A stretch of 64,000 bases of DNA from Pseudomonas oryzihabitans (GTDB lineage: Bacteria > Pseudomonadota > Gammaproteobacteria > Pseudomonadales > Pseudomonadaceae): contig NZ_CP013987.1 in the NCBI RefSeq assembly GCF_001518815.1, forward strand, positions 372,001 to 436,000, read 5' to 3'. How positions within the stretch are numbered: the first letter of the stretch is position 1; every line of letters starts with the position of its first letter. A program made the translations under genes and the position numbers. Below, piece by piece: positions 1 to 64,000 of the stretch. Below the pieces are notes generated by a model, which saw only the letters and a list, made by a program, of their open reading frames with translations, did no database searches and was not told where the DNA came from.

Positions 1-767
1 GCACGGGCCTCGGCGAGCTGCCGCTGGCGGACTTCCTCGGCTTCGCGGGCCTGGCGGGCGAGGGTTTCCTCGATGGTCTTGAGCACCTTGTTGAGGGCTG
101 CCTGATCCTGCTCGCGGCTCTCGATCTCGCGACTTTTGTCGCGGTAGTCCGAGTTGATCTTGGCCAGCGCCGCCTGACGCTCCTTGCGCACCTCGGCCAG
201 GTCCGCCTGACGCTTCTCCAGGTCTTCGCGACGGGCGACCAGTTCGCTCTGCTCCTGCTGGATGCCCTGTTCCACGTCGCGCAATTCGCGCAGGGTGTCG
301 TTGAAGGCGGCCAGCTGATCCAGGCGGGTGCGATTGAGGTAGTTGTAGTAGGTGAGGGTGCGGCTGACCTTTTCCGGATGCTCCTGATTGAGCAACAGCT
401 TGAGGTATTCCTGGCGGCCACTCTGGTAGGCGGCGCGGACCTGCACGGCGATCAGCTTCTGTTGTTCAGCGCGAGACTGGTCGAGCTTCTGCTTGCGCCC
501 GTCCAGCTCTTGCAGCTTTTTTTCGCCACTCTCCAGCTGCTTCTGCAGCGAATCCACCTGCTTTTCCAGCTCGCCCATCTGGGTCTCGGTACTCTGCAGC
601 TGCTTTTGCACGCCAGACTTCTCGGCCTGCACCTGCTTGAGCACCTTCTGCATTTCCTGGATGTCCCGGCGGGCTTGCTCGATCTGCCGCTGGGTATCGG
701 CGCGGTCGTCGGCCAAGGCAGGAGCGAGAACGCTGGCGAAGAGGAGAAGGGCGAGAACACGGCGCAT
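1..767 (-). CDS. envC: Murein hydrolase activator EnvC, N-terminal part (runs off the window)
   Basis: This is a periplasmic EnvC-type protein; the family activates the amidases that split septal peptidoglycan during division. Translation from the ATG at 767 gives a basic N-terminus, a hydrophobic run and an Ala-Leu-Ala cleavage site near residue 20. About 230 residues of Gln/Glu/Lys-rich coiled coil follow, with the heptad pattern typical of EnvC. The C-terminal LytM/M23 domain expected from the family lies beyond base 1, so EnvC is inferred from the coiled-coil half only. Another secreted coiled-coil protein with an M23 domain is possible. The frame stays open to the window edge. Confidence 0.8.
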   Translation of the reverse strand, partial: MRRVLALLLFASVLAPALADDRADTQRQIEQARRDIQEMQKVLKQVQAEKSGVQKQLQSTETQMGELEKQVDSLQKQLESGEKKLQELDGRKQKLDQSRAEQQKLIAVQVRAAYQSGRQEYLKLLLNQEHPEKVSRTLTYYNYLNRTRLDQLAAFNDTLRELRDVEQGIQQEQSELVARREDLEKRQADLAEVRKERQAALAKINSDYRDKSREIESREQDQAALNKVLKTIEETLARQAREAEEVRQRQLAEAR

Positions 768-819
768 GCGAAGTCGTACGTTTCGAGGGCGAAGCGCCTA
801 GTATGCCCGTCACATCCGG

Positions 820-845
820 CAAAAAAAACGGCAAGGCACGCCGTT
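820..845 (-). terminator. Intrinsic terminator after the SDR gene
   Basis: Read on the minus strand, a 6-bp stem (AACGGC/GCCGTT) with a 7-nt loop is followed by eight T. It lies about 55 bp past the stop codon of the SDR gene and before envC, so the two genes are probably separate transcripts. Confidence 0.7.
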
Positions 846-900
846 CAGCGTTCACAGCCCGACCAGGCGGCCAGGCTGCGAACGAAGGGGCACTTCTACC

Positions 901-1512
901 TCAATAGCCAATTGTGAAACGGGTGCGATGGTGAGCGGGCCGTTCGACCTCGTCCAGCAGGGCCACGGCGAAGTCCTCGTAGGAGATCCGGCTGTCCCCG
1001 GCGGTGTCGAACAGCAGGGCATCGCGGCCCAGACGGAAATGACCGGTGCGCTCGCCAGGAGCGAAGACCATCTGCGGGCTGACGAAGACCCAGTCGAGGT
1101 CGCTGACCTCGCGGAGCGCTTCCAGAGTGGCGATGCCGGCACCGGCTTCGTGGCGATACTCCGCCGGAAAGGCCGGCGCATCGAAAAGGCGCGAGCCATC
1201 CGGCAGGCTGAGGCTGGCGGCGCCACCGACGATCAGCAGGCGCGGGATGCCCGCGGCTCGGGCGAAGTCGAGGAGGGCGGCCGGTGCCGTGTCGGCGAAT
1301 CTCAGACTGCTGAGCAATACTTCGCAACCGGCCAGGGCCTGGGCGGTTTCCGGTCTGGCGACATCGCCGGCAACCATGGTGAGGCCGGTCCGCGGAGCGA
1401 GTCGAGCGGGATCGCGCACCAGCGCGGTGACCTGATGGCCACGGGAAAGGGCTTCGTCGAGCAGGCGGCTGCCCACATTGCCGGTAGCGCCGAGCAGGGC
1501 GATGGAGGTCAT
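901..1512 (-). CDS. NAD(P)-binding SDR-like protein (NmrA/YwnB type)
   Basis: A 203-residue single-domain Rossmann protein of the atypical short-chain dehydrogenase group (NAD(P)H-binding, PF13460 type). The dinucleotide loop GATGNVG is at residues 8-14. There is no YxxxK catalytic pair, as in NmrA-like sensors and YwnB-type reductases. I chose the ATG at 1512 because AAGGAA lies about 8 nt upstream and the Rossmann strand begins directly after it; the frame also opens 20 codons earlier without a good ribosome site. The substrate cannot be told from sequence. It is monocistronic, with a terminator at 820-845. Confidence 0.75.
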   Translation of the reverse strand: MTSIALLGATGNVGSRLLDEALSRGHQVTALVRDPARLAPRTGLTMVAGDVARPETAQALAGCEVLLSSLRFADTAPAALLDFARAAGIPRLLIVGGAASLSLPDGSRLFDAPAFPAEYRHEAGAGIATLEALREVSDLDWVFVSPQMVFAPGERTGHFRLGRDALLFDTAGDSRISYEDFAVALLDEVERPAHHRTRFTIGY

Positions 1513-1694
1513 GGCGAGGTTCCTTGAAAATGACGGGAAGCCAAGCCTAGGCAGAGTCGCGAAAACCGCCAAGAAGGCAGCTTGAGGTGTGCTGGTTACC
1601 TGCCGATAACCCGCGGTCGTCGAGGGTATGGCGCTACCGGGGGGCTGTGTATACTGGCCGGCATTTTTAGCCCTTCTTGGATAGCTCTTTCATT

Positions 1695-2114
1695 ATGGAA
1701 TTTATCGGTCGGTTGGTCGAATTCGCCACCCATCATCCGCTGCTCGTCGCCGCCTTCCTGGCCATCGTCGCCCTGATGCTGTTCAACGAAACCCGTCGGG
1801 GCGGTCGCAGCCTGTCCACCGGCGAGCTCACCAACCTGCTCAACCGCGAGCAGGGTGTAGTCCTCGATATCCGTCCGAGCAAGGACTTCGCCGCCGGGCA
1901 TATCGTCGGCGCGTTGAACATCGCTCAGGAGAAAGTCGCCAGCAGCCTGTCTCTACTGGAGAAGCACAAGGCCAAGACCTTGATCGTGGTGGACAGCGCC
2001 GGCCAGCAAGCCGGTGCCGTGTGCGGCGATCTGCAGAAGGCCGGCTTCACCGCCGCTCGCCTGAACGGCGGCATCGCCACCTGGCGTGCAGAGAATCTGC
2101 CGCTGGTGAAGTGA
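1695..2114 (+). CDS. Membrane-anchored rhodanese-like protein lacking the catalytic cysteine
   Basis: 139 residues: one N-terminal membrane segment (about 15-31), then a rhodanese domain with the typical DIRPSKDFAAGHIVGALN start and a C-terminal GGIATW motif. The active-site loop, where Cys normally sits, reads DSAGQQAG (residues 100-107). The only Cys (110) is outside the loop, so sulfurtransferase activity is unlikely and a scaffolding role is more plausible. The ATG at 1695 is preferred; a TTG 18 nt upstream is also possible. The gene is the first of rhodanese-grxC-secB, an order familiar from pseudomonads, which suggests a link to thiol or envelope protein handling. Confidence 0.85.
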   Translation: MEFIGRLVEFATHHPLLVAAFLAIVALMLFNETRRGGRSLSTGELTNLLNREQGVVLDIRPSKDFAAGHIVGALNIAQEKVASSLSLLEKHKAKTLIVVDSAGQQAGAVCGDLQKAGFTAARLNGGIATWRAENLPLVK

Positions 2115-2154
2115 CCCCTAGCGTGGCCGCCCCATCGGCCACTGGAGACTGCGC

Positions 2155-2409
2155 ATGACCGACGTCGTCATCTATACCAGTGCCTGGTGCCCCTACTGCC
2201 ATCGTGCCAAGCACCTGCTCGATCGCAAGAACGTGGCCTACCGGGAGATCTCCGTCGACGGCCAGCCGGCGCTGCGCACCGAGATGGCCCGCAAGGCCGG
2301 CCGCACCAGCGTGCCGCAGATCTGGGTTGGCAGCACTCACGTCGGTGGTTGCGATGAGCTCTATGCCCTAGACCGAAGCGGGCGTCTCGACCCGCTGCTG
2401 TCCGCCTGA
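2155..2409 (+). CDS. grxC: Glutaredoxin 3
   Basis: 84 residues, the normal size for bacterial GrxC. The dithiol active site CPYC is at residues 12-15, followed by the glutaredoxin helix, the cis-proline segment TSVPQIW and the GGCDEL motif that helps bind glutathione. The protein uses glutathione to reduce disulfides in cytosolic proteins. It lies 40 bp after the rhodanese gene and 27 bp before secB, so the three genes probably share a transcript. Confidence 0.95.
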   Translation: MTDVVIYTSAWCPYCHRAKHLLDRKNVAYREISVDGQPALRTEMARKAGRTSVPQIWVGSTHVGGCDELYALDRSGRLDPLLSA

Positions 2410-2436
2410 CCAACACTCATAACTCAAGGCCCTACC

Positions 2437-2901
2437 ATGACCGATCAAGCCAACGGCGCCCAGGAAGACGGCGCTCAGTTCTCCCTTCAGCGCATCTACA
2501 TCCGCGACCTGTCGTTCGAGGCGCCCAAGAGCCCCGAGATCTTCCGCCAGGAGTGGCAGCCCAACGTCAACCTGGACCTGGCCACCCGTCAGAAGACCCT
2601 GGGCGACGACTTCCACGAAGTGGTGCTGACCCTGACCGTCACCGTCAAGAACAACGAAGAGACCGCCTTCATCGCCGAAGTGCAGCAAGGTGGCATCTTC
2701 CTGATCAAGGGCCTGGACGCCGCGTCCATGGCCCATGCCCTGGGCGCCTTCTGCCCCAACATCCTGTTCCCCTACGCCCGTGAGGCGCTGGACAACATGG
2801 TGGTACGTGGCTCCTTCCCCGCGCTGATGCTGCAGCCGGTGAACTTCGACGCCCTCTACGCCCAGGAACTGGCGCGCATGCAGACCGCTGGCGAAGCCTG
2901 A
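2437..2901 (+). CDS. secB: Protein-export chaperone SecB
   Basis: 154 residues, full family length. SecB is the tetrameric cytosolic chaperone that keeps preproteins unfolded and hands them to SecA. The N-terminal strand segment with the [10 protein letters not shown] motif, the conserved [10 protein letters not shown] stretch and the C-terminal PVNFDALY segment are all present. It is the last gene of the rhodanese-grxC-secB group and is followed by a GC-rich hairpin. Placement next to grxC is common in proteobacteria. Confidence 0.97.
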
Positions 2902-2921
2902 TTGGCTCGCTGCGGTACCGG

Positions 2922-2943
2922 ACGCCCCTTGCGAGGGGCGTTC
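2922..2943 (+). terminator. Hairpin after secB
   Basis: An inverted repeat CGCCCCTT/GAGGGGCG with a very short loop, followed by a weak T-containing tail (TTCTG). It is placed as a terminator between secB and the convergent rarD gene. Confidence 0.5.
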
Positions 2944-2974
2944 TGCTGTCTGGCCCCGGGTCTTTTCGAGGGGG

Positions 2975-3895
2975 CTAGGCCTTGCCGGTCTCCCGCTCAC
3001 GCGCCTTTGCACTGGCTCTGAGCTTGCGGCTGGCACGCCAGAGATCGAAGCTGAACACCGCAAGGCCAGCCCAGATGCAGATAAAGGCGAACAGTCGCTC
3101 ACGGGGAAAAGGCTCGCCAAAGAGCCAGACCGCCTGGATCAACACCAGGGTCGGGGCGAGGTACTGCAGAAAGCCCAGGGTCGAATAGGGCAGCTTGCGC
3201 GCCGCGGCGTTGAAGCACAGCAGCGGTATCAGGGTGACGGGACCGGCCAGCACGATCAGCAGGCCCAGGGACGACTGCCAGACCTCCGCCTGCAGGCTTA
3301 CGCCCGGGGTCAGCAGCGGCAGCGCGATCAGGGCGATCGGCACCAGCATCCAGCTTTCCACCACCATGCCCGGCAGCGCAGCCACGGGCGTCTGTCGCCG
3401 CACCAGGCCATAGAAGGCGAAGCTCAGAGCCAAGGCTAGCGACACCCAGGGCAGTTGCCCAAGGGTCCACAGCTGCTGGGCCACACCCAGCACCGCCAGG
3501 CCCACGGCGATCCACTGCAGCGGGCGCAGCCGCTCGCCAAGGATCACCAGGGCGAGCAGGATGTTGACCAGCGGGTTGATGTAGTAGCCCAGGCTGGCCT
3601 CGACCACATGGGCGTTATTGACCGCCCAGATGTAGACCAGCCAGTTGCAGGCCACCAGCGCGCCGGACACGGCCAGCCAAAACAGCCGCCGGGGATGGGC
3701 GCGCAATTCCGCCCACCAGCCGCGATGGCGCCAGACCACCAGCAGCAGCGCGCTGAACAGGGCGGACCAAAGGATGCGCTGGAACAGGATCTCGGTCGCC
3801 GGTAGGGCCGCCAGCAGTTTGAAGAACAATGGAAACAAGCCCCACAGCACATAGGCGGTGAGGCCCAGGGCATAACCCTGGCGCAAGGCAGACAT
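2975..3895 (-). CDS. rarD: EamA/DMT-family transporter RarD
   Basis: 306 residues with about ten hydrophobic segments, the drug/metabolite transporter layout with two EamA halves. The N-terminal LWGLFPLFFK stretch and the internal PLVNILLALVILGERLRPLQW segment (the first 20 residues of the second helix hairpin region) are typical of the RarD subfamily. RarD proteins are often annotated as chloramphenicol-sensitivity proteins, but their substrate is unknown. The start at 3895 has TAAGGAT about 6 nt upstream. It is convergent with secB and appears monocistronic. Confidence 0.88.
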   Translation of the reverse strand: MSALRQGYALGLTAYVLWGLFPLFFKLLAALPATEILFQRILWSALFSALLLVVWRHRGWWAELRAHPRRLFWLAVSGALVACNWLVYIWAVNNAHVVEASLGYYINPLVNILLALVILGERLRPLQWIAVGLAVLGVAQQLWTLGQLPWVSLALALSFAFYGLVRRQTPVAALPGMVVESWMLVPIALIALPLLTPGVSLQAEVWQSSLGLLIVLAGPVTLIPLLCFNAAARKLPYSTLGFLQYLAPTLVLIQAVWLFGEPFPRERLFAFICIWAGLAVFSFDLWRASRKLRASAKARERETGKA

Positions 3896-4238
3896 GAGAA
3901 ATCCTTAGGCAGGCAACTTTCTTGTCCGGGCAGGATAGCTCAAGGGGCGGCGGGATGTGGGCGTGAGTGGCGCTCCCTGTCGTCATTCCTGAGCAGGCTG
4001 GCATCCCGTAACCGCGATCGTGGCAGTGCGCCGATGCGACCGCTTCGCAGGCCACAGGCATTGTTTGATCGCGGCCATGGGCCGCTCCTACGCATCAGGT
4101 TGCTGTAGGAGTGGCCCATGGCCGCGATCAGTGTTGTAGCGTGGAAAACGGCGCAGCCTTTTCCACTGAAGAGTTCATCGCGGGGCCTACCCTTGCCCCT
4201 GCCCTCTCCCGAGGGAGAGAGGTATTCGAGTGCCCAGG
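3896..4238. other. 343-bp intergenic region with a REP pair
   Basis: No convincing gene. The region is the promoter side of rarD and the 3' side of srkA. It holds an almost perfect inverted pair of 25-nt repeats (4067-4129) and a C/G-rich hairpin CCTCTCCC/GGGAGAG near 4205-4220. Both are of the dispersed extragenic kind common in pseudomonads. Confidence 0.7.
4067..4129. repeat. REP-like inverted pair (BIME)
   Basis: Arm 4067-4091 and arm 4105-4129 are reverse complements over 25 nt with one mismatch, separated by 13 nt. Each arm contains GTAGGAG and GGCCATGGCCGC-type cores, which resemble the GTAGGAGCGG...CCGCGA repetitive extragenic palindromes of Pseudomonas (established knowledge). It probably folds into a large cruciform or RNA hairpin at the rarD/srkA border. 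Confidence 0.75.
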
Positions 4239-5213
4239 CTAGAACAGCCGCAGCGGCGCCTCGTCCAGGGCGGCGCGTTGCTCGCGCAGGGTGAGGATCT
4301 GGTCACCCCAGTAGCGTTCGCTGCCGAACCAGGGAAAGCTCTTGGGAAAGGCCGGATCGTCCCAGCGGCGCGCCAGCCAGGCGCTGTAGTGCATCAGGCG
4401 CAGGGTACGCAGCCCCTCGATCAGGGCCAGTTCGCGCGGCTGGAAGTCATGGAATTCCTCATAGCCGTCCATGAGTTCGGACAGCTGTGTCAGCCGCTCC
4501 TGGCGATCGCCGGCCAGGAGCATCCAGAGATCTTGCATGGCCGGGCCATGGCGGCAGTCGTCGAGGTCGACGATATGGTAGGCCTCATCGCGACAGAGCA
4601 GGTTGCCCGGGTGGCAGTCGCCGTGCAGGCGGATGACGTCGTAGCTGACGCTCTCGAAGAGTTCGTCGAGGCGCAAGAGCAGGTCGCGCGCCACGGATTC
4701 ATAGGCGGGCAGCAGGCTCTTGGGAATGAAGTCGCCGGTGAGCAGGGTGTCCAGGGAGGCATGGCCGTAGCCCTGGACGTCCAGCGTCTCGCGGTGCTGG
4801 AAGGGCCGGCTGGCACCCACCGCATGCAGGCGGCCGAGCAGCTGGCCCAGACGATGCAACTGGTTGAGATCGCCTGGCTCCGGCGCGCGACCGCCACGGC
4901 GGGGAAAGAGTGCGAAGCGAAAGCCGGCATGGGTGAACAGCGTCTGGCCGTCGCGCTGCAAGGGTGCGACCACGGGCACCTCGCGCTCTTCCAGTTCGGC
5001 GGAAAAGGCGTGCTCTTCGAGAATGGCGGCATCCGTCCAACGATCCGGACGGTAGAACTTGGCAATCAGCGGGGTCTCGGCTTCGATGCCGATCTGATAG
5101 ACGCGATTCTCGTAGCTGTTGAGGGCCAGCACCCGGGCATCGCTGAGATAGCCCAGGCTTTCGATGGCGTCGATGACGAGGTCGGGACTCAGATTTTCGA
5201 ACGGATGAGACAT
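4239..5213 (-). CDS. srkA: Stress-response serine/threonine kinase SrkA (YihE/RdoA)
   Basis: 324 residues from the ATG at 5213, close to the 328 of E. coli SrkA. It is a choline-kinase-fold protein kinase; the family phosphorylates Ser/Thr and counteracts stress-induced death. Visible motifs are NSYENRVYQ near residue 32, the lysine in AKFYRPDRW, the catalytic loop HGDCHPGN at about 197-204 and the metal-binding VDLDD at about 215-219. The ATG at 5213 follows GAGGAG by about 7 nt and is preferred over an in-frame GTG six codons upstream. In E. coli srkA precedes dsbA; here no dsbA is adjacent. Confidence 0.92.
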   Translation of the reverse strand: MSHPFENLSPDLVIDAIESLGYLSDARVLALNSYENRVYQIGIEAETPLIAKFYRPDRWTDAAILEEHAFSAELEEREVPVVAPLQRDGQTLFTHAGFRFALFPRRGGRAPEPGDLNQLHRLGQLLGRLHAVGASRPFQHRETLDVQGYGHASLDTLLTGDFIPKSLLPAYESVARDLLLRLDELFESVSYDVIRLHGDCHPGNLLCRDEAYHIVDLDDCRHGPAMQDLWMLLAGDRQERLTQLSELMDGYEEFHDFQPRELALIEGLRTLRLMHYSAWLARRWDDPAFPKSFPWFGSERYWGDQILTLREQRAALDEAPLRLF

Positions 5214-5323
5214 GGCGCGCTCCTCGGTCACGGGGGACGATGGCGATTGCCACCCTGCATCCGAGAGATGCTAGCGCATGCCCGAGCCCCTTGGCGAAGG
5301 CTCGAGCGCTATCCGCTCGCCGG

Positions 5324-7207
5324 TCAGGCGCCTATCACCCCGCCGTCTTCCCGGGTGATGACCATCACCGAGGAGCGGGGCTGACCATCCGGTCGTTGCT
5401 CCGGGAACTGGGAGCCGCCTTCCTCGCCGGGGTGCTGGATGCCGACGAACATGGTCTTGTAGTCCGGCGAGAAGGCCAGACCCGTGACCTCGCACCCGAC
5501 CGGGCCGACCAGGAAGCGGCGCATCTCGCCACTGCGCGGATCGGCGCAGAGCATCTGGTTGTTGCCCATGCCCTCGTAGTCGCCCTTGTTGCTGTACTTG
5601 CCGTCGGTGAGTACCCAGAGCCGGCCGGCGGCGTCGAAGCCCAGGCCGTCAGGACTGTTGAACATGTTCTCGGCGTTGATCTGCGGGGAGCCGGCTTCGG
5701 GCGTGCCCGGATGCACCTTGGGGTTGCCGGCGATGACGAACAGGTCCCAGTCGAAGGCCAGGGCATCGTCACCGCTCTCGCGCCAGCGCACGATCTGCCC
5801 ATAGCGGTTGTTGGCGCGGGGATTGGGGCCGCCTACCGGCATGCCGTCCTCGCCGCGCTTGGTGTTGTTGGTCAGGGTGCAATAGACCTGGCCGTCCTTG
5901 GGGCTGACGGCGATCCATTCGGGGCGGTCCATGCGCGTAGCGCCGACCTGGCTGCCGGCCTGGCGGGCATGGATGAGCACCTCGGCCTGGCTGGCGAAGC
6001 CATTGGCGGCTGTCAGGCCGTGCTCGCCGTGCACCAACGGCAACCACTGGCCGCGACCCTTGGGTCGGTTGGGGTCGCGGTCGCCTTCGTCGAAGCGGGC
6101 GACGTAAAGAGTGCCGTGATCGAGCAGGTCGCGATTGGCCTTGGGATCGTCCTGCAGGCGGTCGCGGCTGACGAACTTGTAGATGAACTCGCCGCGTTCG
6201 TCGTCGCCCATGTAGACCACCACACGGCCGTCGCGGGTGCGGGTGAGGGCGGCGTTCTCGTGCTTGAAGCGACCCAGGGCGGTGCGCTTGACCGGCTTGC
6301 GCTGGGGATCGAAGGGATCGATCTCGGTGATCCAGCCGTGGCGGTTGAGTTCGTTGGGATTCTGCGCCAGGTCGAAGCGATCGTCGTGCAGGTGCCAGTC
6401 GTTCTCCACGCTGGCGTGCTTGACGCTGTAGCGCTTCTGGGCCGCATCGAATTTCAGGTTGGCGTCGCGGCTGCCAAAGACGTCGGTGAAGTTCTCTTCG
6501 CAGGTCAGGTAGGTGTGCCAGGGGGTGGCGCCGCTGGAGCAGTTCTGGAAGGTACCCAGTACTTCGCGTCCGGCCGGGTCGGCGGCGGTCTTGAGCAGGT
6601 CGTGGCCAACAGCCGGACCGCTGACGGCGATGGGCGTATTGCCATGCACCCGGCGGTTGTAGGGCGAGCCCTGGACGAAGTGCCATTGGCCATCCACGCG
6701 CTTCACCTCGATCACCGAGACGCCCTCGGCGGCCTGGGCCTTGCGGGTGTCTTCCAGGGACTTGGGCGGGGTGCCGTGGCTGAGCAGGTAGCGGTAGTTG
6801 GTGTATTCGTTGTTGATCGCCATCAGCGCCCGGTCCGGATCGTCCGGGAAGGGAAAGAAGGCCATACCATCGTTGTTGTCGCCGAACTGCACGGCCTGGT
6901 CGGCGGCGCCGGGGCTGCCATCGGGGTGGAAAGCCGGGCCATTGGTGTGCAGCGGCTGGCCCCAGCTGATGAGCACGCTGGCGCGATAGCCGGGCGGCAC
7001 CACCAGGGTGTCGGCGGTGGAAGCCGGGATGTTGGCGAAGCCGATCAGGGGATTGCCCGTGGCCTCGCTGACGGCATCGGCCAGGGCGCTCCGCCCGAGC
7101 AGGCCACCGCCGAGGAACATGGCGGCTCCCGCCAGGGCGCCAGCGCCAATGAAGCGTCGACGGCTGAGATGGACAAGGCGTTCGAGATCGGTCTGTTCGT
7201 TGTGCAT
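5324..7207 (-). CDS. PhoX-family alkaline phosphatase, Tat-exported
   Basis: 627 residues of the PhoX/DUF839 family: calcium- and iron-dependent beta-propeller phosphatases that release phosphate from organic esters outside the cytoplasm. The N-terminus has the twin-arginine motif SRRRFIG at residues 15-21 followed by a hydrophobic, Gly/Ala-rich segment ending at ALA, so folded export by Tat is expected. The family motifs RALMAINNEYTNYRY, GGATPWHTYLTCEENF-like (here SSGATPWHTYLTCEEN) and ADPRSGEMRRF are present. A candidate Pho box (7253-7270) lies 46-63 bp upstream of the start and suggests PhoB control. The family assignment is firm; the exact paralogue is not resolved. Confidence 0.88.
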   Translation of the reverse strand: MHNEQTDLERLVHLSRRRFIGAGALAGAAMFLGGGLLGRSALADAVSEATGNPLIGFANIPASTADTLVVPPGYRASVLISWGQPLHTNGPAFHPDGSPGAADQAVQFGDNNDGMAFFPFPDDPDRALMAINNEYTNYRYLLSHGTPPKSLEDTRKAQAAEGVSVIEVKRVDGQWHFVQGSPYNRRVHGNTPIAVSGPAVGHDLLKTAADPAGREVLGTFQNCSSGATPWHTYLTCEENFTDVFGSRDANLKFDAAQKRYSVKHASVENDWHLHDDRFDLAQNPNELNRHGWITEIDPFDPQRKPVKRTALGRFKHENAALTRTRDGRVVVYMGDDERGEFIYKFVSRDRLQDDPKANRDLLDHGTLYVARFDEGDRDPNRPKGRGQWLPLVHGEHGLTAANGFASQAEVLIHARQAGSQVGATRMDRPEWIAVSPKDGQVYCTLTNNTKRGEDGMPVGGPNPRANNRYGQIVRWRESGDDALAFDWDLFVIAGNPKVHPGTPEAGSPQINAENMFNSPDGLGFDAAGRLWVLTDGKYSNKGDYEGMGNNQMLCADPRSGEMRRFLVGPVGCEVTGLAFSPDYKTMFVGIQHPGEEGGSQFPEQRPDGQPRSSVMVITREDGGVIGA

Positions 7208-7252
7208 GTTGATGGCTCCCTCACGGTGTGCAGGCGAGGCTAGTCAGGCTAA

Positions 7253-7270
7253 ATGACGTTTTGGTGACAG
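7253..7270 (-). promoter_or_regulatory. Candidate Pho box of the phoX-like gene
   Basis: On the minus strand: CTGTCAC-CAAA-ACGTCAT, two heptamers starting 11 bp apart as in the PhoB consensus CTGTCAT-N4-CTGTCAT (6/7 and 5/7 matches). A TAGCCT hexamer begins 10 bp downstream, where the -10 of a PhoB-activated promoter belongs. Confidence 0.6.
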
Positions 7271-7273
7271 CCG

Positions 7274-8011
7274 CTAGTCGCCGGGTGGTGGTGTCCGCGC
7301 CAGGCAATAGACGTCGACCCGCCTGGCGCCAGCGCGCTTGAGCAGGCGTGCCAGGCTATCGGCAGTGGCGCCGGTGGTCAGGACGTCGTCTACCAGTGCC
7401 ACATGGCGACCCTCCAGCGCAGCGTCTTTCACCAGGGCGAAGGCCTGCTTGAGATTGCGCCGTCGCTCGCTGGCGCTCAGCCCTTGCTGGCTGTGGTGTT
7501 CCTGAACCCGCTGCAGCAGCTCGACCTCGACCGGCAGGTGCAGGGTCTTGCCGAGCCAGCCGGCCAGCAGGGCGGCCTGGTTGAAGCCGCGCTGGCGCAG
7601 GCGCAGGGGAGAAAGAGGTACTGGCAGCAACAGCTCCGGGCGTGGCTGGCCCTCGTCGAACAGATGCTGCAGATGCCGCGCCAGCAGCGCCCCGGCCAGG
7701 CGACCGAGGCTGCCTTGGTCACGATGCTTGAATCTGTTGATCAGGGTGTCGACCGGAAAGGCATAGCGCCAGGGGGGCAGCACCTGGTCGAAGGCCGGTG
7801 GCCTGGCCAGGCAGCTGCCGCACAGCAGGCCGTCCACCGGCAGTGGCAGGGCGCAGCACCGGCAATGAGGGCCGAGCCAGGGCAATTCGCTGTCGCAGCC
7901 TTCGCACAGCGGCAGTCCGGCAGGTAGCCAGCGGGCGCAGAGGGCGCAACTGGTGCCAGGCTGCAGGCGTTGCCACTGGCGCTTCAGGGTGTGGGAGAAA
8001 GGAAGGGTCAT
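7274..8011 (-). CDS. comF: ComF family protein (amidophosphoribosyltransferase-like)
   Basis: 245 residues. The N-terminal half is a double zinc-ribbon with CxxC pairs (C22/C25, C36/C39 and more around 50-66). The C-terminal half is a phosphoribosyltransferase fold with the PRPP loop VALVDDVLTTGAT near 204-216. ComF proteins are needed for uptake of transforming DNA in naturally competent bacteria, probably at the inner membrane; in pseudomonads the same gene (often called gntX) is widespread and its role is unproven. It is upstream of phoX but separated by the Pho box, so phoX likely has its own promoter. Confidence 0.88.
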   Translation of the reverse strand: MTLPFSHTLKRQWQRLQPGTSCALCARWLPAGLPLCEGCDSELPWLGPHCRCCALPLPVDGLLCGSCLARPPAFDQVLPPWRYAFPVDTLINRFKHRDQGSLGRLAGALLARHLQHLFDEGQPRPELLLPVPLSPLRLRQRGFNQAALLAGWLGKTLHLPVEVELLQRVQEHHSQQGLSASERRRNLKQAFALVKDAALEGRHVALVDDVLTTGATADSLARLLKRAGARRVDVYCLARTPPPGD

Positions 8012-8069
8012 GGCGGCATCCGTGCCGATCGAGAGCCCTACTGTGCCAGGCAGCGGGCCTGGCGACCAG

Positions 8070-8366
8070 TCAGCCGCGAATCAGCCAGCCCATCACCATC
8101 AGGCCCAGGATCAGCCAGATGACGCCGCCCACTATCGAGCGGGCCATGAAGGCTCGCACCGCGGCGTAGAGCAGCAACAGGCCGACGGCCAGGACCACGA
8201 AGCTGATATAGGAGTCGTCCATGCCGATGGAGCGCGCCATGCCATGGAGGAAGTCATGCACGGCATCGGCGATGCCGCCCAGGACCGAGCCGAACAGGTC
8301 GATGATGAAACGGATGACTTGGCCGAGCGCCGCGCCGAGCCAGTCGAAGAAGCCTTCAGTACGCAT
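8070..8366 (-). CDS. Small membrane protein of unknown function
   Basis: 98 residues from the ATG at 8366. Two or three hydrophobic segments: a mildly amphipathic N-terminal third (WLGAALGQVIRFIIDLFGSV) and two strong helices in the last 45 residues. I do not recognise a named family. The same frame stays open upstream over the start of the neighbouring hydrolase gene, but the composition there is shadow-like. It lies 58 bp upstream of comF on the same strand and is divergent from the hydrolase at 8479. Confidence 0.65.
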   Translation of the reverse strand: MRTEGFFDWLGAALGQVIRFIIDLFGSVLGGIADAVHDFLHGMARSIGMDDSYISFVVLAVGLLLLYAAVRAFMARSIVGGVIWLILGLMVMGWLIRG

Positions 8367-8478
8367 GGATGTTTCCAGATCCTTGGCAATGTCCCTTGGA
8401 ACCCGCGAAGCCCGCCGGGTTCGCTGGTGATCCGCGCTACACTGCGCGTTTTCCGCAGTGTCTCTCAAGTTCTTAGTG

Positions 8479-9180
8479 ATGACAGCTACCGACGCGCTAC
8501 CCCTGATCCTGCTTCCCGGCCTGCTTTGTGACCAGCGTCTCTGGGCCACCCAGGCTGCCGACCTGGCCGACACCTGCCCGGTGTTCATCCCCGACCTCAC
8601 CCGTGACGCCGGCATCGCCGCGCTGGCCCGCCGGGTCCTGGCCGAGGCGCCGCCGCGTTTCGCCCTGGGCGCCCTGTCCATGGGTGGCTATGTGGCCTTC
8701 GAGATCCTGCGCCAGGCGCCGGAGCGGGTAGCGCGACTGGCGCTGTTCGACACCATGGCCAGCCCGGATACCCCCGAGCGTGCCACCCAGCGTCGCGCCA
8801 TGCTCGACCTGGCCGAGCGCGGTCGCTTTCTCGGCATCAGTCCGCAACTGCTGCCACGCCTGATTCATGCCTCGCGCCTGGGCACGGCGGTGGCCGATAC
8901 CGTGCTGGCCATGGGCAAGGCGGTGGGCAAGGAGGCTTTCCTGCGCCAGCAGCAGTCGATCATCGACCGCCCCGATTCGAGGCCCACCCTGGCCCAGATC
9001 CAGGTGCCCACCCTCATCGCGGTTGGCGCCCAGGATCAGCTCACTCCGCCTGCCGAGGCCGAACTCATGCAAGCCGGTATCCAGGGCTCGCGTCTGGTGG
9101 TGCTGGACGACTGCGGCCACCTGCCGCCACTGGAGCTGCCGGAACGGACCACGGCGCTGTTGCGGGAGTGGCTGGCCTAG
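8479..9180 (+). CDS. Alpha/beta hydrolase
   Basis: 233 residues with the full alpha/beta-hydrolase signature: oxyanion region LPGLLCD, nucleophile elbow GALSMGG (Ser about 67), acid in GAQDQL (Asp about 186) and His about 214 in CGHLPPL. It is similar in length and layout to carboxylesterases of the BioH/RutD kind, but nothing nearby points to biotin or pyrimidine metabolism, so the substrate is open. The ATG at 8479 was chosen; the frame also opens at a GTG 21 nt upstream. There is no clear ribosome-binding site before either. Confidence 0.8.
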   Translation: MTATDALPLILLPGLLCDQRLWATQAADLADTCPVFIPDLTRDAGIAALARRVLAEAPPRFALGALSMGGYVAFEILRQAPERVARLALFDTMASPDTPERATQRRAMLDLAERGRFLGISPQLLPRLIHASRLGTAVADTVLAMGKAVGKEAFLRQQQSIIDRPDSRPTLAQIQVPTLIAVGAQDQLTPPAEAELMQAGIQGSRLVVLDDCGHLPPLELPERTTALLREWLA

Positions 9181-9207
9181 CCCCTCGTCGCGGACGCTGA
9201 ACCCCGG

Positions 9208-9255
9208 CGACATGCGGGCCTCCATTGGCAAAGCCCCCTGGAGTCCCGCATGTCG
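9208..9255 (+). promoter_or_regulatory. Hairpin that includes the start codon of the cupin gene
   Basis: The 17-nt arms 9208-9224 and 9239-9255 are complementary at 16 positions, with a 14-nt loop. The 3' arm contains the ATG at 9250-9252 and the bases before it, so in the mRNA both the start codon and the ribosome landing site would be paired. Function (translational switch or fossil repeat) is inferred. Confidence 0.6.
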
Positions 9256-9837
9256 CATCGCCCATCACTCTCCATCCTCTCCCTGGTGCTGGGTCTCGCC
9301 CCCACCACCGTGGCCTTGGCCGCGCCAGTGGGGGCCGGTCAGCCCGAGCAGCTGCATTTCGCCGACGACGGCGTCATTCCCAATAGCCGCCTGCCCGTGC
9401 TGCTCTATCGCCAGGTTCCTCTGGAAGGGACCGACCGCGCGGCGGCGCTGGAGCGACTGTTCGCCGACAATGCCTGGCCGCCGCAATGGCGCTACGGCGT
9501 CTATAGCTACCATCACTATCATCCCAACGCCCATGAAGTCCTGGGCGTGGCGCGTGGTCAGGCTACCCTGCGCCTGGGCGGCGAGCAGGGGCAGGATGTG
9601 GCGGTGACCGCAGGTGATGTGGTGGTGCTACCGGCGGGCACCGGCCACCGCAACCTGCAGTCCAGCGCGGACTTCCTGGTGGTGGGCGCCTACCCGCCCG
9701 ATCAGCAGGACTTCATCACCCAGCGCGCCGATCCAACGGCCCATGGGCGTTCGCTCGAACTCATCGCCCAGGTACCGGTGCCGACAACCGATCCGGTCAC
9801 GGGGCGCGCAGGCGCGCTGCCGGGGCTCTGGCGCTAG
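9250..9837 (+). CDS. Exported cupin-domain protein
   Basis: 195 residues. Residues 1-25 look like a Sec signal peptide ending in ALA. A single cupin barrel follows, with the first metal motif around H88-H89-H91 to H95-E96, a turn at VARGQATLRLGG, and the second motif LPAGTGH near 127-133. The ligand set would suit Mn, Fe or Ni. Secreted single-domain cupins of this type have no assigned reaction. The start codon lies in a hairpin (9208-9255). The end overlaps the convergent DUF1810 gene by 4 bp. Confidence 0.8.
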   Translation: MSHRPSLSILSLVLGLAPTTVALAAPVGAGQPEQLHFADDGVIPNSRLPVLLYRQVPLEGTDRAAALERLFADNAWPPQWRYGVYSYHHYHPNAHEVLGVARGQATLRLGGEQGQDVAVTAGDVVVLPAGTGHRNLQSSADFLVVGAYPPDQQDFITQRADPTAHGRSLELIAQVPVPTTDPVTGRAGALPGLWR

Positions 9838-10256
9838 CAGAGTCGCGTCAGGGTGGCCTCGTCCGGCTGGCCGGCGAAAAAGGTCTTGAGCGCCTCGCGA
9901 AAGGGCTCGGGGTCTTCGGCCACGGCGGCGAAAAGGGTGAGGCTGGAGTGGAACTTGAGATCGTCCGGCTGTCCGAACAGCGCGGTCGCGGACAGTCCCG
10001 GATGCTCCAGCGCCGCCTTGGTGATCTCCCGCAGGCGCGGTCCCAGTACGGGATGCGCCAGGTAGGAACTGGCCTCGTCACGGGAGGCGATGGCGTAGTG
10101 CTGAGCGGTCTCGCTGCGCCCCAGCCCCTGGATCTGCGGAAAGATGAACCATATCCAGTGGCTGCGCTTGCGCCCGGCGCGGATCTCCGCGAGGGCGGTG
10201 GCGTATGTGGTCGCCTGGGCATCGACGAAGCGTTGCAGATCGTGATCGACGGGCAT
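9834..10256 (-). CDS. DUF1810 family protein
   Basis: 140 residues, the usual size of DUF1810. Characteristic motifs are present: DLQRFVDAQ, the HWIWFIFPQI(Q)GLG core near residues 33-45, SETAQHYAI, and KFHSSLTLF near 101. The family is a small cytosolic fold, common in bacteria, with no established function. It is convergent with the cupin gene, with a 4-bp overlap of stop codons. Monocistronic. Confidence 0.88.
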   Translation of the reverse strand: MPVDHDLQRFVDAQATTYATALAEIRAGRKRSHWIWFIFPQIQGLGRSETAQHYAIASRDEASSYLAHPVLGPRLREITKAALEHPGLSATALFGQPDDLKFHSSLTLFAAVAEDPEPFREALKTFFAGQPDEATLTRLC

Positions 10257-10326
10257 GGGAAAACTCCGGGCCTTTTGCCTATCGGCAGGCCGGCCCGGAG
10301 GAAGTGCCGCTCACGAGACGAGCGGT

Positions 10327-11661
10327 TTAGCCGCGCACCGCGCGATAGCTGACCTCGCCGCCCTCGCTGACGTCGTCCAGGTCGATCCGGGATGTCTCCG
10401 GCAGGCTCAGGCCACCGACCAGACCCAGCAGGGCGACCAGGATCAGGTAGAGCGCGGGCGAGAGATTGCTGCCGGTGGCGCCGATCAGCCAGGTCGCCAT
10501 CAGCGGAGCGGTGCCGCCGAAGATGGTATAGGCCAGGTTGTAGGTGATGGCGCCGGCGGTGTAGCGAGTGCGGGTCGGGAAGACCTCGCTGAGCAGCGGT
10601 GCCGTCACCACGTTGCACAGGACTGCCCCGGCGCCCAGCAGCAGGGAACCCAGCAGAGCGCTGCCGAACTGGCCGCTGCTGGCCAGCAGCAGGGCCGGAT
10701 AGACGCCTGCGGCCAGTACCAGGCTGGCCAGCACCGTGGTCATGCGCCGACCGATGCGGTCGGTGACACGTCCCAGCACCGGGCAGGCGGCCGCGGCGGC
10801 GAACAGGGTGATCAGGCTGATGGCCAGCGCCGCGGCCCGGTCGAAGCCGCCGGCCAGCTGCAGGTAGGTGGAGAAGTAGGTGGTGAACATATAGAAGGAC
10901 AGCGCCGTCAGCGAGATGAAGGCCCCCAGGCGCAGGATGGAGCGACCCTGCAGCCGCAGCGTCTCGCCCAGCGGCGAATGGCTGACCTCATGGTCGGCTT
11001 CCAGGGCCTGGAAGGCCGGTGTCTCGTCCAGCTTCAGGCGCAGGTAGAGGCCGATCAGACCCAGGGGGGCGGCGGCCAGGAAGGGAATGCGCCAGCCCCA
11101 GTCGGCCATGGTGGCGGCACCCAGCAGTCGTTCCAGGCCCCAGGCGGTCAGGGCCGCGCTGGCGAAGGCGAGAAAGGTCGAGACCGGCACGAAGCTGCCG
11201 TAGCGACCGCGGCGATCGCGCGGCGAATGCTCCATCACGTAGGCGCAGGCACCGGCGTACTCACCGCCGGCGGAAAAGCCCTGGGCGCAGCGGATCAGCG
11301 TCAGCAGGATCGGTGCCCAGATGCCGATGGTGGCGTAGCTGGGCAGGATACCGATCAGGGCGGTGGCGCCGGCCATGATCAGGATGGTCAGCGCCAGGAC
11401 CCGTTTACGGCCGATGCGGTCACCCAGCAGGCCAAAGACGATGCCGCCCAGCGGCCGGAAGGCAAAGGCCACGGCGAATACGGCAAAGGTCTTGAGCAGC
11501 CCGGCAGTGGCGTCGCCACTGGGAAAGAAGTGCGCGGCGATCAGGGTGGCGAGAAAGCCGTAGAGGGCGAAGTCGAACCATTCGACGAAGTTGCCGATGG
11601 ACGCGGCGGAGATGACCTTGCGCAGGGTGGCGGGTGAAACGGAAGTCGCTGTCTGGCTCAT
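10327..11661 (-). CDS. MFS transporter, metabolite:H+ symporter (MHS/ProP) type
   Basis: 444 residues with twelve predicted membrane segments. The N-terminal IGNFVEWFDFALYGF motif, the loop GDRIGRKR between helices 2 and 3 and the RCAQGFSAGGEYAGA stretch are hallmarks of the MHS subfamily, whose members take up osmolytes or organic acids (ProP, KgtP, ShiA, citrate carriers). ProP's long C-terminal coiled coil is missing, so an organic-acid symporter is more likely than an osmosensor. The ATG at 11661 has GAGG about 9 nt upstream and is preferred over the in-frame TTG four codons earlier. Substrate unknown. Confidence 0.85.
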   Translation of the reverse strand: MSQTATSVSPATLRKVISAASIGNFVEWFDFALYGFLATLIAAHFFPSGDATAGLLKTFAVFAVAFAFRPLGGIVFGLLGDRIGRKRVLALTILIMAGATALIGILPSYATIGIWAPILLTLIRCAQGFSAGGEYAGACAYVMEHSPRDRRGRYGSFVPVSTFLAFASAALTAWGLERLLGAATMADWGWRIPFLAAAPLGLIGLYLRLKLDETPAFQALEADHEVSHSPLGETLRLQGRSILRLGAFISLTALSFYMFTTYFSTYLQLAGGFDRAAALAISLITLFAAAAACPVLGRVTDRIGRRMTTVLASLVLAAGVYPALLLASSGQFGSALLGSLLLGAGAVLCNVVTAPLLSEVFPTRTRYTAGAITYNLAYTIFGGTAPLMATWLIGATGSNLSPALYLILVALLGLVGGLSLPETSRIDLDDVSEGGEVSYRAVRG

Positions 11662-11825
11662 GGCGGGCCTCAAGAAAGGGCGGAGACGGAGGCAGAAATG
11701 GAGCGCCTTGTTTTATTGTCGGGAGATCGGGGCGTACCGCAGCTTCGACCCTAATCCTTTTTCCGTGACCGAGCAGTCCCGCCAGCGACTTGTCCACCGT
11801 TGGAACCGACTTCAGGAGCCTCGCG

Positions 11826-12149
11826 ATGACCTTTACCACCACCTATGCCGCTCAGGAGCCCGCCCGGACCGATGTCGACGCGCTACCGGGGGTGACCCTG
11901 CTGGAATTCGGCGCGCCCTGGTGCGGGCACTGTCGCGCCGCCCAGCCGCTGCTTGCGACGGCCTTGGCAGAGCATCCCACCGTGCGCCATCTCAAGATCG
12001 AGGATGGCTCCGGGCGGCGCCTGGGGCGCTCCTTCCGCGTCAAGCTCTGGCCGACCTTGATCGTCTTCAAGGATGGCCAGGAACTGGCGCGGGTGGTGCG
12101 CCCGACTAGGGCAGCAGAGCTGAGCGAAGCCCTGGCCCTGGCGGACTGA
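11826..12149 (+). CDS. Thioredoxin-like protein
   Basis: 107 residues: a single thioredoxin fold with active site WCGHC (Cys 33 and 36) and a cis-proline in LWPTLIVF. WCGHC, rather than the WCGPC of classic TrxA, is typical of protein-disulfide-isomerase-like or divergent cytosolic thioredoxins. There is no signal peptide, so it is expected in the cytosol. The ATG at 11826 has AGGAG about 8 nt upstream; an in-frame ATG 12 codons earlier is less likely. Confidence 0.82.
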   Translation: MTFTTTYAAQEPARTDVDALPGVTLLEFGAPWCGHCRAAQPLLATALAEHPTVRHLKIEDGSGRRLGRSFRVKLWPTLIVFKDGQELARVVRPTRAAELSEALALAD

Positions 12150-12177
12150 CCGGTCGTTCCGCTCGTCCTCGCCGCGC

Positions 12178-12221
12178 TTGACAAGGTCAGGGCTAGAACA
12201 TAAGTTTCAAACAACTGTTTA
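12178..12221 (+). promoter_or_regulatory. Promoter with PsrA-like operator before the first acyl-CoA dehydrogenase
   Basis: A perfect -35 TTGACA (12178-12183) is followed after 17 bp by TAAGTT (12201-12206). Directly over the expected start point lies CAAAC-AACT-GTTTA (12208-12221). This fits the published PsrA pattern (G/C)AAAC-N2-4-GTTT(G/C) except for the last base. PsrA is a TetR-type repressor released by long-chain fatty acids. Confidence 0.55.
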
Positions 12222-12294
12222 AACGCCCTGGCGGAAGGTCCGCAGCGACGCTGCCGCCCCCTCGACAACAAGCATTCGCAAAGAGGTAACAGTC

Positions 12295-14100
12295 ATGCCC
12301 GAATACAAGGCTCCCCTGCGGGACATCCGCTTCGTTCGCGACGAACTGCTGGGCTATGACGCGCACTACCAGAGCCTGCCCGGCTGCGGTGATGCCACCC
12401 CGGACATGGTCTCCGCCATCCTCGAAGAAGGTGCCAAGTTCTGCGAGCAGGTCCTGGCCCCGCTCAATCGCATCGGTGACCAGCAGGGCTGCACCTGGAG
12501 CGAAGAGGGTGTGAAGACCCCCGATGGCTTCAAGGAAGCCTATGCCCAGTTCGTCGAGGGCGGCTGGCCGAGCCTGGCGCACAACCCGGCCCACGGTGGC
12601 CAGGGCCTGCCCGAGTCCCTCGGCATCTCCCTGTCGGAAATGGTCGGCCAGGCCAACTGGTCCTGGGGCATGTACCCCGGCCTGTCCCATGGCGCCATGA
12701 ACACCCTGGAACAGCACGGCACCGACGAGCAGAAGCACACCTACCTGGAAAAGCTGGTGACCGGCGAGTGGACCGGCACCATGTGCCTGACCGAGCCGCA
12801 CTGCGGTTCCGACCTGGGCATGCTGCGCACCAAGGCCGAGCCGCGTGCGGACGGCAGCTACGCTATCACCGGCACCAAGATCTTCATCTCCGCCGGTGAA
12901 CACGACATGGCCGAGAACATCGTCCATATCGTGCTGGCCCGCCTGCCCGATGCCCCTGCCGGCACCAAGGGCATCTCGCTGTTCATCGTGCCCAAGCACC
13001 TGCCCGACGCCAGCGGCGCGGCTGGTGAACGCAACGCCGTGCATTGCGGTTCCCTCGAACACAAGATGGGCATCCACGGCAACGCCACCTGCGTGATGAA
13101 CTTCGATGGGGCCACGGGCTTCCTGATCGGCCCGCCGAATCGCGGTCTGAACTGCATGTTCACCTTCATGAACTTCGCTCGCGTCGGCACTGCTCTGCAG
13201 GGTCTGGCCCATGCCGAGGTAGCCTTCCAGGGTGGTCTGAAGTACGCCCGCGAGCGTCTGCAGATGAGATCCCTGACCGGTCCCAAGGCGCCCGAGAAGC
13301 CCGCCGATCCGATCATCGTGCACCCCGACGTGCGTCGTATGCTGCTGACCATCAAGGCCTTCGCCGAAGGCAGCCGGGCGATGATCTACTACACCGCCAA
13401 GCTGGTGGACATCCTCAAGTACAGCCAGGACGAAGAGCAGAAGCAGCAGGCCGAGACCCAGATGGCCTTCCTCACCCCCATTGCCAAGGCCTTCATGACC
13501 GAGGTCGGCTTCGAGGCCGCCAGCCATGGCGTGCAGATCTATGGCGGCCATGGCTACATCGCCGAGTGGGGCATGGAGCAGAACCTGCGCGATGCGCGCA
13601 TCGCCATGCTCTACGAGGGCACCACCGGCATCCAGGCCATCGACCTGCTGGGTCGCAAGGTGCTGATGACCCAGGGTGAGTCGCTCAAGGCCTTCACCAA
13701 GGTGGTGCACAAGTTCTGCCAGGCCCAGGCCGAGAATGCCGAACTCAAGGCCTTCGTCGAGCCGCTGGCCAAGCTGAACAAGGAGTGGGGCGAGATCACC
13801 CTCAAGGTCGGCATGGCCGCCATGAAGGATCGCGAGGAGGTAGGTGCCGCCGCCGTCGACTACCTGATGTACTCCGGCTATGTCTGCCTGGCCTACTTCT
13901 GGGCCGACATGGCCCGGGTTGCCGCCGAGAAGCTGGCCGCCGGTACCGACGAGGCCGCCTTCTACCAGGCCAAGCTGGCCACCGCGCGCTTCTACTACGA
14001 GCGCCTGCTGCCCCGTACCCGAGCCCATGCCGAGGCGCTGCTGGCCGGTGCCGGCAGCCTGATGGCCCTGGCCGAGGAAGACTTCGCGCTCGGTTACTAA
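12295..14100 (+). CDS. Acyl-CoA dehydrogenase (large FadE type)
   Basis: 601 residues, the enlarged acyl-CoA dehydrogenase architecture with an extra N-terminal helix domain (about 1-40), the core FAD-binding dehydrogenase and a C-terminal extension (about 470-600). Motifs: MCLTEPHCGSDLG, TGTKIFISAGEHDM, and the catalytic-base region LYEGTTGIQA with Glu at about 441. It catalyses the first oxidation of fatty-acyl-CoA. A PsrA-like operator supports a fatty-acid role. AGAGGT lies before the ATG. A strong terminator follows. The pair with the next gene corresponds in position to the P. aeruginosa PA0506/PA0508 acyl-CoA dehydrogenases (from memory). Confidence 0.9.
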   Translation: MPEYKAPLRDIRFVRDELLGYDAHYQSLPGCGDATPDMVSAILEEGAKFCEQVLAPLNRIGDQQGCTWSEEGVKTPDGFKEAYAQFVEGGWPSLAHNPAHGGQGLPESLGISLSEMVGQANWSWGMYPGLSHGAMNTLEQHGTDEQKHTYLEKLVTGEWTGTMCLTEPHCGSDLGMLRTKAEPRADGSYAITGTKIFISAGEHDMAENIVHIVLARLPDAPAGTKGISLFIVPKHLPDASGAAGERNAVHCGSLEHKMGIHGNATCVMNFDGATGFLIGPPNRGLNCMFTFMNFARVGTALQGLAHAEVAFQGGLKYARERLQMRSLTGPKAPEKPADPIIVHPDVRRMLLTIKAFAEGSRAMIYYTAKLVDILKYSQDEEQKQQAETQMAFLTPIAKAFMTEVGFEAASHGVQIYGGHGYIAEWGMEQNLRDARIAMLYEGTTGIQAIDLLGRKVLMTQGESLKAFTKVVHKFCQAQAENAELKAFVEPLAKLNKEWGEITLKVGMAAMKDREEVGAAAVDYLMYSGYVCLAYFWADMARVAAEKLAAGTDEAAFYQAKLATARFYYERLLPRTRAHAEALLAGAGSLMALAEEDFALGY

Positions 14101-14119
14101 GCGCACGAAGCTCCTCTGA

Positions 14120-14142
14120 AAACCCCGCTTCGGCGGGGTTTT
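14120..14142 (+). terminator. Intrinsic terminator after the first acyl-CoA dehydrogenase
   Basis: Stem AAACCCCG/CGGGGTTT with a CTTCGG-type loop, followed by TTCGCTTTTT. It separates the two dehydrogenase genes into different transcription units. Confidence 0.85.
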
Positions 14143-14287
14143 CGCTTTTTCACGCATGCGAAAAAGCCAGCCGGCGCGGACCTCCGATCGGCTGACCGCC
14201 AGGTCAGATCATGAACCTATGTCTCCCTTCCGGTTCGGTCTTACACTCGGGTCATACCGACAAGAACACCTTCCGAGGAGACTCGAC

Positions 14288-16057
14288 ATGGCTGACTACA
14301 CCCCGCCGCTTCGCGATATCCGTTTCGTGCTGGATGCCGTCCTCAAGGTCAAGGACCGCTGGAGTCAGTGGCCCGCCCTGGCCGAGGTGGTGGACGGCGA
14401 GACCGCCGATGCCATCCTCGAAGAAGCCGGCAAGCTGTGCGCCCAGGAACTGGCGCCGCTCAATCGCAATTCCGATGAAGAAGGCTGCCACTGGCAGAAC
14501 GGCGAGGTCGCCACGCCGCAGGGCTTCCGTCAGGCCTACCAGGCCTTCGCCGAAGGCGGCTGGGTCGGCGTCGGTGGCGATCCCGAATACGGCGGCATGG
14601 GCATGCCCAAGGTGCTCACCGCCCAGGTCGAGGAAATGATGCACGCCAGCTGCCTGGCCTTTGGTCTCTATCCGATGCTCAGCGCCGGTGCCTGTCTGGC
14701 CCTGCACGCCCACGGCAGCGAGGCACTCAAGCAGGCCTATCTGCCCAATCTCTACAGCGGCCAGTGGGCCGGCTCCATGTGCCTGACCGAGCCCCACGCC
14801 GGTACCGACCTGGGACTGATCCGCACCCGCGCCGAACCCCAGGCCGATGGCAGCTACCGCGTCACCGGCACCAAGATCTTCATCACCGCCGGCGAGCACG
14901 ACCTCACCGAGAACATCATCCACCTGGTGCTGGCCAAGCTGCCCGATGCACCGGCCGGCTCTCGGGGCATCTCGCTGTTCCTGGTGCCCAAGATCCTGGT
15001 GGACGAGGCGGGCACCCTGGGCGAGCGCAACGCCGTGGCTTGCGGCTCGCTGGAACACAAGATGGGCATCAAGGGCGCCGCCACCTGCGTGATGAACTTC
15101 GACGGCGCGGTCGGCTATCTGGTGGGCGAGGTCAATAAGGGCCTGGCTGCCATGTTCACCATGATGAACTATGAGCGCCTGGGCGTTGGCATCCAGGGCC
15201 TGGGGTCGAGCGAGCGCTCCTACCAGAATGCCCTGGCCTATGCCCGCGAGCGCCTGCAGAGCCGCTCGCCTGCCGGTGTTCAACAGGCCGCCAAGAACGC
15301 CGACCCGATCATCGTGCACCCTGACGTGCGCCGCATGCTGCTGACCATGAAGGCGCTGAACGAAGGCGGGCGGTTGTTCTCCAGCTATGTCGCCCTGCAA
15401 CTCGACACCGCCAAGTACAGCCCCGAGCCCGCCGAGCGCGAACGTGCCGAAGCCCTGGTGGCGCTGCTGACCCCGGTGGCCAAGGGCTTCCTCACGGATC
15501 TTGGCCTGGACCTGTGCGTGATCGGCCAGCAGGTGTTCGGTGGCCATGGCTACATCCGCGAGTGGGGACAGGAGCAACTGGTGCGCGACGTGCGCATCAC
15601 CCAGATCTACGAGGGCACCAACGGTATCCAGGCGCTCGACCTGGTCGGCCGCAAGCTGGCCGGTAGCCGCGGGGCGCTCTATCGACCCTTCAGCGAAGAG
15701 GTCCACGGCTATCTCGCCGGTCTCCCGGCGGACAACGAATTCGCCGCGCCCCTGCGCCAGGCGCTGGAGCGGTTGGACGGGGTGACCGAATGGCTGCTGC
15801 AGGCCGGTGCCAGCGATCCCCACCAGCTCGGCGCGGCCTCGGTGGACTACCTGCACCTGTTCGGCTATGTCGCCTATGGCTATCTCTGGGCGCGTGCCGC
15901 TGCCGCGGCGGCGGATCAGGACGCGGCCTTCGCCGAGGCCAAGCTCGCCACCGCACGGTTTTATTTCACTCGTCTGCTGCCCCGTACCCTGAGCCTGGAG
16001 GCCGCCGTGCGCAGTGGCGCGCAGCCGCTCTACGCTCTGGCTGAGGAGGCTTTCTAA
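14288..16057 (+). CDS. Acyl-CoA dehydrogenase, paralogue of the preceding gene
   Basis: 589 residues, collinear with the preceding dehydrogenase along its length: same N-terminal PPLRDIRFV start, MCLTEPHAGTDLG, TGTKIFITAGEHDL, and IYEGTNGIQA with the putative catalytic Glu at about 442. It therefore arose by tandem duplication and probably differs in chain-length preference. I placed the start at the ATG at 14288, preceded by GAGGAG. The frame opens 132 nt earlier, but that stretch contains the terminator tail and non-family residues. The upstream gap shows no PsrA-like box, so regulation may differ from its neighbour. Confidence 0.9.
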   Translation: MADYTPPLRDIRFVLDAVLKVKDRWSQWPALAEVVDGETADAILEEAGKLCAQELAPLNRNSDEEGCHWQNGEVATPQGFRQAYQAFAEGGWVGVGGDPEYGGMGMPKVLTAQVEEMMHASCLAFGLYPMLSAGACLALHAHGSEALKQAYLPNLYSGQWAGSMCLTEPHAGTDLGLIRTRAEPQADGSYRVTGTKIFITAGEHDLTENIIHLVLAKLPDAPAGSRGISLFLVPKILVDEAGTLGERNAVACGSLEHKMGIKGAATCVMNFDGAVGYLVGEVNKGLAAMFTMMNYERLGVGIQGLGSSERSYQNALAYARERLQSRSPAGVQQAAKNADPIIVHPDVRRMLLTMKALNEGGRLFSSYVALQLDTAKYSPEPAERERAEALVALLTPVAKGFLTDLGLDLCVIGQQVFGGHGYIREWGQEQLVRDVRITQIYEGTNGIQALDLVGRKLAGSRGALYRPFSEEVHGYLAGLPADNEFAAPLRQALERLDGVTEWLLQAGASDPHQLGAASVDYLHLFGYVAYGYLWARAAAAAADQDAAFAEAKLATARFYFTRLLPRTLSLEAAVRSGAQPLYALAEEAF

Positions 16058-16089
16058 ACTGTTGACTGGCAAGCTAAAAAGCCATGCCG

Positions 16090-16107
16090 TGTAAGCTTTG
16101 GCTTACA
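16090..16107 (+). promoter_or_regulatory. GacA upstream activating sequence
   Basis: TGTAAG-CTTTGG-CTTACA is an exact match to the published TGTAAG-N6-CTTACA element bound by the response regulator GacA. It is centred about 65 bp upstream of the expected RNA start, the spacing seen at rsmX/Y/Z promoters. Confidence 0.9.
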
Positions 16108-16151
16108 TGACGTCGCCGCGATAAGCCATCGCCTAGTCCAGGGGAGCTGCG

Positions 16152-16157
16152 TAATCT
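16152..16157 (+). promoter_or_regulatory. -10 element of the Rsm RNA
   Basis: TAATCT, 44 bp after the GacA box and about 7 bp before the proposed transcript start near 16164. No good -35 is seen, as expected for an activator-dependent promoter. Confidence 0.55.
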
Positions 16158-16163
16158 ACACCC

Positions 16164-16340
16164 ATCGGATCGCGGTACAGGATGTACCCAGCGCTCCAGG
16201 TGATTTCAAGGAAATATGGCCAGGATGGCCCCCCGGCACGGATGTCGGGCAGAGACTCTCAAGGATAGATGGCCAAGGATTGGCGGCCCGACAGGGATGT
16301 CGGGTTAAGTCTACGAAACCCCGCTTCGGCGGGGTTTTTT
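16164..16340 (+). ncRNA. rsmY: RsmX/Y/Z-family regulatory RNA, probably RsmY
   Basis: An RNA of about 177 nt that should titrate the translational repressor RsmA/CsrA. It has about eight GGA motifs, many exposed in hairpin loops: GGTACAGGATGTACC (16174-16188), GGCCAGGATGGCC, CCGGCACGGATGTCGG, GCCAAGGATTGGC and CCCGACAGGGATGTCGGG. It ends in a rho-independent terminator (16316-16340). The GacA box and -10 place the 5' end. The assignment to RsmY rather than X or Z is inferred from position: in P. aeruginosa rsmY follows the denitrification block that lies after the homologous acyl-CoA dehydrogenases (from memory). It is longer than the usual 110-130 nt. Confidence 0.85.
16316..16340 (+). terminator. 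Terminator of the Rsm RNA
   Basis: AAACCCCG/CGGGG(TTT) stem with a CTTCGG loop and six T. The stem is almost the same as the terminator at 14120-14142. Confidence 0.9.
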
Positions 16341-16416
16341 ATTGCCTGCCGGAACCTGATTCGGGCCCTGCCAGTCTGAGAGGCATCTTCTTGCCTGCTC
16401 ACTACTGGAGCCTGAA

Positions 16417-16575
16417 ATGGACCTTATCCGCCTGATCTTCGCCATCATCCTGCCTCCCGTGGGCGTCTTCCTGCAGGTCGGCTTTGGCGGTGCCTTCTGG
16501 CTGAACATCCTGCTGACGCTGCTGGGCTATATTCCGGGTATCATCCATGCCGTCTGGGTAATCGCCCGTCGCTGA
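16417..16575 (+). CDS. Pmp3/YqaE-family membrane peptide
   Basis: 52 residues with two hydrophobic helices joined by a short Gly-rich turn (QVGFGGAFWLN). The pattern IILPPVGVFLQ ... NILLTLLGYIPGIIHAVWVI is the UPF0057/Pmp3 family signature. These stress-induced proteolipids sit in the inner membrane, and in yeast they affect cation leak and membrane potential. The ribosome site GGAG lies 7 nt before the ATG. A hairpin CGGACGCA/TGCGTCCG (16585-16603) follows the stop. The gene directly follows the Rsm RNA terminator; co-regulation is not evident. Confidence 0.88.
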   Translation: MDLIRLIFAIILPPVGVFLQVGFGGAFWLNILLTLLGYIPGIIHAVWVIARR

Positions 16576-16833
16576 TGTGAAACACGGACGCAGGCTGCGT
16601 CCGGAGTCGATCGGCGAGGTTGGGAGTCGGCGCCAGCCAGGGCGACAGCCTTAGCGAACGGGCGTCTCTGTCCTGGCGAGCGTGCACTCCCCAGGCGGTT
16701 TCGCGAGGGGCCGGCCAAGGCGCGCCAGGTCCCCGAGCGGTGCCCGGCCGTGACTTCCTGGTGACGGCCTACCCCGTAGGCAGAGGCTTTGCCGTCGCCG
16801 ATCGTTTCGTCCCGTACAAGGCTTTCAGACCCC

Positions 16834-19800
16834 ATGAATCGCGAGTCGCCCCTCGATCAGAAGCACTTCAGCAAGATCCTCAAACGCAATCTCTCGCTGC
16901 CTCTGAGCATCGGCGTCTTCAGCGCGATCTTTTTCATCGCCATCATCTATTACCTGCTGCGGGTCACCCAGTGGGTCGAGCACACCGACCGCGTCATCAG
17001 CGAGGCCAACGCCAACTTCCGGCTGGTGGTCGATCTGGAAACCGGGATGCGTGGCTACCTGCTGAGCGGCAACACCAGTTTCCTGCAGCCCTATGAGCGG
17101 GCCTTGCCCGAGGTCGAGCCACAGCTCGATGAGCTCAAGAATCTGGTCAGCGACAGCGCCGTGCAGATTCGCCGGCTGGAACGGATCGCGGCGGTGCACC
17201 GGGAGTGGCGCCAGTATGCGAGCCAGGTGATCGAAGCGCGGCGGCTGGGTGGCGACTTCCAGACACCGCTGAGCGACGGCCAGGGCAAGAACCGCATCGA
17301 CAGCATCCGCCGCGACTACACCGATTTCATCGCCTACGAAGAGCAGATGCGCGCCGAGCGCACCGAGACGGCCAGCCGCATGACGGTGGTGTTCGTCGCC
17401 GCCTTCCTGATCGTCAGCCTGCTGCTGTCAGGCATCATGGCCTTCTTCGGTCGCCGCGAACTCATGCGGCTCTCCGCCACCTATACCGGCCTGCTCGACC
17501 AGCAGGCCGAGCACACCGAGAATCTGGAGCGGCAGAGCTGGTTCCGCTCGGGCCAGAATCAGTTGTCCGAGGCCGTCATTGGTCAGGCGGCGCTGGCGCC
17601 CTTGGGGCAGAGCATCCTGCAATTCCTGGCGCGCTACCTGGGCGCCGCCGCTGGCGCTCTTTATGTCCGCCTCGATGACGGCACCCTGGAGCGGGTGGCC
17701 GACTATGCCCTGGATGACGAGGGGCGTCGCCGTCGCCAGCGGCTGGCACCGGGCGAAGGCCTGGCGGGCCAGGCCGTACTGGAAGGGCGCGCGGTGGCGC
17801 TGGACCAGCTGCCCGCCGACTACCTCAAGGTCAATTCGGCCCTGGGCGAGCGCCAGGCCAGCGCCGCGCTCATCGTGCCCATCGAGAACGACGGTCGGGT
17901 GAATGGCGTGCTCGAACTGGGCTTCCTGCGCGCCCTGCAGCCACAGGACAAGGAGTTGCTGACGCTGATCGCCGACTCCATCGGCTCCTCCGTGGAGGCG
18001 GCCCGTTATCGCCAGCGCCTGCAGCAGGTGCTGGCGGAAACCCAGCAGCTCAACGAAGAGCTGCAGGTGCAGCAGGAAGAACTGCGCACGGCCAACGAAG
18101 AGCTGGAGGAACAGTCCCAGGCGCTCAAGGAATCCCAGGTTCATCTGGAGCAGCAGCAGGCCGAGCTGGAGCAGACCAACGAGCAGCTGTCCGAGCAGGC
18201 CCAGGAACTGCTGCAACAGCGCGATGTGCTGGATGACCGCAACAATCGCCTGAACGAAGCCCAGCAATTGCTGGAGGACCGTGCGCGCGAGCTGGAGCGG
18301 GCCAGCCAGTACAAGTCCGAATTCCTGGCGAACATGTCCCACGAGCTGCGCACGCCGCTGAACAGCTCGCTGATCCTGTCCAAGTTGCTGGCGGACAACC
18401 CGGCCGGCAACCTGAGCGGCGAGCAGGTGCGCTACGCCGAGTCCATCTATTCGGCGGGCAACGATCTGCTCACCCTGATCAACGACATTCTCGACATCTC
18501 CAAGGTCGAGGCCGGCATGCTGGAGATCCGCCCGGAGCAGATGTCCGTGCGCCGCCTGGTGGAAGCCCTGAAGACCGCCTTCGAACCGGTGGCCCAGAAC
18601 AAGGGCGTTGGCTTTGAGGTGGAACTGGACGCGCAGATGCCAACGTCCTTCTTCAGCGATCGGCAACGGGTCGAACAGATCCTCAAGAACCTGCTGTCCA
18701 ACGCCTTCAAGTTCACCGAACACGGCCAGGTCACCCTGCGCCTGTCCCTGGAGGATGGCCAGCCCAGCTTTGCCGTCAGGGATACCGGCATCGGTATCGC
18801 CGCCGAGCAGCAGGAGCTGATCTTCGAAGCCTTCCGCCAGGCGGACGGCGCCATCACCCGTCGCTATGGCGGTACCGGGCTCGGGCTGTCGATCTCCCGC
18901 GATCTGGCGCTGTTGCTGGGTGGTACGCTGAGCGTCACCAGCCAGCCGGGCGAGGGCAGTACCTTCACCCTGCGTCTGCCGCTGGAATACCAGGAAGCCG
19001 CTGCGCCCACTCTGCCAGTGACGCCGGTGAGCGCGCCTGCCGTGGCTACCACTCCGGTGTCCGCGCCCATGCCCCTGGCGACCCTGGCCGCTACCCCGCG
19101 TCCATCCGCACCGGCGCCGATCACCGAGGCGGCGGCACCCGTGGGTGCGGCCTTCGCCGACGACCGAGACAACTGGCCCTATCCGGATCGCCGGGTACTG
19201 GTGATCGAGGACGAAGTGCCCTTCGCCCAGATCCTCTTCGATCTCGCCCATGAGCTGAAGTACAGCTGCCTGGTCGCCCATCGTGCCGAGGAAGGCTTCG
19301 CCATCGCCCTGGAATACCGCCCCGACGCCATCCTGCTGGACATGGGGCTGCCGGATCATTCCGGCCTCACGGTGCTGGAGCGGCTCAAGGAAAATCCGCT
19401 GACCCGCCACATCCCGGTGCACGTGGTCTCGGCCTCGGACCGCGTCGAGACCGCCATGCACATGGGCGCGGTCGGCTATGCCATCAAGCCCACCACCCGC
19501 GACGAACTCCGCGAAGCCTTCACCCGCCTGGAGTCCAAGTTCGCCGCTGGCATCAAGCGCGTGCTGCTGGTGGAAGACGACGCCTTGCAGCGTGACAGCA
19601 TCGCCAAGCTGATCGGCGACGTCGACGTGGAGATCACTGCGGTGGAGATGGGCAGTCAGGCCCTGGATCTGCTGCGCGACGAGGTCTACGACTGCATGGT
19701 CATCGACCTCAAGCTCCCCGACATGGAAGGCGGCGAACTGCTCGAACGCATGGCCAGCGAAGACATCTGCTCCTTCCCGCCGGTCATCGTCTACACCGGT

Positions 19801-20370
19801 CGCAGCCTGTCGCGTGACGAAGAAGCCACGCTGCTCAAGTATTCGCGCTCCATCATCATCAAGGGCGCTCGCTCACCGGAGCGGCTGCTCGACGAGGTGA
19901 CCCTGTTCCTGCACAAGATCGAGGCCGACATGCCGCTCGATCGCCAGCGCATGCTGGAGAGCGCCCGTAGCCGCGAGAAGGCTTTCGACGGCCGCACCCT
20001 GCTGCTGGTGGACGACGACGTGCGTAACATCTTCGCCCTCACCAGCGCCCTGGAGCAGAAGGGTGCCAAGGTGGAGATCGCCCGCAACGGCCTGGAAGCC
20101 CTGGAAAAGCTCGACAACAGCGACACCATCGACCTGGTACTGATGGACATCATGATGCCGATGATGGACGGCTACGAAGCCATGCGCGAGATCCGCAAGC
20201 GACCGCACATGAAGAAGCTGCCGATCATCGCTATCACCGCCAAGGCGATGAAGGACGACCAGGAGCGCTGCCTCGCCGCGGGTGCCAGCGACTACCTGGC
20301 CAAGCCCATCGACCTGGATCGGCTGTTCTCGCTGATCCGCGTCTGGATGCCCTCGCTGGAGCGCCTGTAA
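16834..20370 (+). CDS. Hybrid sensor histidine kinase with CHASE3, GAF and three receiver domains
   Basis: 1178 residues. In order: membrane helix (about 13-38), periplasmic CHASE3 domain (40-180), second helix (about 185-208), GAF domain (235-390), long Gln/Glu-rich coiled coil (395-490), HisKA with His 503 in SHELRTPL, HATPase (NLLSNAFKF, DTGIGI, GTGLGLSI), a Pro/Ala-rich linker, then receivers with phospho-Asp at about 836, 958 and 1105. Part of its signal path must therefore be intramolecular. The ATG at 16834 is preferred; a TTG 45 nt upstream is in frame. It is first in an operon with CheR, CheB and a second kinase, with only 3 bp to cheR. The signal is unknown. Confidence 0.93.
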   Translation: MNRESPLDQKHFSKILKRNLSLPLSIGVFSAIFFIAIIYYLLRVTQWVEHTDRVISEANANFRLVVDLETGMRGYLLSGNTSFLQPYERALPEVEPQLDELKNLVSDSAVQIRRLERIAAVHREWRQYASQVIEARRLGGDFQTPLSDGQGKNRIDSIRRDYTDFIAYEEQMRAERTETASRMTVVFVAAFLIVSLLLSGIMAFFGRRELMRLSATYTGLLDQQAEHTENLERQSWFRSGQNQLSEAVIGQAALAPLGQSILQFLARYLGAAAGALYVRLDDGTLERVADYALDDEGRRRRQRLAPGEGLAGQAVLEGRAVALDQLPADYLKVNSALGERQASAALIVPIENDGRVNGVLELGFLRALQPQDKELLTLIADSIGSSVEAARYRQRLQQVLAETQQLNEELQVQQEELRTANEELEEQSQALKESQVHLEQQQAELEQTNEQLSEQAQELLQQRDVLDDRNNRLNEAQQLLEDRARELERASQYKSEFLANMSHELRTPLNSSLILSKLLADNPAGNLSGEQVRYAESIYSAGNDLLTLINDILDISKVEAGMLEIRPEQMSVRRLVEALKTAFEPVAQNKGVGFEVELDAQMPTSFFSDRQRVEQILKNLLSNAFKFTEHGQVTLRLSLEDGQPSFAVRDTGIGIAAEQQELIFEAFRQADGAITRRYGGTGLGLSISRDLALLLGGTLSVTSQPGEGSTFTLRLPLEYQEAAAPTLPVTPVSAPAVATTPVSAPMPLATLAATPRPSAPAPITEAAAPVGAAFADDRDNWPYPDRRVLVIEDEVPFAQILFDLAHELKYSCLVAHRAEEGFAIALEYRPDAILLDMGLPDHSGLTVLERLKENPLTRHIPVHVVSASDRVETAMHMGAVGYAIKPTTRDELREAFTRLESKFAAGIKRVLLVEDDALQRDSIAKLIGDVDVEITAVEMGSQALDLLRDEVYDCMVIDLKLPDMEGGELLERMASEDICSFPPVIVYTGRSLSRDEEATLLKYSRSIIIKGARSPERLLDEVTLFLHKIEADMPLDRQRMLESARSREKAFDGRTLLLVDDDVRNIFALTSALEQKGAKVEIARNGLEALEKLDNSDTIDLVLMDIMMPMMDGYEAMREIRKRPHMKKLPIIAITAKAMKDDQERCLAAGASDYLAKPIDLDRLFSLIRVWMPSLERL

Positions 20371-20373
20371 GTC

Positions 20374-21192
20374 ATGAGCGAACGGCTGCAGGACATTGAG
20401 CTGAGGTTGCTGCTGGAAGGCGTCTTCCTGAGATACAGCCACGATTTCCGCAATTATTCCAAGGCCTCGCTCAAGCGCCGGGTGTTGCAGGCGCTGACAC
20501 GCTTCGACTGCCCGAGCATCTCGGCCCTGCAGGAGCGGGTGCTGCGCGATCCGGCGCTGTTTGCCGAGCTGCTGCAATTCATCACCATCCCGGTCAGCGA
20601 GATGTTTCGCGATCCGGGCTACTTCCTCGCCCTGCGCCAACAGGTCGTGCCGGTGCTGCGCACCTATCCCTCGCTCAAGGTGTGGATCGCCGGTTGCAGC
20701 ACCGGTGAGGAAGTCTTCTCGATGGCCATCCTGTTCCAGGAAGAGGGGCTGCTCGACCGTACCCTGTTCTATGCCACCGACATCAATCCGCGCTCCATGG
20801 AGAAGGCCCGCCAGGGCATCTTTCCGCTGGAGCGGATGCGCGCCTATACCGCCAGCTATCAGAAAGCGGGCGGCACCCGGGCCTTCTCCGACTACTACAC
20901 CGCGGCTTACGACGGCGCCCTGTTCGACAAGTCGCTGATCGCCAACGTGACCTTCGCCGACCACAGCCTGGCCACCGACAGCGTCTTTTCCGAGACCCAG
21001 CTGGTGTCCTGCCGCAACGTGCTCATCTACTTCAACAAGAATCTGCAGAACCGGGCGCTCGGCCTGTTCCACGAGTCCCTGAGTCACCGCGGCTTTCTCG
21101 GCCTGGGCAGCAAGGAGTCGCTGGACTTCTCCGCCTATGCCAGCCACTTCGAGCCGGTGGTGAAGCAGGAACGCCTGTTCCGCAGGCTCTAG
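20374..21192 (+). CDS. CheR-type protein methyltransferase
   Basis: 272 residues with the CheR N-terminal helical domain (about 10-65) and the SAM-binding domain: the AGCSTGEEVFSMAI motif, the acidic ATDINPRSMEKAR loop, and VSCRNVLIYFN. CheR transfers methyl groups from SAM to glutamates of chemoreceptors; here no receptor gene is nearby. There are no TPR repeats. It begins 3 bp after the hybrid kinase and ends 1 bp before cheB, so translation is probably coupled. The acceptor is unknown and might be the coiled coil of the adjacent kinase; that is inference. Confidence 0.9.
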   Translation: MSERLQDIELRLLLEGVFLRYSHDFRNYSKASLKRRVLQALTRFDCPSISALQERVLRDPALFAELLQFITIPVSEMFRDPGYFLALRQQVVPVLRTYPSLKVWIAGCSTGEEVFSMAILFQEEGLLDRTLFYATDINPRSMEKARQGIFPLERMRAYTASYQKAGGTRAFSDYYTAAYDGALFDKSLIANVTFADHSLATDSVFSETQLVSCRNVLIYFNKNLQNRALGLFHESLSHRGFLGLGSKESLDFSAYASHFEPVVKQERLFRRL

Positions 21193-21193
21193 C

Positions 21194-21781
21194 ATGTTCC
21201 CACCCGTGAAGCCGTTGCGCCTCATCGTCATCGGAGCCTCTGCCGGCGGGCTGCAGGTGCTGCTGCGTCTGCTCTCGACGCTGCCAGCCAGCTTCCGCCT
21301 GCCGCTGGCCGTGGTTCTGCACCTGCCGGACGACCGCAATTCGCGCCTGGCCGAGCTGTTCCAGGCGCGGCTCGCCCTGCAGGTGCGTGAAGCCGAGGAC
21401 AAGGACGCTATACTGCCGGGCACTCTGTATTTCGCGCCGCCGGGTTATCACCTGCTGGTGGAAGACGACTTCACCCTGTCGCTCTCGCGCGACGAGCCGG
21501 TGCAGTTTTCCCGGCCGTCCATCGATGTGCTGTTCGAAAGCGCGGCCGATGCCTTGGGTGAACAGGTTTGCGGCATCCTGCTCACCGGTGCCAACCATGA
21601 CGGGGCCAGTGGTCTGCAGGCCCTGGCTCAGAACGGCGCGGTGACCGTCGTCCAGTCGCCGCAATCGGCCGAGGTGCCGACCATGCCCGAGGCGGCGTTG
21701 AAGAGATTCCACCCGGATTTCGTGCTGGATGTGCCGGGCATCCATCTATTGCTCATCGAGCTGGAACGCGATCATGGCTGA
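21194..21781 (+). CDS. CheB-type methylesterase without receiver domain
   Basis: 195 residues, the catalytic half of CheB only. The triad is visible: Ser 16 in GASAGG, His 43 in VLHLPD and Asp 136 in GANHDGA. Classic CheB carries an N-terminal receiver that gates the esterase; it is missing here, so activity must be controlled in another way, perhaps by the receivers of the neighbouring kinases. It overlaps the next gene by 8 bp. It presumably reverses the CheR modification (inference from the family). Confidence 0.9.
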   Translation: MFPPVKPLRLIVIGASAGGLQVLLRLLSTLPASFRLPLAVVLHLPDDRNSRLAELFQARLALQVREAEDKDAILPGTLYFAPPGYHLLVEDDFTLSLSRDEPVQFSRPSIDVLFESAADALGEQVCGILLTGANHDGASGLQALAQNGAVTVVQSPQSAEVPTMPEAALKRFHPDFVLDVPGIHLLLIELERDHG

Positions 21782-22970
21782 AGTACCCGTCGAGCAGGCG
21801 AAGATCCTGCTCGTAGACGACCTGCCGGAGAATCTCCTGGCACTGGAAGCCTTGCTGCGCAGCGAGGCGCTGGAGATCTTCCAGGCCACCTCCGCCGAAG
21901 CGGCGCTGGAGCTCCTGCTGATGCACGAATTCGCCCTGGCGATCCTCGATGTGCAGATGCCCGGCATGAACGGCTTCGAGCTGGCGGAGATGATGCGCGG
22001 CCTGGAAAAGACCCGGCATATCCCCATCGTCTTCGTCAGCGCCGCCGGTCGCGATCTCAACTATGCCTTCAAGGGTTACGAGAGCGGTGCGGTGGACTTC
22101 CTGCACAAGCCCCTCGATGTCCATGCGGTCAAGAGCAAGACCCGCGTCTTCGTCGACCTCTACTGGCACCGCAAGCGCCTGGCCGAGCAGCTGGTGGCCC
22201 TGGAACAGAGCCGTCAGGAGCAGGAGATCCTGCTGGCCGAGCTGCGCCAGACCCAGGTGGAGCTGCAGCAGGCGGTGCGTACCCGGGACGACTTCATGTC
22301 CATGGTCTCCCACGAACTCAAGACGCCACTCAACACCCTGATGCTCGAAGCCCAGCTGCGCCGTATGTACCTGGACAAGGGCAAGCTGGAAGCCTTCACC
22401 CCCGACAAGCTGGCTGGCATGGCCGAGCGCGACGAGCGCCAGATCCAGCGCCTGGTGCACCTGATCGACGACATGCTCGACATCTCGCGCATCCGCACCG
22501 GCAAGCTGTCCATCCGCCCCTCGCAGTGCGATCTCGCCGCCCTGGTGAATACCGTGGTGGACAGCTTCGCCTCGCAATTCGCCGCCGCCGGCTGTCCCGT
22601 GGAGCTGCACGCCGAAGGTCCGGCGCCCGGTTTCTGGGACGAATTCCGCATCGAGCAGGTGATCACCAACCTGCTGACCAACGCCATGAGATACGGCGCC
22701 GGTCGGCCCGTAGAAATCTCCCTGCGCAGCGACGGGGCTGAGGTGGAGCTGAGCGTCAAGGACCACGGCATCGGTATCCCGGTGGAGCATCAGGCGCTGA
22801 TCTTCCGCCAGTTCGAGCGTGCCAGTGGTACCGAGAACATCGCCGGCCTAGGCCTGGGGCTCTACATCGCCGACCAGATCGTCAAGGCGCACCGCGGCAG
22901 TCTGCACGTGGAAAGCATCGCCGGACAGGGCGCGACATTCAGGCTAAGGCTGCCCTGCCTGTCCGCTTAG
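21774..22970 (+). CDS. Response regulator-histidine kinase hybrid (REC-HisKA-HATPase)
   Basis: 398 residues, cytosolic. The N-terminal receiver has VDDLPENLLALE and phospho-Asp at about 59. A coiled-coil linker (about 125-165) leads to HisKA with His 180 in SHELKTPL and an HATPase with NLLTNAMRYGAG, DHGIGI and GLGLGLYI. The layout suggests a kinase switched by phosphorylation of its own receiver, probably from the large hybrid kinase upstream. The ATG at 21774 overlaps the 3' end of cheB (ATGGCTGA). It is the last gene of the four-gene operon. Confidence 0.92.
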   Translation: MAEVPVEQAKILLVDDLPENLLALEALLRSEALEIFQATSAEAALELLLMHEFALAILDVQMPGMNGFELAEMMRGLEKTRHIPIVFVSAAGRDLNYAFKGYESGAVDFLHKPLDVHAVKSKTRVFVDLYWHRKRLAEQLVALEQSRQEQEILLAELRQTQVELQQAVRTRDDFMSMVSHELKTPLNTLMLEAQLRRMYLDKGKLEAFTPDKLAGMAERDERQIQRLVHLIDDMLDISRIRTGKLSIRPSQCDLAALVNTVVDSFASQFAAAGCPVELHAEGPAPGFWDEFRIEQVITNLLTNAMRYGAGRPVEISLRSDGAEVELSVKDHGIGIPVEHQALIFRQFERASGTENIAGLGLGLYIADQIVKAHRGSLHVESIAGQGATFRLRLPCLSA

Positions 22971-23066
22971 GTAGCATTGACAGGACCCTGGGCGCTCGCG
23001 AGAATCGTGAAAAGAGGTGGGATGTCGTACCTCTTGCCAGATAACTCCATAAGAAGGCACCCAGTC

Positions 23067-23885
23067 ATGTCCGAAGCCCGCTCATCCCATTTCCATCGTC
23101 TGTTGCTGACCGGCGCCGCCGGTGGTCTGGGCAAGGAGCTGCGCCAGCGGCTCAAGCCCCACGCCGAGATCCTGCGCCTGTCCGATATCGCCCCGATGGA
23201 CGCCGCCCAGGGGCCGGCGGAAGAGGTGGTGACCTGCGACCTGGCGGACAAGGCCGGCGTCCATGCCCTGGTGGAAGGCGTTGATGCCATCCTGCACTTC
23301 GGTGGCATCTCCACCGAGCATGCCTTCGAGCCCATCCTCGAAGCCAACATCCGCGGCACCTTCAACCTCTATGAGGCCGCACGGCGCCACGGGGTGAAGC
23401 GCATCATCTTCGCCAGCTCCAACCATGTCATCGGCTTCTATCGCCAGGATCAGCGCATCGACGCCAGCGTGCCCCAGCGTCCGGACAGCTACTACGGCCT
23501 GTCCAAGGCCTTTGGCGAAGACCTGGCGACCTTCTATTTCGACCGCTATGGCATCGAGACGGTGAGCATCCGCATCGGCTCCTCCTTCCCCGAGGCGCAG
23601 AATCGCCGCATGCTCGCCACCTGGCTAAGCTACGAGGACCTGACCGACCTCATCCTGCGCAGCCTGACCACCCCCGATGTCGGCCACACCATCGTCTATG
23701 GCGCCTCCGACAACCGCGACAGCTGGTGGGACAACCGCCTGGCCGCGCACCTGGGCTTCCAGCCCAAGGACAGCTCCGAGCAGTTCCGCGCCAAGGTCGA
23801 GGCCCAGCCCATGCCGGCGGCGGACGATCCGTCGAGGGTCTACCAGGGTGGTGCCTTCGTTGCCACCGGCCCCTTCGACGACTGA
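23067..23885 (+). CDS. udh: Uronate dehydrogenase
   Basis: 272 residues, an extended-SDR enzyme that oxidises D-galacturonate or D-glucuronate with NAD to the aldarolactone. The dinucleotide loop GAAGGLG is at residues 16-22 and the catalytic YxxxK is Tyr 143/Lys 147. The segments VDAILHFGG, ASSNHVIGFY, SIRIGSSFPE and VYQGGAFVA agree closely with the P. syringae enzyme as I recall it. The ATG at 23067 is chosen over an upstream in-frame start because it fits the family N-terminus. The lactonase gene follows 11 bp later. Confidence 0.93.
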   Translation: MSEARSSHFHRLLLTGAAGGLGKELRQRLKPHAEILRLSDIAPMDAAQGPAEEVVTCDLADKAGVHALVEGVDAILHFGGISTEHAFEPILEANIRGTFNLYEAARRHGVKRIIFASSNHVIGFYRQDQRIDASVPQRPDSYYGLSKAFGEDLATFYFDRYGIETVSIRIGSSFPEAQNRRMLATWLSYEDLTDLILRSLTTPDVGHTIVYGASDNRDSWWDNRLAAHLGFQPKDSSEQFRAKVEAQPMPAADDPSRVYQGGAFVATGPFDD

Positions 23886-23896
23886 GGGTGCCCGTC

Positions 23897-24775
23897 ATGA
23901 CCGCTGAACTACTGGTCGATGCTCGCAATGCCACCGGCGAGTGCCCGGTGTGGCACGTCGCTGAACAGGCGCTCTACTGGGTCGATATTCCTGCCAAGCG
24001 CCTGCACCGCTGGACCCCAGCGGGTGCCCTGGACAGCTGGAACGCACCGGAAATGCTCGCCTGCATCGCCGCCCGCGAAGGCGGCGGCTGGCTCGCCGGT
24101 CTGGAAAGCGGCCTCTTCACGCTGCAGGCCGAGGCTTCCGGCCAGCTCAGTGGTGAGCGTCTGGTCGCCCTCGACCATGTCCATTCGGCCATGAGATGTA
24201 ACGATGGTCGCTGCGATCGCCAGGGCCGTTTCCTGGTGGGCACCATGGTGCAGGACATGGCCCAGGGCGCGACTGCGGGGCGCCTCTACAGCCACACGGC
24301 AGGTGAGGGCGCCAGGTTGCTGCTGGACGACCTCATCGTCCCCAACGGCCTGGCCCTGAGTCCCGATGGCCGCACCCTCTACCTGTCCGACTCCCATCCC
24401 AGCCGCCAGCTGATCTGGGCCTTCGACTACGATCCCGATACGGGAACCCCTAGCAACCGGCGACTGTTCGTCGACATGAATGCCCATCCCGGCCGGCCCG
24501 ATGGCGCCGCGGTGGACGTGGACGGCTGCTACTGGATCTGCGGCAACGACGCCGGTCTGATCCACCGCTTCACCCCTGATGGCCGCCTGGATCGCTCCCT
24601 GGTTGTGCCAGTCAAGAAGCCCGCCATGTGCGCCTTTGGTGGGCGCAACCTGGACACCCTGTTCGTCACCTCCATCCGCCCAGGCGGGGATCTCGCCGGC
24701 CAGCCACTGGCCGGCGGGCTGTTCGCCCTGGATCCCGGGGTGCAGGGATTGCCCGAGCCCACTTTCGCGGGCTGA
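23897..24775 (+). CDS. uxuL: SMP-30/gluconolactonase-family lactonase, probably uronate (aldaro)lactonase
   Basis: 292 residues with the six-bladed propeller family motifs: the metal ligand Glu in GECPVW (about residue 14), the RCNDGRCDRQGRFLVGT segment, VPNGLALSPDGRTLY and DGAAVDVDGCYW. The enzyme opens sugar lactones. Because the gene lies 11 bp behind udh, the likely substrate is the glucaro- or galactarolactone made by Udh, as described for UxuL of P. syringae. The name rests on context plus family, so the symbol is tentative. The start at 23897 was chosen over a longer frame that overlaps udh. Confidence 0.82.
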   Translation: MTAELLVDARNATGECPVWHVAEQALYWVDIPAKRLHRWTPAGALDSWNAPEMLACIAAREGGGWLAGLESGLFTLQAEASGQLSGERLVALDHVHSAMRCNDGRCDRQGRFLVGTMVQDMAQGATAGRLYSHTAGEGARLLLDDLIVPNGLALSPDGRTLYLSDSHPSRQLIWAFDYDPDTGTPSNRRLFVDMNAHPGRPDGAAVDVDGCYWICGNDAGLIHRFTPDGRLDRSLVVPVKKPAMCAFGGRNLDTLFVTSIRPGGDLAGQPLAGGLFALDPGVQGLPEPTFAG

Positions 24776-24864
24776 GCGGCAGTCGAACTCGGCTGCAGCA
24801 GGACTCCTGGCGGAGGGGTCCTGGCTCGCCCGCTAACCGGCGCCTGGTAATCCCAGGACACCGG

Positions 24865-24882
24865 TTGTCATGCTTTTGTCAT
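24865..24882 (+). promoter_or_regulatory. Candidate Pho box before the acyltransferase gene
   Basis: TTGTCAT-GCTT-TTGTCAT: two identical heptamers starting 11 bp apart, each 6/7 to the PhoB heptamer CTGTCAT. A TATAAT follows at 24914-24919, about 20 bp further away than in a standard PhoB promoter, so the site may be the distal one or the box may be fortuitous. Confidence 0.45.
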
Positions 24883-24913
24883 GAGTGGCGGCAAGGGGCG
24901 AGCCCGGGCGGCT

Positions 24914-24919
24914 TATAAT
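24914..24919 (+). promoter_or_regulatory. Consensus -10 (TATAAT) before the acyltransferase gene
   Basis: A perfect TATAAT 28 bp upstream of the ATG at 24948. No good -35 lies 16-18 bp before it, which would suit an activated promoter. Confidence 0.5.
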
Positions 24920-24947
24920 CACGCTCTACCCGCCGTAAAGCGCCGCC

Positions 24948-26207
24948 ATGACCCCCTCACCCGCACTCCGCCCCACCGCCCGTTACTACGGCCTGGAATG
25001 GCTGAGATTCCTCATGGCGCTGTACATGGTCGTCTACCACCTGGGCGGGCTCTATAGCGATCTGCCGGACGCCTTCCGCCGCCTGGCCGGCATGGGCTTC
25101 TTCGCCACCAGCACCTTCTTTCTGCTCTCCGGCTTTCTGCTGGCCCACGTCAGCCTGGATCGCCAGGGCGCGCTCAAGGGCAGCTCGCGCGGCTTCGTGC
25201 TGCGCCGACTGTGCAACCTCTATCCCATCCATTTGCTCACTCTGCTGGTGGCGCTAGGCCTGTCCTACTGGCTGTCCCAGGACTCCTGGCTGGAGCACGG
25301 GGTGCCGGTCTACTACAACCAGCATCCTTATCTGCAGCTGGAGGAGGGCAGCGAGCTGGACGAAATGCTGCCGCTGACCTGGCTGGCCGCTACCACCCAT
25401 GTGCTCCTGCAACTGCTTCTGCTGCAATCCTGGGAACCGCGCTTTCTCTGGCTCAACGGCGCCGCCTGGTCGATCTCGGCACTGCTGTTCTTCTACCTGC
25501 TGTTCCCGCTGCTGGGCCCGCGACTGATGCGCCTGCGCCGCTGGGCCCTGGCTGCCGCCGTGCTCTGGGGGCTCTATCTGCTCGGACCGCTGGTGGCCAC
25601 CTGGGCCCAGGCTTTCGATACCGTCACCGTGGGCGTCATCCATCGCAATCCGCTGATCCGCCTGCCGGAGTTCCTGCTCGGCATCCTGCTCTATCGCGCC
25701 GTGCAGGAGCCCTGGGTGGCCGAGACGACCCAGCGCCTGCGCGTACCTCTGCTGCTGTTCGGCCTCACCGGCCTGTGGCTGGGCGCCCTGCTACTGGAAG
25801 GCGATGGCCGCCGCTGGTTCTACCTGGTCCACAACGGCCTGCTCACGCCCTTCCAGGCCGCCGTGCTGCTGGCCTGCGCCACCTTCGGCGAGCCCGGCCG
25901 CGCCGGTGTGCGCCGCCTGGCCCAGCGCCTCGGCGAGGCCTCACTGTGCATCTTCGCCGTCCACACCCCGCTGATCGGCGTGCTCGAACCCTGGACCCGC
26001 ACCCTGCTGGGCTGGATGCACCTGGCCGGCGACAGCCTCGAAGACCTGGCAGAAGACGTCGGCGAGGTGCTGGCGCTGCCCATCCCCATCCCCGGTTGGA
26101 TGCTGCCGCTGCACCTGGTGCTCATCGTCCTGCTCGGCCTGGCCATGCAGCGCTGGGTAGCCGGCCCGCTAAGGCGCTGGCTGCAGGCACGCTTGCCCAA
26201 CTCTTAA
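24948..26207 (+). CDS. Acyltransferase 3 (OafA/NodX) family membrane protein
   Basis: 419 residues with about ten hydrophobic helices. The family signature is in helix 1, WLRFLMALYMVVYHLGG with the conserved His near residue 31, and in the first loop, FFLLSGFLLAHV and RRLCNLYPIH. Such proteins O-acylate envelope sugars or other surface molecules using acyl-CoA from the cytoplasm. No polysaccharide gene is nearby to name the acceptor. The upstream region has a Pho-box-like pair, which could mean induction in phosphate starvation. The DUF4337 gene lies 58 bp downstream on the same strand. Confidence 0.85.
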   Translation: MTPSPALRPTARYYGLEWLRFLMALYMVVYHLGGLYSDLPDAFRRLAGMGFFATSTFFLLSGFLLAHVSLDRQGALKGSSRGFVLRRLCNLYPIHLLTLLVALGLSYWLSQDSWLEHGVPVYYNQHPYLQLEEGSELDEMLPLTWLAATTHVLLQLLLLQSWEPRFLWLNGAAWSISALLFFYLLFPLLGPRLMRLRRWALAAAVLWGLYLLGPLVATWAQAFDTVTVGVIHRNPLIRLPEFLLGILLYRAVQEPWVAETTQRLRVPLLLFGLTGLWLGALLLEGDGRRWFYLVHNGLLTPFQAAVLLACATFGEPGRAGVRRLAQRLGEASLCIFAVHTPLIGVLEPWTRTLLGWMHLAGDSLEDLAEDVGEVLALPIPIPGWMLPLHLVLIVLLGLAMQRWVAGPLRRWLQARLPNS

Positions 26208-26265
26208 GAAGGCCTTAAGCCAGCCCGACTAGCCTCGCCGCAGGAATCCGCAGCGGAGCTGAACC

Positions 26266-26847
26266 TTGTCCAGCGAATACGAAGTCCACGGCCCCCACGA
26301 CCACGAAGTGGAACACGCCGCTCACAGCGCCCATCGCCGCGACAGCCTCACCGGCCGCATCGCCGTCACCACCGCCATCCTCGCGACGCTAGGCGCGCTC
26401 TGTGCCTATCAGGGCGGCAACGCCGAGAGCCTGGCGCTCTACTACAAGAACGAAGAAGCCATCGCCAAGACCGAAGCCGCCAACCAATGGGGCTACTACC
26501 AGGCCAAGGGCGAAAAGCAGAACCTCGCCGACTTGGGCGCCGCGCTCACTACCAACCCCGAGACCGCACAACGCTTCATCCAGGACAGCCAACGCTATGC
26601 CCAGCAAAAGGCCGAGATCCGCACCAAGGCCGAAGCCTTGGAAGCCAAGGTCGACGCCAACGAAGCCCTGAGCGAAACCCAACTCCACCGCCACCACCGC
26701 TGGGCCCAGGCCACCATGCTCATGCAGGTCGCCATCTCCCTGGCCGCCATCACTCTGCTGACCCGGCGGCGGTGGTTGCAGGCGGCGGTCTATGGGGTGG
26801 CGGGGGGAGGGGTAGTGGTTGGGATGTTGGCGCTGTTGCATGTGTAA
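26266..26847 (+). CDS. DUF4337 membrane protein, TTG start
   Basis: 193 residues. A His-rich N-terminus (about 1-27) precedes a first membrane helix (about 32-48), then a long helical, Ala/Glu/Gln-rich central part and two C-terminal helices (about 150-190). The motifs ANQWGYYQAK and HHRWAQATMLMQVAISLA match the DUF4337 family, whose function is unknown. No ATG lies near the family start. The TTG at 26266 has GGAG exactly 7 nt upstream, so I accept it. The central region may form a coiled coil. Confidence 0.8.
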   Translation: MSSEYEVHGPHDHEVEHAAHSAHRRDSLTGRIAVTTAILATLGALCAYQGGNAESLALYYKNEEAIAKTEAANQWGYYQAKGEKQNLADLGAALTTNPETAQRFIQDSQRYAQQKAEIRTKAEALEAKVDANEALSETQLHRHHRWAQATMLMQVAISLAAITLLTRRRWLQAAVYGVAGGGVVVGMLALLHV

Positions 26848-26880
26848 GCGCCAGAAGCGTGAAAAGCGATCTGCAGGCAC

Positions 26881-26904
26881 AAAAAAGCCGCGCAAGGCGC
26901 GGCT
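26881..26904 (-). terminator. Terminator after tRNA-Ile2
   Basis: On the minus strand, AGCCGCGC/GCGCGGCT forms a short-loop hairpin that runs into six T, 10 bp past the tRNA 3' end. It could also stop transcription from the DUF4337 side. Confidence 0.8.
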
Positions 26905-26913
26905 CCTGAAAGC

Positions 26914-26990
26914 TGGTGGGCCCACACGGACTCGAACCGTGGACCAAAGGATTATGAGTCCTCTGCTCTAACCAACTGAGCTATAGGCCC
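26914..26990 (-). tRNA. ileX: tRNA-Ile2 with CAU anticodon
   Basis: A 77-nt cloverleaf with encoded CCA. The acceptor stem is GGGCCTA/TGGGCCC, the T-loop is GGTTCGAGTCC and the anticodon loop is CTCATAA (anticodon CAT). The arm GACTCATAATCC and the following TTTGGTCC resemble the E. coli tRNA-Ile2 whose CAU is converted to lysidine-AU by TilS, so it should read AUA rather than AUG. It differs from the elongator-Met pattern. It lies downstream of rpoD, its usual place in Pseudomonas. Confidence 0.9.
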
Positions 26991-27047
26991 TATAGCGCGG
27001 TGGAGTATACCGGGGTGGGGGAGGATCGCCAAACCCTTGTCGGGCAT

Positions 27048-27076
27048 AAAAAAACCGGAGCCTGGGCTCCGGTTTT
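27048..27076 (-). terminator. Terminator after rpoD
   Basis: On the minus strand, AAAACCGGAGCC/GGCTCCGGTTTT is a near-perfect stem that ends in a run of T. It is 20 bp past the rpoD stop and ends the rpsU-dnaG-rpoD operon. Confidence 0.9.
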
Positions 27077-27095
27077 CTGGTGCAGCATGGGCGCC

Positions 27096-28949
<1,854 letters not shown>

Positions 28950-28994
28950 AGGTACCCTTCCACTGAAGGCTTAGGCGGGCAAAAATAGCTGAAC

Positions 28995-29000
28995 ATTATA
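28995..29000 (-). promoter_or_regulatory. -10 box in the dnaG-rpoD gap
   Basis: A perfect TATAAT on the minus strand 46 bp upstream of the rpoD ATG. A recognisable -35 is weak (TGGCAC, 18-bp spacer). It would allow rpoD to be transcribed without rpsU-dnaG. Confidence 0.5.
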
Positions 29001-29025
29001 GCCGGTTAGACGGTGGTCGTGCCAG

Positions 29026-30933
29026 TTAGGTCACGGACCCCGCCGGACGGCTGAGGAGTTCGCGTAGGCGGTCCTTGTCTTCGGAGCTCAGCTCGCTCTG
29101 TCGCGCCTTGCGTAGGAGTTGCTCCAGCGAGCGATCACGCTGGCTGGCGGCTAACCTCGTTATGGTGTCGAAAAACTGTTGTTCAAGGTTGTCGCCGGCA
29201 ATCAGCCATTCTTTTTCCGCCAGGGCGCGCAGCAGTCGACCCTGTTCGGTGCCGTGCCAGCGCGCGATGAGCGCCAGGGTGCTCTGCCCCGGTTTCTTCT
29301 GCAGGGCCTCGACCAGGGCGACCAGCAGCTGGGCGTACTGATCGCTTTCCTCGGCCAGGTTGCGGGCGTCCTGTACCGCCTGGGCCAGGGTCGGGTGGTG
29401 CAGCAGGCTGCGCAGCGCGGCCAGTACCGGCGTCTCCACCTTGACCGGGGGCTGACGTGGAATGCGCTCTCCACCGCCCTTGCCGTTGAAATCCTTTTTC
29501 CAACCCTTGCCATCGCGCCCGCCCTTGCCGTCGCGGCGTGGCGTCCACTGCTGCTGTGCGGGGGCTTCTTCGGCATGGGCATAGGCATAGTCGCCATAGT
29601 CCATGGGAGGAGCGTCCTGCGGCGGCGCGGCGGGTGCCAGCTGGCTCAAGGCGTCGTTGCCCAGGCCAGTGAGTTCGCTCAGGCGCTGGCGCATCAGCAG
29701 CCGCAGGTTGTTGCCAGGGATCTTCTCGATCAGCGGCGCCGCCAAGGTGGCCAAGTGCGCCTTGCCCTCCAGGGTGGCCGGATCCGCTTCGATCATGAGT
29801 TGCTGGAAGAAGTACTCGGCCAGCGGCTGGGCCTGCTGGACGAAGCGCGCCTGGAAGGCATCCGCGCCTTCGGCACGGACCAGGGTATCCGGGTCTTCGC
29901 CTTCGGGCAGGAACAGGAAGCGCACCCGAAAGCCGTCCTTGAGCACCGGTAGTGCCGATTCCAGGGCGCGCCAGGCGGCGCTACGGCCAGCCTGGTCGCC
30001 GTCGAAGCAGAACAGGATGCTCGGCACGATGCGGAACAGTCGCTTGATGTGCTCTTCGCTGGTGGCGGTGCCCAGTGTGGCCACGGCATTGCGGATGCCT
30101 TGCTGGGCCAGGGCGATGACGTCCATGTAGCCTTCCACGACCAGGATCTCGTCCAGGTCACGGTTGTGCTTGCGCGCCTCGAACAGGCCGTAGAGTTCCT
30201 GGCCCTTGTGGAACACCGGGGTCTCCGGCGAGTTGAGGTACTTGGGCTTGTCGTCGCCCAGCACGCGGCCGCCAAAGGCAATGACCCGACCGCGGCTATC
30301 GCGGATGGGGAAGATCACTCTGTCGCGAAAGCGGTCGTAACGCTTGCCGCTCTCAGCGTTCTCAACCAGCAGGCCGGCATCGAGCATGGCCTTCTGCTGG
30401 AGGTCATCGCCGCCCAGGTGCTTGCCCAGGTTGTCCCAGCCGGGCGGGGCGAAGCCCAGGCCGAAGTCACGGGCGATCTCGCCGGTCAGGCCGCGCTTCT
30501 TCAGGTAGTCCACCGCCGCCTGGCGCTTGGGATGGTTGCGCAGCGCCAGGCGATAGAACTCGGCGGCTGCGGCCAGCAAGGGGTAGAGCGGGGAGTCCGT
30601 GGGTTGTCGCGGCTTGCGCCGGCCGCCGCTTTCTTCGCGTGGCACCTCGACGCCGGCACGCTTGGCCAGCTCCTCGACCGCCTCGGGAAATTCGAGGTTG
30701 TCGTGGTCCATGATGAAGCCCAGGGCATTGCCGCCCGCGCCGCAGCCGAAGCAGTAGTAGAACTGCTTGTCAGGGCTGACGCTGAAGGAGGGCGTCTTCT
30801 CGTTATGGAAGGGGCAGCAGGCCATCCAGTTCTTGCCGGCCTTCTTGAGCTTCACCCGCGCCCCCACCACCTCGACGATGTCGGTGCGATTGAGCAGGTC
30901 GTCGATGAAGCCTTGCGGGATGAGTCCGGCCAT
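29026..30933 (-). CDS. dnaG: DNA primase DnaG
   Basis: 635 residues. The N-terminal zinc finger has the CPFHNEKTPSFSV and YYCFGCG segments (about 40-65). The TOPRIM catalytic core has VVEGYMDVIAL and CFDGDQAGRSA (about 265-310). A poorly conserved Gly/Lys/Pro-rich linker (about 430-500) leads to the C-terminal helicase-binding domain. DnaG lays RNA primers for replication. It is the middle gene of rpsU-dnaG-rpoD. The 313-bp gap to rpsU contains a terminator and an inserted small repeat element. Confidence 0.98.
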   Translation of the reverse strand: MAGLIPQGFIDDLLNRTDIVEVVGARVKLKKAGKNWMACCPFHNEKTPSFSVSPDKQFYYCFGCGAGGNALGFIMDHDNLEFPEAVEELAKRAGVEVPREESGGRRKPRQPTDSPLYPLLAAAAEFYRLALRNHPKRQAAVDYLKKRGLTGEIARDFGLGFAPPGWDNLGKHLGGDDLQQKAMLDAGLLVENAESGKRYDRFRDRVIFPIRDSRGRVIAFGGRVLGDDKPKYLNSPETPVFHKGQELYGLFEARKHNRDLDEILVVEGYMDVIALAQQGIRNAVATLGTATSEEHIKRLFRIVPSILFCFDGDQAGRSAAWRALESALPVLKDGFRVRFLFLPEGEDPDTLVRAEGADAFQARFVQQAQPLAEYFFQQLMIEADPATLEGKAHLATLAAPLIEKIPGNNLRLLMRQRLSELTGLGNDALSQLAPAAPPQDAPPMDYGDYAYAHAEEAPAQQQWTPRRDGKGGRDGKGWKKDFNGKGGGERIPRQPPVKVETPVLAALRSLLHHPTLAQAVQDARNLAEESDQYAQLLVALVEALQKKPGQSTLALIARWHGTEQGRLLRALAEKEWLIAGDNLEQQFFDTITRLAASQRDRSLEQLLRKARQSELSSEDKDRLRELLSRPAGSVT

Positions 30934-30989
30934 GGTCAGCGTCTGGATAGAAGGGCGAAGAGCGGAGGGTGGAGCGAGGAGGGCAGTCT

Positions 30990-31152
30990 AGTGCGGTGCC
31001 TCAGAAGTTATCTACACAATTTTGGCGGCGCTTTTTCGTCCTGGACGGCGTTGCTACTCCTCGCCATAGCCCTGCTATGACTCGTCGCAGCGCCTTGCCC
31101 AAGCCAAAAAATCACTCGCCAAATCTTGCGCGAACTTCTGAGGCACCGCACT
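30990..31152. mobile_element. MITE-like element with 20-bp perfect terminal inverted repeats (copy 1)
   Basis: AGTGCGGTGCCTCAGAAGTT at 30990-31009 returns as its exact reverse complement at 31133-31152. The 123-bp interior has no open frame of note but contains an internal palindrome CATAGCCCTGCTATG. A related copy lies in opposite orientation at 41956-42096, with many matching blocks. No target-site duplication is obvious. No transposase gene is in the window, so it would be non-autonomous. Confidence 0.7.
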
Positions 31153-31194
31153 GCGCCAGAGGACGCCAGGGCGAAACGGGAAGGCCAGAAACAA

Positions 31195-31219
31195 ACAACC
31201 CGACCAGAGGTCGGGTTGT
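31195..31219 (-). terminator. Terminator/attenuator between rpsU and dnaG
   Basis: An 11-bp perfect stem ACAACCCGACC/GGTCGGGTTGT with a 3-nt loop, followed on the minus strand by a T-rich tail. E. coli has a partial terminator at the same place, which lowers dnaG expression relative to rpsU. Confidence 0.85.
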
Positions 31220-31246
31220 CTTATAACGCCAGAGAAGCGCTGTAAC

Positions 31247-31462
31247 TCAGTACAGGCGCTCGCGACGGCGCTGCTCGCGCTGTACTTTCTTGGCGTGACG
31301 CTTGACCGCGGCGGCAGCTTTACGCTTGCGCTCAGCGGTGGGCTTTTCGTAGAACTCGCGGCTACGAACTTCGGCCAGTACACCGGCCTTCTCGCAGGAA
31401 CGCTTGAAACGACGCAGCGCTACGTCGAAGGGTTCGTTTTCTTTGACTTTGACGTTGGGCAT
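31247..31462 (-). CDS. rpsU: 30S ribosomal protein S21
   Basis: 71 residues, the standard bacterial S21: [19 protein letters not shown] at the start and a strongly basic C-terminal half ending RRERLY. S21 helps the 30S subunit recognise mRNA. It is the first gene of the macromolecular synthesis operon and is divergent from tsaD, with about 205 bp of shared upstream DNA. In that region, TTGAAG and TTAAAA 18 bp apart on the minus strand are a weak promoter candidate. Confidence 0.99.
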
Positions 31463-31667
31463 CCAGGTCGTACCTTCAAATTTACCGAGGTTTAATCCAA
31501 CGCTAGCGGCAAAAGGGCACGGGAAGCGTCGGTTTTTAAGGGTTGCGGATAGTAACTCTTCAACTGCCTTGCTGCCAAGCCCCGGCGGACGAAAAGCGCT
31601 GGCCGGTGCTGGAAGCGGCGCTTATCATGGGCAGCCTGACATCTTATACCCTCGAAGGCTTATCTCC

Positions 31668-32693
31668 ATGCGTGTTCTGGGACTGGAAACGTCCTGCGAT
31701 GAAACCGGCGTCGCCCTCTACGACAGCGAGCGCGGCCTGCTGGCCGATGCGCTGTTCAGCCAGATCGATCTGCACCGCGTCTACGGTGGCGTGGTGCCGG
31801 AGCTCGCTTCGCGCGACCACGTCAAGCGCATGCTGCCGCTGATCCGCGAAGTGCTGGACGAGGCGGGCAGCCGCCCTGAAGACGTGGACGCCATCGCCTA
31901 TACCGCCGGCCCTGGTCTGGTCGGCGCCCTGCTGGTGGGCGCGGCCTGCGCCCAGGCATTGGCGCTGGCCTGGGGCGTGCCCGCCTTGGGCGTCCACCAT
32001 ATGGAAGGTCATCTGCTGGCTCCCATGCTCGAAGAGCAGCCGCCGCAGTTTCCCTTCGTCGCCCTGCTGGTCTCCGGTGGCCACACTCAGCTGGTACAGG
32101 TGGATGGCATCGGTCGCTATACGGTGCTGGGCGAGTCCCTGGACGACGCTGCCGGCGAGGCCTTCGACAAGACCGCCAAGCTGTTGGGCCTGAGCTATCC
32201 GGGCGGACCGGAAATCGCGCGCCTGGCCGAGCGTGGCGTCCCAGGCCGCTTCGTCTTCCCGCGACCGATGACCGATCGGCCAGGGCTGGAATTCAGTTTC
32301 AGCGGTCTCAAGACGTTCACCCTCACCACCTGGCAGCGTTGCAAGGCCGCCGGTGACGATGGCGAGCAGACCCGCTGCGATATCGCCCTGGCCTTCCAGA
32401 CGGCGGTGGTCGAGACCCTAGCGATCAAGTGCAAGAGAGCGCTGAAGCAGGCCGGTCTGAAGTCACTGGTGATCGCCGGTGGCGTCAGTGCCAACCAGGC
32501 GCTGCGCCAGACGCTGGAGCAGATGCTTGGCGAGCTGGGTGGTCACGTCTTCTATGCCCGGCCGCGCTTCTGCACCGACAACGGTGCCATGATCGCCTAT
32601 GCCGGTTGCCAGCGTTTGCTAGCCGGCCAGCAGGAAGGTCCGGCCATTGCCGTCAAGGCGCGCTGGCCCATGGAGCAGCTGGCGGCGCTCTGA
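31668..32693 (+). CDS. tsaD: tRNA threonylcarbamoyladenosine biosynthesis protein TsaD
   Basis: 341 residues, full length. The ATPase-fold signature [16 protein letters not shown] opens the protein, the iron ligands are in [10 protein letters not shown] (about residues 110-119), and [11 protein letters not shown] and [10 protein letters not shown] are near the C-terminus. With TsaB and TsaE it transfers the threonylcarbamoyl group to A37 of ANN-reading tRNAs. I placed the start at the ATG at 31668, which fits the family; the frame is open 88 codons upstream into rpsU but without family similarity. Divergent from rpsU, the classic arrangement. Confidence 0.97.
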
Positions 32694-32738
32694 GACGGGC
32701 GGAAGGCGTCGCTGGGCAATCCCCGTGCGGCGCCAGGG

Positions 32739-33308
32739 TCAAAAATGACGCTCGGTCCCCTGACGCAGGGCGCGCAGATTGTGTCTATGGCGAATCAGGA
32801 TGAGCAGCGCGAGCAGCAGCATCGGCGCCAGCAGGTCCGGGCGCTGCCAGGCAAACAGCGGCAGGATGCCGAGCAGCGCCACCAGCGACGCCAGGGAGGC
32901 GATCCGGAGCGTGGCGAACACCGTGGCCCAAAGGGCGAGACCCAGCAGGGCAGCGGGTGGATAGACCCCCAGCAGCAGACCGGCGGCCGTGGCGACGCCC
33001 TTGCCGCCTCTGAAGTGGAAGTACAGCGGATAGAGATGACCGACCACGGCAGCCAGGCCAATCCAGGCCTGCTGCAGCGGCGAGAGTCCCAGCTGCTGAG
33101 CGATGAGCACGGGAATCAGGCTCTTGCTCAGGTCGCCGGCCAGGGTCAGCAGCGCCAGCTTGCGTCCGGCCAGACGCAGCATGTTGCTGGCGCCGGGATT
33201 GCCGGAGCCGTCGTGACGCGGGTCGCGAGTGCCGAACAGGCGACTGAGCAGCACGGCGAAGGAGAGCGAGCCCAGCAGGTAGGCCAGCAGGAGCAGCAGC
33301 CAGAACAT
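32739..33308 (-). CDS. plsY: Glycerol-3-phosphate acyltransferase PlsY
   Basis: 189 residues with five to six membrane helices. PlsY motifs: [30 protein letters not shown]-type (the conserved SGNPGASN at about 40-47), [23 protein letters not shown] and the final basic segment [10 protein letters not shown]. It transfers acyl groups from acyl-phosphate to glycerol-3-phosphate, the first step of phospholipid synthesis. The ATG at 33308 matches the family start; upstream in-frame codons overlap the folB promoter. Convergent with tsaD and divergent from folB. Confidence 0.95.
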
Positions 33309-33418
33309 GGTAGGGTTCCGCGCCAGGAGAAGGCTCGATTCTACCGACAGCCCGCCGCCCGACGATAGGCCGGCGGCGACGATCAAACAGAGCACGGCAA
33401 AGGTGCGAGGCAAAGGCA

Positions 33419-33772
33419 GTGGACAAGGTTTTCATCGAGGGGCTCGAGGTCGACACCGTGATAGGGGTGTACGACTGGGAGCGTGACATCCGCCAGTGCC
33501 TGCGCATCGATCTCACCATGGGCTGGGACATCCAGGCGGCGGCCGAGAACGACGAGCTCGAGCACACTTTGAATTACGCGGCGGTGGCCGAGCGCATCAC
33601 CACCTTCGCCCACGAGACCGCCTTCGAACTGGTCGAGACCTTTGCCGAGCGCCTGGCCGCCTTGCTGCAGGCGGAGTTCAAGTTGCCCTGGCTGCGCTTG
33701 CGCATCACCAAGCCCGGCGCGGTGCCGACCGCCCGTGGCGTGGGTGTGGAGATCGAGCGGGGGCAGGCGTGA
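33419..33772 (+). CDS. folB: Dihydroneopterin aldolase FolB
   Basis: 117 residues, standard size. FolB makes 6-hydroxymethyl-dihydropterin in folate synthesis. Motifs include [17 protein letters not shown] at the N-terminus with the catalytic Glu/Tyr region, [11 protein letters not shown], and [19 protein letters not shown] at the end. It starts at GTG (33419), preceded by GAGGCAAAGG. The stop overlaps the GTG start of folK by 4 bp (GTGA), so the two folate enzymes are translationally coupled. Confidence 0.95.
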
Positions 33773-34302
33773 CCCGGGTCTATCTGGGGCTGGGCAGTAA
33801 CATCCAGCGCGAGCAGCATCTGGGTATGGCCCTGGACGAACTCGCGATGCTGCTGACCGATATGCAGTGCTCGCCGGTGTTCGAAAGCGAGGCCGTGGGT
33901 ATCCGCAGTGCGCCTTTCTTCAATCTGGTGGTGGCGGGTAACACCGACCTCGATCCCACGGCCCTGAGTCAGAGACTCAAGGCCATCGAAACCCGCAGTG
34001 GCCGCTATGCGCCGGATCGCCAGGGCTTGCCGCTGGACATCGACATCTTGCTGCATGGCGATCTGACCGGCGAGTTCGAGGGCCTGACGCTGCCGCGCGC
34101 CGAGATCCTGCGCAATGCCTTCGTGCTCTGGCCGCTGGCCTTGCTGGTGGGCGAGCGGCGGCATCCGGACAATGGCCGTAGCTTCAACGAGCTGTGGCAG
34201 GAAATGCGTGCCCAGACCAACCAGGTGTTGCGGCCGGTGTCTTTCAGTTGGAAGGGGATCGAGCTCACCCCAGAGACACTGCTTGGCACCAAGCTAGCGT
34301 AG
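33769..34302 (+). CDS. folK: 2-amino-4-hydroxy-6-hydroxymethyldihydropteridine pyrophosphokinase FolK
   Basis: 177 residues from the GTG at 33769, which overlaps the folB stop. The start VYLGLGSNI is the canonical HPPK N-terminus. The family motif around PLDIDILLHGD binds the two Mg ions (consensus D-x-D), and LPRAEILRNAFVLWPLALL is at about 120-140. FolK pyrophosphorylates the pterin made by FolB, so the two genes encode consecutive steps. A longer frame reaching into folB has no family similarity. Confidence 0.94.
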   Translation: MTRVYLGLGSNIQREQHLGMALDELAMLLTDMQCSPVFESEAVGIRSAPFFNLVVAGNTDLDPTALSQRLKAIETRSGRYAPDRQGLPLDIDILLHGDLTGEFEGLTLPRAEILRNAFVLWPLALLVGERRHPDNGRSFNELWQEMRAQTNQVLRPVSFSWKGIELTPETLLGTKLA

Positions 34303-34315
34303 CGCGGTAGTTGTT

Positions 34316-34436
34316 GGGCTTCGCTGCGCTCAGCGCCAACCTACGGGAGTGCCACTTGTCTCCCTCTACCGCTGGGAGAGGGCTGGGGTGAAAAGGCTCG
34401 GGTGCGAGGGCTCCACTGCGCTCAGCCCAACCTACG
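34316..34436. repeat. Two direct copies of a dispersed 29-30 bp repeat flanking a G/C hairpin
   Basis: GGGCTTCGCTGCGCTCAG... (34316-34345) and GGGCTCCACTGCGCTCAG... (34408-34436) share the same core and end in CCAACCTACG. Between them TCTCCCTCTACCGCTGGGAG forms a short hairpin similar to the one near 4205. This type of extragenic repeat is frequent in Pseudomonas. The second copy contains the stop codon of cca. Confidence 0.75.
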
Positions 34437-35559
34437 AAAGCTGTGCCAGGGCGTCGATGCGGGCCTGCTTGAGGGCCTCGCCCAGGGCCGCGCCCTTGAA
34501 GCCCTGGGCCACCAGCGGCTGTACCTCCACCCCGCGCAATACTTCGGCAGCCTGGCGCAGCAAGGCCAGCGGCGGCTCGCCCTCGTCGGTCCTGACCGTC
34601 GCCGCACAGGCGCAGGCCTGGAGGAATTCTTCGAAGCGCGCCGGACGCCGCAGCACATCGAACCCTTGCAGCAGCTCGAACCAGGCTTCCGGTGTCAGCT
34701 GCCGAGCCTGCAGGGCCGTGGGCCAGTGGCGAGCCAGCAACAGTGCCAGTTCGGCGGGTTCGCGCGGGACCTTGAGGCGGGCGCTGATCGCAGCGTGCTG
34801 CTCTTCGGGTACGTCCAGCAGCAGACAGGCCCAGCGCACATTCAGCGACGCCTGTACCTCTGCCGTCTGGCGCAGGGTGGCATAGAGCCGGGCACCCGGT
34901 TCAGGCCGATCGGCTGCGAAACGTGCCACGACTTCCGGCAAGAGCACGGCCAGGGCACCGCAATCGTGCAGCACCCGAATGAAGACATCGGGGCGCTCTT
35001 CGAGCAGGGCGCGGGAGATTTCCTTCCACAGCCGTTCGGCGGTCAGGGCATCCAGCTCGCCGCTGGCAACCATCTCCTGCATCAGCAGCAGCGTCTCGGG
35101 CGCCACCTGAAACCCCAGGGTGCAATAGCGGGCGGCGAAGCGGGCCACGCGCAGCACACGCAGGGGATCTTCGGCGAAGGCCGGGGAGACGTGGCGCAAC
35201 AGGCGCGCCTGGAGATCGGCGCGCCCGCCATAGGGGTCTATGACATGCCCCTCGTCATCCTCGGCCATGGCGTTGACGGTAAGGTCGCGGCGGATCAGAT
35301 CCTGTTCGAGGGTGACGTCGGGTGCGGCATGAAAGGTAAAGCCGCCATAGCCGCGCCCGCTCTTGCGTTCGGTACGGGCCAGGGCGTACTCCTCACCCGT
35401 CTCGGGATGCAGGAAGACCGGAAAGTCGGCCCCTACCGGGCGAAAGCCCTGGGCGGCCAGCGCCTCGGCGGTGGCACCTACCACGACCCAGTCCACTTCG
35501 GTGACCGGTCGGCCGAGCAGGCGATCGCGTACAGCGCCGCCTACCTTGTAGATTTGCAT
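34432..35559 (-). CDS. cca: CCA-adding tRNA nucleotidyltransferase, without the HD phosphohydrolase motif
   Basis: 375 residues. The class II nucleotidyltransferase core is intact: [13 protein letters not shown], the metal motif [18 protein letters not shown], and the base-recognition [16 protein letters not shown]. It builds or repairs the 3' CCA end of tRNA. The E. coli protein (412 aa) carries an HD domain after residue 220. Here the corresponding stretch (about 205-260) lacks the HxxM...HD pattern, so phosphatase/phosphodiesterase activities are probably lost. The stop codon TAG lies in a dispersed repeat (34408-34436), so the last residues may have been altered by repeat insertion. Confidence 0.93.
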
Positions 35560-35611
35560 AGAAAAAGACCTCCTTGCGGAGGCCTAGGATAGCGTGAAAG
35601 ACCAGGTCGGC

Positions 35612-37153
35612 TCAGATCGGCGAGGCCAGATCCAGACGGCGGTCCTGGTCGCGACTCTCATGGCGGGGTGGAACAAGGAAGCTCTGGGCGACGTCTTCGC
35701 CCCTCATGCTTTCCAGGCGGATGTCGAAACCCCAGAGCCGGTGCAGGTGCTTGAGCACCTCGTCCGTGGAATTGCCCAGCGGCTTGCGATCATGCTGGAA
35801 GTGGCGAAGGGTGAGCGAGCGATCGCCGCGCCGGTCGACGTTCCAGATCTGCACATTGGGCTCGCGATTGCCCAGGTTGTACTGGGCGGCGAGCTGTTCG
35901 CGGATCAGGCGATAACCAGCGTCGTCATGGATGGCCGCTACCTCCAGTTCGTCGCGCTGATCGTCATCGAGAATGCTGAACAGCTTGAGGTCGCGGATCA
36001 CCTTGGGCGAAAGGTACTGCAGGATGAAGCTCTCGTCCTTGAAGCTCTTCATGGCGAAGGTGACGGTGGCCAGCCAGTCGCTGCCGGCGATGTCGGGGAA
36101 CCAGCGGCGGTCTTCTTCCGTAGGGTCCTCGCAGATGCGGCGGATGTCGCGGAACATGGCGAAGCCCAGGGTGTAGGGGTTGATGCCGCTGTAGTAGGGG
36201 CTGTCGAAGCCCGGCTGGTAGATCACCCCGGCGTGGGATTGCAGGAATTCGAACATGAAGCCTTCGGTCACCAGGCCCTCGTCGTAGAGATCGTTGAGCA
36301 GGGTGTAGTGCCAGAAGGTAGCCCAGCCCTCGTTCATCACCTGGGTCTGGCGCTGGGGATAGAAGTACTGGGCGATCTTGCGCACGATGCGGATCACCTC
36401 GCGCTGCCATGGCTCCAGCAGCGGGGCATGCTTTTCCAGGAAATAGAGGATGTTTTCCTGGGGTTCGGCGGGAAAGCGCGCGCCCTCGTCATGCAGCTCC
36501 TTGCCGGCCATCTTGGGAATGGTCCGCCAGAGATCGTTGACCTGGCGTTGCAGCTGCTCTTCGCGTTCCTTCTGCCGCTGGCGTTCCTCGGCGGCGGAGA
36601 TCGGATAGGGCCGCTTGTAGCGATCCACCCCGTAGTTCATCAGGGCATGGCAGGAATCCAGCAGCTCTTCCACTGCATCGATGCCATGGCGTTCCTCGCA
36701 CTGGGTGATGTACTGCTTGGCGAACACCAGGTAGTCGATGATGGAGCTGGCATCGGTCCAGGTGCGGAACAGGTAGTTGCCCTTGAAGAAGCTGTTGTGG
36801 CCATAGCAGGCATGGGCGATCACCAGTGCCTGCATGGTCATGGTGTTCTCTTCCATGAGGTAGGCGATGCAGGGATCGGAATTGATCACGATCTCGTAGG
36901 CCAGGCCCATCTGGCCGCGGCTGTAGTGCTTCTCGGTATGCAGGAAGTGCTTGCCGTAGGACCAGTGGTTGTAGCCGATGGGCATGCCGACGGAAGCATA
37001 GGCATCCATCATCTGCTCGGCGGTGATCACCTCGATCTGGTTGGGGTAGGTGTCCAGCGCATAGCGCTTGGCGATCCGGGCGATCTCCCGGTCGTAGGTC
37101 TGGATCAGCTCGAAGGTCCATTCCGAACCGGTGGAGATGGGCTCACGCTTCAT
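35612..37153 (-). CDS. SpoVR family protein (YcgB)
   Basis: 513 residues, the normal length of the proteobacterial SpoVR/YcgB family. Motifs seen: [28 protein letters not shown] near residue 70, [10 protein letters not shown], and [11 protein letters not shown] in the middle, whose His residues could bind metal. The family was named from Bacillus spore cortex formation but its biochemical role is unknown. The ATG at 37153 overlaps the yeaH stop by 4 bp (ATGA) and has GGAG upstream. Third gene of prkA-yeaH-spoVR, a conserved stress and stationary-phase operon. Confidence 0.93.
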
Positions 37154-38421
37154 GACACGAGTCTCCGCTGGAACAGTTCGCGGAACACGGGATAGATATC
37201 CCCCGCCGAGACGATCTGCTGCTGCGAGAAGGAATCCGGGAACGCACCGCGAACGTTCTCGTACTCGTACCACAGCGCCTGGTGTTCGCGCGGGGTGATC
37301 TCCACGTAGGTGTAGTACTGCATGAAGGGCAGGATCTGCTTGGTCAGGATCTCCCGGCAGATGGGCGAGTCGTCATTCCAGTTGTCGCCGTCGGAGGCCT
37401 GGGCGGCATAGAGATTCCACTCGTTGACCGGGTAGCGCTCGGCCATGACTTCCTGCATGAGCTTGAGGGCGCTGGAGACGATGGTGCCGCCGGTTTCGCG
37501 GGAGTAGAAGAACTCTTCCTCGTCCACTTCCTTGGCACTGGTGTGGTGACGGATGAACACCACCTCGATGCGCTCGTAATTCCGCTTGAGAAAAAGGTAG
37601 AGCAGGATGTAAAAGCGCTTGGCGATGTCCTTGGTGGCCTGGGTCATGGAACCGGAGACGTCCATCAGGCAGAACATCACCGCTTTCGAGCTGGGGCTGG
37701 GCTGCTTGGAGAGCAGGTTGTACTTGAGGTCGAAGGTGTCCAGGAAGGGCACCTTGTCGATGCGCGCGCGCAGTCGCTCGATCTCGACCTCCAGCGCCTG
37801 GATGTCGCCCAGGTTATCGGGCTCCTCCACGCGCAGCCGCGCCAGTTCCGCCTTGGCTTCGCGCAGCTTGTTGCGGCTGCCGCCGGAGAGGGCGATGCGC
37901 CGGGCATGGGAGGCGCGCAGGGTGCGGATGATGTTGATGCGGGCCGGATTGCCCTCGTTGCTGATGCCGGCGCGTACCGTCTTGAAGGTGTCGGTGCCGG
38001 TCAGCTGCTTCTTGACCAGATTGGGCAGCTCCAGGTCTTCGAACATGAAGTCGAGGAACTCGTCCTGGGTGATCTGGAAGGCGAATTCGTCCATGCCTTC
38101 GCCGCTGTTGCTGGCCTTGCCCTGGCCCTGACCACCGCCGCCGCCCTGGGGGCGCGGGATGCGTTCGCCGCTGACGAATTCCTTGTTGCCCGGATGGACG
38201 ATGGTCTGGCGTCCGCCCTTGCCCTGATAAAGGGCGGGCTCGTCGATGTCGCGGGCAGGAATGCTGATCTGCTCGCCGTGTTCCATGTCGGTGATGGAGC
38301 GCCGGCTCACGGCTTCCTCGACCGCCTTCTTGATGTGCTCACGGTAACGCCGCAGGAAACGCGTGCGGTTCACCGTGCTTTTGTTCTTGCCGTTTAGACG
38401 CCGGTCGATGACATAACTCAT
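37150..38421 (-). CDS. yeaH: YeaH/YhbH family protein (DUF444)
   Basis: 423 residues. A basic N-terminus ([14 protein letters not shown]), a Gly/Gln-rich segment (about 90-105), and a von Willebrand-like C-terminal part with the metal-ion site DVSGSMTQ at about 250. Such VWA proteins often work with an AAA+ partner; here the partner is PrkA, encoded upstream. Function is unknown; the E. coli homologue is expressed with yeaG under nitrogen and stationary stress. It overlaps the spoVR start by 4 bp and lies 76 bp after prkA. Confidence 0.93.
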
Positions 38422-38497
38422 ACAGGCCCTCCGGGCTATTGCAGGACGCCGCGACGACGCAGCTGGCGCGTCGTCGCGGGTTCAGCCTCAGGCTGCC

Positions 38498-40420
38498 TTA
38501 CTGCGACTTGCGTACCCGTGAATACCATTCGGACAGCAGTCGCACCTGCTTCTCGGTGTATCCACGCTCTACCATGCGGGTCACGAAGTCGCTGTGCTTC
38601 TGCTGGTCTTCCTTGCTGGCCTTGGCATTGAAGCTGATGACCGGCAGGAGCTCCTCGGTGTTGGAGAACATCTTCTTCTCGATCACCGCCCGCAGCTTCT
38701 CGTACGACAGCCAGCTCGGATTCTTGCCGTTATTGTTGGCCCGGGCGCGCAACACGAAGTTGACGATCTCGTTACGGAAATCCTTCGGATTGCTGATGCC
38801 GGCCGGCTTCTCGATCTTCTCCAGCTCCTCGTTGAGGGAGGCGCGATTGAGGATCTCGCCGGTTTCCGGGTCGCGGTATTCCTGGTCCTGGATCCAGAAG
38901 TCCGCATAGAGCACGTAGCGGTCGAAGATGTTCTGGCCGTACTCGCTGTAGGACTCGAGGTAGGCGGTCTGGATCTCCTTGCCGATGAACTCCACGTAGC
39001 GCGGCGCCAGGTATTCCTTGATGAATCTCATGTAGCGTTCGCGGGTCTCGGCCGGGAACTGCTCGGCTTCGATCTGCTGCTCCAGCACATAGAGCAGGTG
39101 CACCGGGTTGGCGGCGATCTCGTTGGCGTCGAAGTTGAACACTCGCGAGAGGATCTTGAAGGCGAAGCGCGTGGACAGGCCGTTCATGCCTTCGTCGACG
39201 CCCGCGCTGTCGCGGTATTCCTGGATCGACTTGGCCTTGGGATCGGTGTCCTTGAGGTTTTCGCCGTCGTAGACGCGCATCTTCGAGTAGATGTTGGAAT
39301 TTTCCGGCTCCTTGAGGCGCGAGAGCACGGAGAACTGGGCCAGCATCTTGAGGGTGTCCGGCGCGCAGTGGGCGTTGGCCAGGGAGCTGTTGACCAGCAA
39401 CTTGTCGTAGATATGGATCTCGTCGGAGACGCGCAGGCAGTAGGGCACCTTGACGATGTAGATCCGGTCGATGAAGGCTTCGTTGTTCTTGTTGTTGCGG
39501 AAGGTGTGCCACTCGGATTCGTTGGAGTGGGCCAGGATGATGCCGCTGTAGGGCAGGGCGCCGAGGCCCTCGGTGCTGTTGTAGTTGCCTTCCTGGGTCG
39601 CAGTCAGCAGCGGGTGCAGGACCTTGATCGGGGCCTTGAACATCTCCACGAATTCCATCATGCCCTGGTTCGCACGGCACAGAGCGCCGGAGTAGCTGTA
39701 GGCGTCCGCATCGTTCTGCGGGTATTCCTCCAGTTTGCGGATGTCCACCTTGCCCACCAGGGCGGAGATGTCCTGGTTGTTCTCGTCGCCCGGTTCGGTC
39801 TTGGCGATGGCGATCTGATTGAGGATGGAAGGGTAGAGCTTGACCACCCGGAACTTGCTGATGTCGCCGCCGAATTCCTGCAGGCGCTTGGCCGCCCAGG
39901 GCGACATGATGCTGCGCAGGTAATGGCGGGGGATGCCGTAGTCCTCTTCAAGGATCTGGCCGTCCTCGTCGGGGTTGAACAGCCCGAGGGGCGATTCGAA
40001 CACCGGCGAGCCCTTGATGGCGTAGAAGGGGACCTTCTCGATCAGGTGCTTGAGTTTTTCTGCGAGGGACGACTTGCCGCCGCCCACCGGGCCAAGCAGA
40101 TAAAGGATCTGCTTTTTCTCTTCCAGGCCCTGCGCCGCATGGCGGAAGTAGGACACGATCTGCTCGATGCAGTCTTCCATGCCATGGAAGTCGGCAAAGG
40201 CCGGGTAGCGGCGGATGACCTTGTTGGAAAAGATGCGTGATAGGCGTGAGTCACTGGTGGTGTCCACCAGTTCGGGTTCGCCGATGGCCATGAGCATGCG
40301 CTCGGCGGCACTGGCAAAGGCGGTACGATCCTTCTTGCAGATCTCAAGGTATTCCTGAAGGGAATACTCTTCCTGGCGAGTCGCTTCGAAACGCCCCTGG
40401 AAGTGACTGAAAATGCTCAT
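38498..40420 (-). CDS. prkA: PrkA family AAA+ serine protein kinase (YeaG)
   Basis: 640 residues from the ATG at 40420, which follows GGAGACG. The N-terminal AAA+ module has the Walker A GPVGGGKSS near residue 110. The C-terminal PrkA domain has YIKVPYCLRVSDE-like and AKSIQEYRDSAG motifs. PrkA was reported as a serine kinase, and its E. coli homologue YeaG affects adaptation to nitrogen starvation. It heads prkA-yeaH-spoVR and has a 364-bp upstream region that must contain the promoter. An in-frame start 27 codons earlier lacks support. Confidence 0.95.
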   Translation of the reverse strand: MSIFSHFQGRFEATRQEEYSLQEYLEICKKDRTAFASAAERMLMAIGEPELVDTTSDSRLSRIFSNKVIRRYPAFADFHGMEDCIEQIVSYFRHAAQGLEEKKQILYLLGPVGGGKSSLAEKLKHLIEKVPFYAIKGSPVFESPLGLFNPDEDGQILEEDYGIPRHYLRSIMSPWAAKRLQEFGGDISKFRVVKLYPSILNQIAIAKTEPGDENNQDISALVGKVDIRKLEEYPQNDADAYSYSGALCRANQGMMEFVEMFKAPIKVLHPLLTATQEGNYNSTEGLGALPYSGIILAHSNESEWHTFRNNKNNEAFIDRIYIVKVPYCLRVSDEIHIYDKLLVNSSLANAHCAPDTLKMLAQFSVLSRLKEPENSNIYSKMRVYDGENLKDTDPKAKSIQEYRDSAGVDEGMNGLSTRFAFKILSRVFNFDANEIAANPVHLLYVLEQQIEAEQFPAETRERYMRFIKEYLAPRYVEFIGKEIQTAYLESYSEYGQNIFDRYVLYADFWIQDQEYRDPETGEILNRASLNEELEKIEKPAGISNPKDFRNEIVNFVLRARANNNGKNPSWLSYEKLRAVIEKKMFSNTEELLPVISFNAKASKEDQQKHSDFVTRMVERGYTEKQVRLLSEWYSRVRKSQ

Positions 40421-40784
40421 GACGTCTCCTCGCTGGATACCCTGGACCAGCTTGGAATCGATGCCTGGAGCCTTGCCTTGCTGCCGGTGGGGAGCGGTCA
40501 TGCCGGGCGACGAAAGATAACGTCTCTAATACCTTCGCGGTCGTCTTGCCTAATCGATCCTTCACGCCTGCAGAAGTAGGGTTGGGTTTCGAGAGACGCA
40601 CGAGGAGACCGATGGAAACGGTCCCCCTGGAATTCCCCCGAATCTCCAGTGGTTACACCGATGGTCCAAAGCCGGTTATCGAGCCCGCCGTTTCCGGAGG
40701 GCCTGATTCCAGAATAGTCCTATCTGCGAGATGTGGAAGAGCCAATTCGGTTTATTCTTGTAACGACAGCGTCAACCCGCTGTG
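40421..40784. other. 364-bp region upstream of prkA
   Basis: No gene that I trust; an 80-codon plus-strand frame here has no family likeness. It should contain the prkA operon promoter: CTATTCT (minus strand, near 40712-40718) could serve as an RpoS-type -10, but I see no clear -35 and no sigma-54 site. A weak hairpin ACAGCG/CGCTGT (40766-40783) may end glpE transcription. Confidence 0.5.
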
Positions 40785-41114
40785 TTAAACGGCCTGCCCG
40801 CTTTCGGTCTGCTCGGGATAGAGGGTGCGCCAGTTTTCGAAGCCGCCGTCGACGCTGTAGACCTGACTGAAGCCCTGGCCGGCAAAGAAGGCCGCCGCGC
40901 TTTGGCTGGAATGGCCGTGGTAGCAGAACACCAGCAGCGGCGCGTCCAGATCCGCGGCGGCGATGAAGTCGTGGATGTTCTGGTTGTCGACCCGCTGGGC
41001 ACCGGCGACGTGCAGGGTGGCGTAGCTGTGCGGGTCGCGGATGTCGACGATCCGGGCGCCCTCACAGCGCAGTTCCAGGGCCCGTTCGGGGGAGATACAG
41101 GTGAATTCGCTCAT
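40785..41114 (-). CDS. glpE: Thiosulfate sulfurtransferase GlpE
   Basis: 109 residues, a single rhodanese domain. The active-site loop [11 protein letters not shown] carries the Cys at about residue 62, as in E. coli GlpE (CYHG motif). The start at 41114 overlaps the apaH stop (ATGA) and follows GGAGAAGA. It moves sulfur from thiosulfate to cyanide or thioredoxin. It is the last gene of the lptD-to-glpE run, not next to glp genes as in E. coli. Confidence 0.93.
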
Positions 41115-41932
41115 TTCTTCTCCTTGCAACTGCAGAGATGACGGCGGTTGCCGTCGACGTCGAGCAGGGTCATGTCGCCGCCCCAGACGCAGCCGCTGTC
41201 GAGCGCCTCGACATTGGGCGCGGCGCATTGCCCCTTGAGCGCGGCCCAGTGGCCGAACAGAATCCGCACGTCTTGAGTCAAGCGATGGCCATGGCTGAAC
41301 CAGGGGGCGAAGCCGGCCGGCGCACTGTCCAGGCCTTCCTTGCTCTTGAACTCCAGACGCCCTTCCGGGCTGCAGAATCTCATGCGAGTCAGGTAGTTGG
41401 TGATCAGGCGCAGGCGGTCCTGGCCCTCGAGATCATCTTGCCAGAGCGTCGGCTCATTGCCATACATCTGCTCCAGAAAGGGCACGTATGCCGCTTCATC
41501 GCGCAACACGGCCTCTACCTCGCCAGCCAGGCTCAGCGCCTGGGCCAGCGTCCACTGTGGCGGCAGGCCAGCGTGGACGAGTACGCAATTGCGCTCGGCG
41601 TCGTGCTGGATCAGCGGCAGCTGGCGCAGCCAGAACAACAGTTCATCGCGGTCGGGCGCGGCGAGGATGTCGCTCAGGGTGTCCTGCTTCTTCAGCTTGG
41701 CGCCGCCGAAGGCGACCGCCAGCAGGTGCAGGTCGTGGTTGCCCAGGACACTGACTACCGAGTCGCGCATGGCGTAGAGGTATCTCAGGGTTTCCAGGGA
41801 TTGCGGTCCGCGATTGACCAGGTCACCCACCAGCCAGAGGCGGTCCTTGGCGGGATCGAAGCGGACCTCGTCGAGCAGACACTTGAGCGGGTCGAGGCAA
41901 CCTTGCAGGTCGCCAACGGCGTACAGCGTCAT
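41111..41932 (-). CDS. apaH: Symmetrical bis(5'-nucleosyl)-tetraphosphatase ApaH
   Basis: 273 residues of the PPP-type metallophosphatase fold: [13 protein letters not shown] (GDxxG), [12 protein letters not shown] (GDxxDRG variant with Asn) and [11 protein letters not shown] (GNHD). It splits Ap4A to two ADP and also removes Np4N caps from RNA in E. coli. The gene normally follows apaG almost directly; here a 160-bp gap with a small repeat element separates them. The stop overlaps glpE. Confidence 0.96.
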
Positions 41933-41955
41933 CGGGACTCCTGGTATGGGGGGTT

Positions 41956-42096
41956 AGAAGTTCGCGCAAGAGTTGGCGAGTGATTTCTGGTCTGGATCCG
42001 GCGACGCCTCATAGCAAGGCTATGACGTGGCAACGCAGCTCGGGCTGAAAAAGCGCTGCCGAACGCGTGTAGATCCCGTCTGAAACACCACACTAG
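41956..42096. mobile_element. Diverged second copy of the MITE-like element
   Basis: Compared with the reverse complement of 30990-31152, blocks AGAAGTTCGCGCAAGA, TTGGCGAGTGATTT, TCATAGCA-GGCTATG, GCAACGC, AAAAAGCGC and GTGTAGAT appear in the same order. The end CACCACACTAG matches the repeat terminus, but the other terminus has decayed (about 13 of 20). It occupies the apaG-apaH gap and its end overlaps the last codon of apaG. Confidence 0.7.
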
Positions 42097-42479
42097 TGTA
42101 GCGAGCCGGGTACGGCCAGGCGGAAAGTGGGAATGGCGGCCTCGAAGCTGTGGCCGTCACTGGCGACCATCTGGTAGCTGCCCCTCATGCTGCCCACCTG
42201 GGTCGGCATCAGGGTGCCGCTGGAATAGCTGTGGGTCTCGCCTGGCGCGATCAGCGGTTGTTCACCGACCACACCTGGCCCGCGGACTTCCTGCGCCTCG
42301 CCATTGCCATCGGTGATGATCCAGTGACGGCTGAGCAGCTGCGCCGGCAGCTGACCGTCGTTGCGGATGCTCACGTCGTAGGCGAAGGCGTAGCGCTCCT
42401 GGCTGGCGCTGGACTGTTCAGGCAGGTAGCGGGTGGTGACCTGCACGGTGATGAGGTAGCGCGGATCGGGCTCGGTCAC
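42093..42479 (-). CDS. apaG: ApaG (Co2+/Mg2+ efflux-associated protein)
   Basis: 128 residues, the usual ApaG length, a fibronectin-III-like beta sandwich: [13 protein letters not shown], the [10 protein letters not shown] segment and [20 protein letters not shown]. Its precise role is unclear; mutants in Salmonella affect cobalt resistance. It starts at GTG (42479). It is between ksgA and apaH as in most gammaproteobacteria, but its stop codon now lies at the edge of the repeat element. Confidence 0.95.
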
Positions 42480-42514
42480 GAAAAGGATCTCTGCAGAGGC
42501 GGGATGAAAGGGCG

Positions 42515-43306
42515 TCAGTTAGACGCCAGCTGATTGGCCAGACGCACATAGGCTGCCAGGTCCAGCTGCTCGGGACGCAGTCCCGGATCGACGTCGGCGG
42601 CTTCGATGGCGGCGCTGTCCAGGGTGCCCTTGAGGGTGTTCCTGAGTGTCTTGCGCCGCTGGCCGAAGGCTTCGCGGACGACGCGTTCGAGCAGGGCTGG
42701 ATCGCGGGCCACATGGGGTCTTTCGGTATGGGGCACCAGGCGGACGATGGCCGAGTCCACCTTTGGCGGTGGATTGAAGGCGCCCGGACCGACGTTGAAC
42801 AGGTGCTCCACGCGGCAGTGGTACTGCACCATGATCGACAATCGGCCCCAGTCGCCATTGCCAGGCACCGCGGCCAGGCGTTCCACCACTTCCTTCTGCA
42901 ACATGAAGTGCATGTCGGCGATGATGTCGGCGAAGCTGAGCAGGTGGAAGATCAGCGGCGTGGAGATGTTGTAGGGCAGATTGCCCACGACCCTTAGCCG
43001 ATCGCCTGCAGCGATGCTGGAGAGGTCGTACTTCATGGCGTCGCCCTGGTGCAGGGTGAACAGCGGGTTGAGACCGAACTTGAGCTTGAGCAGCGGGATC
43101 AGGTCCTGGTCCAGTTCGATGACGTCGAGCTGGGCTCCGCTGTTCAGCAGACCCTCGGTCAGGGCACCCTGGCCCGGGCCGATCTCCAGCAGCCGCTCGC
43201 CGGGCCGCCCATGGATGGCGCGAAGGATGCGATGGATCACCCCGGCGTCGTGCAGGAAATTCTGGCCGAACCTCTTGCGGGCGCGGTGTTGGTAGAGCTC
43301 GGTCAT
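42515..43306 (-). CDS. rsmA: 16S rRNA dimethyladenosine transferase RsmA (KsgA)
   Basis: 263 residues. It dimethylates A1518 and A1519 of 16S rRNA, a late 30S assembly checkpoint. Motifs: [11 protein letters not shown] at the start, the SAM motif [14 protein letters not shown], the catalytic NLPYNIS, and [11 protein letters not shown] place the start at the ATG at 43306, which begins [15 protein letters not shown], rather than at the longer frame. It belongs to the surA-pdxA-ksgA-apaG-apaH order but is separated from pdxA by 289 bp. Confidence 0.96.
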
Positions 43307-43595
43307 CTGGTGCTCCGGCGCAGGCGCAGGGCCTGCGATTTCAAGACGGCAAAGACCCACCAGTTTAGCAGACCCTTGGCCACCTCCGGAGCGCTCGGAG
43401 CCTCTTCATAACCTGCTGCGCGTCGGCCAGGCGGTGTTGAAAAGCCTCTAGGGGATCAGCCCCGCCTAGGTGGCCCTGCCGCAATACCCTTTACCACGCA
43501 TGAACTCGTATGCGCGTCCGCTCTGCTTCCTTGGGTCTTTTCGCGGGTGCGGCCTCGGCCTTTCGGCTTTGGTTCGCGACACCATGAACAGGTGC
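43307..43595. other. 289-bp gap between pdxA and ksgA
   Basis: No gene. There is an imperfect inverted repeat AGCCTCTTCA ... TGAAAAGCCT (43399-43446) and a hairpin GGGG-ATCAG-CCCC with flanking CTA/TAG (43448-43470). pdxA and ksgA are close or overlapping in related bacteria, so this DNA looks inserted. Confidence 0.5.
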
Positions 43596-44591
43596 TTAGG
43601 TCACCGAACGGCGATGGCCCGCCATGGTGTAGGCGGTGTCGAGAGCGACCTTCAGGCTGCCGGTATCGATCCGTCCGCTGCCGGCCAGGTCCAGGGCGGT
43701 ACCGTGATCGACCGAGGTGCGAATGATCGGCAGGCCCAGGGTCACATTGACCGCGGCGCCGAAACCCTTGTGCTTGAGCACTGGCAGGCCCTGGTCGTGA
43801 TACATGGCCAGGACCGCATCGCAGTGATCGAGGTGCTTGGGGGTGAAGAGGGTATCGGCAGGCAGCGGCCCGACGAGGTCGAGGCCCTCGGCGCGCAGGC
43901 TGTCCAGTGCCGGCTCGATGATCTCGATCTCTTCGCGGCCCAGGTGACCGCCTTCGCCGGCATGGGGGTTGAGGCCACAGACCAGGATGCGGGGTTGGGC
44001 GACGCCGAAATAGCGTTGCAGGTCGTCGTGCAGGATGCGGGTGACCTGGAGCAGCGTCTGGCGATCGATGGCATCGGCCACCTCGCGCAGCGGCAGGTGG
44101 GTGGTGACCAGGGCGACCCTCAGTCCGGCGGTCGCCAGCAGCATCACCACCTGAGGGGTCTTGGTCAGCTCGGCCAGGAATTCGGTATGGCCGGAAAAGG
44201 CCACGCCGCCGTCGTTGATCACGCCCTTGTGCACCGGCGCGGTGATCATGCCGGCGAAGGTGCCGTCCAGGCAGCCCTGGCCGGCGCGGGTCAGGGTCTG
44301 CAGCACATAATGGGCGTTGGCGGTATCGAGCTGGCCCGTGACGACAGGCGCACCCAGCGGGGTATCCCAGACATAGAGGGCACCCGCCGGTGCCGGCGTT
44401 TCCGGCCAAGCCGCCGGCGCCACCTCGAGCAGGTCGATGGAGAGTCCCAGTTCGACGGCGCGGGCGGTCAGCAGAGCGCGGCTGGCAATGGCGATCAGGG
44501 GGTAGGGCTGAGCCTCCCGGGCCAGCAGCAGGCAGAGGTCGGGACCGATACCGGCGGGTTCACCGGGGGTGAGGGCGAAGCGCAGGGCCAT
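43596..44591 (-). CDS. pdxA: 4-hydroxythreonine-4-phosphate dehydrogenase PdxA
   Basis: 331 residues. It oxidises 4-phosphohydroxy-threonine in vitamin B6 synthesis. Visible motifs: [12 protein letters not shown] at the N-terminus, [11 protein letters not shown], the metal-binding His in [22 protein letters not shown], and [11 protein letters not shown]. The metal His residues (H-x-H region, Asn-Pro-His and Tyr-His-Asp) are all kept. It lies 50 bp behind surA; a hairpin in that gap may attenuate transcription. Confidence 0.96.
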
Positions 44592-44610
44592 GCACAGCTC
44601 CGGAAACAGA

Positions 44611-44637
44611 AAGGCCGCAGGGGGTACCTGCGGCCTT
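44611..44637 (-). terminator. Hairpin between surA and pdxA
   Basis: A 10-bp perfect stem AAGGCCGCAG/CTGCGGCCTT with a 7-nt loop and a short T-containing tail on the minus strand. As pdxA has no other promoter that I can see, it more likely attenuates than ends transcription. Confidence 0.6.
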
Positions 44638-44641
44638 GGGG

Positions 44642-45943
44642 TTACTGCTTGATCTCGACGTAGGCTTCGTCGCGGATCTGGCGCAACCAGGTCTGCAGCT
44701 CCTGGTCGTACTTGCGACTGCGCAGGAGGTTCAGGGCCTGCTGTTCGCGCGCCTGCTGGGTGTTGTCGGTGGCCCGACGCCCAAGGACTTCCAGGATGTG
44801 CCAGCCAAACGGCGTGTGGAAGGGTTGCGACAGCTGGTTGACCGGAGCGCTGTTCATGACCTCGCGGAACTCCGGTACCAGGGATTCCGGGTTGATCCAG
44901 CCCAGGTCGCCGCCATTGAGCGCCGAGCCCGGATCTTCCGAGAAGCTCTTGGCCAGGGTGGCGAAGCTTTCGCCGTTCTGGATGCGCTCGCGCAGGCGTG
45001 CGGCCAGTCGCTGGGTCTCGGCATCGCTGCGCACGGCATTGGGCTTGAGCAGGATGTGGCGCACATGCACCTCATCGACGATGCTCGCCTCGCCACCACG
45101 CTTCTCTTCCACCTTGAGGATCACGAAGCCGCCGGGGACCCGCACGGGCTGGGTGATGCCGCCGACACCGACGCTACCGATCAGGCGATCGAAGGGCGGG
45201 GGTAGCTGGGCAGCCTTGCGCCAGCCGATCTCGCCGCCGTCGAGGGCGTTGTCGCCGGCCGAGCGGGCGATGGCCAGCTGGTTGAAGTCGGCGCCCTGGC
45301 GTAGCTGGTTGTAGGTGTCCTGGGCCTGGCGTGCGGCGGCATCGAGACCGGCAGTGCCGGCGTTGTCGGCTGCCGGGATCAGGATATTGGCCAGGCGATA
45401 CTCTTCGGACAGCTGCAGCTTGCCGAGGTCGGACGCGAGGAAGTTCTGCACTTCCTGCTGGGTAACCTGTACCCGCTGGCCAACCTGGCGCTGGCGTACC
45501 CGACTGATCATCATCTCGCGACGGACCTGCTCGCGGGCGGCGTCGTAGGAGAGACCGTCGCGAGCCAGGGCTTGACGGAATTCAGCCACGCTCAGGCCAT
45601 TGCGCTGGGCGATGGTGGCCACGGCCTGGTTGAGCTCCTCGTCGGAGATCTTCACGCCCATGCGTCCAGCCAGCTGCATCTGGATGTCTTCCAGAATCAG
45701 GCGCTCTAGCACCTGCTGACGCAGCTCGCTTTCCGGCGGCGCCGCGGCGCCGCGGCGGGTGATGTTCTGCTTGACCTCATTGAGTCGCTGATCGAGCTGG
45801 CTCTGCATGACCACGTCGTTGTCGACGATGGCCACGACCTTGTCCAGCGGTACTACGGCAGCCTGAGCCAGAGGGGTGAGGGCGAGCGCCGCGCCCAGGG
45901 CGAGCGGGCGCAGGGCGTTACATAGCTTGGTCTTCACGTTCAC
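44642..45943 (-). CDS. surA: Periplasmic chaperone/peptidyl-prolyl isomerase SurA
   Basis: 433 residues from the GTG at 45943; a second GTG two codons later (45937) would give MKTKL and may be the true start. A signal peptide ends at AQA (about residue 28). The SurA N-terminal chaperone domain ([20 protein letters not shown] opening) is followed by two parvulin domains (about 175-275 and 285-385; VRHILLKPN and GGDLGWINP in the second). SurA delivers outer-membrane proteins, including LptD, to the Bam complex. The start lies inside the 3' end of lptD (26-bp overlap). Confidence 0.96.
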
Positions 45944-48722
45944 GATAGCCTTGAATGCCTCTGTCCAGGAAGCCTTCGGTCTTGCCGCCGAAGACGTTGC
46001 CGAGTCCCTTGAGCACGATTTGCAGGAAGATCCCGCGATCGGCTTCGGAGCTCTGGGCGGTGTAGAAGACGTCGTCTTCGCTCTTGAGCCAGTAGCGGCT
46101 GATCAGGCGCAGCTTCCAGCAGCAGTTGTCGTACTCGAAGCCACCAAAGGCTTCCAGGGTACGGCTCTTGTTGTAGTCGAACTGCCAACGGGCAATGGCG
46201 GACCACTGGGGCACGATCGGCCAGATGAAGGAGATGTCGTGCTGGTCGACCTTGTAGTCGTCGCTGTTGTAGGTGAAGCGGCCAAGGGTGGGATCAAACA
46301 CCCGGACATTGTCACGATAGCGATAGCCGACGTTGAGGATCTTGCCCGGCTCGGCTTCCGGTTGATAGTGGAACATCACGCTGCCGGAGTCGGTCTGGTG
46401 CAGGGTCGGATCCCAGTTGAATTCACCGTTCACGCGCCAGTCGCGATTGAAGCGATACATGCCGGCCAGGGCATAGGGCGAGCGGGAACTGGTGGCCTGG
46501 GGATTGTCGAGATTCTGCCCCAGGCTGCGGGCGTAGGCCAGGTCGTCCTTGGTCAGGCCGGGCAGCTGCACCTCACGATCGCGGAAGTAGAACAGCTGGC
46601 CAAAGCTTACATTGGCCCGCTCGAAGCCATTGGGCTCGATGAAGCGGCTGGTTGCACCCAGAGCCAGCTGGTTGGCATCGCCGATGCGATCGCGACCGGT
46701 GAAGCGGTTGTCGCGCCACAGTGAGCTGTAGCTGAAGGTGTATTCACCGGTATCGAACACCGGCAGGTCGTCCTGGTCGCGATTGGGTACATAGAGGTAC
46801 TTGGCGCGGGGTTCGAAGGTCTGCTTGCCACCTTCGCCGAACAGGTTCGAGGCGCGGTCGAAGTACAGGCCACCATCGAGGCTGAAGATGGGTACCGAAC
46901 GGGTGGGGCTGTCGTTGAAACTGGTCACGCTGGAGCCGGCTGAGGCGCGGCGGCCACCGCCAACCAGCGGCGAGTTCAAATCACTCTGACCGGTGCTGTC
47001 CAGATCCAGGTCATAGCGGGTGTAGGCATAGCGCAACGAGGGCGTCAGGAAGCCCCAAGAGGCGGTCATTGGCCGCGCGATGCCTGGCTCGACATGGTAG
47101 CGATTGCCTTCGGCACGGGTCAGGCCGAAGAGGTTGACGTCGGGGCGGTTGCGCACGTTGGTGCGGTTGCCGTTGTCATCCAGGTCGAAGTAGGTATTGT
47201 CGTCGAAGCTGCGGGTGAAGCGCACCGCCTCGGTGTCGTAGGTGAAGTCCAGACCGCCCGGGTTGTAGGGCAGGGCACCGCTCAGGGTCAACTGCGGCAG
47301 GCGGTTGTAGGGCGTCACGTCGGAGACGGTGGCCAGCTGGTAGGCCTGGGCATTGAGGCCGGCGACGAAGGTATCGCCACGGTAGGTCAGGCGACCCTGC
47401 TGGTTGACGTAGGTCGGCTTGTTGATGCCGAGGTCCGTTTCCAGGTCCTGGAAGTAGTAGGGATCGCTGATGCGGGTGTAGTCCACCTCGGCCATCAAAC
47501 GCGAATCCAGGCCGCTGCGATTCTTCCAGCCGTACAGCCAGCGGCTGTCGGTGGCTTCCGGTTCGCCCTCGTGCTCCGGGTCGGTGTCCTTGAGGTAGGA
47601 GCCGTACACCTGGCCTTCGCTGCTGTGGGTCAGGTAGCGGAACTCACCCTCGGTCTGCAGGCCGTGCTTGGCCATGTAGCGCGGATAGAGGGTGGCATCG
47701 TAGTTGGGTGCCAGGTTGAAGTAGTAGGGCGTGGTGATCGCGAAGCCGGTGTCGCTGGACGTACTGATCGAGGGCGCCAGGAAACCGGACTGCCGACGGT
47801 CGTCGATCGGGAAATAGATGAACGGCGTGTAGAGGACCGGAATGTCCTTGACCCGCAGGGTGGCATTGGTCGCATAGCCCAGGCCGGTGGCCGGATTCAG
47901 GGTGACGGTATTGCCCTTGACCTGCCAGGCGTTGCTGCCCGGTTCGCAGGTGGTGTAGGTGCCATCCTTGAGGCGGATGATGGCGTCGTCGCCGCGCTTG
48001 GCGTAGAGCGCGCTGCCGCGGGCCCGGCTCTGGTGCATGACGAATTCGGCGTTGTCGACCTGGACCTGGCCGTTGTCCAGCTGCATGTCGGCCTTGTCGC
48101 CGACCATCAGCAGGCCGTTGTCGCGGAATTTGACGTTGCCCTTGAGCTCGCCGCGATTCTCCAGCTGGTGCAGGTTGGCCTCCTGGGACTCCACCTGCAT
48201 GCCGCCCTGACGCAAGACCACGTCACCGGCGAGGGTGGCGACCTGCTGCTCCTGCTCGTAGCGCGAGGTCTTGGCGGAGACGTAGGTCGGAGCCTTGGCA
48301 GTCGGGGTGTCGTCGTACATGCCCGGACGCTGCGGCTCGACATAGGCGCCGCTGCAGTAGGGGCCGGTCTCGGCCAATTGGGCCGGGGTCAGCTGATCGC
48401 GCGGGACCCAGTCCAGGTGGCTGTAGTCGGCGCTGCGGGACTTGAGGGCGCGACCCTTGCTCTCGGTCACCAGGACGGCATCGTCGCCCTTGCGCGCGGC
48501 GGGCTGCGCCGCGACGCCCTGGGTCTCACCCTGGCTGGGGCGGGGCGGAATGGCCGCTGTCGGCGCCTGGGTGTTGCACGACCAGCCACCGCCGGCCCCG
48601 GCGCTGCAGCTGAACTGCTCGGCGGGCGCGGCGATGAGGGCGGTGACCGGCTGCATGGCGAGCAGGCTGCCGGTTACCAAGAGGGGAAATTTTCTGCGAA
48701 ACGCGGGGGTTTTCACGGCCAT
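45918..48722 (-). CDS. lptD: LPS-assembly protein LptD
   Basis: 934 residues. A signal sequence (about 1-33) is followed by a Pro/Gln-rich spacer, the periplasmic OstA/LptA-like jellyroll (about 140-290) and the large outer-membrane barrel (about 300-930) with alternating strands. Cys residues at about 38 and 49 and a Cys-Cys pair near 870 (DNCCWKL) fit the disulfides needed to form the LptDE translocon. LptD places lipopolysaccharide in the outer leaflet. It heads a run lptD-surA-pdxA-ksgA-apaG-apaH-glpE and is divergent from amgK across 119 bp. Confidence 0.97.
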
Positions 48723-48841
48723 CCTTAAAGTCGTCCTGCACGCCGGCCATTAAGGGGCCGCGGCCTCTCGATGGGCTCAAAAAGATAGCGGATAATAAAA
48801 CATGACCTGCGCATCGGCTAGGGCCGGGGGATCCGCTGCAA

Positions 48842-51261
<2,420 letters not shown>

Positions 51262-51287
<26 letters not shown>

Positions 51288-52269
51288 GGGCCGACGGCAG
51301 GCGCTCCAGCCAGGCGCGCAGGCGGCGAACGGTCTGCTCCTGCTCTGCAGCCCGGTCGCCCGGGATGACCGGCAATTCGATCTGCCGATAGCCCTTGTTG
51401 GCCTTTTGCGCCGCGCGCTCCTTGCGCTGCTGTGCGGGCTGGCCGGGGGCGTGCACCAGATCGGCGATCTGCAGGTCGGTCTTGCCCATGGTGGCGTCCA
51501 GTCGCGGCGGCATACCCTGCGGCGCGCGGGCATCGATGAGTACCAGTTGCTTGACCTCGGCTGGCTCCTTTTCCGCCAGGTAGCGCGCCGCCCAGTAGGC
51601 GCCGGTCCCGTGACCGGCCAGCACGATGGGATTGGCGCCCTGTTGCAGCGCCAGATCGATACCGGCGGCGATGCGTGCTAGCACCCGGGCGGTCTGGGCG
51701 TTGGCCGCGGCTTCGGGATCGGCGGGCGTGACCGCTGCCTGAGCGGGCTCGCCACTGCCCGCCTCGGCCTGCGTTGGAGCGGCCGGCGCCGTGCCACTGC
51801 CGCCGGTGACCGGCGGTGCCTTCTGTTCGCTGTTGGCCTGGGCGTCGGTGTCCACGGGAGCCGTGTCCCGTTCGATCGCCACCACGGGGTCATAGGGATC
51901 GGGCAGGCTGAGGCTGATGGTCTGCCACCCGTAGGTGGGCAGCTCCTGACGCACTGGGGCTATCACATTGGGCCAGTCGGCCGATTCGCCATCGCCCGGC
52001 ACCAGCACCACCGTCCCGGCGGTCTTGGCGCGGGCGCTGGGTAACAGCAGGGCGAGAAAGGACTCGTCGCCGGCCTGCAGGGTCTTCTGCTGCTCGGCGG
52101 GTAGCTGCCGCATGAGTGCCTGTTGCTGCTCCTGGCTGCGCGTCAACGCTGGCGCCAGGCGTTTGGTCGGTGCCTGGGGCGCCGGCGTGGGCGCCTCTTC
52201 GGCCAGGACCGGTGTGGTCAAGCCGAGCAGCAGGAGGAGGCAGAGGGGCAGAGGGGCAGGCAACGACAT
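51262..52269 (-). CDS. Exported DUF3530 protein (alpha/beta-hydrolase-like)
   Basis: 335 residues. A signal peptide of about 23 residues ends at VLA. There is a Pro/Gln/Ala-rich spacer, then an alpha/beta-hydrolase fold: [27 protein letters not shown] and QLVLIDAR. At the nucleophile elbow the residue is His (GHGTG) rather than Ser, so classic esterase chemistry is doubtful. An Ala/Pro/Glu-rich insert (about 140-185) splits the fold. Belongs to DUF3530, unknown function, common in Pseudomonas. Convergent and overlapping with djlA. Confidence 0.8.
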
Positions 52270-52405
52270 CGGGCGGAATCCTCAAGGGAGACGGTTGACC
52301 CTGACGAGCCTACCGCCGTTCGCCTCGTCGGGGCAGCGGGAACGCCTTAGCGGCAGACGGATCTCCGTTACAATGCCGCCACTTAACCTTCGCCGAGGCT
52401 ATCCC

Positions 52406-53083
52406 ATGCAACCCTTCGCCATCGCTCCCTCGATCCTGTCCGCCGATTTCGCCCGCCTGGGCGAGGAAGTCGACAAGGTCCTCGCCGCCGGTGCCGACAT
52501 GGTCCATTTCGACGTGATGGACAATCACTATGTGCCCAACCTCACCATCGGCCCCATGGTCTGCAAGGCGTTGCGCAACTACGGGGTGACCGCGCCCATC
52601 GACGTGCACCTGATGGTCAAGCCGGTGGATCGCATCATCGGCGACTTCATCGAGGCCGGCGCCACCGACATCACCTTCCATCCCGAGGCCTCCGAGCACA
52701 TCGACCGCTCGCTGCAGCTGATCAAGGATGGCGGCTGCCGGGCCGGCCTGGTATTCAATCCGGCCACTTCGCTGGACGTGCTCAAGTACGTGATGGACAA
52801 GGTCGACATGGTGCTGCTGATGAGCGTCAACCCCGGCTTCGGTGGCCAGAAATTCATTCCTGGCACCCTGGACAAGCTGCGCGAGGCGCGTGCCCTGATC
52901 GACGCCTCGGGCCGGCCGATCCGCCTGGAAATCGATGGCGGCGTCAACGTCAAGAACATCGGCGAGATCGCCCGCGCGGGTGCCGACACCTTCGTTGCCG
53001 GCTCGGCCATCTTCGGCCAGGCGGACTATGCCGCGGTGATCCAGGCGATGCGCGCCGAGCTGGCCAAGGCCCAGTCGGTATGA
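52406..53083 (+). CDS. rpe: Ribulose-phosphate 3-epimerase
   Basis: 225 residues, a complete TIM barrel: [54 protein letters not shown] and IDGGVNVKN carry the metal and phosphate sites. It interconverts ribulose-5-P and xylulose-5-P in the pentose phosphate pathway. The ATG at 52406 follows GAGG. The stop overlaps gph by 4 bp. The longer upstream frame runs into the DUF3530 promoter and is rejected. Confidence 0.97.
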
Positions 53084-53760
53084 GCGCCCTGGTGCAGCTC
53101 GGCGGCGGGCATCCGCCCGCGCTGGTGATGTTCGACCTCGACGGCACGCTGCTGGATTCCGCGCCCGATCTGGCCACGGCGGTGGACGCCATGCTCGAAC
53201 GCCTGGGCCGTGCGCCGGCGGGGCTGGACAAGGTGCGCCTGTGGATCGGCAATGGCGCCCGGGTGCTGGTGCGCCGCGCCCTGGCCGATGGCATGGAGCA
53301 CGGCGCCGTGGACGATGGCGCTGCCGATAGCGCCCTGGCACTGTTCATGGAACTCTATGGCGGCAGCCACGCCCTGACCCGCGTCTATCCGGGCGTGCTG
53401 GACTGTCTGGCGCTGCTGCGCACCCTGGGCGTGCGCCTGGCGGTGATCACCAACAAGCCGGAGCGCTTCGTCGCGCCGCTGCTGGCGGACATGGGCCTGG
53501 GCGATTTCGACTGGATCGTCGGTGGCGATACCCTGCCACAGCAGAAACCCGATCCGGCCGGCCTGCTGTGGGTGATGGCGCAGGCGGGGGTGGCCGCCGA
53601 CCGCGCCCTGTTCATCGGCGACTCGCGCAACGATATCCGTGCCGCCCGCGCCGCCGGGGTACGCTGCGTGGCCCTGAGCTACGGCTACAACCACGGCGAG
53701 CCCATCGCCAACGAGGCGCCGGATCTGGTCGTCGACGATCTGCGCGAGCTGTTCATCTAG
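53080..53760 (+). CDS. gph: Phosphoglycolate phosphatase Gph (HAD family)
   Basis: 226 residues. HAD motifs in order: [15 protein letters not shown] (nucleophile Asp about 19), the cap domain, [15 protein letters not shown], and [16 protein letters not shown]. It removes phosphate from 2-phosphoglycolate arising from DNA repair. It overlaps rpe (ATGA), the arrangement seen in many gammaproteobacteria, and is followed by the trp leader region. Confidence 0.93.
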
Positions 53761-53885
53761 CACGCCGACATGGCCGGCCGGTTGCCATGCTGGGCCGGCT
53801 AGGCTAACGTGGCCCTTCAATCCCCGCCCCAAGAGCAAGAGATCGCATCGTGGTGGTCACCCGCACAGGCTCCTCGCGAGCATGG

Positions 53886-53930
53886 ATGAAGGTCATCAAG
53901 GCCCTGGCCCGTTGGCGCTGGCGCGCCTGA
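53886..53930 (+). CDS. Candidate trp leader peptide
   Basis: A 14-codon frame, MKVIKALARWRWRA, ending 72 bp before trpE. Two Trp codons flank one Arg codon near the end, as expected of a leader that stalls ribosomes when charged tRNA-Trp is short. Attenuation of trpE and trpGDC has been described in P. putida. The peptide is recognised by position and composition only. Confidence 0.7.
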   Translation: MKVIKALARWRWRA

Positions 53931-53996
53931 CTTTGTCCTGGCCGGTATCAGACCGGCGCGCTGTGCACTTGACCTTTCGTTTTCCTCGCCACGAGG
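53921..53996 (+). promoter_or_regulatory. Alternative RNA pairings in the trpE leader
   Basis: GCGCGCC at the end of the leader frame (53921-53927) can pair with GGCGCGC (53955-53961). That excludes the hairpin GCCGGT-ATCAG-ACCGGC (53941-53957). A third hairpin CCTCG-CCA-CGAGG (53984-53996) hides the GAGG ribosome site of trpE. These could couple stalling at Trp codons to trpE expression; the exact mechanism is inferred. Confidence 0.5.
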
Positions 53997-54002
53997 CTGA
54001 TC

Positions 54003-55481
54003 ATGACCCGCGACGACTTCCTGCGCCTGGCCGCTCAAGGCTATAACCGCATTCCCCTGGCCTTCGAAACCCTGGCCGACTTCGACACCCCGCTGTCTCT
54101 CTATCTCAAGCTGGCCGATGCGCCCAACTCCTATCTGTTGGAATCGGTGCAGGGTGGCGAGAAGTGGGGTCGCTATTCCATCATCGGCCTGCCCTGCCGC
54201 ACGTTGCTGCGCGCTCGTGGCTACGAGGTCACCGTGCACGAGGGCGAGCAACAGCTCGAAGCCTGCACCGTCGAGGATCCGCTGGCCTTCGTCGAGGCCT
54301 TCAAGGCCCGCTATCGCGTGCCGGTCGTGCCCAACCTGCCCAAGTTCGATGGCGGTCTGGTGGGTTACTTCGGTTATGACTGCGTGCGTTATGTCGAAAA
54401 GCGCCTGGGGGCCAGTCCCAATCCCGATCCGCTAGGCACTCCAGACATCCTGCTGATGGTGTCGGACGAGGTGGTAGTCTTTGACAACCTCGCCGGCAAG
54501 CTGCACTGCATCGTGCTGGTGGATCCCAGCCAGCCGGAGGCCTATGAGCAGGGCCAGGCCCGGCTGGCCGCGCTGCGTGAGCGTATCCGCCAGCCGATCA
54601 TCCCGCGGCTGGGGCTGGACTTCGCCGCAGTAGGTGCCGGCAGCGAGCCCGAGTTTCGCTCCAGCTACAGCCGGGCTGACTACGAGAACGCCGTTGAGCG
54701 GATCAAGGCTTACATCCTGGCCGGCGACTGCATGCAGGTCGTGCCCTCGCAGCGCATGACCATCGACTTCCAGGCGGCGCCCATCGACCTCTACCGGGCG
54801 CTGCGCTGCTTCAATCCCACGCCCTACATGTATTTCTTCAACTTCGGTGATTTCCACGTGGTCGGCAGTTCGCCCGAGGTGCTGGTGCGGGTGGAGGACG
54901 GCGAGATCACCGTGCGCCCCATCGCCGGTACCCGCCCGCGCGGGGCCACCGAGGAGGCCGACCTGGCACTGGAGCGCGATCTGCTGGCCGATGCCAAGGA
55001 GCTGGCCGAGCACCTGATGCTGATCGACCTAGGCCGCAACGACGTGGGCCGGGTATCCGCCACCGGCAGCGTGAGCCTCACCGAGAAGATGGTCATCGAG
55101 CGCTATTCCAACGTGATGCACATCGTCAGCAACGTCACCGGCCGGCTCAAGCCCGAGCTGAGCGCCATGGACGCCCTGCGCGCCATCCTGCCGGCCGGAA
55201 CCCTGTCCGGAGCACCAAAGATCCGCGCCATGGAGATCATCGACGAACTGGAGCCGGTCAAGCGTGGCATCTATGGCGGCGCCGTGGGCTATCTGGCCTG
55301 GAACGGCAACATGGACACCGCCATCGCCATCCGCACCGCGGTGATCAAGGACGGCGAGCTGCACGTGCAGGCGGGCGGTGGCATCGTCGCCGACTCCCAG
55401 CCGGCGGCAGAGTGGGAAGAGACCCTCAACAAGCGTCGCGCCATGTTCCGCGCCGTCACCCTTGCCGAACAGTCCGTCTGA
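54003..55481 (+). CDS. trpE: Anthranilate synthase component I
   Basis: 492 residues. TrpE makes anthranilate from chorismate with ammonia from TrpG. The N-terminal part has the tryptophan-sensing [17 protein letters not shown] motif (residues 39-55); the C-terminal chorismate-binding domain has [40 protein letters not shown] and [15 protein letters not shown]. It is preceded by a Trp-containing leader and followed 10 bp later by trpG. Confidence 0.97.
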
Positions 55482-55491
55482 GGAGCCTGCC

Positions 55492-56085
55492 ATGTTGCTG
55501 ATGCTGGATAACTACGATTCCTTCACCTACAACCTGGTGCAGTACCTGGGCGAGCTGGGTGCCGAGGTCAAGGTGGTACGCAACGACGAGGTGCCGGTCG
55601 AGGCGATCGAGGAACTGGCCCCGGAGCGCATCGTCGTCTCCCCTGGCCCCTGCACGCCCAACGAGGCGGGTATCTCCCTGGCTACCCTGGAGCGCTTCGC
55701 CGGCAAGCTGCCGGTCTTGGGCGTCTGCCTGGGCCATCAGAGCCTGGGTCAGGCCTTTGGCGGTGAAGTCGTGCGGGCACGCGAGCCGATGCACGGCAAG
55801 ACCAGCCCGGTCTATCACAATGGCGAAGGCGTCTTCGCCGGCCTGCCCAATCCTTTCACCGTGACCCGCTACCACTCCCTGGTGGTCAAGCGCGAGACCC
55901 TGCCCGAGTGCCTGGAAATCACTGCCTGGACCCAGCATCCGGACGGCAGCATGGACGAGATCATGGGGCTGCGGCACCGCGAATTCATGATCGAAGGGGT
56001 GCAGTTTCACCCCGAGTCCATCCTCACCGAGCATGGCCACGATCTGCTGGCCAACTTTCTCCAGCAGCAGGGAGGGCGTCGTTAG
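55492..56085 (+). CDS. trpG: Anthranilate synthase component II (glutamine amidotransferase)
   Basis: 197 residues, class I amidotransferase: [17 protein letters not shown], oxyanion [13 protein letters not shown], nucleophile Cys 79 in GVCLGHQ, and His 173/Glu 175 in FHPES. It supplies ammonia to TrpE and may also serve PabB. The ATG at 55492 has AGGAG 8 nt upstream. In P. aeruginosa trpG is far from trpE with pyocin genes between; here only 10 bp separate them. Confidence 0.97.
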
Positions 56086-57135
56086 ATGGACATCAAGCAA
56101 GCCTTGGATCGCATCAGCGGGCAACTCGACCTCAATGTGGCGGAGATGCAGGCGGTGATGCGCCAGATCATGACCGGTGGCGCCGACGAGGCGCAGATCG
56201 GTGCCTTCCTCATGGGCATGCGCATCAAGAGCGAGACCATCGACGAGATCTGCGGCGCGGTCAGCGTGATGCGCGAACTGGTCACCCCGGTGGCGCTGCC
56301 GAGCCTCGACCATGTGGTCGACGTGGTAGGCACCGGCGGCGACGGCGCCAATATCTTCAACGTCTCCTCGGCCTCGGTGTTCGTGGTGGCGGCGGCAGGC
56401 GGCAAGGTGGCCAAGCACGGTAATCGTGCGGTCTCCGGCAAGAGCGGCAGCGCCGACCTGCTGGAGGCGGCCGGCATCTACCTGGAGCTGACGCCTGCGC
56501 AGATCGCCCGCTGCGTCGAGCAGGTGGGCGTCGGCTTCATGTTCGCCCAGTCGCACCACAGTGCCATGCGCCATGCCGCCGGCCCGCGCCGTTCGCTGGG
56601 GCTGCGCACCCTGTTCAACATGCTTGGCCCGCTGACCAATCCGGCCGGTGTCCGTCACCAGGTGGTCGGGGTGTTCAGCGCCGCGCTGTGCCGACCCCTG
56701 GCCGAGGTGCTGCAGCGCCTGGGCAGTCAGCATGTGCTGGTGGTGCATTCCCGCGATGGCCTGGACGAATTCAGCCTGGCCGCCGCGACCCAGGTGGCCG
56801 AGCTCAAGGACGGCAGCATCAGCGAGTACCAGGTGCTGCCGGAGGACCTGGGCATCAAGAGCCAGACCCTGGTCGGCCTGACCGTGGACAGCCCCGCGGC
56901 CTCCCTGGCGCTGATCCGCGATGCCCTCGGTCGACGCAAGACCGAGGCCGGGCAAAAGGCCGCCGACATGATCGTGCTCAACGCCGGCGCGGCGCTCTAC
57001 GCCGCGGATCTCGCCCATAGTCTGCATGAAGGGGTACTCTTGGCTCACGACGCGCTCTACAGCGGCCTGGCCCGGGAAAAGCTGGATGAGCTCGCCCATT
57101 TCACATCCGTCTATCGAGAGGAGGGTCGCCTGTGA
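56086..57135 (+). CDS. trpD: Anthranilate phosphoribosyltransferase
   Basis: 349 residues. It joins anthranilate to PRPP. Motifs: [19 protein letters not shown] (PRPP loop), [38 protein letters not shown]-type anthranilate site and [10 protein letters not shown]. The start codon directly abuts the trpG stop (TAGATG). The stop overlaps trpC (GTGA). Confidence 0.97.
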
Positions 57136-57959
57136 GTGTGCCAACCGTGTTGCAGAAGATCCTGGCCCGCAAGGCCGAGGAAATCGCCCAGCTCAAGGCC
57201 CGTACCAGCCTGGCCGAACTCGAGGCCCTGGCCCGGGCCGCCGATGCACCACGCGGTTTCGCCCGCGCCCTGCAGACCCAAGTGGCACGCAAGGAAGCGG
57301 CGGTCATCGCCGAGGTGAAGAAGGCGTCGCCAAGCAAGGGTGTGATCCGTGAACACTTCGTGCCAGCCGAGATCGCCCGCAGCTACGCCCTGGGTGGGGC
57401 TACCTGCCTGAGCGTGCTCACCGACGTCGATTTCTTCCAGGGCGGTAACGCCTACCTGCAGGAGGCCCGCGGCGCCTGCGAACTGCCGGTGATCCGCAAG
57501 GACTTCCTCATCGATCCCTTTCAGGTAGTGGAAGCTCGTGCCATCGGTGCCGACTGCATCCTCCTGATCGTCGCCGCGCTGGACGATGGCCTGATGGGCG
57601 AATTGGCCGCCACCGCCAAGTCCGTCGGCCTGGACGTGCTGGTCGAGGTCCACGACGGTGCCGAGCTGGAGCGTGCGCTCAAGGTGCTGGATACCCCGCT
57701 GGTGGGCATCAACAACCGCAACCTGCATACCTTCGAGGTCAGTCTCGAGACCACGCTGGAGCTGCTGCCGCGCATTCCTCAGGATCGCCTGGTGATCACC
57801 GAAAGCGGCATTCTCAATCGCGCCGATGTGGAGCTGATGGAGGTCAACGAGGTGCGTTCCTTCCTGGTGGGCGAAGCCTTCATGCGCGCCGACGAGCCAG
57901 GGCAGGAGCTGCAGCGGCTGTTCTTCCCTGACCGACGCTTCCCGCTCATGGACGCCTGA
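57132..57959 (+). CDS. trpC: Indole-3-glycerol phosphate synthase
   Basis: 275 residues, a TIM barrel enzyme that closes the indole ring. Motifs: [16 protein letters not shown] (catalytic Lys), [40 protein letters not shown] and VITESGI. The start is GTG (57132) overlapping trpD. Last gene of trpGDC, followed by a strong terminator. Confidence 0.97.
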
Positions 57960-57979
57960 CTGTTCAGGCGCCTGAACGA

Positions 57980-58011
57980 GGCCTCGGTGGCGACTACCGA
58001 GGCCTTTTTTT
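57980..58011 (+). terminator. Terminator after trpC
   Basis: GGCCTCGGT/ACCGAGGCC stem with a 7-nt loop and seven T. It ends the trp operon. Confidence 0.9.
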
Positions 58012-58230
58012 ATGCCGCAAGGTGACCCAAGTCGACTCGCGCCTACCTCAAACGGCGGGAACGACCTCCGTGTACCCGCTGCCGACGAGGGGCTTTGTTT
58101 CCTGACGCCTAAACCCGGTTAATGACCTTCGACCCGCTGAACCGTGGCGGGTCGAGGAGTCGGTCGGCCATCGCGAGGTGCGCCGGGCTCCGCCGCATCA
58201 GGCTATCCATAACCAGGGCAAGCAAGAACC

Positions 58231-60012
58231 ATGGCAACGGAAGAAAAAAGCGAAACACTTGATATCAGCGTCACCGATCCCTCTCGGACCGAAGAGGCGC
58301 GGCGTGATCGTCGACTTGCCGGGACCACCGATTGGGTGGTCTTCGGCATCACCAGCATCGCCGCTCTCGCCTTCGTGATCTGGGGATTCATCAACCAGGT
58401 CAGTCTGGCCAGCAGCGCCTCGACCGCCCAAGGCTGGGTGATCACCCACTTTGGCTGGCTGTTCGTTCTCACTTCCACTGGCTTCGTGGTCTTCGTCATC
58501 TGGCTGGCTGCCAGTCGCTACGGACGCATTCCCCTGGGACGCGACGACGAACAACCGGAGTTTCGCACCCTGTCATGGGTGGCGATGATGTTCAGCGCCG
58601 GGATGGGCATCGGTCTGATGTTCTTTGGCGTCGCCGAGCCGCTTTCGCACTACCTCAATCCGCCGCCCGGCGGCGCGGCAGGGCAGAGCAGCGCCGCCCT
58701 GCAGGTGGCCATGGCCACCACGCTGTTCCACTGGACGTTGCATCCCTGGGCGATCTACGCCGTCGTTGGTCTGGCCATCGCCTATGGCACCTATCGCCGG
58801 GGGCGCTGCCAGCTGATCTCGGTCGCCTTCCGGCCGCTGATCGGCGAGTACGCCAATGGCCCCCTCGGCCGCGTCATCGACATGATGGCGATCTTCGCCA
58901 CCCTGTTCGGTTCGGCCGCCTCCCTGGGCCTGGGCGCCCTGCAGATCGCCGGTGGCCTCGAACACAACGGCTGGATCGAGCAACCGGGCAAGCTGCTCTA
59001 CATCAGCATCATCACCGTGCTGACGGTCGCCTTCGTCATCTCCGCCGTGTCGGGCGTGGAGAAGGGTATCCAGTGGCTGTCCAACACCAACATGGTGCTG
59101 GCGGTGGCGCTGGCGCTGTTCGTCTTCATCGTCGGCCCAAGTCTGCTGATGCTCAACCTGCTGCCTACCGCCATTGGCGACTACATCGACCTGCTGCCGG
59201 AGATGATGGCCCGCACCAGTGCCAGCGGCGGTGAGGCCATGGGCAACTGGCTGTCCAGCTGGACGGTGTTCTACTGGGCCTGGTGGATTTCCTGGACGCC
59301 CTTCGTCGGCATGTTCATCGCCCGCATCAGTCGTGGCCGCACCATTCGCCAGTTCGTCACCGGCGTGCTGCTGGTGCCGAGCCTGGTCAGCGTGGTCTGG
59401 TTCGTCATCTTCGGCGGTGCTGCGATCGACGCCATGCGTCTGGGCGCCTTCACCCTGGTCGACGGCGCGGTGAACAGCAACTTCGCCCTCTATGATCTGC
59501 TGTCCAGCTATCCCTGGGCCTCGGTGACCTCGGTGCTGGTCATGGTGCTGGTGGCGATCTTCTTCGTCTCTGGCGCCGACGCCGCTTCCCTGGTGATGGG
59601 CACCCTGTCCGAGCGCGGTACCACCGAGCCCTCGCGGCGCACGGTGATCTTCTGGGGCGCCCTCACCGGCGCGGTGGCGGCGATCATGCTGGCCATCGGC
59701 GACCCGGGCAATCCGGGGGCGGCCCTCAATGGCCTGCAGAACCTGACCATCGTGGTCTCGCTACCCTTCGTGGTGGTCATGGCGCTGCTGTGCCTGGCGC
59801 TCTACCGCGATCTGCGCTGCGATCCGCTGATGCTGCGGCATCTGCGCGGTACCGAGCTGATCGAGAAGGCGGTGCTCTATGGCGCGGTCAAGCACGGCGA
59901 AGAATTCCACTTCGTGGTGGGGGAGCCCAAGGCCAAGGGTAACGGCGAGAAGACCGTTGGCGAGAAAGCCACGGTGCGGGTAGAGAAGGTTGAAAAGCAG
60001 GTCCAGGTCTGA
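58231..60012 (+). CDS. BCCT-family betaine/carnitine/choline transporter
   Basis: 593 residues with twelve membrane helices. The BCCT signature W-x-x-x-W region reads YWAWWISWTPFVGMFIARISRGRTIRQF (central helix 8; aromatic cage Trp residues), and FSAGMGIGLMFFGVAEP is the sodium/substrate helix. The short hydrophilic C-terminus (about 60 residues) lacks the long osmosensory tail of BetT. It takes up quaternary amines for osmoprotection or as a carbon source. The upstream 271 bp contains a perfect stem CGACCCGC/GCGGGTCG (58130-58154). It sits between trpC and vfr, where P. aeruginosa has no transporter (from memory). Confidence 0.9.
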   Translation: MATEEKSETLDISVTDPSRTEEARRDRRLAGTTDWVVFGITSIAALAFVIWGFINQVSLASSASTAQGWVITHFGWLFVLTSTGFVVFVIWLAASRYGRIPLGRDDEQPEFRTLSWVAMMFSAGMGIGLMFFGVAEPLSHYLNPPPGGAAGQSSAALQVAMATTLFHWTLHPWAIYAVVGLAIAYGTYRRGRCQLISVAFRPLIGEYANGPLGRVIDMMAIFATLFGSAASLGLGALQIAGGLEHNGWIEQPGKLLYISIITVLTVAFVISAVSGVEKGIQWLSNTNMVLAVALALFVFIVGPSLLMLNLLPTAIGDYIDLLPEMMARTSASGGEAMGNWLSSWTVFYWAWWISWTPFVGMFIARISRGRTIRQFVTGVLLVPSLVSVVWFVIFGGAAIDAMRLGAFTLVDGAVNSNFALYDLLSSYPWASVTSVLVMVLVAIFFVSGADAASLVMGTLSERGTTEPSRRTVIFWGALTGAVAAIMLAIGDPGNPGAALNGLQNLTIVVSLPFVVVMALLCLALYRDLRCDPLMLRHLRGTELIEKAVLYGAVKHGEEFHFVVGEPKAKGNGEKTVGEKATVRVEKVEKQVQV

Positions 60013-60070
60013 TGCCGGGACCGGCGGGGGCGTCTGCCCCCGCCGGCTGGCGGAGGCGCGCCGCGTGGGT

Positions 60071-60715
60071 TCAGCGGGTGCCGAACACCACCATGGTCTT
60101 GCCCTTGACGTGGACCAGACCCTGTTCTTCGAGGGACTTCAGCACGCGACCGACCATCTCGCGGGAGCAGCCGACGATACGGCCAATTTCCTGGCGGGTG
60201 ATCTTGATCTGCATGCCATCCGGATGGGTCATGGCGTCGGGCTGCTTGCACAGGTCGAGCAGGGTGCGGGCTACGCGACCGGTGACGTCGAGGAAGGCCA
60301 GGTCGCCGACCTTGCGGGTGGTCTGGCGCAGCCGCTCGGCCATCTGACGGCCCAGGGAGAAGAGCATGTCCGGATCATGCTGGCTCAGTTCGCGGAACTG
60401 GCCATAGCTGATCTCGGCGACTTCGCACTCGGTACGGGCGCGTACCCAGGCACTGCGCTCGGGTTCGCTACCTTCCTTGGAAAACAGACCCATCTCGCCA
60501 AAGAAGTCCCCGGCGTTGAGATAGGCAATGATCATTTCGCGGCCTTCATCGTCCTCGATGAGGATGGTGACCGATCCCTTGAGGATGAAGAACAGGCTCT
60601 CGCTGTTGTCGCCAGCGTAGATGATGGTGGTTTTTGCCGTATAGCGACGACGCGAGCAATGCGCTAGCAGCTTGTCGATGTGCTGTAACTTCGCGGGAGG
60701 GATGATAGCGGCCAT
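60071..60715 (-). CDS. vfr: cAMP-responsive global regulator Vfr (CRP homologue)
   Basis: 214 residues, the same length as P. aeruginosa Vfr and almost superimposable as I recall it. N-terminal cyclic-nucleotide domain with [10 protein letters not shown] and the cAMP-contact segment [12 protein letters not shown]-terminal helix-turn-helix [20 protein letters not shown] (about 170-190). In P. aeruginosa it controls virulence, twitching and quorum sensing. Divergent from the OsmC gene with 209 bp of shared upstream DNA. Confidence 0.96.
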
Positions 60716-60924
60716 GCTGATTCCTGAGGTTGAAAGCTAACCTGAGTCGGGGGCACCGATGTCCGAACCGGTGCATGCATAGGCTGCGCCGGTTCCAATT
60801 CAAAGACCGGATAAGAACACGCGCAGCTTAAATGCGAGCTGAATAACCTTACACTGGTACCCAGTTTACGCCATTCAGCATGTTAAGCTGATCACCATTT
60901 GCATATATAAGTAGGACGAAAGCG

Positions 60925-61347
60925 ATGAAAGCGCGCATTCAGTGGGCGGGCGAGGCCATGTTCCTTGGCGAGTCTGGCAGTGGCCATGTAGTGGTCATGG
61001 ATGGCCCGCCGGAAAGCGGCGGTCGCAACCTGGGCGTACGGCCGATGGAGACCGTGCTGATCGGTCTGGGCGGCTGCGCCAGCTACGACGTGGTCAGCAT
61101 CCTGCGCAAGGCGCGGCAGCCGGTGGAGAGCTGCGAGGCGTTCCTCGAGGCCGAGCGCGCCGATACCGAGCCCAAGGTGTTCACCCGCATCCACCTGAAG
61201 TTCGTGGTCAAGGGGCGCGGTCTCAAGGAAGCCCAGGTCAAGCGCGCCATCGAGCTGTCGGCGGAAAAATACTGCTCGGCGTCCATCATGCTTGGCCGCG
61301 CCGGCGTCGAGATCAGCCACAGCTACGAACTCGTCGAACTCGCCTGA
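60925..61347 (+). CDS. OsmC/Ohr family protein (YhfA type)
   Basis: 140 residues with the two redox Cys of the OsmC fold: one in GLGGCASYDVVSIL (about 50) and one in EKYCSASIML (about 115). OsmC/Ohr proteins reduce organic peroxides using lipoyl or thiol donors, but the YhfA subgroup, often encoded beside crp/vfr, has no proven substrate. AGGACGAA lies before the ATG. A GCGACGCC/GGCGTCGC hairpin follows (61359-61380) without a T run. Confidence 0.88.
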   Translation: MKARIQWAGEAMFLGESGSGHVVVMDGPPESGGRNLGVRPMETVLIGLGGCASYDVVSILRKARQPVESCEAFLEAERADTEPKVFTRIHLKFVVKGRGLKEAQVKRAIELSAEKYCSASIMLGRAGVEISHSYELVELA

Positions 61348-61612
61348 ATCCCTCGCCCGCGACGCCCGTTCAGGCGTCGCTATCCGCGTCATCCCCTTCT
61401 CGCCGACATCAATTCATCACCTGAGCCCGGCAGACTCTGGCCCCAGCCGCTGCCGATCTGCATAATGCGCCGCTCTTAAGGGGCATGCCCCGACAAGTAC
61501 AGCCAATCGCCATCGCGAAGAGGTGTTCGCCGCCCTACGCAGCTTGCGCAATCCGCAACTGACGGGCATTCAGGACCGCGGTCAGAGACCGCACGACGGG
61601 AGCTTTACCACC

Positions 61613-62407
61613 GTGAAAAGCAAACTCAGGCTTCATGGTTTCAACAACCTGACCAAGACCTTGAGCTTCAACATCTACGACATCTGCTATGCCGAGACGT
61701 CGGAAGATCAACAGGCCTATGTCCAGTACATCGACGAGGAATACGACGCCGAGCGTCTGACCCAGATACTGACCGACGTGGTCGACATCATCGGGGCCAA
61801 CATCCTCAACATCGCCCGCCAGGACTACGATCCCCAGGGTGCCAGCGTGACCATCCTGATTTCCGAGCAACCGGTCGAGCCGACCGAGAGCCAGATCGAG
61901 GAGTCGCCCGGCCCGCTGCGCGAGACCATCCTGGGCCACCTGGACAAGAGTCACATCACGGTGCATACCTATCCGGAGATTCATCCGGATGACGGCATCG
62001 CCACCTTCCGCGTCGACATCGACGTCTCCACCTGTGGCGTGATCTCCCCGCTCAAGGCCCTGAACTACCTGATCCACCAGTTCGACTCGGACATCGTCAC
62101 CGTGGACTACCGGGTGCGTGGTTTCACCCGCGACATCGAAGGGCGCAAGCACTTCATCGACCACGAGATCAATTCGATCCAGAACTACCTGTCCGAGGAT
62201 ACCCGCGCGGCCTATCAGATGGTCGACGTGAACGTGTACCAGGACAACCTGTTCCACACCAAGATGCTGCTCAAGGAATTCGAACTGGACAACTACCTGT
62301 TCGGCGACGCCTCTCGCAGCCTCTCGACCGAACAGCGTCAGCAGATCACCCAGCGTCTCAAGCACGAGATGCGCGAGATCTTCTCCGGACGCAACCTGCC
62401 GCGCTGA
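61613..62407 (+). CDS. speD: S-adenosylmethionine decarboxylase proenzyme SpeD
   Basis: 264 residues, the E. coli-type long SpeD. The self-cleavage site is Lys 112/Ser 113 in LDKSHI, where Ser becomes the pyruvoyl group, followed by [18 protein letters not shown] and [15 protein letters not shown]. It makes decarboxylated SAM for spermidine synthesis. The start is GTG (61613), which gives the canonical [19 protein letters not shown]-terminus; the upstream 30 in-frame codons are not family-like. Followed by a bidirectional terminator. Confidence 0.96.
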
Positions 62408-62423
62408 TCGCTTGGCTGTTGCT

Positions 62424-62451
62424 CAAAAACCCCGTCACGGCGGGGTTTTTC
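62424..62451 (+). terminator. Bidirectional terminator between speD and the antiporter gene
   Basis: AAAAACCCCG/CGGGGTTTTT with a 6-nt loop. The A and T runs on both sides allow it to end both convergent genes. Confidence 0.9.
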
Positions 62452-62462
62452 GTTTCCCGGGC

Positions 62463-63722
62463 TCAGTGATGCTCGTCGCGCGCGATCGGTGTGGCACCGG
62501 TGACGCTCTTGACCACCCGGCCGATGGTCAGGCCCTGGCCGAGGATGGAGACCAGTACCACGATATAGGTCAGCGCCAGGATCAGATCCCGTTCCGGACC
62601 GGCTGGCAGGCTCAGGGCCAGAGCCACGGAGACACCGCCGCGCAGGGCGCCCCAGGTAAGGATGCGCGCCGTGCCGCGGGTCATGTTGCGCCAGTGCGGA
62701 CTCAGCAGTACCACCGGTGCCACGCTGATCCAGCGGGCGAAGAGAATCGCCAGGGTCACCAGCAACGCTGCGCCCAGGTGGGTCCAGCTGAAGGGCAACA
62801 CCAGCAGCTCCATGCCGATCAGGGCGAACAGCAGGGCGTTGAGGATCTCGTCGATCAATTCCCAGAAACCGTCCAGGTAGCGCCGGGTGAAATCGTTCAT
62901 GGCCTTGGTGCGACCCAGGTTGCCGATGATCAGGCCTGCCACCACCATGGCGATGGGGCCGGAGACGTGCAGGTGACTGGCCAGGGTCGAGCCGCCGATC
63001 ACCAGCGCCAGGGACAGCATCACCTCGATCTGGTGCTGCTCGATGCTCAGCATCAGCCAGTAGCAGATGAAGCCGATCACCAGGCCAAAGAGGATGCCGC
63101 CGCCGGCTTCTTCGAGAAACAGCCAGAGCGCGGCGTTGACCGTGGGCGTCTCGCCCAGCTGGATCACCCCCAGCAGCACCGAATAGACCACCACGGCGAC
63201 GCCATCGTTGAACAGCGCTTCGCCGACGATGGTGGTTTCCAGCGACTTGGGCGCGCCGGCCGAGCGCAGGATGCCGAGCACGGCGATGGGGTCGGTGGGG
63301 GAGATCAGGGCACCGAAGATCAGGCAGTAGAGCAGGTCGATGTGCCAGCCCAGCCAGCCGAAGATCCAGTAGGTCAGGTAACCGATCAGTACCGTGGAGA
63401 TCACCACGCCCAGGGTGGCCAGGCCACCGATGGCCCACCTGTAGTCACGCAGGTCCTTGAGATTGACGTGCAGGGCGCCGGCGAACAGCAGGAAACCGAG
63501 CATCCAGTTCATCAGCAGGTCGTTGAAGTCGATCTGCCCGAGCAGCTCGCCGATGCGGTGCTCGAGACCGGGAAAACCCAGCCAGGACAGGCTCTGCAGG
63601 CCGACCGAGAAGATCAGCGCGATGACCATGACGCCGATGGTGGGTGGCAGGCCAATGAAGCGGAAGTTGAGGTAGGTGAGCAGCGAGGTGAAGCAGATGA
63701 AGGCAGCAGCGAGTTCGAGCAT
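62463..63722 (-). CDS. Cation:proton antiporter, NhaP/CPA1 family
   Basis: 419 residues with about twelve membrane helices. The acidic pair typical of CPA1 exchangers is visible in GALISPTDPIAVLGIL and VGEALFNDGVAVVVYSVL (ND motif); the C-terminal ARILTWGALRGGVSVALALSLP is the conserved Arg-containing helix. It likely exchanges Na+ or K+ for H+ across the inner membrane. There is no cytosolic regulatory tail. The ATG at 63722 is preferred over a longer frame starting at 63797. Convergent with speD. Confidence 0.9.
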   Translation of the reverse strand: MLELAAAFICFTSLLTYLNFRFIGLPPTIGVMVIALIFSVGLQSLSWLGFPGLEHRIGELLGQIDFNDLLMNWMLGFLLFAGALHVNLKDLRDYRWAIGGLATLGVVISTVLIGYLTYWIFGWLGWHIDLLYCLIFGALISPTDPIAVLGILRSAGAPKSLETTIVGEALFNDGVAVVVYSVLLGVIQLGETPTVNAALWLFLEEAGGGILFGLVIGFICYWLMLSIEQHQIEVMLSLALVIGGSTLASHLHVSGPIAMVVAGLIIGNLGRTKAMNDFTRRYLDGFWELIDEILNALLFALIGMELLVLPFSWTHLGAALLVTLAILFARWISVAPVVLLSPHWRNMTRGTARILTWGALRGGVSVALALSLPAGPERDLILALTYIVVLVSILGQGLTIGRVVKSVTGATPIARDEHH

Positions 63723-63921
63723 GGGCGTTCCAGATCCATCAGACAACGAGACCCCGCGAACGCGGGAGCTAGGGGTAGGATGGGGCGGATGCCGCAAAAG
63801 TTACATTATCGATAGCCTGCTATCCGAATTCTCGTTGGAAAGAAGGTGCACCGCGCTCTACCCAGGCGGGTAACGCCTGAGCAGGGCAAGGTGCGTGACG
63901 CAGAGACGAACGTCGTCGTGG

Positions 63922-64000
63922 CTAGAGCGAAGCTGCGACTCCGAGTGCGGTCTCGCGCAGGGGCAGCGGGTGGGGCGCGGCGATACGCGCCTCCAGAGTC
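63922..64000 (-). CDS. C-terminal end of an unidentified gene (runs off the window)
   Basis: The last 25 codons of an open frame on the minus strand, ending ...LPLRETALGVAASL then TAG at 63922-63924. Third codon positions are mostly G/C as in neighbouring genes. Too short to identify, and possibly not coding. It would be in the same direction as, and upstream of, the antiporter gene, 199 bp away. Confidence 0.35.
   Translation of the reverse strand, partial: TLEARIAAPHPLPLRETALGVAASL

Follow-up and report, generated by a model that had tools for sequence, protein, structure and literature searches.

The window analysed here is a stretch of 64,000 nucleotides (G000:C1:372001-436000) from a single-contig genome of 4.83 Mb, which is presumably to be placed in the oryzihabitans/rhizoryzae group of Pseudomonas and has Pseudomonas rhizoryzae RY24 (L048) among its close kin, with an acyl-CoA dehydrogenase that is 96% identical. 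Between the acyl-CoA dehydrogenase gene of the window and a gene coding for a small Pmp3-family protein lies a complete Gac/Rsm-type RNA locus (Table 1). The initial annotation had described it as such, and its perfect GacA box, its -10 element, its eight GGA motifs and its terminator are all present, as is the room for a predicted RNA of about 177 nt. The ORF list contains no frame of at least 80 aa that overlaps the RNA, and a search of a plasmid collection gave no match. Downstream of the locus, at 16834-21192 of the window, come the gene of a CHASE3/GAF hybrid histidine kinase that has three receiver domains and, after it, a CheR gene.

Table 1. Features of the long rsmY locus (positions in the window).
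Feature	Position	Strand	Evidence and remarks
Acyl-CoA dehydrogenase gene	14291..16057	+	Upstream neighbour; syntenic marker of rsmY; Pfam Acyl-CoA_dh domains
GacA box TGTAAGCTTTGGCTTACA, palindromic upstream activating sequence	16090..16107	+	Perfect consensus, 0 mismatches
-10 element TAATCT	16152..16157	+	Sequence; 62 bases from box start
Predicted long RsmY-type RNA, about 177 nt	16164..16340	+	-10 position, alignment of 10 genus copies, terminator
5' hairpin with GGA at 16180	16174..16188	+	Predicted folds; hairpin-loop probability 1.0
Module copy 1: linker AAGGA, hairpins 16218-16230 and 16232-16249, AGACT	16206..16257	+	
Module copy 2: linker AAGGA, hairpins 16272-16284 and 16285-16306, AGTCT	16259..16312	+	Agrees with copy 1 in 42 of 54 alignment columns
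Intrinsic terminator CCCCGC-TTCG-GCGGGG followed by T6	16316..16340	+	Sequence, predicted folds
Gene for 52-aa Pmp3-family protein	16417..16575	+	Downstream neighbour; Pfam PF01679, 79.6 bits

The GacA box was compared with the consensus as printed in PMC11837529. A search of the complete genome (4.83 Mb) for the palindrome TGTAAG-N6-CTTACA, allowing one mismatch at most, gave only two sites, this box and one upstream of rsmZ, and a reversed control of the pattern had no match genome-wide; with two mismatches allowed, 0.43 matches would be expected by chance in the window. The distance from the start of the box to the -10 element is 62 or 63 bases in all 73 measured rsmY loci (from the best 80 of 567 relatives plus the window and two sister-clade genomes, G002 and G004), as determined by a script that admitted spacings of 61-63 and boxes with up to three mismatches. 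The sequence around the -10 element, GCTGCGTAATCTACAC, recurs in four of the five tandem rsmX copies of the same genome. A promoter scan detected no sigma-70 -35/-10 pair at the locus, and the lack of such a pair might be expected for an activator-dependent promoter.

The RNA occupies the orthologous site of RsmY, downstream of the acyl-CoA dehydrogenase gene, and combines the marks of a Gac/Rsm sponge: a palindromic GacA box upstream of the promoter, multiple GGAs, several of them in hairpin loops, and an intrinsic terminator. In a survey by the acyl-CoA dehydrogenase neighbour, covering the best 80 of 567 confirmed relatives as named loci, this gene proved to be followed directly by RsmY-type RNAs in Pseudomonas and Stutzerimonas; it lies upstream of such an RNA at 71 of these 80 named loci and at further loci of the family. 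The script found box, -10 element and terminator in 73 of 83 loci tested (the named ones, 71 of which passed, plus the window, G002 and G004); the ten loci dropped were L062, L064, L077, L079, L080, L082, L095, L096, L111 and G004, the last of which was measured afterwards from a hand-set start. A record titled Pantoea sp. Cy-639 (L065), possibly misnamed, carries a Pseudomonas-type acyl-CoA dehydrogenase together with an rsmY locus.

The affinity to RsmX, RsmY and RsmZ supposed in the initial annotation was supported by Rfam in one respect and limited in another: RsmY (RF00195) is the sole strong match, with its full model (1-121) aligned over 16209-16338 and the next family at 23.5 bits, yet the score of 49.5 bits stays below the gathering score of 57, and a relative of the clade (L048) reaches 51.6. 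CsrB (RF00018) was not among the matches listed for the RNA, which exclude three lower-scoring overlapping matches of the same clan and may thus conceal a weaker CsrB match behind RsmY. At the same site and between the same two neighbours, G002 and G004 contain a short RNA that matches RsmY above the cut-off (76.8 and 74.3 bits); a third genome without the long form is G005, the site comparison covering the other two. The Pmp3-family gene adjoins the RNA in all 10 long-form loci as well as in G002 and G004. As it was held against the Rfam threshold and fell short of it, the RNA is filed outside RF00195, and, judged by its sequence, it is an elongated variant of the rsmY locus and not a member of that family.

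That the RNA is longer than its kin was confirmed. In the window and in two named relatives (L048 and L049) the body, counted from the start to the terminator stem, has 151 nt, and in P. peradeniyensis BW13M1 (L124) it has 145 nt; the remaining 69 of the 73 measured loci (from the best 80 of 567 plus the window, G002 and G004) have bodies of 92-102 nt. The extra 55 nt or so correspond to a tandem duplication of a two-hairpin module. The RNA of the window, aligned to itself, scores 68, the maximum of 500 dinucleotide shuffles being 44; the 10 long-form species score 58-68 and 70 other rsmY orthologs (from the best 80 of 567) 22-38, a comparison that controls for the mutual resemblance of GGA hairpins. 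Copy 1 and copy 2 match each other with a score of 68, and score 47 and 52 against rsmX, 37 and 34 against the rsmZ region and 30-53 against five canonical RsmYs. Since the copies are closer to each other than to any of these, the sequence suggests that the additional length stems more probably from an internal duplication within rsmY than from a fusion. Neither this duplication nor the short form of the sister clade had been recognised in the initial annotation.

The long form is a real variation of the family, as had been surmised, and is found throughout the lineage: 10 of the 13 genomes of the genus contain it, namely that of the window and nine more with 92-96% identity. L048 and L049 very likely represent the same genomes as G009 and G012 and so add nothing independent to the 10. 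A covariance model built from the 10 long RNAs (R1) gave 221-231 bits in these genomes and at most 50.9 bits elsewhere among 398 genomes of the family, in a search with stricter filters in force and with a long-form model that could miss some other kinds of lengthening. All eight GGAs are kept without change by the 10 long-form species, among which 3 of 45 columns vary in the 5' module, 3 of 53 in copy 1 and 8 of 56 in copy 2. The greater variability of copy 2 is left unexplained by the model proposed below.

The predicted fold of the RNA has an energy of -73 kcal/mol (z -2.17), equalled by 5 of 200 shuffles. A consensus of the 10 long RNAs contains 57 pairs, none of which is broken in any of them, and seven show one-sided changes that retain pairing; changes on both sides of a pair were absent from the 57 pairs in these 10 sequences. 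Covariation, considered as a proof of the fold, was accordingly not found among the 10 sequences, whose mean column identity is 98%, and the fold rests on energy and conservation. The terminator at the 3' end was not listed by a consensus terminator scan.

The eight GGAs lie at 16167, 16180, 16210, 16223, 16240, 16263, 16277 and 16295. The RNA had been called GGA-rich, and this holds for their predicted presentation, not for their raw number. In 70 other rsmY orthologs (from the best 80 of 567) there are 5-9 GGAs per RNA, with a mean of 7.54, and in the 73 measured RNAs (from the best 80 of 567 plus the window, G002 and G004) eight GGAs is the count of 42, with seven in 25, nine in 2, six in 2, twelve in 1 and five in 1. 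A raised number of GGAs was therefore rejected as a novelty of the long form (8 against a mean of 7.5 in the 70 orthologs). According to ViennaRNA predictions, 4.6 GGAs are expected in hairpin loops in the window RNA, against a mean of 1.83 in the 70 other orthologs from the best 80 of 567 (sd 0.48, maximum 2.96); this value differs among near-identical relatives, the lowest among the 10 long RNAs being 3.4 (L024), close to the canonical maximum, and the highest 5.5. High-affinity loop sites have been described for the CANGGAYG stem-loops of RsmV (PMC9308961). If GGAs in loops are the high-affinity sites, their predicted doubling would mean that one molecule of the long form is expected to take up more RsmA dimers than the canonical RsmY, and the original reading of an excess of GGAs, wrong in count, may be right in effect provided that loop presentation is what counts.

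The genome of the window also encodes the other components of a Gac/Rsm system. Its RsmA has 61 aa (90.2 bits), and a GacA homolog is encoded that scores 306.9 bits against a curated cut-off of 280. RsmZ (RF00166) is matched with 78.1 bits, its GacA box starting 191 bases before the match. Five rsmX-like genes are arranged in tandem (L017:1450-2555; G000:C1, about 1082449-1083559) with a period of 229 bp; they are 97% alike and each has its own -10 element and terminator. Upstream, only the CTTACA half of a GacA box is plain. By BLAST, the other long-form genomes have four rsmX copies (G001), three (G003), five (G008), two (G007), two (G009), three (G012), one (G010), two at contig ends (G011) or none (G006), several of the assemblies being drafts, and the sister-clade genomes G002, G004 and G005 have 8, 7 and 8 dispersed rsmX-like copies; the RsmY model matches them at 10, 8 and 10 places, respectively. 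Such multiplicity is in itself already known from published cases: PMC7911923 describes rsmX pairs in tandem for P. brassicacearum, F113 and P. stutzeri and as many as five rsmX for P. syringae, and PMC7366521 describes RsmZ1-7 together with RsmY1-2 for Azotobacter. A second, partial match to the CsrA domain (L129, G000:C1:1862494-1862580; 28.7 bits, Pfam cut-off 27) falls within an odd 142-aa frame that contains a short repeat of the MHHASCI type.

From these elements a mechanism can be proposed. Phosphorylated GacA would bind the box and activate the promoter of the RNA of about 177 nt, which would display GGAs in hairpin loops and linkers and bind the 61-aa RsmA; RsmA would thus be kept off its target mRNAs, which would then be translated. 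The inner module, formed by a GGA linker and two GGA hairpins, would have been duplicated in tandem in the ancestor of the clade; the predicted number of GGAs presented in loops, probably those of high affinity, would thereby have roughly doubled, with no rise in the raw count. Taken as a whole, the RNA is very probably a GacA-controlled, RsmA-sequestering variant of rsmY that is long because of this internal duplication in the ancestor of the clade. Its anatomy, synteny, duplication and conservation are features of the DNA itself, and from them we infer transcription, dependence on GacA, binding of RsmA and the stoichiometry of that binding.

Other explanations account for the locus less well. 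The functional RNA might be an RsmY of canonical length, its 5' part being removed by processing or bypassed by a second start further downstream, so that the duplication would add nothing; this would agree with the alignment of the Rfam RsmY model to 16209-16338 only, but it is highly improbable, because the box, the -10 element and the spacing of 62 bases fit a start at 16164, the same -10 context precedes four of the five rsmX copies, none of the eight GGAs varies across the 10 species, and neither the 5' module nor copy 1 is less conserved than copy 2. The duplication itself might be apparent, copy 1 being derived from an rsmX gene by gene conversion or recombination, and the rsmX genes of the same genome do have the promoter core in common with rsmY and a similar series of hairpins. 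Such a fusion is unlikely in view of the copy-to-copy score, which exceeds that of either copy against rsmX, and of the second copy, which repeats the linker and the AGWCT end as well.

The score below the RsmY gathering cut-off might in turn be taken as the sign of a separate, newly evolved Csr/Rsm-type RNA that is not orthologous to rsmY. There is very little to be said for this, since RNAs above the cut-off lie at the same site and next to the same neighbours in two genomes of the sister clade, no site in the genome of the window exceeds the RsmY cut-off, so that no canonical rsmY was found elsewhere in it, and rsmX and rsmZ do lie at other sites. An rsmY lengthened by duplication of its inner module is the preferred reading.

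Lengthening of rsmY is also seen in other lineages. In P. peradeniyensis BW13M1 it is the 5' hairpin module that is duplicated (self-alignment score 54), and the RNA has 12 GGAs, of which 3.76 are expected in loops. In a tree of the acyl-CoA dehydrogenase this locus is placed together with three putida-group rows whose RNAs have the ordinary length, which indicates that its lengthening was independent; the tree has a midpoint root and several poorly resolved forks, its branch to the window clade is unexpectedly long, and its body-length labels for L138, L140, L152, L201, L206 and L142 are estimates by eye.

In another genus of the family (g5), the RsmY model has a match in 36 of 37 sampled genomes, and the RNA was measured by the script in 31; five loci of the 36 were left out of this measurement (L138, L140, L152, L201 and L206), their printed sequences looking canonical by eye. 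Among the 31, 24 bodies have 92-101 nt and seven are long, with 168 and 170 nt (11 GGAs), 244 and 259 nt (18), 329 nt (22), 409 nt (28) and 487 nt (36). The long loci are L146 (G094), L149 (G180), L150 (G032), L156 (G183), L157 (G186), L158 (G176) and L161 (G172), and all seven have a GacA box with no or one mismatch upstream and the same acyl-CoA dehydrogenase neighbour. The longest RNA, from the one-contig genome G172, reaches 515 nt with its terminator and is composed of tandem units of about 80 nt, and the bodies of 329, 409 and 487 nt differ in steps of about one such unit. Between 3.9 and 11.2 GGAs are expected in loops in six of the seven (L149 is missing). The best Rfam match of the five longest is CsrB, with 37.8-49.6 bits, below the cut-off of 71, and in L161 RsmY is matched separately as well, with 35.0 bits. 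The tree unites the three longest in a single supported clade (99/96), and lengthening within g5 may go back to one event or to several. In the measurement of family loci, 17 of 58 were without a length (nine without a terminator by the script's rule and eight without a box), L150, one of the 17, was measured separately, and L160, whose box has four mismatches, is probably an rsmX. No title or abstract naming the lengthening of rsmY in the window clade or in g5 was found, in a literature search whose coverage lay outside most subscription journals, so that novelty is unproven.

Csr/Rsm sponge RNAs differ widely in size. They usually have little sequence in common (PMC11882849) and, for both reasons, the origin of the large ones is hard to trace. 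The RNA described here resembles RsmY (RF00195) in its locus, its GacA box, the spacing from box to -10, its 5' GGA hairpin, the order of a CAGGA hairpin and a AAGGATGTC-type hairpin, the AGTCT ahead of the terminator and the TTCG terminator, and differs from it in the length of the body (in the comparison with 69 of 73 loci from the best 80 of 567), in the duplicated module and in the score below the cut-off. It shares with rsmX-1 and rsmX-2 of P. brassicacearum, as described in PMC7911923, the role of a GacA-controlled RsmA sponge, here suggested by sequence, and amplification by duplication, although whole genes were duplicated there and a part of a single RNA here; the genome of the window has whole-gene amplification too, with its five rsmX copies. 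P. aeruginosa RsmV (192 nt, PMC9308961) is similar in length and in having several GGAs in stem-loops, a likeness taken from published descriptions, but PMC7366521 describes its transcription as independent of GacS-GacA and its origin as probably independent. With CsrB/RsmB (RF00018) the RNA has repeated GGA hairpins in common, although E. coli CsrB has 22 GGAs (PMC11882849) against eight here.

The balance inclines slightly towards rsmY being an expandable sponge gene, in which the duplication of different inner modules would have occurred independently in lineages of Pseudomonadaceae, the outcome ranging from about 50 additional nt in the window clade and in P. peradeniyensis to an RNA of the size of CsrB in G172, at the same site and under the same GacA box, and the capacity to sequester RsmA would be tuned either by the valency of rsmY or by the copy number of rsmX, with five tandem copies here and 7-8 dispersed ones in the sister clade. 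One syntenic gene can be traced here from the canonical RsmY of about 120 nt, through the duplicated form of 177 nt, to the g5 forms with CsrB as their best Rfam match, and the stepwise growth of a protein-sequestering RNA, as well as the weight of valency against gene copy number in the titration of RsmA, thus becomes directly testable.
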